A stretch of DNA of 64,000 bases from Corynebacterium atrinae. Lineage in GTDB: Bacteria; Actinomycetota; Actinomycetes; Mycobacteriales; Mycobacteriaceae. Location: positions 310,001-374,000 of the forward strand of contig NZ_CP046977.1 of the NCBI RefSeq assembly GCF_030408455.1, written 5' to 3'. Position 1 is the stretch's first letter. Every line of letters starts with the position of its first letter. The notes beneath the pieces were generated by a model, which was not told the DNA's origin, did not search any database, and saw only the letters and a list, made by a program, of their open reading frames with translations. A program made the translations under genes and the position numbers. Below are positions 1 to 64,000 of the stretch, piece after piece.

Positions 1-2258
1 AGCGCCAACAGGGCGTAAATGATGAGAAGTAGTTGGTTGATCTGGGTTCCCAGCGTGTTGCCGTATTCCGCCTTCGTCTTCACCTGAACCACCAACAGCG
101 ACGCGGTCGCCGCCGCCAGGTTGTCCCGCAATTGGGCATCGGACACCGATCCGTCACCGGTCACAAAGATTGCTTGTCGATGCAGGCTTGAGTCCAGGTT
201 GTCCAGCACCTTCGCCGCTGCAGCGAGGCTCACCGTGATGTGGCCCAAAGTGGAATAGTCGGTGTAGACGCCGGTGATGGGGATGAACATTTCGGTGTAG
301 AAGTCGCCCTGGAAGGCATTGATCCCAATGAGGTCGCCGACCCCGAGGTCGGCCTGGGAGGCATACTCCGCCGAGATGGCGGCACCTTCCAGGGCGTTGT
401 TCATGCTCCCCGAAATGAGCCCGACGTCGATGTACTGGGAGAAGTCATCATCGACGACGGTGGTGGTGAGGTTGTCCCAGTTATCCACCTGTAAGGGCGC
501 GGACATGAGGGTGCCCGCGCGTGCCACGCCCGGGGTCGCCATGACTAGGGATGTGGTTTGTTCTGGCAACCCGAGGGTAGAGGTACCGGCCTGCGTCGAA
601 AAGTTGTTTCCGCCGAGACTGTCGAGGACGACGGGGACGGAGACGTTGGATTCGAGCATGCCGAAGACGCTGGCCCGCGTGGTCGCGCCGATGGTGCCAA
701 CGCAGGCGACGAGGCCGACTCCCAGCGCCAGGGCTAGCGCGGAGGATGCCGAGCGTCGGGGATTGCGAACTGCGTTTCGACGTGCCAGAGTGCCCACCGC
801 ACCCAGGGGGACCGTCAGTGCTCGGCCGAGAGTTTGGCCCGCGGCAACCACGAGGGTGGGGCCGATGAGCGGAATGGCGAGGAAAACGATGACCACGCCG
901 ATGCCGGTGAAAGCTAGACGTTGTTCGACGTCGGGAGCAACCTCGTTGACGGAATTAATCAGCGCCGAACCCGCCACCAGCACTGCTCCGAGGGACATCA
1001 AAACTCCGGCGATGAGGAGTCGCAGGCGCGGTGCTCGGGTACGGCGGGCGTCGGAAAGGTCGAAAGCTTGGACCGGGGGAAGCATCCCGGCCCGGCGGGC
1101 AGGGGCCAGGGCGGATGCCATCGTGATGATGACGCCAAAAGCTAGCGGCAAGGCGATGGCCTCGTTCGTCCAGGTGAAGTCGATGGAGGCGAGCTCCCCG
1201 CCGACGTAATTGAAGGCGGCCAAGAGCCCAGCGACGAAGATGAAAGCCGCTGAGATACCGACAAAAGATCCCACGAGGCCGACGAGGAACGCCTCGGTGA
1301 GAACGGAATAGGCCACCTGAACGGTGGAAACACCGATGGAACGCAAGAGGGCGAACTCGCGGGTGCGCTGGCCGACGACCATCGCGAAGGTGTTGGTGAT
1401 GTTGAAAGCACCCACGAGCAGAGCTACGGCCCCGAAGATAACCAGCACGTAGCGGACGAACTCCATCTGTTGGAGGACGGCGCCGCTGATGTGCTCGACA
1501 ATCTGCTCGGGCAGCAGGGGAGTGAGGTCCCGCCAGGCCAATCCGATCCGGTTGCGCACCACCATCGGGTCCACGCCCGGTTGCGTCGAAATGACCACTT
1601 GCGAGGCGTGATCGAGTTCCGTGAACAATTGCAGGTAACGGTCGGAGGTGAACATGACGCTGATCCACCCGGCCGTGTCACGGGAGGAATCGAAAATTCC
1701 CGACACTTTCACGCGCAGATGCTCCCTGGGGGTGATTACCTGCAGCCACTCGCCCACGCTGACGTGCGCCCGGTCGGCGGCGGAGGAATTGAGCAGGACC
1801 TCATACCCTTTGCGGGGTAGCTCCCCGGCGATGAGTTCGGGACTGGGCCCGACGACCTGGTCTTCGGGGTACACCGCGGCCGGGTGGGCGCCGGACGACC
1901 CCGCCTGCATGGGTATGCCGTTCGGCGGGATCACAATGATCCCGGAGTTCCCCGCGGCGCGGATACCGCCTGGGGTTCCGGGCCCGTCCCCGACGATGTT
2001 GATGGCCCGGACCTCGGGCCAGGATTGAATCTCGGCGATGACCTCGAAAGGCACACCCTGTTGTGAGGTGGAGCTGCCGACCAAGCCGATGTCCACCCCA
2101 TCGACTCCGGCGTCGATGATCGAGTCAAAGGAGCGTTCCATCGCGTTGGTGAGCAAGAGCGATCCAGAGATGAAAGCAGTGCCCAGCACCACGGAGATGA
2201 AAGTCAGCACCATGCGACCCCGGTAGGTGACAGCTGACCGCCACGAAACTTTCAGCAT
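1..2258 (-). CDS. FtsX-family ABC transporter permease (C-terminus beyond window)
   Basis: Membrane subunit of an ABC transporter of the FtsX/MacB permease class. It begins at an ATG at 2258 (MLKVSWRSAVTYRGRM) and stays open to the window edge, giving about 752 residues. What is visible: one N-terminal membrane segment near residues 15-38, a large extracytoplasmic domain, three hydrophobic segments around residues 260-390 with the FtsX-like stretch NTFAMVVGQRTREFALLRSIG, then a second, similar half starting near residue 480 (RNPRRSASSALALALG). Such permeases carry two FtsX domains and usually act in lipoprotein or peptide export with a separate ATPase. No ATPase gene is visible, so it may lie beyond the left edge. 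The start is 20 bp after the stop of the upstream Cys-rich gene, suggesting co-transcription. Confidence 0.85.
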   Translation of the reverse strand, partial: MLKVSWRSAVTYRGRMVLTFISVVLGTAFISGSLLLTNAMERSFDSIIDAGVDGVDIGLVGSSTSQQGVPFEVIAEIQSWPEVRAINIVGDGPGTPGGIRAAGNSGIIVIPPNGIPMQAGSSGAHPAAVYPEDQVVGPSPELIAGELPRKGYEVLLNSSAADRAHVSVGEWLQVITPREHLRVKVSGIFDSSRDTAGWISVMFTSDRYLQLFTELDHASQVVISTQPGVDPMVVRNRIGLAWRDLTPLLPEQIVEHISGAVLQQMEFVRYVLVIFGAVALLVGAFNITNTFAMVVGQRTREFALLRSIGVSTVQVAYSVLTEAFLVGLVGSFVGISAAFIFVAGLLAAFNYVGGELASIDFTWTNEAIALPLAFGVIITMASALAPARRAGMLPPVQAFDLSDARRTRAPRLRLLIAGVLMSLGAVLVAGSALINSVNEVAPDVEQRLAFTGIGVVIVFLAIPLIGPTLVVAAGQTLGRALTVPLGAVGTLARRNAVRNPRRSASSALALALGVGLVACVGTIGATTRASVFGMLESNVSVPVVLDSLGGNNFSTQAGTSTLGLPEQTTSLVMATPGVARAGTLMSAPLQVDNWDNLTTTVVDDDFSQYIDVGLISGSMNNALEGAAISAEYASQADLGVGDLIGINAFQGDFYTEMFIPITGVYTDYSTLGHITVSLAAAAKVLDNLDSSLHRQAIFVTGDGSVSDAQLRDNLAAATASLLVVQVKTKAEYGNTLGTQINQLLLIIYALLA

Positions 2259-2278
2259 CGTGGCACTAGAGTGTCTGC

Positions 2279-3157
2279 TCACGCCGTACTGCACGGGTGT
2301 GGAGCGGACCGGAAGCCGGCGGCAGCCCGGCGCTGGCAATGCTCCGCCAACACGTCGAAAGATGCCCGGCCCATGAGCGCCACCAGCTCGTTTTCGTAGG
2401 ACTGCCACATGGGTACCGGGCTCGTGTGGCAAGAGGAGTCCTCGGTGCAGTACCAATCAAAGTCCTCGCCGCCACCGCCCCACGTGCGACGGTGATACTC
2501 CCCGATGACGGTGCGGAGGATCTCGACGCCGTCCGTGCGGTCCTCGTAGGCCTCGTCGCGGTGCAGGGGTACCTGCCAGCACACTTCCGGCTTTTCGACG
2601 GTCAGGTCACGTCCCTCCGCCACCGCCCACTGGTGGATGGCACATCCGGGTCCAGTCGGCCAACCTTGCCGGTTGGCAAACAAACACGCCCCGTCGACGA
2701 TTTTGGTCTTCAAAGCGGGCTCGGGTTCACCATTGTCATCATCAAGTTCGTCCCACACCAGCCACGGCTCCAACTGCACCGGATCGGCCTCGCGGAGGAA
2801 ACCGTCCACCTCGACGGGGCGGTGTTGCCAGTAATGGGCGGGCATTTCGGAGACGGCGTTATACAACTGGTCTCGATCGGTCTCATCGGCGAGGTAGGCG
2901 CCATGGACACAACAGCCCACATCCGGCTTCGCGGCATCGATACCGGGGCAGAGTTCAGTACCGAACTGGCAGCTCCAGCGAGACTCCAGCCACGTAAGGT
3001 CAATCTGAAAAATGTGCTGCGGGTCCTCGGGGTTATAAAACTCAAACCACTCGCGAGGAAAATCAGGGGCGACTTCGCGGCCAGCCAAGATTTGGCGGCC
3101 GGCGGGGGAGGATTCTGGGAAACCCAGAAAAACCTGGGTCGGACGCGGGCGGTTCAC
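2279..3157 (-). CDS. Conserved Cys-rich protein, possible DUF3109/YkgJ-like metal-binding protein
   Basis: 292-residue soluble protein of unknown function. I chose the GTG at 3157 ([16 protein letters not shown]); the reading frame is open further upstream but would run into the divergent ppx gene. Cysteines occur as [25 protein letters not shown] and [10 protein letters not shown], then WYCTEDSSC. The order CCV-G-A-L, CAI and KP-x-x-C resembles my memory of DUF3109/YkgJ-type proteins, which are thought to bind an iron or zinc centre; this assignment is inference. There is no signal peptide or membrane segment. Its start lies only 34 bp from that of ppx on the other strand, so the two promoters must overlap. 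It may be co-transcribed with the ABC permease downstream. Confidence 0.7.
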
Positions 3158-3191
3158 ACTTGAACAGGTTAGACCGTCTACCCTGATACAT

Positions 3192-4160
3192 GTGCGACTA
3201 GGTGTATTGGATGTGGGCAGCAACACTGTCCACCTCGTGGCAGTGGATGCCCGCAATGGCGGTCACCCTACCCCCATGAGTGACTGGAAGACGACGCTGC
3301 GACTCGTGGAACTCATCGACGGCGACGACGCTATCGACGATAAAGGTCTGCGCAAACTGACCAAAGCGGTCGGAGAGGCGGCGGAACTGGCAAGCACTCT
3401 CGGGTGCAAGGAAATCATGCCGTTTGCCACCTCGGCCGTGCGTTCCGCGACCAATTCCGATGACGTGCTCGATCACGTGGAGAAGGAAACCGGCGTCCGA
3501 CTGGAAGTTCTTTCCGGGGAAGACGAAGCCCGACTCACGTTCCTGGCGGTTCGCCGCTGGTACGGCTGGTCCGCGGGGCGCATCACCAACCTCGATATCG
3601 GCGGAGGTTCCCTCGAACTGTCCACCGGCTCGGATGAGACCCCAGACGTGGCCGTCTCCCTCGACCTGGGCGCGGGGCGCCTGACCCACCAGTGGTTCGA
3701 TACCGATCCGCCGGAACGCAAGCGGATCAACCTTCTGCGCGACTACATCGACGCCGAGCTGGTCGATGCTGCCCGCCAGATCCGGGTCTACGGAACCGCC
3801 GGGGTCGCCGTCGGCACCTCGAAGACTTTCCGCACGCTGGCCCGCCTCACCGGTGCGGCCCCGAGTGCAGAGGGCCCCTACGTCAAACGCACGCTCACCG
3901 CACCAGGTCTGCGCCAACTCATCGCCTTTATCTCCCGCATGACTGCTGCTGACCGGGCTGAGCTGGAAGGCATCAGCTCGGATCGTTCGCATCAAATTGT
4001 CGCTGGCGCTTTGGTCGCGGAGGCCAGCATGCGGGCCCTCGGGTTGGAAAAGATCGAGATCTGCCCCTGGGCGTTGCGGGAAGGCGTCATCTTGCGCCGA
4101 ATTGATAAGGGACTTACCCAGGAGGACCTGGGAATTTCGGCTGACCAGGATAGGATGTGA
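3192..4160 (+). CDS. ppx: Exopolyphosphatase (Ppx/GppA family)
   Basis: Hydrolyses inorganic polyphosphate, or ppGpp-related pppGpp in GppA members, in the cytoplasm. The 322 residues match the short actinobacterial Ppx type. The ASKHA fold signatures are present: N-terminal phosphate loop [14 protein letters not shown], a second loop [10 protein letters not shown] near residue 135, and [13 protein letters not shown] around residue 205. The start is GTG at 3192. A candidate -10 hexamer TACCCT at 3179-3184 lies only a few bases upstream, which would give a leaderless transcript as is common in this order. The 3' end overlaps the next gene by a few bases. A cluster with a polyphosphate-polymerase-like VTC domain lies about 2.6 kb downstream on the other strand. 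Confidence 0.93.
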
Positions 4161-4162
4161 CC

Positions 4163-4885
4163 ATGAGCGACAAACAACTAACCGTCGCCGAGCTGCTTGC
4201 GCGCGCGGCCAAGGAGGGTCCTGCGACCGACGTGCCGCGTCGTCGTCGGCGCCGGAGCCTCGAAGATGGTGGTATTTCGGTCGCTGAGCTGACCGGTTCC
4301 ATCCCCGCGGTCAAGGAGAAGCCGGCCGAGTCGAAGCATTCCTCCGTGCCGATCGATCCGCCGGAGTCAGAGCCTGAGGTAGAGCCAGAGGTCGAGGTCA
4401 CGGAAGCTACCGAGGTGGTGGAACCGCAGGTTCCGACCCCCGCGACCGACCAGACTGTCATCTTCCAGAAGATTGATGCGGACGATGCGGACGCGGACGT
4501 CGCTAAGCAGTCCGTGATCGTCGAAGAGGAGGCCGCCACCGGCGAGATCCCGGCGATTGCTGTCGAGGACGAGCCGGAGCCGGAGGCTGAGCTAGAGGTC
4601 GTGGAAGAGACTGAGGCCGAAGTCGAGGAGAAGACCTCGATGACCGGCATTATTCTCATGGCGGTCATTGGCGTCGTCCTGGGGGTCGTGGTGTTCAAGG
4701 GCTTCGAGCTGCTGTGGGAAAACCTGAGCCGGCCGATTGTCGCCGCTCTCGCCATCGTGGTCACCGGCGTCATGGTGGGCGTGGTGCGGGCGCTACGTAC
4801 CTCCAACGATGGGTTGTCGATGTTCCTGGCGGCCGTGGTTGGCCTGGTCATGACCTTTGGGCCGCTGCTCATCGTGATGCTTTAA
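4163..4885 (+). CDS. Acidic-domain integral membrane protein, function unknown
   Basis: About 240 residues. The N-terminal 160 or so are highly acidic and low in complexity, after a basic patch (PRRRRRRSLEDG) near residue 25. The C-terminal 80 hold about three hydrophobic segments, starting with TGIILMAVIGVVLGVVVFKG. I take the ATG at 4163 (MSDKQLTVAELL); an in-frame GTG at 4157 overlapping the ppx stop is possible. It follows ppx directly, as an equivalent gene does in other corynebacteria, so it is probably in the same operon. An intrinsic terminator follows at 4898. No enzyme motif is visible and no function is assigned. Confidence 0.8.
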   Translation: MSDKQLTVAELLARAAKEGPATDVPRRRRRRSLEDGGISVAELTGSIPAVKEKPAESKHSSVPIDPPESEPEVEPEVEVTEATEVVEPQVPTPATDQTVIFQKIDADDADADVAKQSVIVEEEAATGEIPAIAVEDEPEPEAELEVVEETEAEVEEKTSMTGIILMAVIGVVLGVVVFKGFELLWENLSRPIVAALAIVVTGVMVGVVRALRTSNDGLSMFLAAVVGLVMTFGPLLIVML

Positions 4886-4897
4886 GCACACACAGAC

Positions 4898-4934
4898 AAC
4901 TGCTCCCCCTCCGTGCGAGGGGGAGCAGTTTTTT
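4898..4934 (+). terminator. Intrinsic terminator after the ppx operon
   Basis: Perfect 13-bp arms, 4898-4910 (aactgctccccct) and 4918-4930, with a 7-nt loop and a run of T at 4929-4934. Confidence 0.93.
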
Positions 4935-4937
4935 GTG

Positions 4938-5051
4938 TGATCGCGACCGGCTGATCGCGACCGGAACGCGCTCGCGAGGTGAGGTCGGAGCTAAAAGCCC
5001 AGGTCGCGTTTCCCGGCTCGGCTAAAAGTCGGGAGGAGGGCGTCGCGATCA
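4938..5051. repeat. Dispersed intergenic TIR repeat, copy A
   Basis: 114 bp starting TGATCGCGACC and ending CGTCGCGATCA, with internal blocks AAAGCCCAGGTCG and CTAAAAGTCG. The same element recurs at 45413-45528 and 56026-56141. The left end holds a tandem duplication of TGATCGCGACCGG. This copy starts right behind the T-run of a terminator. No coding potential is seen. Confidence 0.85.
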
Positions 5052-5063
5052 ACCGGTTCCCGG

Positions 5064-6755
5064 CTAACCCATCGGCCGCGCCGGGGGCTGACCGTTCCCG
5101 GGCATCATGCCGCCACCCATGCCACCGGGGCCTGCACCTGCAACGCCTTGACCTGCGGTGACGGCAGTGTCGGTGCCATTGACCGTCACCGTGTACTGCT
5201 CACCGTTAGCGATCGCCGCGCTCGAGTATTGGACCAAGCCGAAGTCCTTGACGGCGGTGAAGGTCGCGATGGTGGCCCCGGAGGAGTCCTTCACGATGAT
5301 CTCATCGCCTGCCCGGCCGCTGGCGGTGGCGGCAATCCACCCTTGGCCGTCGGTGGACGTCGGGTTGACGGGCATGCCGTTGGAGCCGACGGCGATGAGC
5401 TCGCCGCCAGTGAGGGTGAACTCACCTTCCGTGTCCAAGGTTCCGTTGCCGTTGTCCGTCGGACCCCACACGGTGGTGGTGCCGCCGCTGATGTGGAGGT
5501 CGCCGTTGGAATCGAGGCCGTCGCCACCCGCGTTGACCGTGAGGGTGCCGCCGGTAATGGTCACCTGCTCTCCGGTGCTGCCCATGGGCGGCTGGTTGGA
5601 TTGCGTCGCGGACGTGGTTTCTTCCGAAGTGGCGGCGAGCCCGGCTTCGGCGGTGGTGGAACCGGAGCCGTTGACGCCATCGTCGGTCGAGGTGACGTTG
5701 ATGTCTCCGCCGGAGATAGTGATCAGTCCGGCCTCGATGCCCTCGTTGGATTCGGCGATAGTGAGGGTGGCGCCGTCGAGTACCGCGGCGACCTCGGCGT
5801 GGACGCCATCGTCGCCGGTCTTTGCGGTGATCTCGCCGCCGCTCAGCCGCAGCGCGCCCTTGGAGTGGACGGCGTCGTCGCCCGAGTCGATCGTGGTGTT
5901 GCCACCTTCGACGATGACGTAGGTGCCCGCCTTCAGACCCTTGGCGGAGGTATCGGTCTTGCCTGCCGACGCCCCGCCACCCGCCGTCAGCGTGAGGTCA
6001 CCGTCGCTGACGATGAGGTCGGTGGACGCGTCGATGGCATCTCCCTGAGAGGTCACGGTGAGGGTGCCGCCCTGGATGTCCACGTACCCCTTGGTCGGGT
6101 CGTCGTCCTTGTCGGACTTCAGGCCATCGCCCCCGGACTCGACGGTGAGGCTTCCGCCCTTGATCACGAGCGCATCGTTGCCCTGGATGCCATCATCGGC
6201 GGCCTTGACGCGGTAGGTGCCCGACAGGACCGCGAGGTCGTCATTGGCGGTGATGCCATCGTTGCCTTCGCCTTCCGCCGTGACGTCGAGGGTGCCGGAG
6301 CCGGACAACGTGAGGTCGGCGGCGATGTCGATGGGGCCAGTGACGGTGTTGGTACCGGTGGAATCGATGGCCACATCTTCGGCGTTGGTCGCGGTGATGC
6401 CCTTCGCAATTGTGGCGTCATTGAGCAGGAGGACGACCTGGGCGTCGGGGGCATCGATGGACACGGATTCGATGTCGCCGCTCAGCCGGTACACGCCGCC
6501 GCTGGTGATCTGAATGTCGCTGCCGCTGAGGTCCTGGGCATCCGCGGCGTCCCACTCGTTAAAGGTGGATGCGTCGTGGTTCTCGGCTAGCGCCTCCGTG
6601 GCCGTCGGCGGGTTGACGGTACTGAAGGAACCGGAGGTTGCGGTGGCGGTCGGCGTGGTCGTCGCTCCGGTGCTCCCGGCGCCGGGGGAGCACGCGGCAA
6701 TGGACAAGCTCAAGCCGAGGACGGCGGCAGTGAGGGCAGGTTTCGTGATTTTCAT
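5064..6755 (-). CDS. Secreted lipoprotein with repetitive carbohydrate-binding-like (DUF4353-type) domain
   Basis: 563 residues. The N-terminus (MKITKPALTAAVLGLSLSIAACSPG) is a lipoprotein signal with lipobox IAAC, so the mature protein is anchored outside the membrane. The body is an imperfect repeat array rich in GDGI/GDDAVH/GDGLDSNG and SGG-x-I/L-T/V-x-S motifs, as expected for a parallel beta-helix. I recognise this as the domain annotated as carbohydrate-binding (DUF4353). The tail is Gly/Met/Pro-rich (GPGGMGGGMMPGNGQPP). The start follows an AAGGAA ribosome site and lies 12 bp after the VTC-domain reading frame, so it is the third gene of a DUF4956-VTC-lipoprotein operon. The ligand is unknown. 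Confidence 0.85.
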   Translation of the reverse strand: MKITKPALTAAVLGLSLSIAACSPGAGSTGATTTPTATATSGSFSTVNPPTATEALAENHDASTFNEWDAADAQDLSGSDIQITSGGVYRLSGDIESVSIDAPDAQVVLLLNDATIAKGITATNAEDVAIDSTGTNTVTGPIDIAADLTLSGSGTLDVTAEGEGNDGITANDDLAVLSGTYRVKAADDGIQGNDALVIKGGSLTVESGGDGLKSDKDDDPTKGYVDIQGGTLTVTSQGDAIDASTDLIVSDGDLTLTAGGGASAGKTDTSAKGLKAGTYVIVEGGNTTIDSGDDAVHSKGALRLSGGEITAKTGDDGVHAEVAAVLDGATLTIAESNEGIEAGLITISGGDINVTSTDDGVNGSGSTTAEAGLAATSEETTSATQSNQPPMGSTGEQVTITGGTLTVNAGGDGLDSNGDLHISGGTTTVWGPTDNGNGTLDTEGEFTLTGGELIAVGSNGMPVNPTSTDGQGWIAATASGRAGDEIIVKDSSGATIATFTAVKDFGLVQYSSAAIANGEQYTVTVNGTDTAVTAGQGVAGAGPGGMGGGMMPGNGQPPARPMG

Positions 6756-6767
6756 GGTGGTTGTTCC

Positions 6768-7500
6768 TTAAGAAAAGTAGTTGTTGAGCACGCGGTTCCA
6801 CCGGTTGCGGGGCAGCGAGCTGTTGAGGGCGGACATGCCGGTGCCGAACTTGGATATTCGCGCCGGGCGGTGGCCGGATGCCCAGAGCAGCCGGTCGACC
6901 TCGGAGGGGCGGGAGCCCGACTTGGTTTCCACCACGGCCATGTCAGGCCGCTCGAGGTAGCTATCGCGACTGGCCCAATCAAGCTGCGTATCGACGGTCG
7001 CCCGTCCCGTTCCATCCGCCATGAGCAAGGTGGTCCGGTGCCAGCTGCGCGCCGGTGTCCGGCGGCTGGCCGGCCGCCAGTAGGCGGCCTTCCAGCCAGG
7101 CCGCCGACTCGTCGCTCAGTCGCGCCTGCATGGCGTCGTCAAAGTCGCAGGCGATCCGCTCTTTAACGGTGACCCCGCGGGGACCCACGGCCTTGACCTC
7201 GAGGAAGGAGGTCCGGGATGCGAGGTAGGTTCGTGTGCGAACTTTGAACTTCCGACGCCGCGGGTGTGCCGCCATGTGGAAGCTCCGCAAGTCCGGAGTG
7301 TCGAAGTAGGTGGAACGGTACGGCTGGGGGACGCGGCCGTCGATACGCAAGACCCGAGTGCGGGGATCCAAGCCGCCGAGGGCGGCGTCGAGTTCGCGGC
7401 GGTGGAGGACGTATTTGCGGTCTACCCGGGTGAGCATCTCGGCCTCGGACACCAGCTCCTCGAGGCTGATCGGGGCGAGTGCGGAGTAAAAGCTAGGCAT
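6768..7500 (-). pseudogene. VTC-domain protein (polyphosphate polymerase-like), frameshifted
   Basis: VTC domains are CYTH-type nucleotidyltransferase folds that make polyphosphate in yeast; the bacterial stand-alone members are little studied. The N-terminal part (7500 to about 7060, MPSFYSALAPISLEELVSEA) carries TRVDRKYVL, the Arg/Lys-rich strand RRRKFKVRTRTYL and FLEVKAVGPRGVTVKERI. After GRLLAAGQPP the frame goes off and soon stops. The expected continuation (RTTLLMADGTGRATVDTQLDW, then MAVVETKSGSRPSEVDRLLW) appears one base over and runs to the TAA at 6768. One base too many, or two too few, between about 7040 and 7075 explains this. Its start overlaps the DUF4956 stop by 6-8 bp. It may be a true pseudogene, programmed shift or sequencing error. 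Confidence 0.8.
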
Positions 7501-8089
7501 CGATGGCCTCACGCAGGGGATTTTCCACCGGGGTAGTGGAGTGCGCGCGGGGCTGGAGGCCGACCTCGACGAGGGTGAGGTCATTGACCAGGTCGAGCTT
7601 GAGCACACTCACCGTCAGTACCTGCTGGCCAGTGAGGTTCTCGATCTCGGCGCGCAACTCGCGCTCCTGGGCAATGGCCCGATCGAGCTGAATCTGCTGC
7701 CGCTGCACGCCCCGCCTATTTACTAGCGAGGTATCGGCCACCGCGATGACCGCGATGATGAGCGCAATCATGGTGGTGCTGAGCAATGACACGGTGGCCA
7801 GGCCCGAGATCAAACCGATGGCCAGGGACGCGAAGTAATAAGCCACCTCCCGCTGGCTGATTTCGGAGGAGCGGAGCCGGATGATGGAGAGCACTCCAAA
7901 CAGTCCCAGACCCAAGCCTGCCCCCACAGAGGAGGTTGCCAGGATTTGAGAAACCGCCAGAACGCCAATGTTGACGCCCAAAAAGGCGACCGCCAAGTCA
8001 CTTCGGCGATGGCGGGGAAAGTAAATGCCAAACACCAGAACCAGAATTGCCATCAGATCTACGAAGATCATCATCGCGGGCGAAGTCAT
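7493..8089 (-). CDS. DUF4956-family membrane protein
   Basis: 198 residues. Four to five hydrophobic segments fill residues 5-120 (for example VDLMAILVLVFGIYFPRH and GLGLGLFGVLSIIRLRS). They contain the conserved loop RLRSSEISQREVAYYFASLA typical of DUF4956. A cytoplasmic coiled-coil-like tail follows (QLDRAIAQERELRAEIENLTG). First gene of a minus-strand trio with the VTC-domain gene and the beta-helix lipoprotein; DUF4956 and VTC proteins are often neighbours in bacteria and presumably act together. The ribosome site GAAAGGA precedes the ATG at 8089. The function is unknown. Confidence 0.85.
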   Translation of the reverse strand: MTSPAMMIFVDLMAILVLVFGIYFPRHRRSDLAVAFLGVNIGVLAVSQILATSSVGAGLGLGLFGVLSIIRLRSSEISQREVAYYFASLAIGLISGLATVSLLSTTMIALIIAVIAVADTSLVNRRGVQRQQIQLDRAIAQERELRAEIENLTGQQVLTVSVLKLDLVNDLTLVEVGLQPRAHSTTPVENPLREAIDA

Positions 8090-8219
8090 GGGAATGAGTT
8101 CCTTTCAATAGCGAGTACGAGGTGTTGATATCAGCGAGTATGGAAACTCAAGTTGTAAAAAAGCTGGAATGAGCTGGGAGGGAAGGTGGCAGAATAAGTA
8201 AAGAAGAGCCGGGTAGCTG

Positions 8220-8267
8220 GCAGTTGGCTGTATGCAATGGCGGTCGATGCCGTTGTTAGCTAACTGC
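8220..8267. other. Long nested hairpin upstream of the DUF4956 gene
   Basis: Arms 8220-8229 (gcagttggct) and 8258-8267 (agctaactgc) pair with one G-U. Inside, 8235-8241 (caatggc) pairs with 8249-8255 (gccgttg). It lies in the relatively AT-rich gap 8090-8401 between the divergent DUF4956 gene and proC. No T-run follows, so it is not an ordinary terminator. It could be a regulator site or an RNA structure. The rest of the gap shows nothing else recognisable. Confidence 0.5.
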
Positions 8268-8401
8268 AAATGAATAAGTTACTGAGAAAAAGCTAATTGG
8301 GAACAAAGGTGAGACGGCACTTTCTCATGTGTTTTGTTTCTCTTCAGGTGGCCTGCCCGGTGTCCTTGGGTGGCGCTCCAGCGTGTGGCAGGGTGGAGGC
8401 C

Positions 8402-9259
8402 ATGAGAAATCTCGCAGTCCTTGGCGGCGGCAAAATCGGCGAGGCCTTGATCTCCGGCCTCATCAACGCTGGCGCCGACCCGCAGACCATCACCGTCACC
8501 AATCGACGCCCTGAGCGCGGCGTGGAACTCCGCGAAAAGTACGGGGTGCGTGACCTAACGGATAACCGCCAGGCGGTGGAAGGTGCGGGAGTCGTCTTCC
8601 TCTGCGTGAAGCCAAAGGACATCACCTCTCTCATTGGCGAGATCTCCGACACCCTTGAAGACAACGACGCCACCACCGTCCTGGTCTCCATGGCCGCGGG
8701 CATTCCCCTCGCCGCAATGGAAGACGCCTCCGTCGCAGGCACCCCCGTCGTCCGGGTCATGCCGAACACCCCCATGCTGGTCGGACGTGGCATGAACGCC
8801 GTCGCTACCGGCCGCTTCGTTAGCGATGAGCAGCTGGCCGAAGTCACTAACCTGTTAGGCACCGTCGGTGAGGTCGTCCCCGTCGAGGAATCTGACATGG
8901 ATGCCGTCACTGCGTTGGCTGGCTCCTCGCCCGCCTACTTCTTCCTCGTTGCCGAGGCGCTAATCGACGCTGGCGTTTCCCTCGGCCTCACCAGGGACAT
9001 CGCCGAAAAGCTCGTCACCACCACCGCGGCTGGCGCGGGGGTCATGCTCGCGGAATCTGGGGTCGATCCGGCGACCTTGCGGGCGAACGTCTCCTCGCCG
9101 GCGGGCACCACCGTCGCCGCGCTGCGTGAGCTGGAGGAATCCGGAATTCGCGGTGCTTTCTTCCGGGCAACGGAGGCGTGCGCCCAGCGTTCCGCTGATT
9201 TGGGTTCGGGGAAGAACGTGTCCCGGCAGGGGGATCTCGAAGAATTTTCTGGCACTTAA
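8402..9259 (+). CDS. proC: Pyrroline-5-carboxylate reductase
   Basis: Reduces 1-pyrroline-5-carboxylate to proline with NAD(P)H, the last step of proline synthesis. 285 residues, normal length. The Rossmann loop [17 protein letters not shown] is at the N-terminus; [12 protein letters not shown] and the C-terminal signature [17 protein letters not shown] are conserved, as is [19 protein letters not shown]. The start is the ATG at 8402, preceded by GGTGGAGG; an upstream in-frame start at 8297 lacks conservation and a ribosome site. It sits next to the small HTH and bS22 genes, as proC (Rv0500) does in mycobacteria. Confidence 0.96.
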
Positions 9260-9367
9260 GTCGCAACAGTCACACAATTCACGCTAAGCTAGTTCAAGCA
9301 CGTGCGTGACCGAACTGCGGGAGGGGAAGCCTGCAGCGCGCCACCTGCTTGAAGGGTTAGATAAATT

Positions 9368-9559
9368 ATGGCTAATGCAGACAAGGGATCGTTCCAGACT
9401 GTCGCCGAGGTCGCGGAGATCATGCGCGTATCCAAGATGACCGTCTACCGGCTCGTTCACTCCGGTGAACTGCCCGCCGTACGCGTCGGGCGTTCTTTCC
9501 GAGTGCACGAGCAAGCGGTCAAGGACTACCTCGAGTCTTCGTACTACGAGGCTGGTTAG
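9368..9559 (+). CDS. Small excisionase-type helix-turn-helix protein (Rv0500A-like)
   Basis: 63 residues, almost entirely one winged HTH of the excisionase/MerR-like family: FQTVAEVAEIMRVSKMTVYRLVHSG, then LPAVRVGRSFRVHEQAVKDYL. A GAAGGG ribosome site precedes the ATG at 9368. In mycobacteria the same small gene (Rv0500A) follows proC, so despite the family name it is a conserved chromosomal DNA-binding protein and not evidence for a phage. Its targets are not known to me. Two palindromic repeat elements follow it. Confidence 0.9.
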   Translation: MANADKGSFQTVAEVAEIMRVSKMTVYRLVHSGELPAVRVGRSFRVHEQAVKDYLESSYYEAG

Positions 9560-9643
9560 GCCCAGATCCCCGCTCCATCGTCGGCGGCGCTCGACTCTCT
9601 CCGGAGGGTGGGGCGCCGCCGTCGCCTTGGCCTGGTGGTGCTC

Positions 9644-9718
9644 GAAACCGGCGTTCGTTAACAACTCTGGGTTTTTCCAGCCCGGAATCGGGTCAAGTTG
9701 TTAGCGAACGCGGCTTTT
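9644..9718. repeat. Palindromic TTCGCTAACAAC element, copy 1
   Basis: Left arm 9644-9666 (gaaaccggcgttcgttaacaa...) pairs with right arm 9695-9718 (ending gcgaacgcggctttt), with a 28-nt loop. It ends in a short T-run, so it can act as a terminator after the HTH gene. Same family as 9745-9820, 42467-42540 and, more diverged, 45171-45246. Confidence 0.85.
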
Positions 9719-9744
9719 GCCCAGCGGTGGGGCCGGTTGCCCTT

Positions 9745-9820
9745 GAAACCGGCGTTCGCTAACAACTTCGACCCTTTCCTGGAGCGACACGTGGCTATCT
9801 TGTTAGCGAACGCGGTTTTT
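9745..9820. repeat. Palindromic TTCGCTAACAAC element, copy 2
   Basis: Left arm 9745-9768 (gaaaccggcgttcgctaac...) and right arm 9798-9820 (tgttagcgaacgcggttttt), with a loop unrelated to that of copy 1. It lies 26 bp behind copy 1 in the same orientation. The T-run merges with the putative -35 of the bS22 promoter. Confidence 0.85.
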
Positions 9821-9847
9821 GGCCCTACTAGGCCCTGTCGGTATGAT
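9819..9847 (+). promoter_or_regulatory. Candidate promoter of the bS22 gene
   Basis: TATGAT at 9842-9847 matches a -10. With 17 bp spacing the -35 would be TTGGCC at 9819-9824, which overlaps the end of the palindromic repeat. Confidence 0.45.
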
Positions 9848-9974
9848 GAATCGCATTCGTGCCGACGATCTATTTGCGCCGAGCGTGCACCTCGGTCGCT
9901 GCGACCTCCCAAAAGGGGTCCGTGGAAAAGTCGGCAGGTCATGTACGTACATCAATCCGAAATGAGGAAACCCC

Positions 9975-10076
9975 ATGGGTTCTGTCATCAAGAAGCGCCG
10001 CAAGCGCATGTCCAAGAAGAAGCACCGCAAGATGCTGCGCCGTACTCGCGTTCAGCGTCGTAAATTGGGCAAGTAA
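9975..10076 (+). CDS. Small basic ribosomal protein bS22 (AURKAIP1/COX24 domain)
   Basis: 33 residues, starting [19 protein letters not shown] and ending VQRRKLGK; about half are Lys/Arg. This matches Rv0500B and the mycobacterial protein seen as bS22 in ribosome structures, where it sits in the 30S/inter-subunit rRNA. A GAGGAAA ribosome site lies 7 bp before the ATG at 9975. Its position after proC and the HTH gene is the conserved actinobacterial order. It is short enough to be missed by automatic gene calling. A strong hairpin follows. Confidence 0.93.
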
Positions 10077-10087
10077 GCCTCGTAGTT

Positions 10088-10132
10088 ACACCGCCTTCCG
10101 TCTCCCCGCACTGGGGAAACAGAAGGCGGTGT
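10088..10132 (+). terminator. Terminator after the bS22 gene
   Basis: Arms 10088-10098 (acaccgccttc) and 10122-10132 are perfectly complementary, with an inner stem cccc/gggg at 10104-10116. The T-run is weak. The stem may also serve the convergent HAD gene, whose stop is at 10136. Confidence 0.8.
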
Positions 10133-10135
10133 CGC

Positions 10136-11266
10136 TTATTCTGGCTTTAGTCGGCGGCCGTGGAAGATTCGCCAGCTGCTCAGGCTGAATGCGGCGGTGG
10201 CGAGGGCGGGCAGGCCGAAGGTGCGGACGGCGCGGCGAAGGCTGCGGTAGTCGCGTACCTGCCAGCCATGCTTTCCGGCCTCTTTGCGAAGCTTCGCGTC
10301 GGGATTAATGGCGACGGCGGTGCCGACCATCGACAGCATGGGAATGTCGTTGATGGAGTCCGAGTAGGCGGTGCAACGGGTTAGATCGAGCTGTTCGATG
10401 GCGGCTAGGGCTGCCACGGCGTGCATTTTGCCGGGGCCGTGGAGGATGTCTCCGACGAGGCGTCCGGTGAATTTGCCATCCACCACCTCGGCGACGGTAC
10501 CCAGGGCGCCGGTGAAGCCGAAGCGTTTGGCCAGGATCTGAGCGAGTTGCACGGGGGTGGCGGAGACGAGCCACACTTGGTGCCCTGCGGCCAGGTGCAT
10601 TTCGGCGAGGTCCCGGGTACCGGGCCAAGTCTTGTCGATCATGGTGCTGTCCACGATCTCTTCGCAAAGCTCGACGAGCTCGGCGACGCTTTTGCCTTTG
10701 ATGAACTCCAGAGCTTGGGTACGACCGGCGGCGACGTCGTTAGCGTTTTCGGAGCCGGTGACTCGGAACTTAATCTGCTTCCAAGCGATGGGCAGCACTT
10801 CCTGGAGGTGGAAGTAGCGTTTGCGTGCCAGGCCGAGAGCGAAGACGACTAGCGAAGAGCCTTGGATGAGCGTGTTGTCAACGTCGAAGAAGGCGGCGGC
10901 GCCGACGTCTTGGGGGATGTCCGGGTCGGGCAGGTTGATGTGGAAGCCGCCAGCGGCCTCGATCGACCCGGAGACGGAATCGACGCCGGAGGAAAATGCG
11001 TCGAGCTCGATGCCGAAGGTTTCTTGGACGGCGGCGGCGGCGGAGGCTTCGCCGGCGGCGCGTTGGTGTTCTTCGCCCAGTGGTGGGAGGGCTCGTTCTT
11101 CGAGGAAGCGGCGGAGGTTGCCGCGCGTGGCGCTCCAGCTGGCGAGGAATTCTCGCGGGGAACCGGGGAAAACTGGTTCGCTGTTAGGCGGGGTCACGGC
11201 GGTGTTCGTGCCTTCCTTGGGGTGCGGGGCCTGCTCTGTATCGTGTCCATCGTAGGCGCGTTGCAT
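10136..11266 (-). CDS. HAD-superfamily (IB) phosphatase, SerB1-like
   Basis: HAD hydrolase of the class that includes phosphoserine phosphatase and the mycobacterial Rv0505c (SerB1). Up to 376 residues. Motif I is [13 protein letters not shown] near residue 127, motif II is VWLVSATP, and motif III/IV is [14 protein letters not shown]. The DxDNT nucleophile and DSxND acid are intact. A roughly 120-residue N-terminal extension precedes the catalytic core. The start is uncertain: ATG at 11266 has no visible ribosome site, whereas GTG at 11197 is preceded by AAGGAAGG. The substrate is not proven; it could be a lysophospholipid-type or phosphoserine phosphatase. Confidence 0.85.
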
Positions 11267-11309
11267 TCGCAGCGCTGGGCAAGAAGCTGGGAAGAAGTGG
11301 AGTCGGGCT

Positions 11310-11549
11310 GTGGCGCAGGTGGTGGAGCTTATGGTGCGGACATCATGTGGTTCGTGCGCGCGGGTGGAGAAGCAGATTGCGCCGGTCGTGGCGGCGGCGG
11401 GTGTGGGCTTGGTGGTGCGTAACGTTGATCATGATCGCGAGCTGGCGATGGAATTTGGTGATCGGGTGCCGGTGGTGGTGGTTGATGGTGAGGAATTCGC
11501 CTGTTGGGAAGTGGACAATGGGGAGCTGGCGGAGGCTTTGGCCCACTAG
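11310..11549 (+). CDS. Glutaredoxin/thioredoxin-like small redox protein
   Basis: 79 residues with the redox motif CGSC ([14 protein letters not shown]) near the N-terminus and the cis-Pro segment [16 protein letters not shown], both typical of the glutaredoxin-like DUF836 group. The GTG start at 11310 reads [13 protein letters not shown]. It sits directly upstream of hemA, as Rv0508 does before hemA (Rv0509) in M. tuberculosis. The partner reductase is unknown; a link to redox control of heme synthesis is only suggested by position. Confidence 0.85.
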
Positions 11550-11664
11550 CTCGGGGGTAGATACGGACTTTTCTTCACTCGGGGGTATCCTTTTGTTTGA
11601 TCCGCCCCGAGGTGCGCGCCCAGCCACGCCCCGGGGTATGAAATTGTGATCCAGGTCGAAAGCG

Positions 11665-13023
11665 GTGAAGGTTAACGTGAGTGTGCTCGTCGTGGGAATG
11701 TCGCACCGATCGGCGCCGGTGGCGTTGCTCGAGCGACTGAGCATGGACGAGACGGTGCGGGAAGATACCACCACCAAGCTCATTAATTGCCCTGCGCTCA
11801 GCGAGGCGATGATCGTCTCCACGTGTAACCGGCTGGAGATTTACTCGGTCACTAATTCCTTCCATTCTGGGGTGCAGGATGTCGTGGAGGTGTTGCACGA
11901 GATCTCGGATGTGGATATCGATACTCTGCGTGGCTACCTCTATGTTCGCTACGCCGACGCCGCCGCGGAGCACATGATGGTCGTGGCTTCGGGGTTGGAT
12001 TCCATGGTGGTGGGGGAGCAGCAGATTATTGGCCAAGTGCGCACGGCGTACCAGGAGGCCAGTGAGAAAGGGACGGTCGGTCCGGCGTTGCATTCGTTGG
12101 CCCAGTCGGCGTTGCATACCGGCAAGCGGGTGCATTCTGAGACCGATATTGATGACGCCGGGGCGTCGATGGTGTCGGTCGCGGTGGATGAGGCGCTGGA
12201 GCACCTGGGCACTGATCAGCTGACCGGACGCACCGCCTTGGTCCTGGGTGCGGGGGCGATGGCCTCGCTGGCGGCTACGCACCTGGGGAAGCTGGGCGTC
12301 GATAAGCTGATTATCGCCAACCGCACGCGATCGCGGGCGGAGCGTCTCGCCGAGCATTCGCGGGAGGCCGGCGTGCCGGCCGAGGTGGTGGATTTCGCGG
12401 ATCGGGCGGCGGTGCTGTCGCGGGTTGACCTGGCGGTATCGGCGACGGGTGCGGATGATTTCACCATTACCCCGGCGGATATTCCCCGCGATCGGGTGGA
12501 TAATCTCACTCTCATTGACCTGTCGATGCCCCGCGATATCGACGACGACACGGCGCAGTTGCAGGGCGTGCACCTCGTCAACATTGAGCGGCTGCACAAG
12601 ACAATGTCGGGGCGCGGCGATCACGCGACGGGACATCAGGAGGCGCTGGGGATCGTCGCCGAGGAGCTACACGCTTATAGCTCTGAACAGCGGGTTCGTG
12701 ATGTGGTGCCGGCGGTGGCCGCATTGCGCAAGCACGCTTCCGAATTGGTGGACACGGAGTTGGAGCGCCTGCGGGCGCGGACTCCGGCGATTGATTCTCC
12801 GGAGTTTGAGGAGGTGACGCGGACGGTGCGGCGGGTCGTCGATAAGCTGCTGCACCAGCCGACGGTGCGGGTGAAGAAGTTGGCCGCCGAGTCCGGTGTC
12901 GTGTCCTATGAGTCTGCCTTGCAGGAGTTGTTTGGCTTGGCCGCGGATGGGCCAGCGGTGGCAATTGATGTCGCTGACCTGCCGGAAGGCAAGGTCGGAA
13001 TCAACGAGAAGGAACAGAAATGA
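11665..13023 (+). CDS. hemA: Glutamyl-tRNA reductase
   Basis: Reduces glutamyl-tRNA(Glu) to glutamate-1-semialdehyde with NADPH, the committed step of C5 heme synthesis. About 450 residues. The catalytic Cys is in [26 protein letters not shown] and the NADPH loop [16 protein letters not shown] are present. The C-terminal dimerisation helices end at residue 452. The GTG at 11665 gives [11 protein letters not shown]; the GTG at 11677, preceded by AAGG, gives [11 protein letters not shown] and is an equally good start. The stop overlaps the hemC ATG (ATGA), so the two are translationally coupled. It is first in a hem series running to hemL. Confidence 0.96.
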
Positions 13024-13907
13024 CCCTGAAGATCGGTACGCGCGGCTCGAAGCTGGCCACCACCCAGTCCGGCCACGTGCGTGAGGCGTTGGCTGCCCAT
13101 GGCTTCGACGCCGAGTTGCACATCGTGACCACGGCCGGCGACGTCAATATGGCGCCCGTGGAGCGCATCGGGGTTGGCGTGTTCACGCAGGCGCTGCGCG
13201 AGGCCATGGTGGCCGGCGAGTGCGACATTGCGGTGCATTCCTTCAAGGACTTGCCGACGGCCCCCGATGAGCGCTTCCACCTCATCGTCCCGGTGCGTGC
13301 CGACGCCCGCGAGGCCCTCATCGCGCGCGATGGCCTCACCCTCGCCACCCTCCCGGAGGGGGCAAAGGTGGGCACCTCCGCGCCCCGCCGCATCTCCCAG
13401 CTCCGCGCGCACCGCCCTGACCTGGAGATCCTGCCCCTACGGGGCAACATTGATACGCGCATGGGCAAGGTCACCTCCGGCGAGCTCGATGCCGTCGTCC
13501 TGGCCTACGCCGGGCTCTCCCGCGTCGAGCAGGGCTACCGCGCAACGGAAGTCTTCAGCCCCGAGGTCATCCTCCCGGCCCCCGCGCAGGGCGCGTTGGC
13601 CATCGAGTGCCGCGCCGACGACGAGGAGGCCCGCCGCGCCATCGATTCGCTTATCGACGCCGCCGCCTACACTTGTGCGATCGCCGAACGCATCGTCCTC
13701 AATCGACTGGAGGCGGGCTGCACCGCCCCCGTCGCGGCACATTCCACTTTGGAGGGCGAGACCATCACCCTCACCGCTGGGGTGTTCGCTCTCGACGGAT
13801 CGGCACAGCTTAAGCACAGTGCCTCCGGGACCGACCCGGTCGAGCTGGGGGAGCAGATTGCCCGCCAGCTCATCGAGGACGGCGCCGCCGAGGTCATGGC
13901 GAGGTAA
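13020..13907 (+). CDS. hemC: Hydroxymethylbilane synthase (porphobilinogen deaminase)
   Basis: Condenses four porphobilinogen units to hydroxymethylbilane. 295 residues. N-terminal substrate segment [13 protein letters not shown], the Arg-rich stretch [32 protein letters not shown], and the dipyrromethane-attachment region [14 protein letters not shown] with its Cys all match the family. The start overlaps the hemA stop by 4 bp. No oddities. Confidence 0.97.
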
Positions 13908-13920
13908 GCTCTACCGGATT

Positions 13921-14289
13921 ATGGCCGAACTACAGATCGACGAACGTCAGGTCACCGTCACCCTCAACTGGTGGGAAAAGATTGCAGCCCACCGCTCTCA
14001 CCTCACCGTGCCCGCCCGGGCTATCTCCGGGGTGCGCGTGGTGGATGATGCGCTCGCCTTCGCTACCGCTCTCGAGCGACACCGACACGCCCCCGGCACC
14101 CGCGTCAAAGGGGTGACCGATACCGGCACCTTTGTCACCCGCGATGGCTCCCGCGCCAGCGTCCTTTCCGTGTGTCATGGCACCGGCCCCGGTGTGGTCA
14201 TTGATTTGAGTTCCGGGACGATCAGCCGGATTATCATCTCGACGACCCAAGCGGAGGAGTACGCCAAGCAACTCGGGCGTTTCCTCTGA
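13921..14289 (+). CDS. Conserved hypothetical protein between hemC and hemD
   Basis: 122 residues starting MAELQIDERQVTVTLNWWEK, 13 bp after hemC. Soluble, with no signal or membrane segment. The middle has the pattern GTRVKGVTDTGTFVTRDG followed by SVCHGTGPGVVIDLSSG, suggesting a small beta-rich domain that may bind a ligand. I do not recognise a named family with certainty. It could be co-transcribed with hemA-hemC. The 169 bp after it, up to hemD, shows no terminator or clear motif. Confidence 0.75.
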   Translation: MAELQIDERQVTVTLNWWEKIAAHRSHLTVPARAISGVRVVDDALAFATALERHRHAPGTRVKGVTDTGTFVTRDGSRASVLSVCHGTGPGVVIDLSSGTISRIIISTTQAEEYAKQLGRFL

Positions 14290-14458
14290 GTCGGGTGTTT
14301 TCGTAATCTGGCCTTATTAATTTAAGGTGTAGATACCACACGGTGGACGCCCCGCATGCGATATGGCCCCCTTTATGGGAATGGCGGTCGCAGCGATGGG
14401 CGCGCATTTGTGTCTTGACCTGTTGTGATACTAACCATCGACTGTAGAAAAGATCCGT

Positions 14459-16147
14459 ATGAGCATGGCTCCCCAGACCTCCCAGCCGGGAAAGGTCGTC
14501 TTCGTTGGCGCTGGCCCTGGCAACCCCGATCTGCTCACTATCCGTGCCCGCGAGGTGCTTTCTTCGGCGATCATTGCCGTCACAGATGCAGCTGTCCTCC
14601 CAGGCGTGCGTGAGGTCGTGGCTGCTGCTCTGCCAGTGCCTCAGGAGAAGCTGGATGCCGCGGAGCGGGAATACGAGCGCATCTGTGCTGAGGCCAAGGA
14701 AGCCGGGGCTCGCCGCCGTCCCGCGCGTCCCGCCGAGCCCACCGCCGCCGATATTCGTGAGCCCGTTGGATCTACCCCCGATGAGGTGGCCGCGCAGTTG
14801 CGTGATGCCCTCGCCGAGGAACAAGGTGATGTCATCCGCCTCGTCACCGGTAACCCGTTGACCCGGGATCAGACGATGGCGGAGATCGCCGCTGTCGCTG
14901 GCCTTGGCCTGGAGTTTCAGGTGGTGCCGGGCATGTCTCTGCCGTCCACGGTGCCCTCTTTTGCGGGTATCGCGTTGGGCTCGACCTACACCGAAACCGA
15001 TGTCACGGAGAACAACGTCGACTGGGATCAGCTGGCCAGTGCCCCGCAGCCGCTGGTGCTGCAGGCGGCCGATGAGAACTTGAGCACGATTGCCACGGAG
15101 TTCATTTCCCGCGGCATGAGCCCGGACACTCCGGTCTCAGTCACCGTCAACGGCACCACCCGCTTGCAGCGCACCCACGATGCGACGTTGGGTACCTTGG
15201 GCCGCCTCGACGTTGAGCTGGGTGGCCAGCTGGTGGTCACCCTCGGTAAGGGAGTGGACGACCGCACGAAGTACTCCTGGTGGGAAAACCGCCCGCTGTA
15301 CGGCTGGCGCGTGTTGGTGCCGCGCACCAAGGAGCAGGCTGCGTCGATGAGCGCGCGCCTGTCCTCATACGGCGCCATTCCGCAGTCCGTGCCGACGATC
15401 TCTGTCGAACCGCCGCGCAACCCCGCGCAGATGGAACGCGCGATCAAGGGCATCGTTGAAGGCCGGTACCAGTGGATCGTGTTCACCTCCGTCAACGCGG
15501 TGTCCGCGGTGTGGGAGAAGATCAATGAGTTCGGCCTCGACGCCCGCTCCTTCGCTGGCGTTCATTTGGCCGCCGTCGGTTCCAAAACTGCCGACGCCAT
15601 CCGCGAGCTGGGTATGACGCCAGAGCTGCTGCCGCCGTCGACGAAGCAAAACGCAGCCGGATTGGTCGAAGTCTTCCCCGACTATGTCGAGGAGCTTGAT
15701 CCGGTGGGTCGCGTCCTGCTGCCCCGGGCCGACATCGCCACCGATGTGCTTGTCGACGGCCTGGTGGAGGCCGGGTGGGAAGTCGACGATGTCGTCGCCT
15801 ACCGGACAGTCCGGGCCGCTCCGCCGTCGGCGGAGATCCGCGAAATGATCAAGTCGGGCGGCTTTGACGCCGTGTGCTTTACGTCGTCGTCGACGGTGAA
15901 GAACCTGGTGGGCATCGCCGGTAAGCCGCATCAGCGCACCATCATCGCCTGCATTGGTCCCATGACGGAGGCCACTGCGAAGGAGATGGGCCTGCGGGTC
16001 GACATAGTTCCCGCTACCGCCGAGGTGCCCGATCTTGTCGACGCCCTGGCCAACCACGTGGCCAACCTCCGTGCGGCGGGGCAGTTGCCACCGCCGAAGA
16101 AGAAGCGCCGCGCACGTCGCAAGCCAGTGGCAGTAGACAAGGACTGA
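14459..16147 (+). CDS. hemD: HemD fusion: degenerate SUMT-like domain plus uroporphyrinogen-III synthase
   Basis: 562 residues. The second half (from about residue 275, LYGWRVLVPRTKEQAASMS) is uroporphyrinogen-III synthase, which closes hydroxymethylbilane with inversion of ring D; VFTSVNAVSAVWEKINEFG and CFTSSSTVKNLVGIAG are typical. The first half has a tetrapyrrole-methylase fold: VVFVGAGPGNPDLLTIRA fits motif 1, but the GDPF-x-FGRG-x-E block is replaced by VTGNPLTRDQTMAE, and the following RG-x-A-x-S-type region is altered. It is therefore probably not an active methyltransferase. Similar fusions exist in related actinobacteria (Rv0511). The C-terminus is a basic tail (KKKRRARRKP). Confidence 0.92.
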   Translation: MSMAPQTSQPGKVVFVGAGPGNPDLLTIRAREVLSSAIIAVTDAAVLPGVREVVAAALPVPQEKLDAAEREYERICAEAKEAGARRRPARPAEPTAADIREPVGSTPDEVAAQLRDALAEEQGDVIRLVTGNPLTRDQTMAEIAAVAGLGLEFQVVPGMSLPSTVPSFAGIALGSTYTETDVTENNVDWDQLASAPQPLVLQAADENLSTIATEFISRGMSPDTPVSVTVNGTTRLQRTHDATLGTLGRLDVELGGQLVVTLGKGVDDRTKYSWWENRPLYGWRVLVPRTKEQAASMSARLSSYGAIPQSVPTISVEPPRNPAQMERAIKGIVEGRYQWIVFTSVNAVSAVWEKINEFGLDARSFAGVHLAAVGSKTADAIRELGMTPELLPPSTKQNAAGLVEVFPDYVEELDPVGRVLLPRADIATDVLVDGLVEAGWEVDDVVAYRTVRAAPPSAEIREMIKSGGFDAVCFTSSSTVKNLVGIAGKPHQRTIIACIGPMTEATAKEMGLRVDIVPATAEVPDLVDALANHVANLRAAGQLPPPKKKRRARRKPVAVDKD

Positions 16148-16210
16148 TTTGCGCCGGGCACTATGATGGCGGTCTAAGTACTCGCCTTCCGGAAAGGTTC
16201 AGCCCTCGCT

Positions 16211-17236
16211 GTGACTGACCAGCATTCTGCCCCCCTGCACGTTCCCGCCCCCGCGCGCCGCCCCCGCCGCTTGCGGCTGAATCCGGCGATGCGGGAATTC
16301 GTAGCTGAGACAACCTTGCGTCCCGCGGACCTCATCTTGCCGATGTTCATCGCCGACGGCATCGACGCACCCCGGGACATTTCTTCCATGCCGGGCGTCC
16401 AACAGCACACGTTTGATTCCTTGAAGGCCGCGGCCCACGAGGCGCTCGACGCCGGGGTGCGCTGCGTTGACCTCTTCGGCGTCCCGCTCGATGCGGATAA
16501 GGACGCGGAGGGTTCGCCGGCGTGGAAGCAGGAGGGCATCCTCAATCGCGCTCTCCGCGAGCTGCGGGCGGAGTTCGGCGATGATCTGCTCATCATGGCC
16601 GATACGTGCCTGGACGAGTTCACCGACCACGGGCACTGCGGCGTGCTGTCGCAGGACCGGTGGGGACGGGTGGTCGTCGATAATGATGCAACGCTGACCC
16701 GGTATCAGCGGATGGCGGTGGCCCAGGCCGACGCCGGGGCGCACATCGTTTCCCCTTCGGGGATGATGGACGGCCAGGTCCTGGCGATTCGGGAGGCGCT
16801 GGATGGTGCCGGGCACGAGGATGTGTCCATCATGGCCTATTCCGCCAAATACGCCTCCGCCTTCTACGGGCCCTTCCGCGAGGCCGTCGGCTCATCCTTG
16901 GAGGGCGATCGCCGCACCTACCAGCAGGATCCCGCCAACTTGCGTGAGTCTCTGCTTGAGGTGGAACTCGACATCGATGAGGGCGCCGACTTCGTCATGG
17001 TCAAGCCAGCCCTGCCGTACCTCGATGTGTTGCGCGCGGTGGCGGACGCCTCCCCGGTGCCAGTCGCCGCGTACCAGGTATCCGGCGAATACTCGATGAT
17101 TCAGGCCGCCGGTCGCAATGGGTGGATCAACCTGGAGGCAGTGATGATGGAATCATTGACCTCTATTAAGCGGGCCGGTGCCGACCAGATCCTCACCTAC
17201 TTTGCCACCGACGCTGCCCGGGCCCTTCATGTCTGA
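16211..17236 (+). CDS. hemB: Delta-aminolevulinic acid dehydratase (porphobilinogen synthase)
   Basis: Joins two 5-aminolevulinate molecules into porphobilinogen. 341 residues, GTG start at 16211. The two Schiff-base lysines are K213 ([11 protein letters not shown]) and K265 ([12 protein letters not shown]), 52 residues apart as in E. coli. The metal segment reads [16 protein letters not shown]: the middle Cys of zinc enzymes (CLC) is Asp here, so a magnesium-type or mixed site is likely. The 3' end overlaps the next gene by 8 bp. Confidence 0.96.
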
Positions 17237-17783
17237 CACTGAGAAGACTGAGAAGACCGAGAAGACCATGCCGCCGGAGTCGGTGCGGCTCATGGTGTGG
17301 TTGTTCGCCTTCGCTGTAGGTGGGGAGGTTCTCCACCAGATCCTCAATGTGACCATCTCCTTCATTGATCCCTCCGCGCTCATCGCCGCGGCCAAGGAGC
17401 AGACGGACCCGCAGCGGTTGGAGTCCATCGGGGACACCGGCGTACGTCTGGCGGCCTACGGCTCGGTGCTGTTCATGGGAGCGCTGAGTCTGGCAATCAT
17501 GGGCCTGCTCACGTGGATGATCTTCGCCCTGTGGCGGCGCTCCCGCTTCGCCGGGACGGCCCGCCGGATGCTGCTGGTCTTCGGGTTCTACTTCGGGTTC
17601 CGCGTGATGATGCTGTTCATGGTCACACCTGGCGGGACGAATGTACCCGTGGCACTGTATGTCGTAGATGGAATCGTGCAGATCCTCGTGGGTGTCGCCG
17701 CCGTCATGGGAGTGTTCCTGACGTTCAAGGAAGACACCCTGAAGTGGACTCGCGAACTGCCCGTGGCCAAAGACAGGAGCTGA
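17229..17783 (+). CDS. Four-helix membrane protein in hem cluster
   Basis: 184 residues from the ATG at 17229, overlapping the hemB 3' end by 8 bp. After a short charged start ([13 protein letters not shown]) there are four hydrophobic segments: [58 protein letters not shown] and [20 protein letters not shown]. No catalytic motif is seen and I do not recognise the family. Tight coupling to hemB and position before the degenerate ATPase suggest a role linked to tetrapyrrole metabolism, but this rests on context only. Confidence 0.8.
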
Positions 17784-17792
17784 GATACGAGT

Positions 17793-18296
17793 ATGCCCAG
17801 CATGTTCCCTGGAATGTATCGTTCGCCGGATGATCCGAACCGGCGCCTGCGAAGCGACGGTGCCTCCGATCCCGCTGATGGGTCCTGGCCACCCGTGCTG
17901 CGCTGGGGTTACTGGGTGTGCGTCGCGGCGGCCATTTTCATGACTTTCTCGGGTCTGGTGATGTTCGCATTGCCCGTCGAGGATCGGGCCGGAGCCGCAC
18001 CCGAGGTCATTGAAGCTTTCCACCGCAATGTTCGTTTCGTGGCCATTTTCAACGTCGTCGCCGGAGTGCTCGTGGCCGCCCTGGCTGCGCAGCTGAAGTC
18101 CGCGGGCCTCGTCTCGCGCCGCGTCCTCATCGTCGTCATCGCTTTGGCCGTTTTCTGCAACGTCGCCGCCTTCGCCATCCAGGTCGGCGGGCTAGCCATG
18201 ATTGTCATCGTTATCCTCCTCGCCGTGGCCGCCTTCTTGGTGTTCCGCCCGGCATCCAATCGCTACTTTGCCCGCGCCAACGGCCGGAACTACTAG
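17793..18296 (+). CDS. Small four-helix membrane protein in hem cluster
   Basis: 167 residues, ATG at 17793, nine bp after the preceding gene. A Pro/Gly-rich cytoplasmic N-terminus of about 35 residues precedes four hydrophobic segments (YWVCVAAAIFMTFSGLVMFAL, FVAIFNVVAGVLVAALAAQL, RVLIVVIALAVFCNVAAFAI, LAMIVIVILLAVAAFLVF). Function unknown. Its stop is 10 bp before the P-type ATPase homologue, so these three genes probably form one transcription unit with hemB. Confidence 0.8.
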   Translation: MPSMFPGMYRSPDDPNRRLRSDGASDPADGSWPPVLRWGYWVCVAAAIFMTFSGLVMFALPVEDRAGAAPEVIEAFHRNVRFVAIFNVVAGVLVAALAAQLKSAGLVSRRVLIVVIALAVFCNVAAFAIQVGGLAMIVIVILLAVAAFLVFRPASNRYFARANGRNY

Positions 18297-18306
18297 TCTT
18301 CGAATC

Positions 18307-20940
18307 ATGAATAACCGCTATGACGATGTCGTCTCCTCGGCGATCGCTGAGGCGAGGACCGCTGCCCGGGCAGCCGGCTTCAACGACATCGATGAGGAGC
18401 GCACCCAGCCCGCCGATCCCTCCGAGCGACCCAAAGTGTCCTACGCCTTCGACCTCACGGGCTTGGACAATGCCCCCGACATCGCCGACATCGAAGCCGC
18501 GCTTGAGCAAATCCACGGGGTGCGCGCCCGCTTGGTCTACCCCAACGCCACCGCGTGGGTGACCGCTCCCGATACGGTGGACCCCAACGACCTGATCCTC
18601 GTCATCGAGAGCTTTGGAGTGGGGGCCGTGCTCACCGACAGCTCCTTGCGCCGCCGGATTATGCACTCCCACTCGGGGGAAGGGCCGCTGACCCAACGGG
18701 CTGAGGTTCGCCCCAAGCGCCGTCGTTCATCCATGTCGTGGAAGTTCCGCCGACATCTGGAGCAAGAGGCACGTATCCAAGAACGGGCGCGGCGCGCCGG
18801 GTTCTTGAATAGCTCCCAGGAAAGCCTGCGCGATCCGGAGGCCAAAGGGCGCCAGGACATTTTGTTCACCGCCCGTGATCTGCTCACACCCACCCGGCTG
18901 TTCATCACACTTGTGCTCACCTTGCCGGTGCTGTTGCTCACGTACTTCCAGTCCCTGCAATTCGATGGCTGGCAGTGGGTGACTCTGGGGTTGGCGTTGC
19001 CGGTGGTGACGTGGGGCGCGTGGCCCTTCCACCGGGCCATGGCTGGCGGAGTGCGTCGCGGTCTGACCGCGCTGGACGCTGCGAGCTCGGTCGCGATAAT
19101 CGCCGCCACGATGTGGTCGATGGTCATGCTGGTTTTCACCCCGGCGGGTGATCTCGGCTGGCGGACGACGCCGTCGTGGTTCGCCTTCGACCACAACCGC
19201 ATTGTCGACGGTGAGCTCTTCCTCGACGTCGCCTGCGGCATGACGGTGCTGTTGCTGGTCGGGCGGTTGCTCACCATGCGTAGCCGCGTCAGCCTGCTCG
19301 ATGAGCTGGATGCCCGCCGGCCCAGCCCCCATGAACTGGTTGAGGTGGTGCAGAAGAAAGCCACCAGTGGCGACGGCGGCGTGGCCGGGGTAACCAAAGA
19401 GAAGATTCCGCTGCAGGAAGTGAATGTTGGCGACGACATCAGCGTCGAAGAGGGCCAGATCATTCCGGTCGACGGCCAGGTCGTGGGCGGGTCCTGCATG
19501 GCGTCGCCGGGCTTGTTCGGCTCGGGTCCGGCCGATATTCAGGACGTCAAGGTTAATTCCTACGTCTACGCCGGGACGAAGAACCTGCGGGGGCGCATTA
19601 AGGTGCGTGCTGCATACACCGGGCACGGCACTCGCCTGACCGCTATTCGCCGCTGGGTCTTCGCCGCGAACCAGAAGCAGATCCAATCAACGTTGCTGTC
19701 TACTCGTACCGCCGCAATGCTGATCCCCGCTGCTTTCGGTATCGCCGTCCTCGATTTCTTGTTGTGGGTGCTCATCGCCGGCAACTTCAACGCGGCCTTC
19801 GCCACGTCCCTGGCGGTGCTTGCTTCGGTCGCGCCGGTCGCAATTGCTTTGTCGCCAGCCTTGGCTATCCGCAACGGTATTGAATCCGCCGCCCGCAACG
19901 GCGTGCTTATTCGCGATGGAAGCATCGTGCGGGTGATTGAAAACATCGACACGGTGATCTTCAACCGAGTAGGCACGCTGGCGGAGACCGGCATGACCGT
20001 GGAGACGGTCACCGCCGACCGGGGAGAAAACCCCGAACTGGTGCTGCGCGTGGCCGGGGCTCTGGCCATGGAATCCGATCATCCCGTCTCCCGCGCCTTG
20101 GTCCGGGCGGCACGCGAGGCCCGCGACTTCGGTACCGGCGGTGAGGAAGTCCCCCACTGGATCGACGTCAGCCACTTTGAGATCGGGCCCGAGGGAGACT
20201 TCCGCGGACACATCGAGCTGCCAGTTACCGACGACAGCGGGCACGTGAGTATGCAGCCGATGGAGGCCCGGTTGTGGCGACCGCTCAACATGTCTCAGCT
20301 CCAGGGGCGTCTGGCAGCGGCGGCAGTCTCCGGCGGTACGCCATTGGTCGTGCGCTGGAAAGGACGTGATCGGGGCGTGATTACCCTGCGCGATACGGTC
20401 AAGGATGACGCCGAGGAAGCAATCCATGACCTGAGCGACATGGGGATTGAAACGATGATGCTGTCCCGCGATACCTACCCCGTGGCGCGCCGCATTGCCG
20501 ACCGCATTGGCATCGACCACGTTCTCGCGGGCATTGCTCCGGGCAAGAAGGCCCAGGCAGTGCGCTCGGTGCATACCCGCGGGGCGACAGTCGGCATGGT
20601 GGGGGATGCGTCGGTGCTCAGTTCCCTGCGGGTGGCGGACGTGGGCATCCTCATGGGAACGGATGCCCAGGTTGATCGCATCGCGCATTCCGAACACCCA
20701 GACGTCGACGCGATTGTCCTGCGCCCGGATGTCACGGCGATCCCGCAGCTCATCGTTCACTGTCGGCGTATCTGCCGGATCATTGACCGCAACATCGTGT
20801 TCGCCTGGACCTACAACGGCCTGGCTGTGCTGGCCTCGATCGCTGGCGTGCTTCATCCGATGGCGGCGACGGTCCTCATGCTGGGCTCCTCCCTCATTAT
20901 TGAGGCGCGCTCGAACCGGGCGCGAGTGTTCCGCCGCTAG
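18307..20940 (+). CDS. Degenerate P1B-type ATPase homologue lacking catalytic Asp
   Basis: 877 residues, laid out like a heavy-metal P-type ATPase (CtpA/CtpB class). N-terminus: an HMA-like fold (about residues 40-105) without CxxC. Then membrane segments and an actuator-like domain (NVGDDISVEEGQIIPVDGQV) with no TGES loop. The membrane CPC metal motif reads ALSPALA (S516-P517). The phosphorylation motif DKTGTLT reads FNRVGTLAE, so the phosphorylated Asp is Asn553. H592 of the HP motif (ESDHPVSRAL) is kept. The hinge GDGxND reads GDASVLS, keeping only the first Asp (D767). Overall fold and length are preserved with no stops, arguing for a maintained pseudoenzyme. I chose ATG 18307, 10 bp after the preceding gene. 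Any role in heme or metal handling is inference. Confidence 0.88.
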   Translation: MNNRYDDVVSSAIAEARTAARAAGFNDIDEERTQPADPSERPKVSYAFDLTGLDNAPDIADIEAALEQIHGVRARLVYPNATAWVTAPDTVDPNDLILVIESFGVGAVLTDSSLRRRIMHSHSGEGPLTQRAEVRPKRRRSSMSWKFRRHLEQEARIQERARRAGFLNSSQESLRDPEAKGRQDILFTARDLLTPTRLFITLVLTLPVLLLTYFQSLQFDGWQWVTLGLALPVVTWGAWPFHRAMAGGVRRGLTALDAASSVAIIAATMWSMVMLVFTPAGDLGWRTTPSWFAFDHNRIVDGELFLDVACGMTVLLLVGRLLTMRSRVSLLDELDARRPSPHELVEVVQKKATSGDGGVAGVTKEKIPLQEVNVGDDISVEEGQIIPVDGQVVGGSCMASPGLFGSGPADIQDVKVNSYVYAGTKNLRGRIKVRAAYTGHGTRLTAIRRWVFAANQKQIQSTLLSTRTAAMLIPAAFGIAVLDFLLWVLIAGNFNAAFATSLAVLASVAPVAIALSPALAIRNGIESAARNGVLIRDGSIVRVIENIDTVIFNRVGTLAETGMTVETVTADRGENPELVLRVAGALAMESDHPVSRALVRAAREARDFGTGGEEVPHWIDVSHFEIGPEGDFRGHIELPVTDDSGHVSMQPMEARLWRPLNMSQLQGRLAAAAVSGGTPLVVRWKGRDRGVITLRDTVKDDAEEAIHDLSDMGIETMMLSRDTYPVARRIADRIGIDHVLAGIAPGKKAQAVRSVHTRGATVGMVGDASVLSSLRVADVGILMGTDAQVDRIAHSEHPDVDAIVLRPDVTAIPQLIVHCRRICRIIDRNIVFAWTYNGLAVLASIAGVLHPMAATVLMLGSSLIIEARSNRARVFRR

Positions 20941-20984
20941 TTGGGAATGCGTCCGTTTAGGCCGTATCCAACTTATGGACCACA

Positions 20985-22058
20985 ATGGACGCTATGACTC
21001 GCCGCACCCTCATCGACGCCCCGCTTCTCGACGCCGCTGTCCCCGGCCGCACCCCCACCCGCACCCCCGTCTGGTTCATGCGCCAGGCCGGCCGTTCCCT
21101 GCCGGAATACCGGCAGGTTCGGGAGGGCATCGACATGCTCGATTCTTGTTTCATGCCGGAGCTGTTGGCGGAGATCACCATGCAGCCGGTGCGCCGTCAC
21201 GATGTTGACGCGGCGATCTTGTTCTCCGACATCGTCGTGCCGCTGAAAGCGGCCGGCGTCGGGGTGAACATTGTGGCGGGCCGCGGACCGGTGATGGATA
21301 GTGCCATCCGGAGCCGCGCGGACGTCGATAAGCTGGCCATCCTGGAGGCGGACGTGCCGGAAGTGAGTGCCGGGATCGAGATCATCCTCGACGAGCTGAC
21401 TGACTCGCAGGCCCTCATCGGTTTCGTGGGGGCGCCGTTTACGCTGGCCAGCTACCTAGTGGAGGGTGGGCCGAGTAAGAACCACGAGAAGACGAAGGCC
21501 ATGATGCACAGCGAGCCCGAGACGTGGCACGCCCTCATGCGTCGCCTGACGCCGACGATCATTCGCTTCCTGCAGCTGCAGATCGACGCCGGAATTGACG
21601 CCATGCAGCTGTTCGATTCCTGGGCGGGGTTCCTCACCGAGCGCGATTATCGCGAGTTCGTGCTGCCGTATTCCACCGAGATCCTTGCCGCTATCGAGGA
21701 CGCCGGCATTCCCCGCATCCACTTCGGCGTGGGTACCGGCGAGCTGCTTGGTGCCATGAGCGAGGCCGGTTCCGAGGTCATGGGAGTGGATTGGCGAGTC
21801 CCGCTGGACCAGGCCGCCGCGCGGATCAACGCGGTGAGCGGGCCGAAGGTGCTGCAGGGCAACCTGGACCCGGCGATGCTGTTCGCTGGGCGTAGCGTGG
21901 TGGAGCGGGAGGTCGCGCGCATTAAGTCCGAGGCGGCCGCCGCCATTGCCGCAGGTGATGCCACCGGCCACATTTTCAACCTCGGCCACGGCGTCTTGCC
22001 CACCACCCCGGCGGAGGCCATCACCGAGGCCGTCGCCATCGTTCACGGAGAAAACTAG
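20985..22058 (+). CDS. hemE: Uroporphyrinogen decarboxylase
   Basis: Decarboxylates the four acetates of uroporphyrinogen III to give coproporphyrinogen III. 357 residues. The N-terminal signature PVWFMRQAGRSLPEYR with its catalytic Arg residues is intact, as are ILFSDIVVPLKAAG and GFVGAPFTLASYLVEGG. FNLGHGVLPTTP lies near the C-terminus. ATG at 20985; a second in-frame ATG is at 20994. The stop overlaps the hemY GTG by one base (TAGTG). Confidence 0.97.
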   Translation: MDAMTRRTLIDAPLLDAAVPGRTPTRTPVWFMRQAGRSLPEYRQVREGIDMLDSCFMPELLAEITMQPVRRHDVDAAILFSDIVVPLKAAGVGVNIVAGRGPVMDSAIRSRADVDKLAILEADVPEVSAGIEIILDELTDSQALIGFVGAPFTLASYLVEGGPSKNHEKTKAMMHSEPETWHALMRRLTPTIIRFLQLQIDAGIDAMQLFDSWAGFLTERDYREFVLPYSTEILAAIEDAGIPRIHFGVGTGELLGAMSEAGSEVMGVDWRVPLDQAAARINAVSGPKVLQGNLDPAMLFAGRSVVEREVARIKSEAAAAIAAGDATGHIFNLGHGVLPTTPAEAITEAVAIVHGEN

Positions 22059-23443
22059 TGCGCTACGCCATCATCGGAGCCGGTCTCGCCGGCCTCGTCA
22101 CTGCTACCGAGATCCGCCGCGCGGACGCCGACGCCGCCATCGATGTCTTCGAGGCCGAGGACCGCATTGGCGGCAAGCTGTTCACCGTGCCCTTCGCCTC
22201 CGGGCCGACGGACATGGGCGCCGAGGCCTACCTCGCCTTCCGCTCGGATGCGACCGACTACTTCGAAGGCCTGGGGTTGGGTGAGCTGCTGCGCTACCCC
22301 TCGGACCTGCGCTCGCTCGTCTATTCCGGCGGCCAGACGCGGGCACTGCCCGCCGTCGGCGTCATGGGCATTCCGTCTAGCTCCGAGCCGATCGCCCATC
22401 TGGTCTCGGCGGAGACCGCCTCGCGTATCGACGCCGAAGGGGACCAGGACAGCATCACCTGGCCGGTCGGCGGGGACCTCAACTTGGGTGCTTTGATCCG
22501 CGAGCGCTATGGCGACGAGGTCGTTGACCGCGTGGTGTCCTCCCTGCTCGGTGGGGTGTACTCCTGCCTCGCCGATGACCTGGGCGTGCGTGCGACGGTG
22601 CCGCAGTTGGCGTTGGCCTTCGACGCACTGGCTGAGGCTGGTGAGAAGGTCACGTTGTCGGGGGCGGTGGCGCGGGTGGAATCCCAGCGCCCGGCTCGCA
22701 GTGGTGACCCGAAGCCAGTGTTCGCCTCCTTCGACGGCGGGTACGCGGTTGTCTATGAGGCCCTTGCCGAGGCATCTGGCGCCGACATTCACCTTGATGC
22801 CTTCGTCTCGGGCGTGACCCGCGGAGTGGGCGGCTTCACCATCACTGGGGCGGGCGAAGGCACCTACGACCGCGTCGTCTTTGCCACTCCGGCGCCGACG
22901 ACCGCGATGCTGCTGCGTTCGCTGTCCCCGGAGGCGTCGGCGGCGCTGAAGTCCATCAAGCTGGCCTCCTCCGTCGTCGTGGGCATGAAGTTCGATTCCG
23001 CCGAGGGCCTGCCGGACAACTCCGGCGTGCTCGTCGCCGCCGATGAGCCCGGTGTGCGGGCCAAGGCTTTTACCCTGTCGTCGAAGAAATGGCCCCACCT
23101 GAGTGAACGGGGCGGTGCCTTCGTGCGCGCCAGCTTCGGCCGCTTCGGCGACGATGAGATCGTGCGCGCCGACGAAGACGACCTCGTCGACTGGGCCCTG
23201 GATGACCTGCAGACGGTTACTGGTTTCGACGGCCGCGAGGCCGGGCTGGCGGAGATCTACGTCCAGCGCTGGTTCGGCGGCTTGCCCCGCTACGACGAGA
23301 CCCACCTGGCCACCGTGCAGGCCGTGCGTTCCGAGCTGGCCTCAGTCCCGGGGGTCGAGGTCACCGGGGCCTGGGCTGGGGGAGTGGGGGTCCCGGCGGT
23401 CATCGCCGACGCCCGCGCGACCGTCGCCCGTTTGCTAGGCTGA
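22058..23443 (+). CDS. hemY: HemY/CgoX-type coproporphyrinogen (protoporphyrinogen) oxidase
   Basis: FAD enzyme that aromatises the porphyrinogen ring. In actinobacteria this protein uses coproporphyrinogen III (CgoX) in the coproporphyrin-dependent route. 461 residues. N-terminal dinucleotide loop YAIIGAGLAGLVTATEI, then VFEAEDRIGGKLFTV; C-terminal FAD region EVTGAWAGGVGVPAVIADA. The GTG start overlaps the hemE stop by one base. The terminal ferrochelatase and HemQ genes are not in the window. Confidence 0.94.
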   Translation: MRYAIIGAGLAGLVTATEIRRADADAAIDVFEAEDRIGGKLFTVPFASGPTDMGAEAYLAFRSDATDYFEGLGLGELLRYPSDLRSLVYSGGQTRALPAVGVMGIPSSSEPIAHLVSAETASRIDAEGDQDSITWPVGGDLNLGALIRERYGDEVVDRVVSSLLGGVYSCLADDLGVRATVPQLALAFDALAEAGEKVTLSGAVARVESQRPARSGDPKPVFASFDGGYAVVYEALAEASGADIHLDAFVSGVTRGVGGFTITGAGEGTYDRVVFATPAPTTAMLLRSLSPEASAALKSIKLASSVVVGMKFDSAEGLPDNSGVLVAADEPGVRAKAFTLSSKKWPHLSERGGAFVRASFGRFGDDEIVRADEDDLVDWALDDLQTVTGFDGREAGLAEIYVQRWFGGLPRYDETHLATVQAVRSELASVPGVEVTGAWAGGVGVPAVIADARATVARLLG

Positions 23444-23470
23444 CCGGATATCTAGCCCCGCCTGGTGGGG

Positions 23471-23512
23471 CCCGGACGAGGGAGCCGTACCCGGAGTCGC
23501 GACAAGACGGCC
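23471..23512 (+). promoter_or_regulatory. Guanidine-III (ykkC-III) riboswitch
   Basis: The stretch cccggacgagggagccgtac followed by ccggagtcgcgacaagacgg matches my memory of the ykkC-III/guanidine-III consensus (CCGGACGAGG...CCGUACCCGG...GACAAGACGG), a small pseudoknot that binds guanidinium. It ends 15 bp before the GTG of an SMR exporter, so control is probably at translation initiation. A GC hairpin at 23455-23471 precedes it. Confidence 0.9.
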
Positions 23513-23526
23513 AGAAAGATTGTGTC

Positions 23527-23847
23527 GTGACTATGTCGTGGATTGTTCTGCTCGTCTCCGGGGCATTCGAAGCTGTCTGGGCCGTGGCCTTGGATAAGTC
23601 AGCGGGGTTCAGCCGTCTCATCCCCTCCCTCGTGTTCGTTGTTGCCCTGGTTATCTCCATGGGCGGGCTGGCCTGGTCGCTAAAGAACCTCCCCCTGGGA
23701 ACCGCTTATGCGGTGTGGGTGGGAGTCGGGGCCACGCTGGCTGTGCTGTACTCTTTTTCCACTGGTCAGGAGGCGATCAGCGTGCTCAAGGTGCTCTTCC
23801 TGCTCATGGTCGTGGGCGGCATTATTGGCCTGAAGGTGGTGGGGTAA
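23527..23847 (+). CDS. SMR-family guanidinium exporter (Gdx/SugE type)
   Basis: 106 residues and four hydrophobic helices. The N-terminal helix carries the essential Glu in [14 protein letters not shown], and the sequence [19 protein letters not shown] resembles SugE/Gdx rather than EmrE-type drug pumps. [15 protein letters not shown] in helix 3 is the SMR dimer signature. GTG start at 23527 (an ATG follows at 23533). The guanidine-III riboswitch just upstream makes guanidinium the likely substrate. Gdx exports guanidinium in exchange for protons. It appears to be an insertion between hemY and hemL. Confidence 0.9.
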
Positions 23848-23894
23848 CCCCCACCCTATGGACTACCCCGCCGTACCCCCTACAATGGGTTCCC

Positions 23895-25211
23895 ATGACT
23901 ACCGCCGATGTGACCTCCGCCCACACCACCGCGTCTGCCCGGTCGTTTGAGCGCGCCCGCGCCCTCATCCCCGGCGGCGTGAATTCCCCGGTGCGGGCCT
24001 TCGGATCGGTCGGCGGCCAAACCCGCTTCATCGAGTCGGCCTCCGGGTCGCGTTTGCGGGATGTCGACGGCAACGAATACGTGGACCTGGTGTGCTCCTG
24101 GGGCCCGATGATCCACGGCAACGCCCACCCCGAGGTCGTTGAGGCCGTGCAGCAGGCGGTGACCAAGGGCCTTTCCTTCGGTGCCCCCACCAACGCTGAG
24201 ACCGAATTGGCGCAGATGATCGTGGACCGGACCAGCGTCGAAGAGGTGCGCCTGGTCAACTCCGGCACCGAGGCCACCATGTCGGCCGTGCGCCTGGCCC
24301 GGGGTTTTACCGGCCGCGCCAAGATCATCAAGTTTGACGGCTGCTACCACGGGCACGTCGACGCCCTCCTCGCCGCTGCCGGGTCCGGCGTTGCCACCTT
24401 CGCGCTACCTGACTCCCCGGGGGTGACCGGGGCGTCGGCCGCCGACACCATCGTCGTTCCCTACAACGACCTCGCCGCCGTGCGTCGCGCCTTCGACGAG
24501 AACCCGGGTGAGATCGCCTGCATCATCGCCGAGGCCTCCGCCGGCAACATGGGCGCTGTCGCCCCGCGCGACGGCTTCAATGCGGCGCTGAAGGAACTGG
24601 CCCACGCCAACGGCGCCCTCCTCATCCTCGACGAAGTGATGACCGGCTTCCGCACCTCCTACTCCGGCTGGTTCGGCGTCGATGGCGTGGCCGGTGACCT
24701 CACCACCTTCGGCAAGGTCGTCTCCGGCGGCCTGCCTGCCGCGGCCTTCGGTGGGCGTCGCGACATCATGGAGCACCTCGCCCCCAACGGCCCCGTGTAC
24801 CAAGCGGGCACCCTCTCCGGAAACCCGGTGGCGATGGCCGCCGGTATGGCCTCCCTGCGCCTGGCCAGCGAGGACATCTACCCGGTGCTCACCGCCAACG
24901 CCGACCGCCTGGCCGGGCTCATTTCCAGCGCCCTGAATAAGGAGGGCGTGGCCCACCACATCCAGCGCGCCGCCACGATGCTCTCCATCCGTTTCGCCGA
25001 GGGCGAGGGGCACAACTTCGATGAGATGAAGGCAGCAGACACGTTCCGCTTCCCGCCCTTCTTCCACGCGCTGCTGGACCACGGGGTCTACGCCCCGCCG
25101 AGCGTGTATGAAACGTGGTTTGTGTCCACCGCCCTCACCGACGATGATTTCAAGAGGATTGAGAGCGCCCTCGTCCCCGCCTCGCAGGCCGCCGCCGCAG
25201 CAACTGCTTAA
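23895..25211 (+). CDS. hemL: Glutamate-1-semialdehyde 2,1-aminomutase
   Basis: PLP enzyme that turns glutamate-1-semialdehyde into 5-aminolevulinate, the step after HemA. 438 residues from the ATG at 23895 ([14 protein letters not shown]). [15 protein letters not shown] at the N-terminus, [20 protein letters not shown], and the PLP lysine K274 in [18 protein letters not shown]. Frame upstream of 23895 overlaps the SMR gene and is not conserved. It is followed 10 bp later by a phosphoglycerate-mutase-like gene. Confidence 0.97.
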
Positions 25212-25221
25212 AGGAACCTTC

Positions 25222-25824
25222 ATGAGCACCACGATCGTCCACCTCGTACGCCACGGCGAGGTCCATAATCCCGACAAGATCCTGTACGGAACGATCCCCG
25301 GCTACCACCTGTCCTCGCGGGGCCGCTCCCAAGCTGCCCGCACGGCCCGCTCCTTCGAGGGCCACGACGTCACCTACCTGGGTGCCTCGCCCTTGCAGCG
25401 GGCACAGGAAACCTCCGAGCCCTTCGCCGAGATCACTGGGCTCGAGGTGGACACGGTGGACGGGATCGTCGAGGCGGGCAACCGTTTCGAGGGCCTGCGC
25501 ACCAAGGGCTGGCGCTCCCAGTTGTGGAACCCGGTCCGCTGGCCGCTCATGCTCAACCCCATCGAGCCGAGCTGGGGCGAGGCCTACGTGGATATCGCCG
25601 AGCGGATGATGAAGGCCGTCGAGCGGGCGCGCGCTCAGGCGGAGGGGCACGAGGCCATCCTCATTAGCCATCAGCTTCCCATCGTCATGGTGCAGCGTGC
25701 CGCTCGGGAGCTGCCGTTGGCCCATGCCGGGCGGGAATGCGACCTCGCCTCCGTCACCTCCTTGGTGTTCGATGGCGCGGAGATCACCGACATTTTCTAT
25801 TCCACTCCGGCGAAGGACATCTGA
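25222..25824 (+). CDS. Histidine phosphatase (phosphoglycerate mutase-like) protein
   Basis: 200 residues. The catalytic loop is VHLVRHGEVHNPD with RHG at the N-terminus; the second His is in ILISHQLPIVMVQRA, and an acid lies in SWGEAYVDIAERM. This is the broad-specificity phosphatase branch rather than glycolytic mutase, which is larger. AAGGAACC precedes the ATG at 25222. It sits between hemL and the cytochrome c maturation genes as in C. glutamicum and M. tuberculosis. Substrate unknown. Confidence 0.9.
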   Translation: MSTTIVHLVRHGEVHNPDKILYGTIPGYHLSSRGRSQAARTARSFEGHDVTYLGASPLQRAQETSEPFAEITGLEVDTVDGIVEAGNRFEGLRTKGWRSQLWNPVRWPLMLNPIEPSWGEAYVDIAERMMKAVERARAQAEGHEAILISHQLPIVMVQRAARELPLAHAGRECDLASVTSLVFDGAEITDIFYSTPAKDI

Positions 25825-25829
25825 CCGGG

Positions 25830-26423
25830 ATGCGCCTGAAAACCGTATCCGTGGTTCTTGCCGCGGCCTTGACCCTGAGCGCCTGCACCGCCGATGGTGA
25901 TGCCGCGAAGAATGCCGTCGCCGTCGGTGGTACCTTCCAATTCCACTCGCCCGGCGGCCAGGTAGAGATCTTCTACCCGGAGTCCGAGCGGGCGCCGTTG
26001 CCGAGCTTCACCGGCGAGTCCCTCACCCAGGAGGGCCAGGAGATCAGCCTCGATGATTTCGCTGGCGAGGTCGTCGTCCTTAACGCGTGGGGGCAGTGGT
26101 GTGCCCCCTGCCGTTCCGAGGCTGATGACCTCCAGGTTGCCCACGAGGAGCTGCAGAAGGTGGGCGGCACCGTCCTGGGCATCAACGTGCGCGACTACAA
26201 CCAGACCATTGCGCAGGACTTCCTCACCGACAACGGCCTGACCTACCCGTCGATCTATGATCCGCCGTTTAGGACCGCGGCCGTCCTCGGTGGCGTGCCG
26301 GCGTCCGTCATTCCGACGACGATCGTGCTGGATAAGCAACACCGCCCGGCCGCCGTCTTCCTCCGGGAGGTCACCTCCACCGATATTCTCGACGTCGCCC
26401 TTCCCTTGGCCCAGGAGTCCTAG
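25830..26423 (+). CDS. Thioredoxin-like lipoprotein of cytochrome c maturation (ResA/CcsX-like)
   Basis: 197 residues. The N-terminus MRLKTVSVVLAAALTLSACT is a lipoprotein signal (LSAC). The thioredoxin fold carries WGQWCAPCRSEADDL and the cis-Pro segment VPASVIPTTIVLD. In system II it reduces apocytochrome c cysteines before heme attachment, using electrons from CcdA. It starts 5 bp after the preceding gene and its stop overlaps the CcdA start, giving a tight operon. Confidence 0.92.
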   Translation: MRLKTVSVVLAAALTLSACTADGDAAKNAVAVGGTFQFHSPGGQVEIFYPESERAPLPSFTGESLTQEGQEISLDDFAGEVVVLNAWGQWCAPCRSEADDLQVAHEELQKVGGTVLGINVRDYNQTIAQDFLTDNGLTYPSIYDPPFRTAAVLGGVPASVIPTTIVLDKQHRPAAVFLREVTSTDILDVALPLAQES

Positions 26424-27235
26424 TGGTCGACGTGGTACTGGCCCAGGGTCTGGGACAACAATTTGCCGACGCCGCCGCCTCCGGCCCACTGTTGCTCGGT
26501 ATCCTCGCCGCCGCGGCGGCGGGACTGGTGTCATTCGCCTCGCCCTGCGTCGTTCCCCTCGTGCCTGGGTACATGTCCTACTTGGCGGGCATCGTTGGCG
26601 GTGAGATGACCATGGACGGCCGACATGGGCCGGTCGTCGCTAAGAAAAGGCAATGGGCGGTGGCCAGTGCCGCATTGTTGTTCATCCTCGGATTCACCGT
26701 GGTGTTTGTGCTGGCCACGGTGACGGTATTCGGGGCGATCAGTGCGCTGACGCTCAACGCTGAGACCCTCATGCGGGTCGGAGGCGTGATCACCATCCTC
26801 ATGGGCATCGTCTTCATGGGCCTGGTGCCCGTGCTCCAGCGCGATACGCGCATGGCGCCGAAACGCTGGACCACGTGGCTGGGCGCCCCGCTGCTGGGCG
26901 GAGTGTTCGCCCTCGGCTGGACCCCGTGCCTGGGGCCGACGCTGGCGGCCATCATCTCCGTATCCGCCGGCACCGAAGGCATGACTGCTGCCCGGGGTGT
27001 CATCCTCATCATCGGCTACTGCCTTGGGCTGGGGCTACCCTTCCTGCTCGTAGCGCTGGGCTCGGCCCGGGCGATGCGCACCATCGGATGGCTGAGCAAG
27101 CATTCGCGCGCCATCCAGATCACCGGCGGCGTGCTCATGATCCTCGTCGGGCTGGCCCTGGTGACCGGCGCGTGGGCGGAGTTCATCAACTGGGTGCGGC
27201 AGTGGACCGTGGAGTACGGCGCAACCTTGATCTAG
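26423..27235 (+). CDS. ccdA: CcdA cytochrome c biogenesis membrane protein
   Basis: Carries reducing equivalents from cytoplasmic thioredoxin across the membrane to the ResA-like protein. 270 residues with about six helices. The two redox cysteines are in FASPCVVPLVPGYMSYLAG (helix 1) and GWTPCLGPTLAAI (helix 4), the DsbD-family pair. GTG at 26423 overlaps the TAG of the preceding gene by one base. Confidence 0.95.
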   Translation: MVDVVLAQGLGQQFADAAASGPLLLGILAAAAAGLVSFASPCVVPLVPGYMSYLAGIVGGEMTMDGRHGPVVAKKRQWAVASAALLFILGFTVVFVLATVTVFGAISALTLNAETLMRVGGVITILMGIVFMGLVPVLQRDTRMAPKRWTTWLGAPLLGGVFALGWTPCLGPTLAAIISVSAGTEGMTAARGVILIIGYCLGLGLPFLLVALGSARAMRTIGWLSKHSRAIQITGGVLMILVGLALVTGAWAEFINWVRQWTVEYGATLI

Positions 27236-27265
27236 CCGCATGGCGGATCAACAACCAATCTAGGA

Positions 27266-28927
27266 ATGGAAGACAAACCGATGCGGATCGTCGTCACCTA
27301 CCTCAACAAGGCCTGGCACTGGCTCACCAGCATGCGCACCGCCCTGGTCCTGCTGTTCCTCCTGGCCATCGCCGCCATTCCCGGTGCCCTCCTGCCGCAG
27401 CGCAGCCTCAACGAGGAGAACGTCACCGAGTACATCGCCAACAACGGCCGCCTCGCTGAGATCTACGACAAGCTGCAGCTTTTCGACGTCTTCTCCTCCG
27501 TCTGGTTCGTTGCCATCTTCGTCCTCCTCACGATTTCCCTCGTCGGCTGCATCCTCCCGCGCACCTGGGATCACTGGAAGGCCATGAACACCCCGCCCAC
27601 CCGGGCGCCGAAGAACCTTCACCGCCTGCCCCTGCACGCCTCCGGCGTATCCGACAAGCCCCTCGACGAAGTGGCCGCCGATGCCCGTCGCCTGCTGAAG
27701 AAATGGCACGTCTCGGAATACCAGCCGTCGGAAGACCGGGCTGGCGCCTTTTCCCTCGCCGCCGAGCGGGGCTACGCCCGCGAGGCCGCCAACCTGCTCT
27801 TCCACCTCGGCTTGGTCGGCATGCTCATCACCATCGCCGCCGGTCGCCTCGTCTACTACGAGGGCCAAGTCATCGTGGTCACCGAATCTGGCAACTACGA
27901 GACCCCGGAGATTACCCAAAACACGGAGTTCTGCAACACCTCCACCGCCAACTTCGACTCCTTCCGCGCCGGTGCGCTGTTCGACGGCACCGGACTGACC
28001 ACCTTCTGCTTCGACGCCCACGACTTCTCCGCGGACTACCTCCCCAATGGCCAGGCCGAAATGTTCACCTCGAACATCTCCTGGGCCGCCGGAGATGACA
28101 TCCTCACCCCGAAGGATCAGTGGCAGGACTACCAGCTGAAGGTCAACCACCCGCTGCGCATCGACGGCGACCGCATCTATCTCCAGGGCCACGGCTACGC
28201 CCCGACCTTCACCGTCACCTGGCCGGACGGCGAATCCCGCACCCAGACCATCCAGTGGCGCCCCGATGATCCGACCTTCTTCCTCTCCTCCGGCGTCATG
28301 CGTTTCGATCCCCCCGCCGGTATGTACCCCGACCTCTACGAGCGCCGCCAGAACCAGATCGCCATCCAGGGATTGTTTGCCCCCACCGCGCAATGGGATG
28401 GTGAAAAGGGTGAATTGCTCACCTCCCAGTACCCAGCAATGCGCGATCCGGCCGTGGCCATCGATGTCTACCGTGGCGACGCCGGCCTGGACACCGGCCG
28501 CGCCCAGTCCATCTTCAGCCTCGACCCCTCGCTCTTGCACTCGGGCCAGCTACAAAAGATTGAGCGCGTGAACCTCACCCAGGGGGAATCCGTCACGCTT
28601 GATGATGGCACCGTGGTTACTTTCGACGGCGCCAGCGAATTCGCGAACTACCAAATCTCCCGCGATCCTTTCCAGCCGTGGGTGCTGGTGACCGCGTCGA
28701 TCATGCTGATTTCCCTCGTCGGTTCCCTGGTGATCAAGCGCCGCCGCATCTGGGTGCGCCTGCGCCCGGCCGCCGATGGCACCACGCTCGTCGAGCTCGG
28801 CGGCCTGGCGCGAACCGACCGCGCCGGCTGGGGTAGCGAGTTCGACACGATCCACCGCGAGCTTCTTGGCCTGCCCGATCCCGATGAGTTGGACGATGAG
28901 GATGGGCTGTACGACGACCGCGACTAA
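27266..28927 (+). CDS. resB: ResB cytochrome c synthase subunit
   Basis: 553 residues. System II heme-ligation partner of CcsA. Membrane segments near residues 22-40 (ALVLLFLLAIAAIPGALLPQ), 78-100 and 175-195, a large extracytoplasmic domain of about 250 residues, and a final helix (VLVTASIMLISLVGSLVIK). LPQRSLNEENV after the first helix is typical of ResB. ATG at 27266; an in-frame ATG at 27281 is an alternative. A 130-bp gap with its own promoter separates it from ccsA. Confidence 0.94.
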   Translation: MEDKPMRIVVTYLNKAWHWLTSMRTALVLLFLLAIAAIPGALLPQRSLNEENVTEYIANNGRLAEIYDKLQLFDVFSSVWFVAIFVLLTISLVGCILPRTWDHWKAMNTPPTRAPKNLHRLPLHASGVSDKPLDEVAADARRLLKKWHVSEYQPSEDRAGAFSLAAERGYAREAANLLFHLGLVGMLITIAAGRLVYYEGQVIVVTESGNYETPEITQNTEFCNTSTANFDSFRAGALFDGTGLTTFCFDAHDFSADYLPNGQAEMFTSNISWAAGDDILTPKDQWQDYQLKVNHPLRIDGDRIYLQGHGYAPTFTVTWPDGESRTQTIQWRPDDPTFFLSSGVMRFDPPAGMYPDLYERRQNQIAIQGLFAPTAQWDGEKGELLTSQYPAMRDPAVAIDVYRGDAGLDTGRAQSIFSLDPSLLHSGQLQKIERVNLTQGESVTLDDGTVVTFDGASEFANYQISRDPFQPWVLVTASIMLISLVGSLVIKRRRIWVRLRPAADGTTLVELGGLARTDRAGWGSEFDTIHRELLGLPDPDELDDEDGLYDDRD

Positions 28928-28977
28928 CCCCGGTGGGGGTAGCCCATCAAAAGATGGATCAATGTCTCGGTCAAGGG

Positions 28978-29007
28978 TTGGAACCCATTAGTGGGGTGCG
29001 GTAGCCT
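28978..29007 (+). promoter_or_regulatory. Candidate promoter for ccsA
   Basis: TTGGAA at 28978-28983 and TAGCCT at 29002-29007, 18 bp apart, about 50 bp before the ccsA ATG in the gap after resB. Confidence 0.4.
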
Positions 29008-29057
29008 CACAAAGGTATCTGCCTAGCTCCACCGACTGTGAGGGTGTTTAAGAGTCC

Positions 29058-30074
29058 ATGCCTGTCAATCAGACTCTCGCTAGTTTTTCCGACACCGCGT
29101 TCATCACGGCGCTCATCATCTACCTGGGCGCCCTCGTGCTGTCCATGGTCTACTACGTGAAGATGCTCAGCGTCGTTGATGCCCGCCGGGTGCTGAGCAA
29201 CGTCGAATCTAAGCAGCTGGTCTCGGTAGGGGCCGGAGGCTCCGATTCTGCCGAGGCGAGCGCTGAAAATACCGCGGAGACCATCACCGAGGATGAGCTC
29301 CATCGCCGCGAAGCCGCCGCCAACAAGTGGGGTGGCATGACCCAGTCACTCGTGTGGCTTGGTGTCGTCGTTCACGTCGCCTCCGCCGTCATGCGTGGCC
29401 TGGCCACCGATCGCTTCCCCTTCGGCAACCTCTACGAGTACGTCCTCGTCATCACCGGTTTCACCATGGTCGGCGCCGCGATCGTCATCCAGCGCAAAGA
29501 GTGGCGCATCGTCTGGCCCTGGCTGCTGGTTCCCGTTCTGGCCCTCATGTTCTTCGGTGGCACCAAGCTCTACTCCGATGCCGCTCCAGTCGTACCGGCC
29601 CTGCAGTCCTTCTGGTTCCCGATCCACGTGTCCACCGTCTCCATCGGCGCCTCGATCGGCATGCTCTCCGGTATCGCCTCCTTGCTCTACCTGCTGCGCA
29701 TCTGGCAGCCCCGTGGTCAAGAACGCGGCTTTTTCGGCGCGCTGGCCAAGCCCCTGCCTAGTGCCAAGAAGCTCGACGCACTGGCCTACAAGTCCGCCAT
29801 CTTCACCCTCCCCATCTTCGGACTCGGCGTCGTGCTCGGCGCCATCTGGGCCGAAGCCGCGTGGGGTCGATTCTGGGGCTGGGACCCGAAGGAAACAGTC
29901 TCCTTCATCACGTGGATCCTCTACGCCGCCTACCTCCACGCCCGTGCGACGGCGGGTTGGCGAGACCACAAGGCAGCCTGGATCAACATTCTCGCCCTGG
30001 CCACGATGGTCTTTAACCTCTTCTTCATCAACATGGTCGTCTCCGGGCTGCACTCCTACGCTGGGTTGAATTAG
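29058..30074 (+). CDS. ccsA: CcsA cytochrome c synthase subunit
   Basis: 338 residues, multi-helix. The heme-handling Trp-rich WWD-type motif is present as WGRFWGWDPKETVSFITWILYA, followed by AAYLHARATAGW; conserved His residues occur in VVHVASAV and FPIHVSTVSIG. With ResB it exports heme and attaches it to apocytochrome c, for example that of the bc1 complex, outside the membrane. The N-terminus has a hydrophobic helix and a charged linker of about 70 residues. Confidence 0.94.
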   Translation: MPVNQTLASFSDTAFITALIIYLGALVLSMVYYVKMLSVVDARRVLSNVESKQLVSVGAGGSDSAEASAENTAETITEDELHRREAAANKWGGMTQSLVWLGVVVHVASAVMRGLATDRFPFGNLYEYVLVITGFTMVGAAIVIQRKEWRIVWPWLLVPVLALMFFGGTKLYSDAAPVVPALQSFWFPIHVSTVSIGASIGMLSGIASLLYLLRIWQPRGQERGFFGALAKPLPSAKKLDALAYKSAIFTLPIFGLGVVLGAIWAEAAWGRFWGWDPKETVSFITWILYAAYLHARATAGWRDHKAAWINILALATMVFNLFFINMVVSGLHSYAGLN

Positions 30075-30113
30075 CCCTTGTCCGGCACAGCTTCGTGTGT
30101 CACAGTCTGAACC

Positions 30114-30521
30114 ATGGCACTGAAGTGGTACTCCGTCGTCATCGATTGTCTCGACCCGCAGGCGCTTGCCCGCTGGTGGGCTGAGGCGTTGGAGTGGAAG
30201 CTGGTTTATGACACTCCCGAGGAAGCAGTCATCGTTCCGCCCCATCTGAGTGAGGAGCCGATCGCTGACGTCTCCACCTGGCGGCAGCAAGGCCAGGGCT
30301 GGGTGTTCGTACCGGTTCCTGAGGTCAAGGCTACGAAGAATCGCCTCCACTTCGATTTGGCACCGCATACCTCGCAGGATCGGCAGGCGGAGATCGATCG
30401 GCTGCTGCGGCTGGGTGCTACGCGGGTCAATGTTGGACAGGACGAGAGTGCAGTGACCTGGGCTGTTCTCGCTGACCCGGAGGGAAACGAGTTCTGTGTC
30501 CTTTCCTCCCGTGATCATTAG
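30114..30521 (+). CDS. VOC/glyoxalase-like protein
   Basis: 135 residues with the vicinal-oxygen-chelate pattern: YSVVIDCLDPQALARWWAEAL at the start, KNRLHFDLAP in the middle and VLADPEGNEFCVL at the end. This pattern is that of the DUF4440-unrelated glyoxalase-like group common in actinobacteria. Metal and substrate are unknown. It follows ccsA by 39 bp and is 9 bp before the DUF488 gene. Confidence 0.85.
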   Translation: MALKWYSVVIDCLDPQALARWWAEALEWKLVYDTPEEAVIVPPHLSEEPIADVSTWRQQGQGWVFVPVPEVKATKNRLHFDLAPHTSQDRQAEIDRLLRLGATRVNVGQDESAVTWAVLADPEGNEFCVLSSRDH

Positions 30522-30530
30522 CATGGCCTC

Positions 30531-30893
30531 ATGACTGAATTTCGGGTTAGGCGAATCTACGAAGCCCCCAGTAGCAACGACGGGTTGCGGGTGCTGGTGG
30601 ATCGGTTGTGGCCGCGGGGGATGTCGAAGGTGCGGGCCCATCTGGATCTGTGGGAAAAAGAGCTGACTCCCTCCCGCGAACTGCGATCGGCTTATCACCG
30701 CAGTGAGATCACCTACGAAGAGTTCACTCAACGTTACCGGCGGGAACTCAAAGACTCCGGGGCGGCCGAAACCTTCGTGGCGAGCCTGAGCGCCAACATC
30801 GTAACGCTGCTGACCGCGGTGTCTGACCAGGAGCGCAGCCATATTCCGGTGCTATTGGCAGCACTAAAAGAGGCTGGTGGGCTGCAAGCGTAG
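30531..30893 (+). CDS. DUF488 family protein
   Basis: 120 residues. VLVDRLWPRGMSKVRAHLDLWEKELTPS with the RLWPRG signature identifies DUF488 (YeaO-like). RYRRELKD in the middle is also typical. The function of the family is unsettled. Probably co-transcribed with the VOC gene 9 bp upstream. Confidence 0.88.
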   Translation: MTEFRVRRIYEAPSSNDGLRVLVDRLWPRGMSKVRAHLDLWEKELTPSRELRSAYHRSEITYEEFTQRYRRELKDSGAAETFVASLSANIVTLLTAVSDQERSHIPVLLAALKEAGGLQA

Positions 30894-30904
30894 AACGGGT
30901 TAAA

Positions 30905-30922
30905 ACTTTTCAGACAAAAAGT
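30905..30922. promoter_or_regulatory. Inverted repeat upstream of the HTH gene (possible operator)
   Basis: ACTTTT (30905-30910) and AAAAGT (30917-30922) flank 6 bp. TATAAA at 30947-30952 could be a -10. This lies in the 134-bp gap before the HipB-like gene. The arms are short, so chance cannot be excluded. Confidence 0.35.
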
Positions 30923-31027
30923 ATCAGAGAGGTCTACGCTCAGAGTTATAAAAGGTACCCACAATAGGTGGCGTATCGCCGCTGGCCATTAGGTTGTCGA
31001 AACGCATGTACCTCTAAGGAGGAGTGG

Positions 31028-31297
31028 ATGACTGGAAAATCCGTACCCCGGAAGAAGATCGGCAAACCGGCGGGCGATGACCCAGAGTTGATAGCTTTGG
31101 GTGCTGTCTTGGCAGAGAAGCGACGCTCCTCGGGCCGACTTCAGCAAGAAGTGGCCAAGGCAGCGGGTGTTTCTCGTTCGACTTTGCACACGATCGAGCA
31201 TGGTGGCGCGGGTGTTCGTTGGGAAATCGTGGCCGCTGTGGCCAAGGAGTTAGGTCTTCGCCTGACCTTCGTCAACAACGGCACCGCAGTTTACTAA
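31028..31297 (+). CDS. HipB-like helix-turn-helix regulator
   Basis: 89 residues from the ATG at 31028, preceded by a perfect AAGGAGG. The XRE-type HTH is LGAVLAEKRRSSGRLQQEVA followed by GVSRSTLHTIEHGG, and the C-terminal strand LGLRLTFVNNG matches HipB/Y4mF-type antitoxin regulators. No HipA-like kinase or other toxin lies next to it: downstream is a convergent small membrane protein. It is therefore an orphan regulator, perhaps self-regulated through the upstream inverted repeat. Confidence 0.82.
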   Translation: MTGKSVPRKKIGKPAGDDPELIALGAVLAEKRRSSGRLQQEVAKAAGVSRSTLHTIEHGGAGVRWEIVAAVAKELGLRLTFVNNGTAVY

Positions 31298-31303
31298 GTC
31301 AGG

Positions 31304-31627
31304 CTATTTCTCTTCCGGCTGGTCCCCGGGTTCATCGCCGCTGCCTTTTTTGTCGCCCGCTTCCGGCGACTCGTCCTCATGCTCTAGGTAGCGTTCCCGG
31401 GCGCGCTTCATCCGCTCTTCTTCCTCCTTGGAGGCGGCCTCTTGCGCGCGGCGGCGTTTGAAGCGGTTCTTCTCGATGTTCCACAGGAACTCTTCGTCAT
31501 CGTCCGGGCCCTTGATTTGGCGGGGCGGTGCCGCGACTTGATTGCGCTTCCAGGTGGAGGGTCCGAATGCCCGCCACACCAAAATGACGGCGGCAACGAT
31601 GAGCAGGAGCAGTAGTAGACGACCCAT
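31304..31627 (-). CDS. Small single-helix membrane protein with charged tail
   Basis: 107 residues: an N-terminal hydrophobic helix (MGRLLLLLLIVAAVILVWRAF), then a strongly charged, probably helical cytoplasmic region (KNRFKRRRAQEAASKEEEER) and an acidic/Gly tail. GGAGGA precedes the ATG at 31627. Convergent with the HTH gene (6 bp gap) and divergent from the DUF4229 gene. Function unknown. Confidence 0.72.
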   Translation of the reverse strand: MGRLLLLLLIVAAVILVWRAFGPSTWKRNQVAAPPRQIKGPDDDEEFLWNIEKNRFKRRRAQEAASKEEEERMKRARERYLEHEDESPEAGDKKGSGDEPGDQPEEK

Positions 31628-31713
31628 GAGTTCCTCCTTCTTTGTTCTCCACTCTACGGTGCCACGATTGGGGGCTGCCTGCCGCCCCAGGATCGTTGAG
31701 TAAGCTCTTGGGT

Positions 31714-32037
31714 GTGACTGACCAGGAAAACTCGAACCAGCCCCCTGCGCTTGACCCGGAGGTCTCGCGGCGTGCCAACATGGCCCTGCTCAAATACGGC
31801 GGGGCGCGTTTGCTGCTTTTCTTGGGCCTCACGGTGGTCATCCAGCTCGCAGCGTGGCTAATTGATGCCCCGGTGCCGCTGATGATGTCGGCGCTGCTGG
31901 CATTGCTGGTAGCTTTCCCGCTCTCCATGTTGATTTTCAAAGGCATGCGCATTGAGGCCACGGCGTCGGTGGCGGCGCGTACGCAGGAGCGTAAGGCCCG
32001 CAAGGAATGGGTGAAGCGGGAACTCGAATCCCGCTAA
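31714..32037 (+). CDS. DUF4229-family membrane protein
   Basis: 107 residues from the GTG at 31714 (MTDQENSNQPPALDPEVS). Two hydrophobic helices (ARLLLFLGLTVVIQLAAWLI and MMSALLALLVAFPLSMLIF) with a short hairpin, then a basic tail (ARTQERKARKEWVKREL), fitting DUF4229. In mycobacteria and corynebacteria such a gene lies near menA. The 3' end overlaps the convergent AEC transporter gene by 4 bp. Confidence 0.75.
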   Translation: MTDQENSNQPPALDPEVSRRANMALLKYGGARLLLFLGLTVVIQLAAWLIDAPVPLMMSALLALLVAFPLSMLIFKGMRIEATASVAARTQERKARKEWVKRELESR

Positions 32038-32969
32038 CGCCCGAAGAGCAGCGCGATCGCCAGCATGACGGGCAGTGACCCGAAGGTGGTGAGGAAGACG
32101 GTGTCGCGCGCCATGATCATTCCGCGTTGGTACGTCGCCGCGTAGTTGTAGACGTTCTGCGCAGTCGGCAGAGCTGCCAGGATGACGGCGGCGTAGAGCT
32201 GCGTGTCATCCAGCCCGAGGCCAAGGCCGATGAGCCAGGCGAGCACGGGCATGCCCACGAGCTTGAGGCTGGTGGCTACCAACGTGCCCGGCCGGTCCGC
32301 AGGAGTCTTCAGCGGAGCGGTGTTGCGGAGGGAGGCGCCGAAGCTGATGAGGATCATGGGGATCGAGGCTCCGCCCAGGATCACCAGCGGTGTCATCACG
32401 GGGGTCGGGATCTCGACGCCCACCACCGCGACGAGGAGCCCCAGCAGGGAACCGAGCACGATGGGGGAGAACAGCGCCGAGCGCATCGATGCCCCGATCT
32501 TTGCCGCCAATGATCGGCCACCGGCATCCGCCGACCCCAGCCCGGCGAGCACGAACGGGGTAAACACCACCATCTGGAGCACCAACACCGGCACCACGTA
32601 GGTAGCCTCCCCGAGCACGTAGACGCTCACGGGTAGGCCGATGTTGACGGAATTGAAATAGCTTGCCGACGCCGCCCCCATCGTCGTCGTAGGCACGTCC
32701 TGCCGAAAGAACGCCGCTGAAGCGGCGAGATAGACGGCGGATGTCGCGATCGTCGATAAGCCAATGACCGCAATGACCGGCGATACTAAGGTCGATGCAT
32801 CGGAGTTAGCCACGGAGGTGAACAGCAGAGCCGGGGACGCGGCGTAGAACGCCACCCGGTTGAGCACGAGGCGCTCCCGGTCGTCTTTGATCACGCCGAA
32901 GCGCGCGAGCAGGGCACCGGTGGCGATGACCGCCAGGATGATGGCGAAGCCCGTGATCACGCCCGTCAT
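32034..32969 (-). CDS. AEC-family (auxin efflux carrier-like) transporter
   Basis: 311 residues, about ten hydrophobic segments in two inverted halves, typical of the AEC/BART family. Recognisable parts: ALLARFGVIKDDRERLVLNRV, ASYFNSVNIGLPVSVYVLG (asparagine-rich substrate region of half one) and ALPTAQNVYNYAATYQRG (half two). ATG at 32969 overlaps the menA stop (TAATG). The substrate is unknown; relatives move organic acids. It looks like an insertion in the men region but is coupled to menA. Confidence 0.9.
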   Translation of the reverse strand: MTGVITGFAIILAVIATGALLARFGVIKDDRERLVLNRVAFYAASPALLFTSVANSDASTLVSPVIAVIGLSTIATSAVYLAASAAFFRQDVPTTTMGAASASYFNSVNIGLPVSVYVLGEATYVVPVLVLQMVVFTPFVLAGLGSADAGGRSLAAKIGASMRSALFSPIVLGSLLGLLVAVVGVEIPTPVMTPLVILGGASIPMILISFGASLRNTAPLKTPADRPGTLVATSLKLVGMPVLAWLIGLGLGLDDTQLYAAVILAALPTAQNVYNYAATYQRGMIMARDTVFLTTFGSLPVMLAIALLFGR

Positions 32970-33874
32970 TAGGAGTTCAAGGCCAGGACGACGGCGGTGA
33001 TGACGGCCCACATGAGCATGGCCTGACCGGTGGATTTGATGAGGGGAATGAGCTCCATTCCGCGGGCGCCGCGCAGGGCGAGGATGATTCCGCTGAGCGC
33101 CAGGGGGAGGGCGAGGATGGCCAGGAGGAGGGGAAGCAGTTCCGCCGCCATCGCCACGGACATGAGGAATGGGGTCAGCGCCAGCGCGGTGTAGAGGTAG
33201 CGGGTCTTCCGGTCGCCGAGGCGCACGGCAAGGGTGATTTTTCCGGATGCGGTATCGGTGGGGATGTCGCGGAGATTGTTGGCCAGGTTCACCGAGGAGG
33301 AGATCGCCCCGATGGCGACGGCGCAGGCCACGCCGATCCAGCTCACGGAGCCGGATTGGGTGTATTCGGTGCCCAGCACGGCGACCAGGCCGAAGAAGAT
33401 GAACACCGCCACCTCGCCGAGGCCCTGGTAGCCGTAGGGGTTCTTGCCGCCGGTGTAGAACCACGCCCCGGCGATGCAGAGCGCGCCGACGAGGATGAGC
33501 CACCAGGCGCTGGACAGCGATAGCGCGATGCCGGCCACGCCTGCGACGCCGAAGGCGAGGAACGCGGCGATCTTGACATGCTGCGGCTTCGCCAGGCGCC
33601 CTCCCGTGAGGCGGGTCGGCCCGGTCCGGTCCTCGTCAGTCCCGCGGATGCCGTCGGAATAGTCGTTGGCGTAGTTGACCCCGACGATCAGCGCCCAGGC
33701 CACGATGAGCGCGAGGAGGGCTCGCCACCACGAAAATCCACCGGCGTAGGCCGCCGCACCCGAACCGACGATGACGGGGGCGAAGGCGTTGGGCCAGGTG
33801 TGCGGGCGGGCGGCCTGCCACCAATCCCGCGGCGTGGCTGTTGGCGAGTGATGATCTTCGAGCATGTGCCCCAT
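32969..33874 (-). CDS. menA: 1,4-dihydroxy-2-naphthoate polyprenyltransferase
   Basis: UbiA-superfamily membrane enzyme that attaches the polyprenyl chain to dihydroxynaphthoate to give demethylmenaquinol. 301 residues, eight to nine helices. First Asp-rich motif NYANDYSDGIRGTDEDR and second motif NLANNLRDIPTDTASGK, both with intact metal-binding Asp. ATG at 33874 (MGHMLEDHHSP); MLEDHH three residues later is an alternative. Confidence 0.96.
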   Translation of the reverse strand: MGHMLEDHHSPTATPRDWWQAARPHTWPNAFAPVIVGSGAAAYAGGFSWWRALLALIVAWALIVGVNYANDYSDGIRGTDEDRTGPTRLTGGRLAKPQHVKIAAFLAFGVAGVAGIALSLSSAWWLILVGALCIAGAWFYTGGKNPYGYQGLGEVAVFIFFGLVAVLGTEYTQSGSVSWIGVACAVAIGAISSSVNLANNLRDIPTDTASGKITLAVRLGDRKTRYLYTALALTPFLMSVAMAAELLPLLLAILALPLALSGIILALRGARGMELIPLIKSTGQAMLMWAVITAVVLALNS

Positions 33875-33956
33875 TGTCCTTGATCGGCCCAGCTTTTGCC
33901 TATCCGGGGGCCCGGTATCAACGTAGGGTGGGAACGAGTTTCTCCACCGACGATAA

Positions 33957-34841
33957 ATGGGGGTGACCGCAGCGATGTGGGTGTCTTATGTGGTGGGCCA
34001 AGCGGTGAGTTTCCTGTTTACACTTCTGCGGATGATCCCCCTGGCCTGGCGTAACCGTTTCTCGCGGGAGCGCATCCCCCAGGGCGGCGATGTGCTTATC
34101 TCGCTGACCTCGCATGGGGATCGCCTCAAGCGCGCGCACTTCACGGTGGAATCCATTGCCCGCGGTGATGCCCAGGCACCGATCGTGCTGTGGTTGGACC
34201 AGGGGGACTTCGATAAGGAGCTGCCCGCTGGCCTGAAACGGCTGGTCAAGCGGGGCCTGCAGGTGCGCTGTTCGGATGGAAACTATGGGCCGCACACCAA
34301 GTATTGGAATCAGTTCCGCGCGGTTGCTGGCACCGATACCCGCGTGGTCACCGTCGATGACGACATGATCTACCCGGAGTGGTTCCTCCAGCGCCTGCTG
34401 TTCATCGGTGAGCTGCGCAACGATGTGGTCATCGCCTACCGCGCGCATCGCATCGAGCTTCGGCACGGTCGCCTGCTGCCCTACGTCAAGTGGACCGCCG
34501 CCGATACCAGCCGCGCGTCTTTCCTCCACTTCGCCACGGGTGTCTCCGGCGTGCTGTATCCCAGCTCGTTCATTTCCCACGTCGTGGAGCAGGGGGATCA
34601 GTTCCAGCAGCTCGCGCCCCGCGCGGATGACGTGTGGTTGCACGTCTGCGCGCTGCGCTCGGGCCACCCCATCCGCCAGGTGTATGCGCATCCCCGTAAT
34701 TTCGCGGTCGTGCCCAGCACGCAGGGCGGCGCGCTGGTCATCGGTAACACCCTCATGGGCGGCAACGACGAGCAAATCGCCCGGGTGTACACGCCGGAGG
34801 ATGTCGCCTTGCTGGTCGCGGCCTCGGCGGAAGAAGATTAA
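33957..34841 (+). CDS. GT-A-like glycosyltransferase family protein
   Basis: About 294 residues. A hydrophobic N-terminal segment (VVGQAVSFLFTLLRMIPLAW) probably tethers it to the membrane. DVLISLTSHGDRLKRAHFTV, APIVLWLDQGDF and the DxD-like VVTVDDDMIYP fit a GT-A fold, with the conserved later portion RADDVWLHVCALRSGHP. The donor and acceptor are unknown; cell-envelope or LPS-like glycan synthesis is plausible. ATG at 33957 is followed by in-frame GTG 33963 and ATG 33975. Convergent with menE, overlapping it by 4 bp. Confidence 0.75.
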   Translation: MGVTAAMWVSYVVGQAVSFLFTLLRMIPLAWRNRFSRERIPQGGDVLISLTSHGDRLKRAHFTVESIARGDAQAPIVLWLDQGDFDKELPAGLKRLVKRGLQVRCSDGNYGPHTKYWNQFRAVAGTDTRVVTVDDDMIYPEWFLQRLLFIGELRNDVVIAYRAHRIELRHGRLLPYVKWTAADTSRASFLHFATGVSGVLYPSSFISHVVEQGDQFQQLAPRADDVWLHVCALRSGHPIRQVYAHPRNFAVVPSTQGGALVIGNTLMGGNDEQIARVYTPEDVALLVAASAEED

Positions 34842-35956
34842 AAGAGCTTCTCGACGCCTCGTCGGTCCACCTTCCCCGGCCCCACCAGCGGCAGGGCAGC
34901 AACCTGCCGAAGTTCCTTCGGCAGCTGCCAGCGGGGCAGGTCATCCAGCCCGTCAAGCACCTCCGCCACGGACGCTGACCCCGAGTACGCCGCCACGATC
35001 GCCTGCCCCAGCCGGGGGTGCGGTACCCCGATGACACAGGCTCCCGTCACCCCGGGGATCCGCAGCATCGCCTGCTCCAGCACCTCCGGGTGGAGTTTTA
35101 GCCCACCGGAATCGATGACGGCGTCGAGGCGACCGGTGACGGTGAGGCGGCCGTCGATAAGCTTTCCGGCATCGGAGGTGGCGAACCAGCCCTCCTCCGC
35201 GAACGCCGGGTGGCCCGGGTGATTGCGATACCCGCGGGCGACCATCGGCCCGCCTAAGTAGATCCGGCCCTGTGTGACGCGGACCTGCGCGCCGGGCAGC
35301 GGGCGGCCATCGTAGACGCAGCCGCCGGAGGTCTCCGACGAGCCGTAGGTAGTCACCAGCGTGATCTGCATGTCGGCCGCCGCCCGTGCGAGCTGCGGGT
35401 TGAGCGGCGCGCCGCCGATGAGGATCGCGTCGAAGACCCGCAGCGCCTCGATGCCCTGCAAAGAATCCATCGCCTTGGCCAACTGCAGGGGAGTGAGCGC
35501 CGTGTACGCCTGCCCCCGCACCTGCGCGGCCGCCCGGGCGAAACCGCCGATGTGGAACCCGGTGCTCAGATCCACACAGATGGGATCCCACCCGGCGACC
35601 AGGGAACGCACCAGCACCTGCAGGCCCGCGATGTGATGGGCCGGCATCGCCAACACCCACTGGCCCTCGCCGCCCAGGAATTGGTGCGTGGCATCGGCGC
35701 TGGCCACCAGATTCAAGGGGGTGAGCTGGGCACCCTTGGGGGTGCCCGTCGACCCGGACGTGCCCACCACCACGGCGATGTCCTCCGCGATGGCCTGCCC
35801 CGCGCCTTGGGAATCCTTCAGCAACGCCGTGCGGGCCGGGTCCTGCAACGGGACCGGCAGCAGGGCCCGCTGACCGGCGATGGCCTCCTCCAGCGCGGGG
35901 AGCGCGGCGGCGGGGGCGGCGGCGTCGATAAGCAGGGGTTGAAGAACGCGAGTCAC
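34838..35956 (-). CDS. menE: o-Succinylbenzoate-CoA ligase
   Basis: Adenylate-forming enzyme that activates o-succinylbenzoate with CoA. 372 residues, at the short end of the family as usual for actinobacterial MenE. ATP loop VVGTSGSTGTPKGAQLT, VTTYGSSETSGGCVYDG, and the hinge and catalytic Lys region TSDAGKLIDGRLTVTGRLD and GPGKVDRRGVEKLF are present. It lies 22 bp downstream of menB on the same strand. Confidence 0.93.
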   Translation of the reverse strand: MTRVLQPLLIDAAAPAAALPALEEAIAGQRALLPVPLQDPARTALLKDSQGAGQAIAEDIAVVVGTSGSTGTPKGAQLTPLNLVASADATHQFLGGEGQWVLAMPAHHIAGLQVLVRSLVAGWDPICVDLSTGFHIGGFARAAAQVRGQAYTALTPLQLAKAMDSLQGIEALRVFDAILIGGAPLNPQLARAAADMQITLVTTYGSSETSGGCVYDGRPLPGAQVRVTQGRIYLGGPMVARGYRNHPGHPAFAEEGWFATSDAGKLIDGRLTVTGRLDAVIDSGGLKLHPEVLEQAMLRIPGVTGACVIGVPHPRLGQAIVAAYSGSASVAEVLDGLDDLPRWQLPKELRQVAALPLVGPGKVDRRGVEKLF

Positions 35957-35978
35957 GGAGCTACATCCTAATGGGCGG

Positions 35979-36914
35979 CTAGTAGTAGAACGGGTACTCC
36001 GACCAATCGGGCTCGCGCTTGTGCAGGAAAGCCTCCTTGCCCTCGACGGCCTCGTCGGTCATGTACGCCAGGCGGGTGGCCTCGCCCGCGAAAACCTGCT
36101 GGCCCATGAGGCCATCGTCGGTGAGGTTGAAAGCGAACTTGAGCATTCGCTGCGCCGTGGGGGACTTGCCGTTGATCTCCCGGGCGACCTGGATGGCCTC
36201 GTTTTCCAGCTCGGCGTGATCGGCAACAATGTTGACCGCGCCCATCCGCTGCATCGTCTCGGCATCATAGGTGCGGCCGAGGAAGAAGATCTCCCGCGCG
36301 AACTTTTGGCCGACCTGCTTGGCTAGGTAGACGGAGCCATAACCGGCATCGAAGGACCCCACATCGGCGTCGGTCTGCTTGAAGCGGGCCTCCTGGCGGG
36401 AAGCGATGGTGAGATCACAGATGACATGCAGCGAATGCCCGCCGCCAGCCGCCCACCCATTCACCACGGCGATGACCACCTTCGGCATCGTGCGGATGAG
36501 CCGCTGCACCTCAAGGATGTGCAGCCGCCCGCCCTCGACCTTCGTGCGGGACTCGTCGACGGTATCGGCCGTCTCCCCGGACGCGTACCGATACCCCGAC
36601 CGACCCCGAATCCGCTGGTCACCCCCCGAACAAAACGCCCACCCGCCGTCCTTGGTGCTCGGCCCATTACCGGTAATGAGCACCACGCCCACGTCCGGAG
36701 TCCGCCGCGCGTGATCGAGCGTGCGATACAACTCATCCACCGTGTGCGGCCGGAACGCATTGCGCACCTCCGGCCGATCGAAAGCGATCCGCACGATGCC
36801 ATCTTTACGAGTCCCGCCGACGTGGCGGTGATACGTCACGTCACTGAGATCCTCGAAACCCTCCACGGGCTCCCACTGCGCGGCGTCGAAAGGATTGTCT
36901 GTGCTGTAAGCCAT
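35979..36914 (-). CDS. menB: 1,4-dihydroxy-2-naphthoyl-CoA synthase
   Basis: Crotonase-fold ring-closing enzyme of menaquinone synthesis. 311 residues. Oxyanion-hole segments FRPHTVDELYRTLDHAR, VGVVLITGNGPST and the specific AVVNGWAAGGGHSLHVICDLT; the C-terminal region GKEAFLHKREPDWSEYPFYY is characteristic of MenB. Divergent from menC (37 bp between starts). Confidence 0.97.
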   Translation of the reverse strand: MAYSTDNPFDAAQWEPVEGFEDLSDVTYHRHVGGTRKDGIVRIAFDRPEVRNAFRPHTVDELYRTLDHARRTPDVGVVLITGNGPSTKDGGWAFCSGGDQRIRGRSGYRYASGETADTVDESRTKVEGGRLHILEVQRLIRTMPKVVIAVVNGWAAGGGHSLHVICDLTIASRQEARFKQTDADVGSFDAGYGSVYLAKQVGQKFAREIFFLGRTYDAETMQRMGAVNIVADHAELENEAIQVAREINGKSPTAQRMLKFAFNLTDDGLMGQQVFAGEATRLAYMTDEAVEGKEAFLHKREPDWSEYPFYY

Positions 36915-36951
36915 GCCCCTAGCCTACGGCCCGCCCACCTACTCTTGAGCC

Positions 36952-37950
36952 ATGCACATCGATGACATCCTCGACCGCGCCCACGTCGTCGCCCTGCCCA
37001 TGGCAGTGCGGTTCCGCGGCGTCGACACCCGGGAAGCACTGCTTATCGACGGCCCCGCCGGCTGGGGCGAATTCGCCCCCTTCCTCGACTACGGGCCACA
37101 AGAGTCCGCCGCGTGGCTGCGCGCCGGGCTGGAAGCCGCCTACGACGGCTTCCCTGCGCCCGTCCGCTCGTCGGTGGAGGTCAATGCCACCATCCCCGCT
37201 GTGCCAGCCGGGGAGGTGGCAGCAGTGTTGGAGCGCTTTCCCGGTTGCCGCGTGGTCAAGGTCAAAGTCGCGGAGGCTGGGCAAACGTTAGCCGACGATG
37301 TTGCCCGCGTGGCCGCCGCCCGCGACGCCCGGCCCGGCGCCGTCATCCGCGTCGACGCCAACCGAGGCTGGAGCGTGTCCCAAGCCATCGAAGCCGCCCG
37401 CGCCCTTGGCCCCCTCGACTACCTCGAACAACCCTGCGCCACGGTGGAAGAACTCGCCCAGGTGCGGCGCGAACTCATGCGCTCCGGGATCTTCGCCCGC
37501 GTCGCAGCCGACGAATCCATCCGCCGCGCCGACGACCCCTACCTGGTGGCCTCGCTGCAGGCCGCGGATGTCGCCGTGGTGAAAGTCGCCCCGCTCGGAG
37601 GGGTGCGCCGGGTGCTGGACCTGGCTCGCGATCTGCGCGCCCGACACATGGACATCACCGTCGCCTCCGCCCTCGACACCGCCGTCGGCATGAACGCCGG
37701 CCTGGCCGCCGTCGCCGCCTTGCCCCTCCTCAACGACGATGATGAGATGGACGTCCCACCCCCTGCCGCCGGCCTAGCCACCCAACAGCTCTTCGTCGAG
37801 GACGTTGCCCCGCCCCGCCCCATGATCGACGGCCACCTCTCCGTCGCCCCCGTCAACCCTGAGACCGACCGCCTCGCAGCCTTGGCGGTCCCTGTGAAAC
37901 GCCGCGACTGGTGGTTCGAGCGCCTCCGAGAGGCCCACCAGTACCTGTAA
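36952..37950 (+). CDS. menC: o-Succinylbenzoate synthase
   Basis: Enolase-superfamily dehydratase producing o-succinylbenzoate. 332 residues. KVKVAEAG supplies the catalytic Lys pair, VDANRGWSVSQA and LDYLEQP the metal acids, VAADESIRRADD the third acid, and VVKVAPLGGVRRVLDLA the opposite Lys. The order of these motifs is complete. Followed 9 bp later by a small membrane protein and then menD. Confidence 0.95.
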   Translation: MHIDDILDRAHVVALPMAVRFRGVDTREALLIDGPAGWGEFAPFLDYGPQESAAWLRAGLEAAYDGFPAPVRSSVEVNATIPAVPAGEVAAVLERFPGCRVVKVKVAEAGQTLADDVARVAAARDARPGAVIRVDANRGWSVSQAIEAARALGPLDYLEQPCATVEELAQVRRELMRSGIFARVAADESIRRADDPYLVASLQAADVAVVKVAPLGGVRRVLDLARDLRARHMDITVASALDTAVGMNAGLAAVAALPLLNDDDEMDVPPPAAGLATQQLFVEDVAPPRPMIDGHLSVAPVNPETDRLAALAVPVKRRDWWFERLREAHQYL

Positions 37951-37959
37951 CCTGGCCCT

Positions 37960-38445
37960 ATGACTCCGCGCAACCCCGATGACGAGACCCGCTACCTAGG
38001 CCCCACGGGCTCATCCTCTGGCTCCTCTGCTGGGCAGGAGCGGCCGCGCCAATACTTCCCCGGAGAACACGACCCGGATTACCACTACGAGCCTCCGGCC
38101 CCTCAGTACCCTCAGTACGAGGCCCCCGCCCCGAGCGCCCCGGCCCCGCAACGCGGCGGCACCTCGATGCTGCTGGGCATCCTATTCGGCCTTGCCATTC
38201 TCGCCGCCGTGGCCTTCTTCTTCCTCTGGCGCTCCGCGGCCGGAAACCTTGCCGAGGAAAGAGCCACCGTTCCCACCACCCCGCCCCCGGTGACGGTGAC
38301 CAGCGTGGTCACCCAGACCCAAACCTCCACGGTGACGGAGACCTCGCGCGTCCTCCCCACCGCGATCCCTTCCCAGCTCCCCGACATCGGCGGCTGGATT
38401 GATTCGCTCACCGGCGGTCAGGCCGAGCCCACGCCAGCTCAGTAG
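37960..38445 (+). CDS. Proline-rich single-helix membrane protein
   Basis: 161 residues. The N-terminal 70 residues are Pro/Tyr-rich (DPDYHYEPPAPQYPQYEAP), then one helix (SMLLGILFGLAILAAVAFFFLW), then a Thr/Val-rich extracellular part (VTVTSVVTQTQTSTVTETS). No enzyme domain. It lies between menC and menD (11 bp before menD), so is probably co-expressed with them. Function unknown. Confidence 0.78.
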   Translation: MTPRNPDDETRYLGPTGSSSGSSAGQERPRQYFPGEHDPDYHYEPPAPQYPQYEAPAPSAPAPQRGGTSMLLGILFGLAILAAVAFFFLWRSAAGNLAEERATVPTTPPPVTVTSVVTQTQTSTVTETSRVLPTAIPSQLPDIGGWIDSLTGGQAEPTPAQ

Positions 38446-38456
38446 ACTAGACCACC

Positions 38457-40082
38457 ATGTCGATCAATCCTCCGTCCATGGAACTGGCCCAGCGGGTCGC
38501 CGAGCAACTATCCCGCCACCTCAGCGACGTCGTTGTCTGCCCCGGATCGAGGAACTCCCCGCTCAGCCTGGCTCTGCTGGCCCGCCCGGACATCAGGGTC
38601 CACGTCCGCCTGGACGAGCGCTCGGCAGCCTTCTTGGCGCTCGGGATGGCCCGGGTCCAGGGCCGCCACGTGGGCGTGGTCATGACCTCCGGGACCGCCG
38701 TGGCCAACGCCCTGCCCGCGATGATCGAGGCCCACTATGCCCACGTGCCGCTCGCCGTGATCAGCGCGGATCGACCTCGCCGCCTGCAGGGGACCGGTGC
38801 GAGCCAGACCATCGACCAGGTGGGCTTATTCGGCGTCTATGCCGACACGATCACCATCGCCCAGGGCGAGGACATCCCCGACCTGGCAGCGGCCTTCACC
38901 TCGCGGGGCCAGGTCCACGTCAACGTCGAGCTGGACAATCCGCTCGTGGGCGACCAGCTCCCCGAACCGGCCCAGAGTTGGACCCTGCACCGTGCCCCCA
39001 TGCCCGCCCCGGTTGACCACGGGGAAGTGGCGGTGGATCTCAGCCGGAACACCCTCGTCATCGCCGGCGATGAGGCCTGGGCCGTCGACGGCCTCGACGA
39101 CGTCCCCACCTTCGCCGAGCCGACCGCCCCTGCGCCCTATCGCCCCATCCACCCGCTGGCGGCCGCCATCTTCCGCAAGACCCAGGTCAGCGCCAACGAC
39201 TATGTAGTGCAGACCAAGCCCGAGCAGGTCATCGTGGTCGGCCACCCGACCATGCACCGCGACGTCCTGGCGATCATGAGCGACCCGGACATCGAGCTCA
39301 TCACCTTAAGCCGCACCCCGGACTTCACCGATCCGCGCCCCAATTCGCACCGCGGCACCACCGTCAAGGTCACCGGGCAGCCGAGCAAGCAGTGGCTGAA
39401 GATCTGCGAGGCGGCCTCCGATCTCGCTGCCGACGCCGTCCGCACCGCCCTGGAGGACCCCGAACACGGCTTCACCGGGCTGCACGCGGCCGCCGCCGTC
39501 GCCGACACCCTCGGCACGGATGACCACCTGGTCCTCGGCGCGTCAAACCCCGTCCGCGATGCTTCCTTCGTGGGCCTGCCCTTCGATGGCGTCACCACGT
39601 ACGCCCCCCGCGGCGCCGCCGGTATCGACGGCACCGTTTCCCAGGCCATCGGCGTCGCCCTGGCTACCCAGGCCGCGCACCCCGATGAGCCCCGCGCGCC
39701 CCGCACCGTCGCCCTCATCGGCGACGTCACGTTTCTCCACGACGTCGGCGGCCTGCTCATCGGCCCCACCGAGCCACACCCGGAGAACCTCACCATCGTC
39801 GTGGCCAACGACGATGGCTGCGGCATCTTCGAAACCTTGGAGATCGGCGCCGAGCCGCTCCGCGCTGACTTTGAGCGTGCCTTCGGTACGCCCCACGGGG
39901 CGTCGATAAGCGATCTTTGCGCCGGTTACGGCGTCAACCACCGCCTGGCCTCCACCACCCAAGAGCTTATCGACGCCCTCCTCGACACCACCGAAACCCC
40001 CTCCGGGTTGAGCGTCATCGAGGCGCGCACCACGCGCGCCTCCCGCCGCGCCCTGCACGCCGCGCTCCAGGTCGGGCTGTGA
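38457..40082 (+). CDS. menD: SEPHCHC synthase (MenD)
   Basis: ThDP enzyme joining isochorismate and 2-oxoglutarate. 541 residues. [14 protein letters not shown] and the Glu-bearing [28 protein letters not shown] at the N-terminus; the ThDP-binding segment near residue 420 includes [16 protein letters not shown] and [12 protein letters not shown]. Its TGA overlaps the next gene's GTG (GTGA). Confidence 0.96.
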
Positions 40083-40507
40083 GGGCGACCCTTCGCCGCC
40101 GACTGCGCCAACTGGTTATGGCGCTGTTCATCGCCGCGCTCCTCGGAAGCACCAGCCTCGTGGCCGGGGCCTGGCTCGACGACCGTGCCATCGACGCCAA
40201 CCCCGGCCGAGCACTAGCCACCGTGACCGGCGTGTCCACCTTCCGCACGACCGTCGATTTCCGCGACAGCGAGGGCATCTACCACTCGCCGCCGACCGGG
40301 CTGCTCTACCCAACCGGCCTGGGGGAGGGGCAGCGAGTCTGGGTGAACTACTCCACCGCCGACCCCGACCTCGTCAAAGTTGAGGGCCGCCGCTGGACCC
40401 TCTCCATCATCCCCGCGCTCAGCTTGGCCGTGGTCTCTGTACTTATTGCCGGACTATTGTGGTGGGCGGTGAGCTTTTTCACCCGACCCCGGTTCACCAA
40501 AAGTTAG
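40079..40507 (+). CDS. Two-helix membrane protein (Rv0556-like, DUF3592-like)
   Basis: 142 residues from the GTG at 40079, overlapping the menD stop by 4 bp. Helix 1 is [20 protein letters not shown], an extracytoplasmic beta domain ([17 protein letters not shown] and [19 protein letters not shown]) follows, and helix 2 is [20 protein letters not shown]. The layout resembles DUF3592. Rv0556 occupies the same place between menD and mgtA in M. tuberculosis. Function unknown. Confidence 0.8.
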
Positions 40508-40563
40508 CCAAGTGTCAACGCTCCGCTCAAGACGACGTTGCCTGAGGAAGGAACGATAGCCGC

Positions 40564-41763
40564 ATGCGTGTCGCGATAGTTGCCGAGTCCTTCCTGCCCA
40601 ACGTCAACGGTGTTACCAATTCCGTCCTCCGCGTTTTGGAACACCTCCACCGGGAAGGCCACGAAGCGGTGGTCATCGCCCCGGGCGCCCGAGACTTCCA
40701 GGAAGAGATCGGCGAGTACCTCGGCTTCGAGATCATCCGCGTGCCCACCGTCCGCATCCCCCTCATCGATTCCCTCCCCGTGGGCATCCCCAACACCACC
40801 GTCGCCGACGAACTCCGCGCCTTCCGCCCCGACATTGTCCACCTGGCCAGCCCCTTCGTCCTCGGGGCCGCCGGAGCCTTCGCCGCCCGCCAACTCCGCG
40901 TGCCCGCCGTCGCCGTCTACCAAACTGACATCGCTGGCTTCGCCACCAAGTACCACCTGAGCCCCCTCGCTGCGGCCGCCTGGGACTGGACCCGCACGAT
41001 CCACAACACCTGCCAGCGCACCCTCGCGCCCTCCTCTCTCACCATCGCTGATCTGCGCAAACACGGCATCCAGCATGTCCGCCACTGGGGTCGCGGCGTC
41101 GACGCCTTGCGCTTCGATCCCCAGAAGAGGTCCTCTCAGCTGCGCCGTCAGTGGGATCCCAGCGGGCGCCGGAAGATCGTCGGCTTCGTCGGGCGCCTCG
41201 CCTCGGAAAAGGGAGTCCACCGTCTTGCAGCACTGGCCAACCGTCGCGACATCCAACTGGTCATCATCGGCGATGGCCCCTCCCGCGGCGAGCTGGAGTC
41301 CCTTATGCCCGGCGCCATCTTCACCGGCGCGCTCGGGGGAGAGGAGCTGGCCCAGGCCTACGCCTCCCTCGACCTTTTCGTGCATACCGGCGAATTTGAA
41401 ACCTTCTGCCAGGCCATCCAAGAAGCCCAAGCCTCCGGCGTCCCCACCATTGGCCCCCGCGCTGGCGGGCCCGTCGACCTCATCCAGGAGCGCTACAACG
41501 GCCTGCTTCTCGACGTCGACACCTTCAGCACTGACCTTCCCGCTGCCGCCGAGTGGCTCCTTCACCCGCAACGCCACGATCAACTCCGGCTCAACGCCCG
41601 AATCTCGGTGCGCTCCAAGACCTGGGAATCGCTCTGCGACCAGCTCATGGGCTACTACGGAGAAGTCCTCGAGGAATCCCAGCGCGTCCCCCTCACCTTC
41701 TTCGGCCCCCGCCCCGAACTTCCCCTCTGGGCAGCGAAGGCACTCGGCGCGCGAGTGGCTTAA
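40564..41763 (+). CDS. mgtA: GDP-mannose-dependent alpha-mannosyltransferase MgtA
   Basis: 399 residues, GT-B fold of family GT4. N-terminal AESFLPNVNGVTNSVLRVLEH, the mid-domain IVGFVGRLASEKGVHRLAAL, and the C-terminal EX7E-like TGEFETFCQAIQEAQASG. By synteny with Rv0557 (between Rv0556 and menG) and by sequence it fits MgtA, which mannosylates glucuronosyl diacylglycerol to start a corynebacterial lipoglycan anchor. The name rests on recall of the family and position. Confidence 0.88.
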   Translation: MRVAIVAESFLPNVNGVTNSVLRVLEHLHREGHEAVVIAPGARDFQEEIGEYLGFEIIRVPTVRIPLIDSLPVGIPNTTVADELRAFRPDIVHLASPFVLGAAGAFAARQLRVPAVAVYQTDIAGFATKYHLSPLAAAAWDWTRTIHNTCQRTLAPSSLTIADLRKHGIQHVRHWGRGVDALRFDPQKRSSQLRRQWDPSGRRKIVGFVGRLASEKGVHRLAALANRRDIQLVIIGDGPSRGELESLMPGAIFTGALGGEELAQAYASLDLFVHTGEFETFCQAIQEAQASGVPTIGPRAGGPVDLIQERYNGLLLDVDTFSTDLPAAAEWLLHPQRHDQLRLNARISVRSKTWESLCDQLMGYYGEVLEESQRVPLTFFGPRPELPLWAAKALGARVA

Positions 41764-41789
41764 AGCAGGCTCTCGCCTAGACTCACAGT

Positions 41790-42491
41790 GTGGCTAAGGC
41801 AGACCTAGACAAAAACCCCTTCGATGTGGCGTCCATGTTCGACGCCGTCGGTGAGAAGTACGACCTGACCAACACGGTCCTCTCCTTCGGGCAGGACCGC
41901 CGCTGGCGCCGCCGCACCCGCGAACGGCTCAACCTGCAGCCGGGGGAGAGAGTCCTTGACTTGGCTGCGGGGACCGCTGTGTCTACCGTCGAGCTCTCCA
42001 AATCCGGAGCATGGTGCGTGGCCTGCGATTTCTCCCAGGGGATGCTGGCCGCGGGGCGCGATCGGAACGTGCCCAAGGTCGTCGGCGACGGCATGAATCT
42101 CCCCTTCGAGGACAACTCCTTCGACGCCGTCACCATTTCCTACGGCCTGCGCAACATCCAGGATCATGAGGCCGCCCTGCGGGAGATGTCGCGGGTGACC
42201 AAGCCGGGAGGCCGGCTCACCATCGCCGAGTTCTCCACCCCGGTGGTCCCCGTGTTCTCCACGGTGTACAAGGAATACCTCATGCGGCTCATCCCGCCGA
42301 TTGCCCGCGCGGTGTCCTCTAACCCGGAGGCCTACATCTACCTGGCGGAATCCATTCGGGAGTGGCCGGGGCAGGAAGAACTCGCCCGGCGCATCAATGC
42401 CAACGGCTGGTCGGAGGCGGGATGGCAGAACCTGAGCCTCGGCATCGTGGCGATGCACTCGGCGCTAAAGCCGCATTCGCTAACAACTTAA
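41790..42491 (+). CDS. menG: Demethylmenaquinone methyltransferase
   Basis: SAM-dependent C-methylation of demethylmenaquinone, the last menaquinone step. 233 residues. [18 protein letters not shown] and the SAM loop [19 protein letters not shown]; then [20 protein letters not shown], a UbiE/MenG hallmark. GTG start at 41790. The last eight residues (LKPHSLTT) are encoded by a palindromic repeat that also provides the stop codon, so the normal C-terminus has probably been replaced or extended. Confidence 0.95.
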
Positions 42492-42540
42492 GGCTCCCGG
42501 GCGGTCGCGAGGGCGCGGAGTTGTTAGCGAACGCCGTTTT
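42467..42540. repeat. Palindromic TTCGCTAACAAC element, copy 3 (between convergent menG and menJ)
   Basis: Left arm 42467-42487 ends attcgctaacaac and right arm 42520-42540 begins gttgttagcgaacgcc; a 32-nt loop separates them. Read on the plus strand it contains the menG stop (ACTTAA); on the minus strand TTCGCTAA gives the menJ stop at 42524. Ends in TTTT on one strand and AAA on the other, so it is a good bidirectional terminator. Confidence 0.88.
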
Positions 42541-43789
42541 CGCTGCCCGACCACAGCGGGGAGTCCCGCCGCGCCTTCGACACTCCCCAGCCAGCCAGGC
42601 GCCAGGCGCGGGCAATGAGGTCACGGTCCTCGTCGGTGACCAAGTTGCCCATCAGGCGCGCCGCCGCCGGCATGACCATCGCGCCAATGGGGCCGCGCAG
42701 GCCGAGTGGGCCGACGAGGGGGAGGAACCGCGGGTACGTCAGCAAGCGGGCGGCGGTGCGGGCGAGGAGGAAGGCGTCGCCGTAGTTCTCCCGAAGCAGG
42801 TCGGGCCAGGCGTGCGTGAGCGGCTCGGGGCCGAGGAGGTCGACGGCGAGTTCGGCGGTTTCGAGGCCGTAGTCGATGCCTTCACCGTTGAGGGGGTTGA
42901 CGCAGGCAGCGGCGTCACCGATGAACATCCAGTTGGGTCCGGCGACGTTAGACACGGCCCCGCCGAGCGGCAGGAGCGCGGAGGCGACGGATTGCTCGGG
43001 GCCGAGTTGCCAAGCGTCGCGCTGTTGGGCGGCGTAGTGCGCGAGGAGTTTTTTGGTGTTCACTTTGGCGGGGCGCGCATCGGTGGAGAGGGCGCCGGCG
43101 CCGAGGTTGACGCGGCCGTCGCCAAGCGGGAAGATCCATCCGTATCCGGGCTGGACCACGCCGGCTTCATCGCGGAGTTCGACGTGGGAGTGGATCCACG
43201 GTTCCGCCGATTGCGGGGTGTCGCAGTAGGAGCGCGCCGCGATGCCGTAGACCTCGCCTTTGTGCCACTGTCGGCCGAGCAGTTTGCCGAAGGTGGAGCG
43301 CACCCCGTCCGCGACAATGATCCACCGTGGGTGCACCTGCTTATCGACGCCCCCGTGCCTCACCGTCACCATCTCCACCGCACCGTCGGCCGCGCGTTGC
43401 GCGGCGACCGCCGTGGCACCCTCCCACAGGTCGGCGCCGCGGTCGACGGCGGTGCGGGCGAGGAGGGCGTCGAAAAGCAGGCGAGGCATGGCCGAGCCAA
43501 CCGTGCCGTAGTGGCCTTCAGGCCACGGTGCTGTGACGGAGCCGCCGAAGCCGTGCAGCTTGAGGCCGTTGTTGCGATAGGTGCCGGTGACCTGCTCGGA
43601 TAGCCCGAGGCGGGAGAGCTGATGGATGGCGCGGGGGGTGAGCCCATCGCCGCAGGTTTTGTCGCGGGGGAACGAAGCGGAGTCGATGAGCACGACCTCG
43701 TGCCCAGCCTCCGCGGCGTGAATCGCAGCTGCGGAGCCCGCCGGGCCCGCGCCGACAACAAGGACGTCACAGTCAATCACGCACCCCAT
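42524..43789 (-). CDS. menJ: Geranylgeranyl-reductase-family FAD enzyme, menaquinone reductase MenJ
   Basis: About 421 residues. FAD loop CDVLVVGAGPAGSAAAIHAAE, the substrate-side FPRDKTCGDGLTPRAI typical of geranylgeranyl reductases, and MFIGDAAACVNPLNGEGIDYG. MenJ partly saturates the menaquinone side chain; Rv0561c is the mycobacterial counterpart and lies at the same place. ATG at 43789; the GTG at 43780 (VIDCDVLVV) is an alternative. The C-terminal NGVR and stop are encoded inside a palindromic repeat shared with menG. Confidence 0.92.
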   Translation of the reverse strand: MGCVIDCDVLVVGAGPAGSAAAIHAAEAGHEVVLIDSASFPRDKTCGDGLTPRAIHQLSRLGLSEQVTGTYRNNGLKLHGFGGSVTAPWPEGHYGTVGSAMPRLLFDALLARTAVDRGADLWEGATAVAAQRAADGAVEMVTVRHGGVDKQVHPRWIIVADGVRSTFGKLLGRQWHKGEVYGIAARSYCDTPQSAEPWIHSHVELRDEAGVVQPGYGWIFPLGDGRVNLGAGALSTDARPAKVNTKKLLAHYAAQQRDAWQLGPEQSVASALLPLGGAVSNVAGPNWMFIGDAAACVNPLNGEGIDYGLETAELAVDLLGPEPLTHAWPDLLRENYGDAFLLARTAARLLTYPRFLPLVGPLGLRGPIGAMVMPAAARLMGNLVTDEDRDLIARAWRLAGWGVSKARRDSPLWSGSENGVR

Positions 43790-43893
43790 TGTGGCATGTC
43801 GCCCCACCCCGGAGTATGGCGGGCGGCCACTTTGGACTACGGTTGAGTGCGATTATTTCTAACCCTCTGACACGCGCGCAAGGACACTCGACA

Positions 43894-44910
43894 ATGACCC
43901 ACGGCACTACCCATCAGCCCCGTACCGTCGGGCACGTGGACCTGGGTGACGCCGAGCTCAACCAGCGCATCTCCCTCGGCCTTGCGGCTGTGGAAGAACT
44001 GCTGGACGTCGAGCTGGCGAAGGGCGAAGATTTCCTCGTCGACAAGGTGATGCACCTGACCAAGGCTGGTGGCAAACGCTTCCGGCCGATGATGGCGCTG
44101 CTGGCCTCCGAATACGGCCCGGAAGCAGGCTCGAGGAATGTGGTGAAGGCCGCGACCGTCCTCGAACTGGTGCACCTAGCCACCCTCTATCACGATGACG
44201 TGATGGATGAGGCCGAACTGCGCCGCGGCGTGCCATCGGCGAACTCTCGCTGGACGAATTCCGTGGCCATCCTCGCCGGCGACATTCTCTTCGCCCACGC
44301 CTCCCGCCTCATGAGCGAGCTTGACGTGGCCACCGTTGCCCACTTCGCGCAGACCTTCCAAGACCTGGTCACGGGGCAGATGCGGGAGACCATCGGCGCC
44401 GAGGACGGTGACCCGATCGAGCACTACATGAAGGTCATCGAGGAAAAGACCGGAGTGCTCATCGCTTCAGCCGGGCATCTGGGGGCCGTTCATGGCGGGG
44501 CGTCTGAGGAACACGTCGACGCGCTGACCAGGCTCGGCGGTGCGATCGGCATGATCTTCCAGATCGTCGACGACATCATCGATATCTTCTCCGACCGCGC
44601 CGAATCCGGAAAGACCCCCGGCACCGACCTGCGTGAAGGCGTGTTCACCCTCCCTGTGCTCTACGCGCTCGCCGAAGATACTCCGGTGGGGGAGCAACTG
44701 CGCGCGCTGCTCGTTGGGCCGCTGACCACGGATGAGGATGTAGCCCTGGCGCTGTCCCTGTTAGAACAATCCACTGGGCGTGCGCGGGCCCTGGCGGATG
44801 TCCAAAGCTACCTGGTTGAAGCGGAGACGCAGATAGCCCGCCTGCCCGAAGGGCGCGCAACCGAAGCCTTAAAACTGCTCACCACCTACACCATGCGCCG
44901 GGTAGGATAG
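43894..44910 (+). CDS. Polyprenyl diphosphate synthase (GrcC1-type)
   Basis: 338 residues from the ATG at 43894. Elongates isoprenoid chains with isopentenyl diphosphate, here probably the menaquinone side chain used by MenA. First Asp-rich motif LYHDDVMDEAELRRG and second QIVDDIIDIFSD; AGGKRFRPMMALLA near the start is the IPP site. The small residues before the first motif suit a long-chain product. Divergent from menJ with a 104-bp gap. Confidence 0.93.
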   Translation: MTHGTTHQPRTVGHVDLGDAELNQRISLGLAAVEELLDVELAKGEDFLVDKVMHLTKAGGKRFRPMMALLASEYGPEAGSRNVVKAATVLELVHLATLYHDDVMDEAELRRGVPSANSRWTNSVAILAGDILFAHASRLMSELDVATVAHFAQTFQDLVTGQMRETIGAEDGDPIEHYMKVIEEKTGVLIASAGHLGAVHGGASEEHVDALTRLGGAIGMIFQIVDDIIDIFSDRAESGKTPGTDLREGVFTLPVLYALAEDTPVGEQLRALLVGPLTTDEDVALALSLLEQSTGRARALADVQSYLVEAETQIARLPEGRATEALKLLTTYTMRRVG

Positions 44911-44993
44911 TGCCCGGTTTTATGGGCTGAGCTGCCGATTTGCCTCGGTAGTGGTGCGGCATAGTAGAGTATTCAACGCACCTTCTGGTGCGC

Positions 44994-45078
44994 GCCAGGT
45001 TGCCCGAGCGGCCAAAGGGAGCGGACTGTAAATCCGTCGGCATTGCCTACAGAAGTTCGAATCTTCTACCTGGCACCA
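44994..45078 (+). tRNA. tRNA-Tyr (GTA)
   Basis: Acceptor gccaggt at 44994-45000 pairs with acctggc at 45068-45074; ACCA is encoded. Anticodon loop reads ctGTAaa, and a long variable arm is present as expected for a class II tRNA. Confidence 0.97.
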
Positions 45079-45082
45079 CAAG

Positions 45083-45121
45083 AAAACCCATCGTCTGGAG
45101 AAATCCGGTCGGTGGGTTTTC
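45083..45121 (+). terminator. Terminator after tRNA-Tyr
   Basis: aaaaccca and tgggtttt arms, with a T-run in the right arm, directly behind the tRNA. Confidence 0.7.
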
Positions 45122-45170
45122 TGCTGCGTGCCGGGTAGGCCATCCCTGTTGGATACCCACTGAGTCGATG

Positions 45171-45246
45171 AAAACCCGCACTTCCTAACAACTCGGGGGA
45201 GTTGGAGGGGCGATTGACCCCGGAGTTGTTAGGAAGTGCGGGTTTT
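45171..45246. repeat. Palindromic element, diverged copy 4
   Basis: 24-bp perfect arms: 45171-45194 (aaaacccgcacttcctaaca...) and 45223-45246, with a 28-nt loop. Compared with copies 1-3 (GCGTTCGCTAACAACT) both arms carry matching changes (GCACTTCCTAACAACT), so pairing is preserved. It lies in the gene-free stretch 45079-45550. Confidence 0.82.
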
Positions 45247-45289
45247 GGGTTTCTCTTCGCCGTGTGTCAGCCGGGCCAGGTGGGTGGGT

Positions 45290-45375
45290 GCACAAGTGCG
45301 ATTTGAGCTGACGCGTCAGTCGAGTGATGGAGAGCGGATACTCGATTAATGGGCGAAGTCATATCGCACTTGTGC
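45290..45375. repeat. Inverted-repeat element with predicted multi-helix junction
   Basis: Outer arms 45290-45302 (gcacaagtgcgat) and 45363-45375 (atcgcacttgtgc) are perfect. Inside lie a perfect 12-bp palindrome CTGACGCGTCAG (45308-45319) and a hairpin TCGAGT/ACTCGA (45320-45325 and 45340-45345). The whole could fold as a closing stem with two inner hairpins. No coding frame is seen. Function unknown. Confidence 0.7.
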
Positions 45376-45412
45376 GCAGGCGTGGTGTCGAGGAAAATTT
45401 TGCTACTTGGCC

Positions 45413-45528
45413 CTGATCGCGACGCCCTGATCGCGACCGGAACACCATTTCAGGGCCGTGGCGGCAGCGAAAGCCCAGGTCGTAATTCTGGGAGCGGCTA
45501 AAAGTCGCGAGGAGGGCGTCGCGATCAG
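45413..45528. repeat. Dispersed intergenic TIR repeat, copy B
   Basis: 116 bp with perfect 16-bp terminal inverted repeats: CTGATCGCGACGCCCT (45413-45428) and AGGGCGTCGCGATCAG (45513-45528). Internal blocks AAGCCCAGGTCG and CTAAAAGTCGCGAGG match copies A and C. Ends about 20 bp before the VOC gene. Confidence 0.88.
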
Positions 45529-45550
45529 GCTGGAAACGTAGGGTGGAGGC

Positions 45551-45952
45551 ATGCAGATGAACGTCAGCAGGATTGATCACCTGGTTCTCAATTGCGCCGA
45601 TGTTGACGTGACGGCCGCCTGGTTCCAGCGGGCGCTGGGAATGCAGGTGCAGCAGTACTGCGAGGGGCGGACTGCTCTGGTGTTTGGCCAGCAGAAAATC
45701 AACCTGCGGCCCCAGGGCGCGCCCGAATGGGGAACGGCGAAGGTGGATACTCCCGGTGCCCTGGACATCTGCTTCGTCACAGAACTGACGGTGGAGGAGT
45801 CGCTGGCGGCGTGGGAGGCGGCCGGAATTGAGGTCCACGAGGGCCCCATTCAGCGGTCGGGCGCTGTGGGGCCGATCACGTCCTTGTATGCGCTGGACCC
45901 GGACGGCAACCTCATCGAGGTGGCGCACTATGGTGCTCAAGGCTCCGATTGA
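45551..45952 (+). CDS. VOC-family (glyoxalase/dioxygenase-like) protein
   Basis: 133 residues with RIDHLVLNCADVDVTAAWFQ at the start, RPQGAPEWGTAKVDTPG in the middle and SLYALDPDGNLIEVAHYG at the end, the typical single VOC module with metal ligands His and Glu. ATG at 45551 (MQMNVS); the ATG at 45557 is possible. The substrate is unknown. It stands alone between the repeat block and the tRNA cluster. Confidence 0.88.
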   Translation: MQMNVSRIDHLVLNCADVDVTAAWFQRALGMQVQQYCEGRTALVFGQQKINLRPQGAPEWGTAKVDTPGALDICFVTELTVEESLAAWEAAGIEVHEGPIQRSGAVGPITSLYALDPDGNLIEVAHYGAQGSD

Positions 45953-46095
45953 GTGCTCTCAAGCAGGCTAAGTTGAAGTGGCGAAAACTGACCTTAACCT
46001 GGCGATTTGTGTAACTATTATCAGTCGGGTTAACCTTTGTGAGGCTTCAACGGAGCGGGCAAGAGAAATCGAGTCCATAATTCCACAGAGGCTGT

Positions 46096-46168
46096 GCCCC
46101 CTTAGCTCAGTCGGCAGAGCGTTTCCATGGTAAGGAAAAGGTCGTCAGTTCGATTCTGACAGGGGGCT
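46096..46168 (+). tRNA. tRNA-Thr (GGT)
   Basis: Acceptor gcccccT pairs with agggggc at 46161-46167; anticodon stem tttcc/ggaaa with loop atGGTaa; no CCA encoded. Confidence 0.96.
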
Positions 46169-46228
46169 CTGTTGTTTTTATCCCGCGGTTGTCCGCCTGT
46201 GGCCCAGGGGTGGAAGCGACGGCCATCT

Positions 46229-46303
46229 GGCGGTGTAGCTCAGTGGTAGAGCAAGCGACTCATAATCGCTGTGTCGCGAGTTCAATTCTCGCCATCGCTA
46301 CCA
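46229..46303 (+). tRNA. tRNA-Met (CAT)
   Basis: Acceptor ggcggtg pairs with catcgct (two G-U). Anticodon stem agcga/tcgct, loop ctCATaa. ACCA is encoded at 46300-46303. The acceptor starts with a G-U and lacks initiator-specific features such as a mismatched first pair, so elongator Met is likely. Confidence 0.94.
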
Positions 46304-46382
46304 GGGAGGTCACTCCCACGATCACGCTGGAATTTGCGTTCTGGTAAGGTCACAACCGTGCTGCTGTGAAGGCAGACGACCA

Positions 46383-46455
<73 letters not shown>

Positions 46456-46462
46456 CACTTGG

Positions 46463-46505
46463 AAGAAGGGCTGACACTGAGTAATGCTCAGTGCCAGCCC
46501 TTCTT
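46463..46505 (+). terminator. Terminator after the tRNA cluster
   Basis: 19-nt arms 46463-46481 and 46487-46505 with one mismatch and a 5-nt loop, followed by ttctttgctt. Confidence 0.88.
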
Positions 46506-46591
46506 TGCTTGTTCCTGATTCCGGGGTCTCTGGTAGGCTCTGGTAGGTCCTAAACACCTGTAACACCAGTAAGCATTTTTTGAGGAGAGCT

Positions 46592-46930
46592 GTGGCTGAA
46601 GAACTGTCGAACCCGACCGGCGCTGGGGCAGCCCGCCCGACGGGCAAGCGTCAGCTGGCTGGCAGCGGCGCAGGGACGACTACCACCTCTTCTTTTGAGG
46701 CGAAGAACGCCGCCAAGCCAGCTTCGAACGATGGCGCTAAGACTGGTGGCGGCGTTACGTCTTTCCTCCCGGAGGTCGTGTCGGAGGTGCGGAAGGTCAT
46801 TTGGCCGACTGCTCGTCAGATGGTGACGTACACGTTGGTGGTGTTTGCCTTCCTCATTGTGGTGACGGTGTTGGTCTCTGGCGTGGACTTCCTCGCGGGG
46901 GCCGGAGTTGAGAAGATTCTCTCCCCTTAG
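46592..46930 (+). CDS. secE: Preprotein translocase subunit SecE
   Basis: 112 residues from the GTG at 46592, preceded by GAGGAGA. A long low-complexity N-terminus of about 50 residues, typical of actinobacteria, precedes the SecE core FLPEVVSEVRKVIWPTARQM and a single membrane helix YTLVVFAFLIVVTVLVSGVDF. Forms the SecYEG channel. Followed by nusG, the standard order. Confidence 0.96.
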   Translation: MAEELSNPTGAGAARPTGKRQLAGSGAGTTTTSSFEAKNAAKPASNDGAKTGGGVTSFLPEVVSEVRKVIWPTARQMVTYTLVVFAFLIVVTVLVSGVDFLAGAGVEKILSP

Positions 46931-47038
46931 GTACAGTTAGTCACATCAAGCTTTTCTTCCCGCCGGACCCGCCAGGGTAAGGCGGGATTATTCGTTAGGA
47001 TGGCCGCAATGGGACATCCTCAACCTGGGAGTATTTGA

Positions 47039-47845
47039 ATGAGCGACGAGAACGCCACTGAAGCCGTAGTTGAGACCGAAGAGATGGTCGTGCCGGAGGT
47101 GGAGCAGACTGAGGCCGAGCAGGTGGCCGCGCAGCAGGAGGAAGACACGCTGGCCGCAGCGGCTGCTGCTTTGGGCGATACCGATGAAGAGGACGCGGAG
47201 GCGGCGTACAAGACGCGTCTGCGTGAGTACACCCGTGAGCTGAAGAAGCAGCCGGGCCAGTGGTACATCATTCAGTGCTACTCGGGGTATGAGAACAAGG
47301 TGAAGACGAACCTTGATATGCGCGCTCAGACCCTGGAGGTCGAGGAGTTTATCTACGACGTCGTTGTTCCGATCGAGCAGGTCGTGGAGATCAAGGACGG
47401 CAAGCGCAAGACCGTCAAGCGCAAGTTGCTGCCGGGTTACGTTCTGGTCCGCATGGAGCTCAATGACGCCGCATGGTCGGTGGTTCGTGATACCCCGGGT
47501 GTGACCAGCTTCGTGGGCAACGAGGGGAACGCGACTCCGGTGAAGCACCGGGACGTCGCAAAGTTCTTGATGCCGAAGGAGCCGACCCTGGAAGGGGAGG
47601 TCGCGGCGACCAATGCGGACGGCGAGATGGTTATCGCGATGCCGGAGGAGCAGGCGAAGCCGGCGCACTCCATCGACTTCGAGGTGGGCGAGGCCGTCAC
47701 TATCCTGACGGGTGCCTTGGCGTCGGTGTCGGCAACCATCTCCGAGATTGATCATTCGACTGGCAAGATCCAGGCGCTGGTGTCGATCTTCGGCCGGGAG
47801 ACTCCGGTGGAGCTCACCGCTGATCAGATCGAGAAGGTTAACTAA
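47039..47845 (+). CDS. nusG: Transcription antitermination factor NusG
   Basis: 268 residues. An acidic N-terminal extension of about 70 residues is followed by the NGN domain (QWYIIQCYSGYENKVKTNL, VLVRMELNDAAWSVVRDTPG) and a C-terminal KOW domain (VGEAVTILTGALASVSATIS). Binds RNA polymerase and links it to Rho or the ribosome. 108 bp separate it from secE. Confidence 0.96.
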   Translation: MSDENATEAVVETEEMVVPEVEQTEAEQVAAQQEEDTLAAAAAALGDTDEEDAEAAYKTRLREYTRELKKQPGQWYIIQCYSGYENKVKTNLDMRAQTLEVEEFIYDVVVPIEQVVEIKDGKRKTVKRKLLPGYVLVRMELNDAAWSVVRDTPGVTSFVGNEGNATPVKHRDVAKFLMPKEPTLEGEVAATNADGEMVIAMPEEQAKPAHSIDFEVGEAVTILTGALASVSATISEIDHSTGKIQALVSIFGRETPVELTADQIEKVN

Positions 47846-48051
47846 GCCGGATTTGGGGTGCTGACCTTGGGTGCCGTAGGATTGTCCTCCGCGTGTGCCG
47901 CAAGGTTTTTACACGCCCATTAACTCAACATCCCCGGTGGCCGGGATACGTGAAGACCCAGTGTGATTGATGCTGGTAGCGGGGCTCGGCATCCGGACGG
48001 GAACTGTCATCATCGTGGCGGTCACCCGGTAACACGGAAGAAGGTAATTCG

Positions 48052-48486
48052 ATGGCTCCCAAGAAGAAGAAGGTCACTGGCCTGATCAAGCTGCAGATCG
48101 ATGCAGGTGCTGCTAACCCGGCTCCTCCGGTCGGCCCGGCTCTCGGTGCTCATGGTGTCAACATCATGGAGTTCTGCAAGGCTTACAACGCTGCCACTGA
48201 GTCCCAGCGCGGCAACGTCGTCCCCGTCGAGATCACTGTCTACGAGGACCGCAGCTTCGAATTCAAGCTGAAGACCCCGCCTGCTGCCAAGCTGCTGCTC
48301 AAGGCCGCTGGCCTGCAGAAGGGCTCCGGCGTTCCGCACACCCAGAAGGTGGGCAAGGTCACCATGGCCCAGGTCAAGGAGATCGCGGAGACCAAGAAGG
48401 AAGACCTCAACGCTCGTGACATCGAGGCTGCTGCCAAGATCGTTGCCGGCACCGCCCGTTCCATGGGCATCGAGGTCGAGGGTTAA
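48052..48486 (+). CDS. rplK: Ribosomal protein uL11
   Basis: 144 residues. [23 protein letters not shown] is the conserved N-terminal segment; [14 protein letters not shown] and [12 protein letters not shown] follow. Part of the GTPase-associated centre. GAAGAAGG precedes the ATG. The 206 bp between nusG and this gene form the leader; no specific motif was identified there. Confidence 0.97.
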
Positions 48487-48563
48487 TCCCTCACCCATAA
48501 CACGTGGCAGGGCCAGCTCCGGCCCGTTGACCACCCAACTCCTTAAAGAACAGGAATTGCACA

Positions 48564-49274
48564 ATGAGCAAGAAGTCTAAGGCGTACAAGGCCGCCGCTG
48601 AGCTGGTCGACAAGGGTCGTCTCTACGCTCCGATCGAGGCCACCAAGCTGGTCAAGGAGACCTCCTCCAAGAACTACGACGCTTCCGTTGAGGTTGCTGT
48701 CCGCCTCGGCGTTGACCCGCGTAAGGCTGATCAGCTGGTTCGTGGCACCGTCTCCCTGCCGCACGGCACGGGTAAGACCGTCCGCGTTGCCGTTTTCGCC
48801 GCTGGCGAGAAGGCCACTGAGGCTGAGGCTGCTGGCGCTGACGTTGTTGGCACCGATGAGCTGATCGAGCAGATCAACGAGGGCAACATCAACTTCGATG
48901 TCGCCATCGCTACCCCGGATCAGATGGCCAAGGTTGGCCGCGTGGCTCGCGTCCTCGGCCCCCGTGGCCTCATGCCGAACCCGAAGACCGGTACCGTCAC
49001 CAACGATGTTGCCAAGGCAATCTCCGAGGTTAAGGGCGGTAAGATCTCCTTCCGCGTGGATAAGGCTGCGAACCTGCACGCCGCCATCGGCAAGGCGTCC
49101 TTCGACGAGAAGGCTCTGGCTGAGAACTACGGCGCCCTCATCGAGGAGCTGCAGCGCATCAAGCCGTCCTCCGCGAAGGGTATCTACATGAAGAAGATCA
49201 CCCTGTCTTCCACCTCCGGCCCGGGCATCCCGGTTGACCCGTCGGTGCAGAAGAACTGGACCGGCGAGGCCTAA
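48564..49274 (+). CDS. rplA: Ribosomal protein uL1
   Basis: 236 residues. L1 signature [20 protein letters not shown] and [17 protein letters not shown] are present. Forms the L1 stalk and in many bacteria represses its own operon by binding the mRNA leader. Follows rplK by 77 bp and ends before a strong terminator. Confidence 0.97.
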
Positions 49275-49295
49275 TCGCCTGCTGCTTATCGACGA

Positions 49296-49337
49296 CCCCG
49301 TGGGTACCGCTGTGCGGTACCCACGGGGTTTTCTTTT
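49296..49337 (+). terminator. Terminator after rplKA
   Basis: Perfect 15-bp arms 49296-49310 (ccccgtgggtaccgc) and 49314-49328, 3-nt loop, then TTTTCTTTTT. Confidence 0.96.
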
Positions 49338-49349
49338 TGCTTGCCAGCC

Positions 49350-49378
49350 TTGACAGGCTCTCGTTGGCTACTTTAAGG
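49350..49378 (+). promoter_or_regulatory. Candidate promoter of the rtcB leader
   Basis: TTGACA at 49350-49355 with TTTAAG or TTAAGG 16-17 bp downstream. Just behind the rplKA terminator and before the leader ORF. Confidence 0.45.
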
Positions 49379-49430
49379 TCTTTCCTCAGGCCCGAACAAC
49401 AACGACCAATAATCCGAAGGAGGAGCCGCT

Positions 49431-49493
49431 ATGTCATATGACCGCATGATTTTTTTGCAGTCTCAACAGGCGAGCCCTCCTATCGGTGATTGA
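49431..49493 (+). CDS. Putative 20-residue leader peptide upstream of rtcB
   Basis: MSYDRMIFLQSQQASPPIGD, with a perfect ribosome site (gaaggaggagccgct before the ATG). The ribosome-site region resembles that of rtcB itself (acaaggaggagcact). The ORF contains CCTCCT at 49477-49482, which can pair with AGGAGG. Alternative view: a non-coding leader. No similarity to known leader peptides is recalled. Confidence 0.4.
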   Translation: MSYDRMIFLQSQQASPPIGD

Positions 49494-49529
49494 GTTCTCC
49501 GCGGCTTCTATTAGCCCCCGATAGCGAGG
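49476..49529 (+). promoter_or_regulatory. Possible regulatory hairpin in the rtcB leader
   Basis: ctcctatcgg-type sequence at 49476-49486 can pair with ccgatagcgagg at 49518-49529. The left side also carries the CCTCCT anti-Shine-Dalgarno, so alternative pairings could hide either ribosome site. The rest of 49338-49643 contains only the leader ORF and promoter candidate. Confidence 0.35.
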
Positions 49530-49643
49530 ATGTTCGCCGGCCCTGACCATGCAGGGCGGACCCTCGTATCGCGGTGGCCCTTTTTTACGGCTCTCGCCTT
49601 GTCCGCTCTGTCCCATTTTTCAGACATGACAAGGAGGAGCACT

Positions 49644-50858
49644 ATGTCTCCCCGAAGGCGCTCCAAGGCGCCGACCCTGCGCAATCTGCACACCCGTCGT
49701 CCGAAGGTAGAGATCTTCGCGACGGTGATCGAGCAGGGCACCATCGACCAGGCTAAGGCCCTGGCTTCTCTTCCCTTCGTGTACCCGCACGTTGCTCTCA
49801 TGCCCGACGCGCACGTCGGAATGGGCTCCGCGGTGGGCACCGTGTTCGGCACGATCGACGCCGTGATCCCGGCGGCGGTCGGCGTGGACATCGGCTGCGG
49901 AATGATCGGCGTCCGCACGACGTTCACCGCCGCCGATCTGGAGGGACGGGATCTCACCCAACTCCGCGACGCCATCGAGGCTACGATCCCGCTGTCCCCG
50001 GGCAACTACAACGATTGGGCCCTGGCGGGCACGACCGCTGACGTGCGTACCCGGGAGCTGTCCGCCTTGGCGGAGGCGACGGGCGTCGACCTGGCGCACT
50101 CCCCGAAGTGGCGCCAGCAGCTCGGATCGCTGGGCGGCGGCAACCACTTCATCGAGCTCTGCCTCGACGAGGAAGACACCGTGTGGATGTTCCTGCATTC
50201 CGGCTCTCGAGGCGTAGGCAACAAGATCGCGCAGCAGCACATCCGGGCCGCTCAGGAGCACTGCGCTAAGCACTGGATCCGCCTGCCGAACGCGGACCTG
50301 GCCTACCTCGTAGCCGGGACCCCCGAGTTCGATTCCTACCTGGCGGACCTGGCGTGGGCGCAGCGCTTCGCGTGGCTCAACCGGGAAGAGATGATGGATC
50401 GCTTCCGCGCGGCGCTGGCCGATTTCCTCGGCGCAGAGGTGGTGGAGCAGGAACGCATCAACTGCCACCACAACTACACCGTCAAGGAGGACCACTACGG
50501 CCACAACGTGTGGGTGACCCGCAAGGGTGCGGTCCGAGCCGCGGAAGGGGACTCTGCGTTGATCCCCGGATCGATGGGCACCGCCTCCTACGTCGTGGAC
50601 GGTCGGGGCTACCCGCCATCCCTGGCCAGCGCGCCGCACGGAGCGGGGCGTCGGCTGTCCCGGACGCAGGCGCGAGCCGCGTACACCGCCGAGGACTTGG
50701 CGGAGCGGATGACCGGCATCGTCTACCGCCCGGGTAATGCCTGGGTGGATGAGATCCCCGATGCCTACAAGGACATCGACCAGGTCATGGTGGATGCCGA
50801 GCCCCTGGTGACGGTGCGGCACCGGCTGCGCCAGGTGCTCAACGTCAAGGGGACGTAA
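49644..50858 (+). CDS. rtcB: RNA-splicing ligase RtcB
   Basis: 404 residues from the ATG at 49644, preceded by ACAAGGAGGAGC. Joins 2',3'-cyclic phosphate or 3'-phosphate RNA ends to 5'-OH ends using GTP and manganese. Metal residues in MPDAHVGMG, GVDIGCGM, GGGNHFIEL, HSGSRGVGN and NCHHNYT; the guanylylated His is H332 in SAPHGAGRRLSR. No archease or RtcR activator is nearby. Inserted between rplA and the tre genes. Confidence 0.95.
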   Translation: MSPRRRSKAPTLRNLHTRRPKVEIFATVIEQGTIDQAKALASLPFVYPHVALMPDAHVGMGSAVGTVFGTIDAVIPAAVGVDIGCGMIGVRTTFTAADLEGRDLTQLRDAIEATIPLSPGNYNDWALAGTTADVRTRELSALAEATGVDLAHSPKWRQQLGSLGGGNHFIELCLDEEDTVWMFLHSGSRGVGNKIAQQHIRAAQEHCAKHWIRLPNADLAYLVAGTPEFDSYLADLAWAQRFAWLNREEMMDRFRAALADFLGAEVVEQERINCHHNYTVKEDHYGHNVWVTRKGAVRAAEGDSALIPGSMGTASYVVDGRGYPPSLASAPHGAGRRLSRTQARAAYTAEDLAERMTGIVYRPGNAWVDEIPDAYKDIDQVMVDAEPLVTVRHRLRQVLNVKGT

Positions 50859-50912
50859 AAAGAATCGCCGAAGGGCCGGCTCCGCGGAGCCGGCCCTGGA
50901 GGCAGATTACTG

Positions 50913-52931
50913 TTACTTGGCCACGGGGTCGCGGCGTCCGAGGCGGACCTTCTTCACCTCGCGGACGGCCTCGACGTCGGAATCCTTGAAGCCGAAGAAC
51001 CAGGTGAGGACGAAGGACACACCCAGTGCCACGCTCGAGGCGATGAGGAAGCCCCAGAAGCTGAAGTCCAGGCCGTCGGGGTTAACGAAGGACGTGAACC
51101 CGATGAGCGAGCCGGTGAAGCCCCACATGTTCACGTTGAACAGGCCGGTGAGCAGACCACCGCAGGCACCGCCGATGGAGGCCATGATGAACACGCGGCC
51201 GTACTTGAGGTTGACACCGTACATGGCGGGCTCGGTGACACCACAGAATGCGGAGATGGCGGCCGGGCCGGAGATGGCCTTGATCTTGTCCAGCTTGGTC
51301 TTGAGGAACACGGCGAGGACCGCGCCACCCTGGGCGACCATCGTCGCGGAGATGATGGCGTTGAGGTAGGAGTTGCCCTGGGAGGCGATGTCCTGGGCGA
51401 CCAGCGGGATGACGGCCCAGTGGAGACCGAAGATGACCAGCGACTGGTAGAAGCCGCCGATGAAGGTGCCCGAGATGGTCGGGGAGAGGTCGTACAGCCC
51501 CTGGATGAGGCTGGCGATGCCCGTGGAGACGAACATGACGATTGGGCCCAGCACCAAGATGATGGCCAGGGAGACGATGATGACCTCGGCGAGCGGCAGG
51601 AAGATCATGCGCACGGTGTTCGGGATGACCTTGCGCAGCCACGGTTCGACGATGCTGGCCAGCCAGGCGGCGACGATGATCGGGAAGATCGAGTAGGTGT
51701 AGCTGGCCATGTGCAGCGGGATGCCGAAGAAGTCCGAGTTGAGCGACATGCCGAGGACGGAGTTTTCGCCCTCGACGGAGGCCATCTCGACGAGCGCGGG
51801 GTAACAGAGCACGCCACCGATGATGGAGACGATGATGGGATCGGCCCCGAGTCTGCGGGCGGCGGTGAAGCCGACGAAGATCGGGAGGAAGAAGAACACC
51901 GCGTCGCTCATCGCGTTGATGATCTGGAACGTGTTCGACGTGTTGGTGATGACGTCGAAGGTGAGCAGCAGGGACAGGATGCCCTTGATGATGCCGGAGG
52001 CGGCCAGCAGGCCGATGATCGGGATCATCGAGCCGGTGATTACGCCGATGAGCTCGGAGAATCCGTACTTCACCCAGCCGATGGCGGTGGTGGGCTTTTC
52101 CCGTTCCTCGCCGCCGTCGTCGATGGGGGCGTCGCCGCCGCCGATCTGCGCGGTGATGGCGTTGTAGACATCTTCGACGTCGGGTCCGATGACCACCTGG
52201 TACTGGCCGCCGGCCTTGACCACGTCGATGACGCCGTCGAGGTCCGCCACGTGGGCGTCGTCGGCCTTGGATTCGTCCTTGAGGTAGAAGCGGACGCGGG
52301 TGATGCAGTGCGTCACGCTGCGGACGTTCTCGGCTCCGCCGATCCCGTCGATGATGTCCCAGGCGGTGGCGTCGAATCCGGTGAGGTTGGCGGGTCGTTG
52401 CGTATCGACGTCCGCGGTGCCCTGCGTTGCCACGTCCGTCGCCGCCGGAGCGGCGGCGTCCGCCACGAGCGGGAAGGCCTGCGCCACTTCGGTGCCCAGG
52501 TCGGCGGGGCCGGTGGTCACATCGAGGTGGTCGAGCTTCTTCTTCGTGTTGGTGATGATGACGACGGTGGTCGTGGACTTGCCAGCCTCAAGGATGGTGT
52601 CAACGTCCATGGTGGCGACCTTGTCACCGGCGGTGACCTCATCGCCCTTGGCCACGCTGATCGTGAAGGGACGGCCCTCCAACTCAACGGTGTCGATGCC
52701 GAGGTGGACGAGGAACTGCATGCCGTCGGCAGTCTTGATGCCAATGGCGTGGCCGGTCTTGGCCACCATGACGACTGTTCCGCTTACGGGAGCGACGACG
52801 TCCCCTCCGGGGGTGTCTTGGATGCCGAAGCCCTCACCCATGGTCTTCTTAGCGAAGACGGGATCAGGGACATCGTCAATGGGAATGATTGTTCCCTTAA
52901 TGGGGGACAGAACTGAAACTGTCTCGCTCAT
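50913..52931 (-). CDS. Trehalose-type PTS EIIA-EIIB-EIIC fusion permease
   Basis: 672 residues in one chain. EIIA (residues 1-150) has the phosphorylated His76 in MQFLVHLGIDTVELEG. EIIB (about 185-270) carries Cys209 in SVTHCITRVRFYLKD. EIIC (from about 285) has ten or so helices and GVTEPAMYGVNLKYG. Domain order A-B-C is unusual in the glucose/sucrose group, which is mostly B-C-A. Trehalose as substrate is inferred from the adjacent TreC. The start at 52931 overlaps the TreC stop by 4 bp. Confidence 0.9.
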   Translation of the reverse strand: MSETVSVLSPIKGTIIPIDDVPDPVFAKKTMGEGFGIQDTPGGDVVAPVSGTVVMVAKTGHAIGIKTADGMQFLVHLGIDTVELEGRPFTISVAKGDEVTAGDKVATMDVDTILEAGKSTTTVVIITNTKKKLDHLDVTTGPADLGTEVAQAFPLVADAAAPAATDVATQGTADVDTQRPANLTGFDATAWDIIDGIGGAENVRSVTHCITRVRFYLKDESKADDAHVADLDGVIDVVKAGGQYQVVIGPDVEDVYNAITAQIGGGDAPIDDGGEEREKPTTAIGWVKYGFSELIGVITGSMIPIIGLLAASGIIKGILSLLLTFDVITNTSNTFQIINAMSDAVFFFLPIFVGFTAARRLGADPIIVSIIGGVLCYPALVEMASVEGENSVLGMSLNSDFFGIPLHMASYTYSIFPIIVAAWLASIVEPWLRKVIPNTVRMIFLPLAEVIIVSLAIILVLGPIVMFVSTGIASLIQGLYDLSPTISGTFIGGFYQSLVIFGLHWAVIPLVAQDIASQGNSYLNAIISATMVAQGGAVLAVFLKTKLDKIKAISGPAAISAFCGVTEPAMYGVNLKYGRVFIMASIGGACGGLLTGLFNVNMWGFTGSLIGFTSFVNPDGLDFSFWGFLIASSVALGVSFVLTWFFGFKDSDVEAVREVKKVRLGRRDPVAK

Positions 52932-54574
52932 GATTCTCCTTTAATCAAGGCCAGAGCCTGGTAGGGCAGTAGATTGAGGGTCAGGGAGTCGGTAGTCGAT
53001 AGATCTCCGGGGTAGTTGTCGATGAGGATGCGGGAATGAAGGAAATCTGCGGGTAGCTCGATGCTCGTCGGCTCCTGGGTAAGGTTGCAGGCCACAAACA
53101 CGGAATCGCGCAAGTAGGCGTAGACGTGATCGTGGTCCAGATTCCAAGCCTGGTAGGAGCCGTCGGCGATATCGGGAATCTCGCGCCGGAGGCGGAAAAG
53201 TTCTTGGTAATGGCGGAAAATGCGGCCCTCGGCGAGCTCGTCGCGCACGTTGATGCGGTCCTGGTTGGTGGGCATGAGCCAGGGGGTGCCGGTGGTAAAA
53301 CCAGCACCGGGGGAGTTGTCCCACTGCATGGGGGTGCGCGAGTTGTCGCGCGCCCGGGCGGCGACGATGGCGAAGGCATCGTCGGAGGTGGCGCCGGCGT
53401 CGACAAGCAAGCTGAACGCATTGCGGGCCTCAACGTCGACGTAGGACCCGATGCCGGCGTACTCGGGATCGGTCATGCCGATCTCTTCGCCCATGTAGAT
53501 GAAGGGCGTGCCGCGCAGGAGGTTGATCATCGTGGCCAGCATGGTGGCGGATTCGACGCGCCACGTGTGGGCGTCGCCGAAGCGGTCGAGGGCGCGGGGC
53601 TGATCGTGATTATTGAGGAACAGCGCGTTCCAGCCGCCGCCCTCCTGCATCCCTTCGGCCCATTCGTTGAGCTTGTGGGCCAAGGCCATCGGCTCGAAGG
53701 GAGCCAGCGCCCACTTCTGGCCCTCGGGGTAATCCACCTTGAGGTGGTGGAAGCTGAAGACCATGTCGAGCTCGCGGTTATCGGGGCGCGAGTAAGACAC
53801 GCAGCGGTCGATGGTCGTCGATGACATCTCGCCGACGGTGATGTGCTCCGGGATCGCGCCGAAGGAGGCCTCGTTGAGTTCGTGGAGCCATTCGTCGACA
53901 TGCTCGCCATCGGTGTACATGACGCGGGGATCAACGCCCGCGGGGGAGGAACCCATGTCCTCGTCCTTGGAAATGAGATTGATCACGTCGAAGCGGAAGC
54001 CCGTGACACCCCTATCCGTCCAGAAATTGACGATGTCCGCCATTTCCTTCCGCACATCCGGGTTGCGCCAGTTCAAATCAGCCTGGGTGACATCGAAAAG
54101 GTGCAGGTAGTAGTCGCCGGTATCGCCGAACGGGGCCCAGGCATCACCACCGAACTTCGACTCCCAATTGTTGGGCAGGCCACCATCGAGCCCGGGCGGG
54201 CGAATGATGTAGTAATCGCGGTATTTCTGCTCGCCCGCTAGGGCGCGCTGGAACCACTCGTGCTCGGTGGAGGAGTGGTTGAACACCATGTCGAACATGA
54301 CGCCGATGTTGTGGGCTGCCAGGGCGCTAATAAGCTCCTGCAAGTCCTCCATCGTCCCCATGCTGGGGTCAATCGCCCGGTAGTCGGCGACGTCGTAGCC
54401 ATTGTCGCGCTGCGGCGAGACGAAGAAGGGGTTGAACCAGACCATGTCCGGGCCAAGCTCAGCGATGTAAGGGACGCGCTGGATCAATCCGCGCAGGTCA
54501 CCGACCCCATCGCCGTCCGAGTCCTGAAAGGACTTCGGATAAATCTGGTAGACCACTTTGTTACGAAATGACAT
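52928..54574 (-). CDS. treC: Trehalose-6-phosphate hydrolase (GH13)
   Basis: 548 residues. Hydrolyses trehalose-6-phosphate to glucose and glucose-6-phosphate. GH13 regions: VVYQIYPKSFQDSDGDGVGD, MFDMVFNHSS, GFRFDVINLISK with the nucleophile Asp, GEMSSTT with the acid Glu, and FLNNHDQPRALDRFGD with the transition-state Asp. The phosphate-recognising ISKDEDMGS-type loop separates it from oligo-1,6-glucosidase. Paired with the PTS permease in one operon. Confidence 0.9.
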   Translation of the reverse strand: MSFRNKVVYQIYPKSFQDSDGDGVGDLRGLIQRVPYIAELGPDMVWFNPFFVSPQRDNGYDVADYRAIDPSMGTMEDLQELISALAAHNIGVMFDMVFNHSSTEHEWFQRALAGEQKYRDYYIIRPPGLDGGLPNNWESKFGGDAWAPFGDTGDYYLHLFDVTQADLNWRNPDVRKEMADIVNFWTDRGVTGFRFDVINLISKDEDMGSSPAGVDPRVMYTDGEHVDEWLHELNEASFGAIPEHITVGEMSSTTIDRCVSYSRPDNRELDMVFSFHHLKVDYPEGQKWALAPFEPMALAHKLNEWAEGMQEGGGWNALFLNNHDQPRALDRFGDAHTWRVESATMLATMINLLRGTPFIYMGEEIGMTDPEYAGIGSYVDVEARNAFSLLVDAGATSDDAFAIVAARARDNSRTPMQWDNSPGAGFTTGTPWLMPTNQDRINVRDELAEGRIFRHYQELFRLRREIPDIADGSYQAWNLDHDHVYAYLRDSVFVACNLTQEPTSIELPADFLHSRILIDNYPGDLSTTDSLTLNLLPYQALALIKGES

Positions 54575-54622
54575 AGCGCAGGGGAAACCCTTTCAGATCC
54601 GACAAGCCTTCCCTCTCACCGT

Positions 54623-54652
54623 AATAACATTGCCACCGCAATGTAAGGGCAA
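54623..54652 (-). promoter_or_regulatory. Candidate tre promoter and operator
   Basis: On the minus strand: -35 TTGCCC (54652-54647), -10 GTTATT (54628-54623), 18-bp spacer. The perfect inverted repeat ACATTGC-cacc-GCAATGT at 54627-54644 lies inside the spacer, as expected for a repressor site. No repressor gene is in the window. Confidence 0.55.
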
Positions 54653-54729
54653 ATATGCACAATCCCCCGAAACGTGTCAGGCACCGCAGGGCGATTTGTT
54701 AAACCCCGGGCGGTCCACTAATGTCAACC

Positions 54730-54906
54730 ACCGAAGTTTGAACGGCCCTGAAAAGCCGAGCTCAAGTTTCACCGAAGACCGTCGGTCATCCGAAAGGATC
54801 GAAGGAGCCCAGGCGACTGGGACGGCCTACGCAGGAGACACTTTCGAGCCTCTTACCTCCTCGCGGGGAAGACGCGCCCTGTGCTCTTGCACGGGGCTTT
54901 TTCCAT
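54730..54906 (+). promoter_or_regulatory. L10 (rplJL) leader with attenuator hairpin
   Basis: Long structured untranslated leader before rplJ, in the position of the L10 autoregulatory leader. The hairpin 54876-54884/54889-54897 (gccctgtgc / gcacggggc) followed by TTTTT at 54898-54902 is a good attenuator. The rest of 54575-54969 holds the tre promoter and the leader. A kink-turn was not verified. Confidence 0.6.
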
Positions 54907-54969
54907 GGTTAGCCCAGGGATGAAGCTCCGGCGGATCAACACGACACGTAATTGGAAGGAGGCGAAGTA

Positions 54970-55485
54970 ATGGCAAACGCTAAGAACCAGGCCGAGCTCG
55001 CAGAGCTCAAGGCTAAGTTCGACGAGGCATCCTCTGTGGTCCTCACCGAGTACCGTGGCCTGACCGTTGCGCAGATCTCTGAGCTGCGCGGCGCTCTCGG
55101 CTTCGACGTCCAGTACTCCGTCGCCAAGAACACCCTGATCAAGCTCGCTGCCCAGGAAAAGGGCATCGAGGGTCTTGACGATCAACTCACCGGCCCGACC
55201 GCCGTTGCCTTCATCAAGGGCGAGGCAGTCGACGCCGCAAAGGTGATGAAGAAGTTCGCCGATGAGAACAAGGCGTTCATCGTCAAGGGTGGCTACATGG
55301 ACGGCAACGCACTGTCTGCCGACCAGGTGAAGGCCATCGCCGAGCTGGACAACCGGGAGACCACTCTCGCGAAGCTGGCTGGTGCCATGAAGGGCAACCT
55401 GGCAAAGGCCGCAGGCCTGTTCAACGCTCCCGCTTCTCAGGTCGCACGCCTCGGCGCTGCGCTCGCAGAGAAGAAGGAAGCTTAA
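54970..55485 (+). CDS. rplJ: Ribosomal protein uL10
   Basis: 171 residues from the ATG at 54970 ([14 protein letters not shown]), with GGAAGGAGG upstream. [21 protein letters not shown] and [16 protein letters not shown] are typical. Base of the ribosomal stalk that carries L7/L12 dimers. Upstream leader includes an attenuator. rplL follows. Confidence 0.97.
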
Positions 55486-55560
55486 GTCGCAGGTTCCTGC
55501 GCACCCACAACCCCACAATTTTTATCGGACCCGGAAGGGTTCACAGAAAGGATGGCCATC

Positions 55561-55947
55561 ATGGCTAAGCTCACCAAGGACGAGCTCATTGAGGCTTTCA
55601 AGGAGATGACCCTGATCGAGCTCTCCGAGTTCGTCAAGGAATTCGAAGAGGTCTTCGAGGTTACCGCTGCTGCACCGGTCGCCGTTGCTGCTGCAGGTGC
55701 CGCTGGCGGCGAGGCTGCCGCTGCTGAAGAGCAGTCCGAGTTCGACGTCATCCTCGAGGATGCCGGCGCCAAGAAGATCGGCGTCATCAAGGCTGTCCGC
55801 GAGCTCGTCTCCGGCCTGGGCCTGAAGGAAGCTAAGGAGCTCGTCGAGGGCGCACCGAAGGCTGTCCTCGAGGGCGCTTCCAAGGAAGACGCTGAAGCTG
55901 CCAAGGCAAAGCTGGAAGAGGCTGGCGCAAAGGTCACCCTCAAGTAA
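55561..55947 (+). CDS. rplL: Ribosomal protein bL12 (L7/L12)
   Basis: 128 residues from the ATG at 55561 ([16 protein letters not shown]); the ATG at 55552 is too close to the ribosome site GAAAGG. N-terminal dimer domain, Ala/Gly hinge ([20 protein letters not shown]) and C-terminal factor-binding domain with [21 protein letters not shown]. Recruits translation GTPases. Confidence 0.97.
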
Positions 55948-55965
55948 TTCCCTTGCTTTTCGACG

Positions 55966-56003
55966 CCCCCGTGCACTGCTTCACAGCAGCGCACGGGGGT
56001 TTT
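55966..56003 (+). terminator. Terminator after rplJL
   Basis: Arms cccccgtgc (55966-55974) and gcacggggg (55991-55999) with an inner ctgct/agcag stem, then TTTT. Confidence 0.95.
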
Positions 56004-56025
56004 GCGTTGCCTGCTTCTCCGCCAT

Positions 56026-56141
56026 GTGATCCCGACCCCCTGATCCCGACCGGAACCCTGTTTCGGGGCTGCGGCGGCGGTGAAAGCCCAGGTCGGATTT
56101 CTTGGGCAACCTAAAAGTCGCGAGGGGGGCGTCGCGATCAG
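56026..56141. repeat. Dispersed intergenic TIR repeat, copy C
   Basis: Starts TGATCCCGACC with a tandem copy, contains GAAAGCCCAGGTCG and CTAAAAGTCGCGAGG, and ends GGGCGTCGCGATCA. Slightly diverged from copies A and B (CCC for GCG on the left end only, weakening terminal pairing). Sits just behind the rplL terminator, as copy A sits behind its terminator. Confidence 0.85.
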
Positions 56142-56214
56142 TGGTGATTCTGTGCCACGATGGTGCAAAGACTCACACCCCACATCGACAGCGTAACCGC
56201 CAGAGGAACCCACC

Positions 56215-56403
56215 ATGGCCGACAAACAGACATCAAACGGACCGCTCATCAAAGCCCTAGTCATATTCTTCCTCGGATTGGCCAACGGCATCTTCCTTGG
56301 CCTGCGCCACGACAGTTGGCCCTCATTTGTTGGCTTCCTCATCGTCGGCTTCGTCGTCGCCTGGCTCGTGTACATGGTTGGTCGCCGGGCGGAAGCCCGT
56401 TAA
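56215..56403 (+). CDS. Small two-helix membrane protein
   Basis: 62 residues. Helices ALVIFFLGLANGIFLGLR and FVGFLIVGFVVAWLVYMVG, with a short charged tail. ATG at 56215 follows AGAGGAACC. First gene of an accessory stretch between rplL and rpoB. Function unknown. Confidence 0.7.
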   Translation: MADKQTSNGPLIKALVIFFLGLANGIFLGLRHDSWPSFVGFLIVGFVVAWLVYMVGRRAEAR

Positions 56404-56404
56404 C

Positions 56405-56812
56405 TTGCGCGGAGCTAAGCAGTTCGGTGGACAATTGACAGGGGATCCTCTTGCGGGTGGGCGCAGGAATATTCCTGCTCGAGTATTTCTCACACTCTGG
56501 TTTGCTTCAGTTGTGTTGGCATGGACCTACACCTTCGGACTCATCAATGATGACACCTTGGCATTGGCGATCATTCTTCTTGCGCTCTTCGGGGTTGCCA
56601 CCGTCGTCAGCGTCCTGACGTTCAGGGCTCCGACCTGGCTTTTGGTGGGGCTGATATTCGTCGGAGCGATTACTGCCGCTGTCGGAATCTACTATCGCAT
56701 TGAGGCGCCCGAGGGCATCCTCACGCCAGCTCTCATCCCGCTAGGGGTGGGAGTTGTTATAGCCGAGCTGGCTGTGATGTTAGACCGCTGTCTTCGTGCC
56801 TGGTCTAGGTGA
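56405..56812 (+). CDS. Three-helix membrane protein, first of a tandem pair
   Basis: About 135 residues if it starts at the TTG at 56405 (GGAAG 9 bp upstream). It might instead begin earlier, but the region upstream reads the preceding gene in another frame. Helices: ARVFLTLWFASVVLAWTYTFG, LALAIILLALFGVATVVSVL and TWLLVGLIFVGAITAAVGIYY, then GILTPALIPLGVGVVIAELAV. The following gene is a clear paralogue (FRAPTWLLVGL versus FWAPTWLLVSL). Function unknown. Confidence 0.65.
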   Translation: MRGAKQFGGQLTGDPLAGGRRNIPARVFLTLWFASVVLAWTYTFGLINDDTLALAIILLALFGVATVVSVLTFRAPTWLLVGLIFVGAITAAVGIYYRIEAPEGILTPALIPLGVGVVIAELAVMLDRCLRAWSR

Positions 56813-56897
56813 CATCTGCTGGTCAGAAAGGCCCGAGGAAGCCCTGTGTTGGGATAGAATGCCGCAACTTGCTCTTTGACTGAAATGAGAACTTGCC

Positions 56898-57331
56898 ATG
56901 GACGAAGCTAGACATCCCGTTGAGCCACAGGGAATGAGCTCCAATGTGGGGCGAGGGCTGAATTTTCCTGCCATTGTATTTTTTACGCTTTGGATCTTCT
57001 GTATTTTGTTGGCGTTGTCTCGCTACTTTGGATTCGTCGATGAGGACATGCTGGCACTAGCAATGATCGCCTCGCTGTTATTCGGAATAGCTGGCGTGCT
57101 GAGCATCGTGACTTTTTGGGCTCCGACCTGGCTTTTAGTGAGCCTGGCAATTATTGGTGCTGTCACGGCTGCTGTGGGCATCTACTATGTTGTCACCGTG
57201 CCGATGGCATCCTCACGCCACTTCTCATTCCCCTTGGGTTGGCGTTTGTTTTCGCCGAGCTGGCGGTGATGATGGACCGTTATGTGAAGAACCTGGTTTG
57301 GAAGAGGTCTGCCAAGCCCTCGGCCTCGTAG
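56898..57331 (+). pseudogene. Frameshifted paralogue of the preceding membrane protein
   Basis: Begins at the ATG at 56898 (MDEARHPVEPQGMSSNVGRG) and reads three helices like its neighbour (VFFTLWIFCILLALSRYFGF, LAMIASLLFGIAGVLSIVTF, TWLLVSLAIIGAVTAAVGIYY). After VTVP near 57202 the frame is lost; the expected end GILTPLLIPLGLAFVFAELAV followed by MMDRYVKN continues one frame over to a TAG at 57331. Restoring one base (CC-GAT as CCN GAT) would recover the paralogue-like PDGILTP. So a one-base deletion has truncated it, or the sequence has an error. Confidence 0.75.
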
Positions 57332-57413
57332 GGGATTGGACATCGGATAGACAGCCAACAGCCCAGTCGCGAGTTAAGGGTAATTATCTTCAGAGGTGCG
57401 ATAGCCGGTCTAA

Positions 57414-57844
57414 GACGCCACCAACGAGTTCTGGGACAACATACCCGCGGCCCTAGCTGCCCATGCCGGCATCCGGGAGCGGGTCAGTAAGGCTCGGCGA
57501 ACCAGTGCCGGTCAAACCCAAAAGGTATCGCGATCTACCACCGCAAGCAGGACTCCTGTCGCGAGCATCTGACGGTAGTGATTATGACGATGGCGGTGGT
57601 CTGGGTGATCATGCTGGGGCGTCTGTACCTGGTGATGTGCGTGGTGTACTCGAAGCCCTCGGCCTCAAGGCTCGGCCAGGGGCGCACCAAATTGATCTGC
57701 GTCAGGTACTATCAACCTGAAAAGTACTACAGCATCCTCGATGTAGCTCCGTACAATTCCATGTTCGGAACATGTCAAGCCTCCACAGTTTTCTATTCGT
57801 CTTTCTGTTCGCCACAAAGGGTGGGGAAGCTTCTCCCGGAATAG
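57414..57844 (+). pseudogene. Decayed coding remnant
   Basis: The 57332-57891 stretch has no intact gene. Protein-like text appears in two frames: DATNEFWDNIPAALAAHAGI from 57414, then GIAIYHRKQDSCREHLTVV from about 57524, a frame open to 57844. A 15-bp tract agccctcggcctc near 57654 repeats the 3' end of the preceding frameshifted gene (57320). It looks like fragments of one or more genes. I do not recognise the parent family. Confidence 0.35.
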
Positions 57845-57891
57845 CCCAATCAGGTCGGCCGAAATAGTATCTAGTCGAATTGGAGTTAGCG

Positions 57892-58293
57892 ATGGTTGAT
57901 AAAAATGGAGTAGGTCCATCCGATCCTATTTCAATAATATTCGGCCTAAATCTTCCACTTCCTGAGCTTTGTGCGTTTCTGATCGGGGTGGCGATGTACA
58001 TCTTCGGGGCCGAAGGTGTGCCAGGCGTGGGTCGCGTTGGAATGTTTCTAATAGCGGGTGGGATGACTGGGCCTATCATGGGACTGCCGCTCCTGTTGGT
58101 GCCAATTAAGGTATTTTGGTTCGACTTGGCATACATATGTGTGGGCTTTTCGGTCTTCTTTTACACCTTGTCGTTCATGGATGGCTCCTACTTGCTCGGA
58201 CTACTGATTCCCATTTGTTCAACCGGAGTGGTGATAGCAGGTTTTTCATTTATATTGCGGCGGCTGATTGCGCTTTCGGTAGTTTCTGGCTAA
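57892..58293 (+). CDS. Four-helix membrane protein, AT-richer than surroundings
   Basis: 133 residues from the ATG at 57892 (GGAG 6 bp upstream). Helices: LCAFLIGVAMYIFGA, VGMFLIAGGMTGPIMGLPLLL, LAYICVGFSVFFYTLSF and LLGLLIPICSTGVVIAGFSFI. Codon use is visibly AT-richer than the flanking ribosomal genes, suggesting transfer from elsewhere. No family recognised. The 400 bp after it (58294-58696) hold no convincing gene, only readable fragments on both strands. Confidence 0.6.
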   Translation: MVDKNGVGPSDPISIIFGLNLPLPELCAFLIGVAMYIFGAEGVPGVGRVGMFLIAGGMTGPIMGLPLLLVPIKVFWFDLAYICVGFSVFFYTLSFMDGSYLLGLLIPICSTGVVIAGFSFILRRLIALSVVSG

Positions 58294-58696
58294 GTCGTTG
58301 ATGCTTAATTTCGTCCCTTTAGAGCTAGCGAAGAAGCTTTGACCTAGGCCAGGTCCACGTGCGCCTGGGCCACGAAGAAGTTCTCGCACGTATGGTCCGA
58401 CGGCTTAAGCTAAGAGAGTCAAGACAGGCAGCTCACGGAGTGTCGACCTGGTGTTCTGCGAATTCCTCAATCAGGTCTCTGTTGATGGGGACGATGGAGA
58501 AGTGCACCTGCGTCTGCTCAGCGCGGAGTATCCAATTGACATCAGTGTTGCAACGTCGGATTTCAGCAATCACATCGTCTCCGTAACCACCCGCAATGGT
58601 GACGCCACCGTCACGTCGGCTTCTAAAGCCTCCATATCAACACGATCAACACGGAGAGTGCTCGCTAGCCGTGGACTGCCAGGTAACCTAACGGGC

Positions 58697-59650
58697 ATGC
58701 TTGGAAAATCGCGTCTTGTCTCGGTCCTGCTGTTCGGCTTGGGAGTTGCCCTCGTCGTGGCTGGGTTGATTGCGCCGCGGTTTGTTCACCTGGATGCTCG
58801 GATGTCGTTGAACTCGGGTGGGAGTACGTGGACGTTGACTGATGCGTCGGCGGAGTCGAGGTTGGTGGCTGATCCGGAAGGTCGGGTGGTGGATGCGCCG
58901 GTGACTCGTCAGTTGCACATGGATATTCAGAATCCTTCTGATGAGAATATGGCGTCGCTTCGGGTGGGGGAGACGCTCATGCGGGATAGCCAGCAGGGTG
59001 ATCTTGATCGGTTGATCAGTGCGGAGGTGTGGACGTTGAGCGTTGATCGTCTCACCGGCGCGGTGGAGGGCCCGGCGGTGCTCAGTGATCAGCTGGCGAG
59101 CCCGGTCAGTGAGGTCACGATTGATGGCTACTGGCTGAAGTTCCCCTCCCAGGCCAAGCAGACGACCTATGAAGTTTTCGATCCCACCCTTCGCGCGACC
59201 CGTCCGGCAGCTTTCGCCGAGGAGCTGGAGATGAATGGGCGGACGGTCTACCGCTATCGCCAGGATATTGAGCGGGAGATGGTGGCCCAGTCGTTCGCGT
59301 CGCCGTTGAACACGACCACTTTCGAGGGAGAGGAGGGGGATCCGCGCGGCTTCCTCTTCCATTCGGTCACGCGGGACTTCTTGGTGGATAAGGTCTCCGG
59401 GTTGGTCGTGGAAATCCGGGAAGATGTCGATGATTATTACGGAACCGCCGATGGAGAGAAGCGCCAGCAGGTGCTGCTTTTCGACGGCTCCATGTCCCAG
59501 GCGCAGATCGACGATCACCTCGCCGAGGCGGCAAAGGTAAAAGACCGTGGCGTCGCCGCGGCTGTGCGTTGGGGGGTCGTGGCGGTCGGCGCCATCCTAG
59601 TGCTCGCCGGTTTGTTGGGGGCCTTCCGGGCGCGACGCGCCCGCGCGTAA
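58697..59650 (+). CDS. DUF3068 family membrane-anchored protein
   Basis: 317 residues from the ATG at 58697 (MLGKSRLVSVLLFGLGVALVV). N-terminal helix, a large extracytoplasmic domain (residues 35-280) with FHSVTRDFLVDKVSGLVVEIRED, and a C-terminal helix VRWGVVAVGAILVLAGLLGAF with an Arg-rich tail. This two-anchor layout is that of DUF3068, found widely in corynebacteria and mycobacteria. Function unknown. An equivalent lies just before rpoB in relatives. The in-frame text upstream to 58451 is not conserved-looking. Confidence 0.82.
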   Translation: MLGKSRLVSVLLFGLGVALVVAGLIAPRFVHLDARMSLNSGGSTWTLTDASAESRLVADPEGRVVDAPVTRQLHMDIQNPSDENMASLRVGETLMRDSQQGDLDRLISAEVWTLSVDRLTGAVEGPAVLSDQLASPVSEVTIDGYWLKFPSQAKQTTYEVFDPTLRATRPAAFAEELEMNGRTVYRYRQDIEREMVAQSFASPLNTTTFEGEEGDPRGFLFHSVTRDFLVDKVSGLVVEIREDVDDYYGTADGEKRQQVLLFDGSMSQAQIDDHLAEAAKVKDRGVAAAVRWGVVAVGAILVLAGLLGAFRARRARA

Positions 59651-59730
59651 ATCGTGTTGATGGCCGGGCTCTGCTAGAGTCCCCGCTGAATTCTTCCGAT
59701 AGCCCTCACGACACGGCTGAAAATTAGCGC

Positions 59731-59759
59731 TTTACAAGTCGTGGATGATGGTATAGGCT
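59731..59759 (+). promoter_or_regulatory. Candidate rpoBC promoter
   Basis: TTTACA at 59731-59736 and TAGGCT at 59754-59759, 17 bp apart, about 180 bp before the rpoB start. A TTGACA also occurs near 59828 without a clear -10. Confidence 0.45.
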
Positions 59760-59940
59760 ACTTCGTTGCGCTGGAATTCGTCTCTGGTAGGCATCTCAAC
59801 CTTGATCGAGTCGCTTGAAAAAGTCGATTTGACAAGGTGATTTTGTGCTACCTGGGGGCGGCCATTCCACAGCAGACCGAATGCTAATTTTACCAGCGGA
59901 TTCGACGATTGTTAGCCAGAGCAGTCGCCACCCGCGTGAG

Positions 59941-62900
59941 GTGCTGGAAGGACCCATCTTGGCAGTCTCCCGCCAGACCAAGTCAGTGACCGACATTCCC
60001 GGAGCCCCGAAGCGATATTCTTTCGCTAAGATCTCCGCGCCCATCGAAGTTCCGGGTCTTCTTGACCTGCAGCGTGAATCCTTCGCGTGGCTGATTGGCA
60101 CGCCCGAGTGGCGTGCCCGCCATCAGGAGGAGCGTGGGCCGGAAGCCCGCTTGACCAGTGGACTCGAGGATATTCTTGACGAGTTGTCGCCGATTCAGGA
60201 CTACTCCGAGAATATGTCGTTGTCGCTGTCTGAGCCGCGCTTCGAGCCGGTGAAGAACTCTATTGATGAGTGCAAGGACAAAGATATTAACTACTCTGCG
60301 CCGCTGTATGTGACGGCAGAGTTCATTAACAATGAAACCCAAGAGATCAAGTCTCAGACGGTGTTCATTGGTGATTTCCCGATGATGACGCCGAAGGGCA
60401 CGTTCATCGTCAACGGCACCGAGCGTGTCGTGGTCTCTCAGCTCGTCCGTTCCCCGGGCGTCTACTTCGACCAGACGATTGATAAGTCCACGGAGCGACC
60501 GCTGCACTCTGTGAAGGTGATTCCTTCCCGCGGTGCGTGGCTCGAATTCGACGTCGATAAGCGAGACACCGTAGGTGTCCGTATTGACCGTAAGCGTCGC
60601 CAGCCGGTGACGGTGCTGCTCAAGGCCCTTGGTTGGACCACTGAGCAGATTCAGGAGCGATTCGGTTTCTCCGAGATCATGATGTCCACCCTCGAGTCTG
60701 ATGGTGTGGCCAACACCGATGAGGCTTTGCTGGAGATCTACCGCAAGCAGCGTCCGGGCGAGCAGCCCACGCGCGACCTTGCTCGTTCCCTGCTGGACAA
60801 CTCTTTCTTCCGTGCGAAGCGCTACGACTTGGCCAAGGTGGGCCGCTACAAGGTCAACCGCAAGCTCGGCCTCGGCGGCGACCACGACGGTCTGATGACG
60901 CTGACCGAAGAGGACATTGCCACCACCCTGGAGTACCTCGTTCGCCTGCACGTCGGCGAGCGTTCCATGACCTCCCCGACCGGCGAGATCATTCCGGTGG
61001 AGACCGACGACATTGACCACTTTGGTAACCGTCGTCTGCGCACCGTCGGTGAGCTGATTCAAAACCAGGTCCGCGTTGGCCTGTCCCGCATGGAGCGCGT
61101 CGTCCGCGAGCGCATGACCACGCAGGACGCTGAGTCGATCACCCCGACCTCGCTGATCAACGTCCGTCCGGTCTCGGCCGCGATCCGTGAGTTCTTTGGT
61201 ACCTCCCAGCTGTCCCAGTTCATGGACCAGAACAACTCGCTGTCGGGCCTGACCCACAAGCGTCGTCTGTCCGCACTGGGCCCGGGTGGTCTCTCCCGTG
61301 AGCGCGCCGGCATTGAGGTCCGCGACGTTCACCCGTCTCACTACGGCCGCATGTGCCCGATTGAGACCCCGGAAGGCCCGAACATTGGCCTCATCGGTTC
61401 GCTCGCGTCCTACGCCCGGGTGAATGCTTTCGGTTTCATTGAGACCCCGTACCTGAAGGTCGTTGACGGCCGAGTGACCGACATTGTCGAGTACCTCACC
61501 GCCGACGAGGAGGATCGCTACGCCATTGCGCAGGCCTCCATCGAGCGCGACGCTGACGGCGTCATCACCGCTGACCGCATTGAGGTTCGCCTCAAGGACG
61601 GCGCCATCGGCGTGGTCACCGACGGTTACGGTGTGGACTACATTGACGTGTCCCCGCGCCAGATGGTCTCCGTCGCTACCGCGATGATTCCGTTCCTCGA
61701 GCACGACGATGCTAACCGTGCCCTCATGGGTGCGAACATGCAGCGTCAGGCTGTGCCGCTGGTCCGCGCCGAGGCCCCGTACGTGGGCACCGGCATGGAA
61801 AAGCGCGCTGCTTACGATGCTGGCGATATGGTCATCACCCCGAAGGCTGGCGTGGTGGAGAATGTCTCGGCTGACGTCATCACCATCATGGACGATGAGG
61901 GCATCCGCGACACCTACCTGCTGCGCAAGTTCGAGCGCACCAACCAGGGCACGAGCTACAACCAGACCCCTCTGGTCAACATGGGCGATCGCGTCGAGGC
62001 CGGTCAGGTTATCGCCGACGGCCCCGGTACCCACAACGGTGAAATGTCCCTCGGCCGCAACCTCCTGGTTGCGTTCATGCCGTGGGAAGGCCACAACTAC
62101 GAGGACGCGATCATCCTCAACCAGCGTGTGGTGGAAGAGGACATCCTCACTTCCATCCACATCGAGGAGCACGAGATCGATGCCCGCGACACCAAGCTCG
62201 GTGCCGAGGAGATCACCCGTGAGATCCCGAACGTCTCCGAAGATGTCCTGCGCGACCTCGACGACCGCGGCATCGTCCGCATCGGCGCCGACGTTCGCGC
62301 TGGCGACATCCTCGTCGGCAAGGTCACCCCGAAGGGTGAGACCGAACTGACCCCGGAGGAGCGTTTGCTTCGCGCCATCTTCGGCGAGAAGGCCCGCGAG
62401 GTCCGCGACACCTCCATGAAGGTGCCGCACGGCGAAAACGGCAAGGTCATTGGTGTGCGTCGCTTCGCCCGCGAGGACGACGACGATCTGGCTCCGGGTG
62501 TCAACGAGATGATCCGCGTCTACGTGGCCCAGAAGCGCAAGATCCAGGACGGCGATAAGCTCGCCGGCCGCCACGGCAACAAGGGCGTCGTGGGCAAGAT
62601 CCTCCCGCCGGAGGACATGCCGTTCATGGCCGACGGAACCCCCGTCGACATCATCTTGAACACCCACGGTGTCCCGCGTCGTATGAACATCGGCCAGGTC
62701 CTGGAGATCCACCTCGGTTGGTTGGCAGCAGCCGGCTGGTCCGTCGATCCTGAGGATCCGAAGAACGCCGAGCTCATCAAGACCCTCCCCGAGGAGCTTT
62801 ACGACGTCCCCGCTGGGTCGCTCACCGCGACCCCCGTCTTCGACGGTGCCACCAACGAAGAGCTCTCCGGCCTGCTGGCTAACTCCCGCCCGAACCGTGA

Positions 62901-63444
62901 CGGCGACGTCATGGTCGACGAGACCGGTAAGACGATGCTTCTCGACGGTCGCTCCGGCGAACCGTTCCCGTACCCCGTTTCGGTGGGCTACATGTACCTC
63001 CTCAAGCTCCACCACCTGGTGGACGAGAAGATCCACGCCCGCTCTACCGGCCCGTACTCCATGATCACCCAGCAGCCGCTCGGCGGTAAGGCCCAGTTCG
63101 GTGGCCAGCGCTTCGGTGAGATGGAGGTGTGGGCAATGCAGGCATATGGTGCTGCCTACACGCTGCAGGAGCTTCTGACCATCAAGTCCGATGACGTTGT
63201 CGGCCGTGTCAAGGTCTACGAAGCGATCGTTAAGGGTGAGAACATCCCGGACCCGGGTATTCCCGAGTCCTTCAAGGTTCTCCTCAAGGAGCTGCAGTCC
63301 CTGTGCCTCAACGTGGAGGTTCTCTCCGCCGACGGCACCCCGATGGAACTGTCTGGTTCTGATGACGACGAGCTCGACTCCGCTGGATCCTCGCTGGGCA
63401 TCAACCTGTCCCACGACGAGCGCTCCGACGCTGACGTCAGCTAA
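59941..63444 (+). CDS. rpoB: DNA-directed RNA polymerase subunit beta
   Basis: 1167 residues from the GTG at 59941 (reading [16 protein letters not shown], as in C. glutamicum). Complete beta subunit with [20 protein letters not shown], the rifampicin region [20 protein letters not shown] followed by [30 protein letters not shown], and the C-terminal [20 protein letters not shown]. The key rifampicin-contact residues D429, H439 and S444 (E. coli 516, 526, 531) are wild type. An earlier frame start at 59845 is not conserved. Confidence 0.98.

Positions 63445-64000
<556 letters not shown>

Follow-up and report, generated by a model that had tools for sequence, protein, structure and literature searches.

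A conserved probable pseudoenzyme of the P1B-type ATPase lineage in the heme gene block of Corynebacterium

The solved structures closest by sequence to the protein described here are those of copper pumps. With the P1B-1 copper ATPases (CopA; PDB 7r0g, 3rfu; ATP7B), it shares the fold, the domain order, the platform helix and, in a structural model, the eight membrane helices, as well as the YN of M5, the MxxSS of M6, the P-domain Lys and, in most members of its family, the HP motif. Unlike these pumps, it has no DKTGT, TGE, TGD, GDGxND, CPC or CxxC, and it carries a Trp in the ATP pocket and an Arg-bearing, frozen pocket in the P domain. The nearest parallel that we found is TMEM94 (ERMA), which likewise has a P-type fold without TGES. 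The cryo-EM study of this protein reported no nucleotide at the site, no detectable ATPase activity and a near-identical shape in six conditions, together with micromolar affinity for AMPPCP (PMC12134183). TMEM94 differs in that it is a human protein of the ER, has ten membrane helices and carries Asp (D417) at the proposed site (PMC12134183), whereas the present family is bacterial, of the P1B type and has a fixed Asn in all members seen. The status of TMEM94 is disputed, and another group argues that it is a Mg ATPase (PMC13322241).

In C. glutamicum, the ChrS pseudokinase is likewise catalytically dead and still works in the heme response; it is reported to be a frameshift variant of a histidine kinase obtained by laboratory evolution (PMC9491836), and we consider it unrelated, judging by the kind of protein it is. 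CopB and CtpV of the same related species are P-type ATPases too, and differ in being putative copper exporters encoded at other loci (PMC3140484). A literature search, for which most subscription journals lay outside the coverage, found no report of a pseudo-P-type ATPase in bacteria. By titles and the beginnings of abstracts, it found none on the gene discussed here, and the available parts of PMC6160403, PMC12327846, PMC10991733 and PMC10654040 contain nothing on it.

The window, that is, the whole stretch of 64,000 nucleotides that was analysed, corresponds to positions 310001-374000 of the 2.8-Mb genome of Corynebacterium atrinae, which encodes two further E1-E2 ATPases, both with DKTGT. 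The gene and its surroundings are arranged as follows, with hem-cluster names assigned by similarity and position.

11665-13023, hemA
13020-13907, hemC
14459-16147, hemD-type gene
16211..17236, + strand, hemB, the first gene of the surrounding block
17229..17783, + strand, small membrane protein m1, whose ATG overlaps the hemB stop
17793..18296, + strand, small membrane protein m2, ending 10 bp upstream of the pseudo-ATPase gene
18307..20940, + strand, pseudo-P1B-ATPase gene, 877 aa, assigned from the ORF, domain matches and the homologue alignment
20985..22058, + strand, hemE, starting 44 bp after the pseudo-ATPase gene
22058-23443, hemY
from 23895, hemL
25737-30074, tlpA-, ccdA-, resB- and resC-like cytochrome c assembly genes, after the hem genes, in an order that recurs in related loci

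An earlier note on this DNA had described an uninterrupted frame of 877 residues between hemB and hemE. The frame is indeed open from 18307 to 20940 on the + strand, and it does lie between those two genes, with m1 and m2 intervening after hemB. The row is tightly packed: hemB and m1 overlap, stop over start codon, at 17229-17236 (ATGTCTGA), and m2 and the pseudo-ATPase gene follow at distances of 9-10 bp.

In Pfam, the product matches the E1-E2 ATPase domain PF00122 (residues 361-531, 89.3 bits, cut-off 28.1) and the hydrolase domain PF00702 (residues 547-768, 50.7 bits, cut-off 26.4). It passes the general model TIGR01494 (114.2 bits, cut-off 62.3) and falls below the cut-off of the NCBIfam heavy-metal ATPase subfamily TIGR01525 (279.3 bits, cut-off 346.25). 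Among the matches listed, Corynebacterium testudinoris has the nearest named protein (92%) and C. deserti and C. callunae are represented by orthologues as well; the nearest pumps are for the most part of the CPC type. The full-length AF2 model has eight membrane helices, by our assignment, and an E1-like fold; it is not uniformly E1, since its rmsd to 8q73 (HMA4, E1 apo) is 8.5, similar to that to some E2 entries, and AF2 may be biased towards E1 for P1B proteins in general. The N-terminal HMA-like domain is predicted as beta-alpha-beta-beta-alpha-beta in the full-length model and gave a poor model when folded by itself with no alignment supplied. Seven members longer than 905 aa raised the possibility of a fusion partner, which we rejected, as the additional residues are N-terminal tails, none of them matching m1 or m2. 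Chance or mis-assembly was also ruled out, given that orthologues are present in many assemblies, and a search of viral contigs gave no match to the gene.

To compare the protein with active pumps, we used an alignment of the best 120 of 497 homologous proteins found at E 1e-10 or better, and a column comparison of 71 distinct orthologous ORFs (the window and fetched loci) with 102 other P1B ATPases. One locus set comprised the best 80 of 597 loci, and the 71-ORF counts omit the broken orthologues L102/L197/L219 (assembly G356) and L104/L201/L218 (assembly G310) owing to a score or length limit. The residues concerned are the following.

18433..18642, + strand, HMA-like N-terminal domain, residues 43-112, no CxxC
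19021..19059, + strand, MB platform helix WPFHRAMAGGVRR (239-251), in which R250 and the second of the two Gly in the GG kink (G248) are invariant
19234..19236, + strand, Cys310 in M2, 71/71 in the family, mostly A, S, V or L in pumps
19519..19530, + strand, place of the lost TGE loop in the A domain (residues 405-408), from the alignment and column comparison
19831..19839, + strand, A509-P510-V511 replacing CPC in M4, from the alignment and column comparison
19960..19980, + strand, FNRVGTL (552-558) replacing DKTGT[L/V], with N553, R554 and G556 invariant
20080..20085, + strand, H592-P593 in the N domain, retained in most members (H592 69/71, P593 53/71)
20272..20283, + strand, LWRP (656-659), with W657 in place of a Gly conserved in 101/102 pumps
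20464..20472, + strand, S720-R721-D722 replacing TGD, with R721 (for the Gly of TGD) and D722 invariant
20548..20550, + strand, K748, the P-domain Lys, 71/71
20602..20619, + strand, GDASVL (766-771) replacing GDGxND, with the N769 and D770 positions lost
20812..20817, + strand, Y836-N837 in M5, Cu-pump-like (71/71 and 70/71)
20878..20892, + strand, MLGSS (858-862) in M6, Cu-pump-like (M858 70/71, S861 60/71)

The replacement of the phospho-acceptor Asp by Asn553, claimed in the earlier note, extends to the whole family: N553, R554 and G556 are each found in 120/120 aligned homologues (best 120 of 497), and residue 553 is Asn in all 71 locus ORFs and Asp in all 102 comparison pumps. The alignment check that the note had called for thus revealed an Asn common to all and no orthologue with DKTGT, and an active homologue at the same locus was sought and not seen, in both cases among the 71 ORFs and the best 120 of 497 homologues. 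Further changes from pump to family include K554R and T555V alongside D553N, as well as M256L (71/71), E323T/S, E587 of the N domain (mostly A or S) and G657W; we take M256 and E323 to be the entry Met and entry Glu of pumps, and Gly657 to be part of the GN motif of the ATP pocket. Other losses that had been claimed are also present. TGE is missing in a gappy stretch of the alignment, the TGD position reads S/T-R-D across the family, and GDGxND has given way to GDASVL, so that its N and last D are gone while its first Asp (D767) is retained in 67/71. The first 200 residues lack CxxC in 120/120 (best 120 of 497), a motif that is not universal in the N-terminal HMA domains of P1B ATPases.

Two of the earlier statements needed correction. 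The membrane CPC motif had been matched to SPA, which is out of register: CPC aligns with A509-P510-V511, while SPA lies further along, at 516-518, and varies at P517 (P in 59, T in 37, A in 15 and S in 9 of the best 120 of 497 homologues). Residue 509, at the first CPC Cys, is A or G, and the family mostly has A/G-P-V. In the same best 120 of 497, the second CPC position, which is variable in pumps, is V in 102 and never Cys, P510 is invariant (120/120), and CPC, CPH, CPS, SPC and TPC occur nowhere in any of the sequences (0/120). It had also been stated that only the HP motif was normal, which is too strong, as K748, D722 (71/71), D767, Y836/N837, M858 and S861 are retained too, along with G395. 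Judging by the alignments, the clade as a whole has lost the residues for phosphorylation and dephosphorylation, for Mg binding and metal gating, and for much of ATP binding. The protein, which has the fold and topology of the P1B type, is thus a member of the P1B lineage in its descent and fold but not in its catalytic residues, and the label "metal-translocating ATPase" is inappropriate on account of the latter. In public records, homologues are nevertheless named "heavy metal translocating P-type ATPase" or "copper-exporting P-type ATPase".

The family also has new invariant residues of its own. R554, R721, Y724, C310, W450, K432, R522, A514 and S516 are fixed in 71/71, E866, W618 and W657 are nearly so, and no stretch of the family is better conserved than the one in which the platform helix lies. 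By its aligned residues, the phosphate/Mg pocket of the pumps has lost the acceptor, gained two Arg (Lys to Arg and Gly to Arg) and then been frozen, so that N553, R554, R721, D722 and K748 represent a remodelled form of the old catalytic pocket. Columns conserved at 99% or more make up 6 of 14 in the pocket and 92 of 877 overall (p 0.0017), a value that is only a guide because the 14 columns were chosen after inspection of the alignment. On a wider scale, 125 columns have a single residue in at least 95% of the 102 pumps, and the majority residue of the 71 ORFs is the same in 78 and different in 47. The pattern is more than chance, since these 47 changes, which include D-K-T of the catalytic site, the Glu of TGE, the Gly of TGD and ND of GDGxND, occurred under a dN/dS far below 1.

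The dN/dS values, calculated by the Nei-Gojobori method, are those of a maintained gene. Between the window and its nearest relative (L034, 875 codons), the pseudo-ATPase gives 0.053, with 0.017-0.110 by domain, and its neighbours in the same pair give 0.044 for hemB (145 codons), 0.069 for m2 and 0.089 for hemE; over the 25 closest other pairs listed, in which several rows are one organism from two collections, the range is 0.016-0.146. This second proposed check therefore gave no indication of decay, and recent decay was ruled out as an explanation on these values. A single stop codon inside the aligned stretch was found in seven of the listed genus matches; in the four that were fetched (L055, L059, L061 and L062), the score of the open frame alone is at most 2 bits from that of the whole match, which places the stop at the C-terminal end. 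Frames are broken in two assemblies (G356 and G310). In L102 (Corynebacterium wankanglinii zg-913) and L197, for instance, the pseudo-ATPase is split over several frames, through decay or sequencing error. The suggestion of a maintained non-catalytic protein rather than a decaying gene is thus borne out by the fixed Asn553, the lack of any DKTGT orthologue in the sets described and the low dN/dS. With an enzyme fold, catalytic residues lost clade-wide and purifying selection, the 877-aa protein is almost certainly a conserved pseudoenzyme.

At a threshold of E 1e-90, 185 of the 242 Corynebacterium genomes searched contain the gene, with one match per genome. At the order level (121 genomes, 50 genera), nothing beyond Corynebacterium scored above 289 bits, and the 29 matches fetched from this search (L005-L033) all have DKTGT; at the family level (251 genomes), all 16 matches came from Corynebacterium and none from other genera, and at the class level (296 genomes, 115 genera), only the window's own match appeared. 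A lower-scoring, divergent relative outside Corynebacterium could still exist. In a quick tree that set 24 members against 52 other P1B ATPases, the members group as a single clade (support 100) whose stem measures 1.27 changes per column; flagged long branches, both in the members and in the CPH-type rows, make its exact sister group uncertain.

In the named Corynebacterium loci, hemB lies upstream in 32/32 and hemE downstream in 24/32. Among the remaining eight, the contig ends after the gene in three (L086, with 2.7 kb to spare, L095, which has hemL, and L104), and in the other five (L096, L099, L100, L101 and L113), hemL is the next tested gene and hemE-hemY was not found in the available stretch. 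Thus, hemE-hemY may have joined or left the pseudo-ATPase block within the genus. Among the 57 genomes that lack a match at 1e-90, the hemE regions of 37 were read and 34 of these were judged, leaving out L189 and L190 (no hemB near hemE) and L191 (a run of N). In 34/34, the hemB-hemE block is otherwise present, often with m2 ending less than 100 bp from hemE, which means that the hem genes of these genomes do not need the pseudo-ATPase; in one of them, L188, about 0.9 kb separates m2 from hemE, and the absence is by tblastn alone. In L195 (G194), the hemE match is split into two separate pieces. On a hemE tree with 76 counted rows, we read four changes of presence, or three without L191, which was scored as absent although its interval is masked by N. 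Given the few changes and the intact blocks without it, the gene is an optional member of the block, though a long-lived one.

A supply of metal to HemB was considered and rejected. The HemB metal-site motif DTCLDEFT[D/S/A/T]HGHCG (window 16211-17236 and 66 related loci), which we take to resemble a mix of Zn and Mg types, has the same Cys/Asp letters with (32) and without (34) the pseudo-ATPase, and only its ninth letter differs. This letter is D in 31/32 loci with the gene and 13/34 without it, which may merely mirror clades. Stable gene order is in any case weak evidence in Corynebacterium. As for expression, PMC3140484 reports that hemL, cg0519, cg0520, ccsA and ccsB of C. glutamicum rise 3.6-4.6-fold in copper excess; its three-fold table spans hemL (cg0518) to ccsB (cg0524) and contains neither hemE/hemY (cg0516, cg0517) nor lower cg05 numbers. 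HrrA of C. glutamicum is reported to bind at hemE (cg0516) (PMC7337898), and hemE therefore has its own heme control beside the pseudo-ATPase.

We propose that a copper-pump-type protein lost its pump cycle and was reused as a non-pumping, membrane-anchored receptor or scaffold with a link to the supply of heme/copper, a reading to which we give a probability of about 40%. The role put forward in the earlier note, a heme or metal sensor or a scaffold for heme enzymes, would likewise suit the hem-ccs surroundings. Its parts differ in strength. That the protein carries out no ATP-driven pumping is very likely. A link to the heme/copper supply of respiration, suggested by the gene context, is about an even call; it draws on the position in the hem-ccs block, kept even without adjoining hemE-hemY, and on the copper-responsive cluster of C. 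glutamicum. The choice of a receptor or scaffold over another mode is tentative. The protein would stay E1-like in shape, a point against which the ambiguous comparison with 8q73 and the possible bias of AF2 must be set, and its state could be set by an anion (a metabolite or a phosphate group) in the N553/R554/R721/K748 pocket, by a metal or heme at the level of M5/M6 and Cys310, or by a partner protein at the platform. Contact with other proteins would pass this state on and so tune the supply of heme or cytochrome. Against a tie to heme stand the 34/34 intact blocks without the gene, the equal HemB letters, the copper-excess list without hemE/hemY (PMC3140484), and the low value of gene order as evidence in this genus. 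A fuller version, in which the phosphate/Mg pocket was converted once, early in the genus, into an invariant anion site (Asn-Arg-Arg-Asp-Lys) for the sensing of heme or one of its precursors, a phosphorylated metabolite or a partner, with the platform and the A and P domains as a relay to the heme/cytochrome machinery, is speculative and rather unlikely.

Other readings draw on the same observations. The M5/M6 ligands and Cys310 might bind copper or another metal in the membrane and report copper supply to the cytochrome assembly encoded downstream; Y836, N837 and M858 (70-71/71), S861, the invariant C310, the mostly CPC-type nearest pumps, the tlpA-, ccdA-, resB- and resC-like genes of the cluster and the induction of hemL-ccs genes by copper excess in C. 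glutamicum (PMC3140484) agree with such a sensor, which we consider unlikely given the loss of both CPC Cys positions, of the presumed entry Met (71/71) and entry Glu, and of any CxxC in the best 120 of 497 homologues. Comparably doubtful is a structural scaffold with a function outside heme, for instance in the cell envelope, and an incidental place in the hem cluster: a gene gained once, early on, and inherited vertically ever since would equally have a constant position, and the block is intact without the gene, but the gene keeps to the hem-ccs block even where hemE-hemY was not found beside it. The membrane part might instead passively move metal, porphyrin or lipid as an ATP-independent channel or carrier, as TMEM94 has a P-type fold without detected ATPase activity and carries lipid in its membrane part (PMC12134183), and the predicted eight helices and the invariant M4 proline P510 would suit this role; no result indicates an open path or substrate site, and we regard it as quite improbable. 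An ATPase still active through another phospho-acceptor is less probable again, even with K748, D722, D767 and H592 retained in 67-71/71, because the acceptor, the K-T pair, TGE, the Gly of TGD, ND and the N-domain pocket residues are changed clade-wide. Least probable of all is a decaying or selfish leftover hitchhiking in the operon, to which the three or four presence changes, the broken G356 and G310 frames and the seven internal stops might point; it is opposed by the low dN/dS, the invariant pocket and the C-terminal position of the stop in the four of seven matches fetched.

P-type ATPases are usually taken to be pumps, and here a clade present over most of a genus has no pump chemistry and is under strong selection, which suggests that the P-type ATPase fold can be reused without ATP. 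A family name alone is therefore a poor ground for calling metal export, and in Corynebacterium, a conserved protein named as a pump in databases probably does another job.
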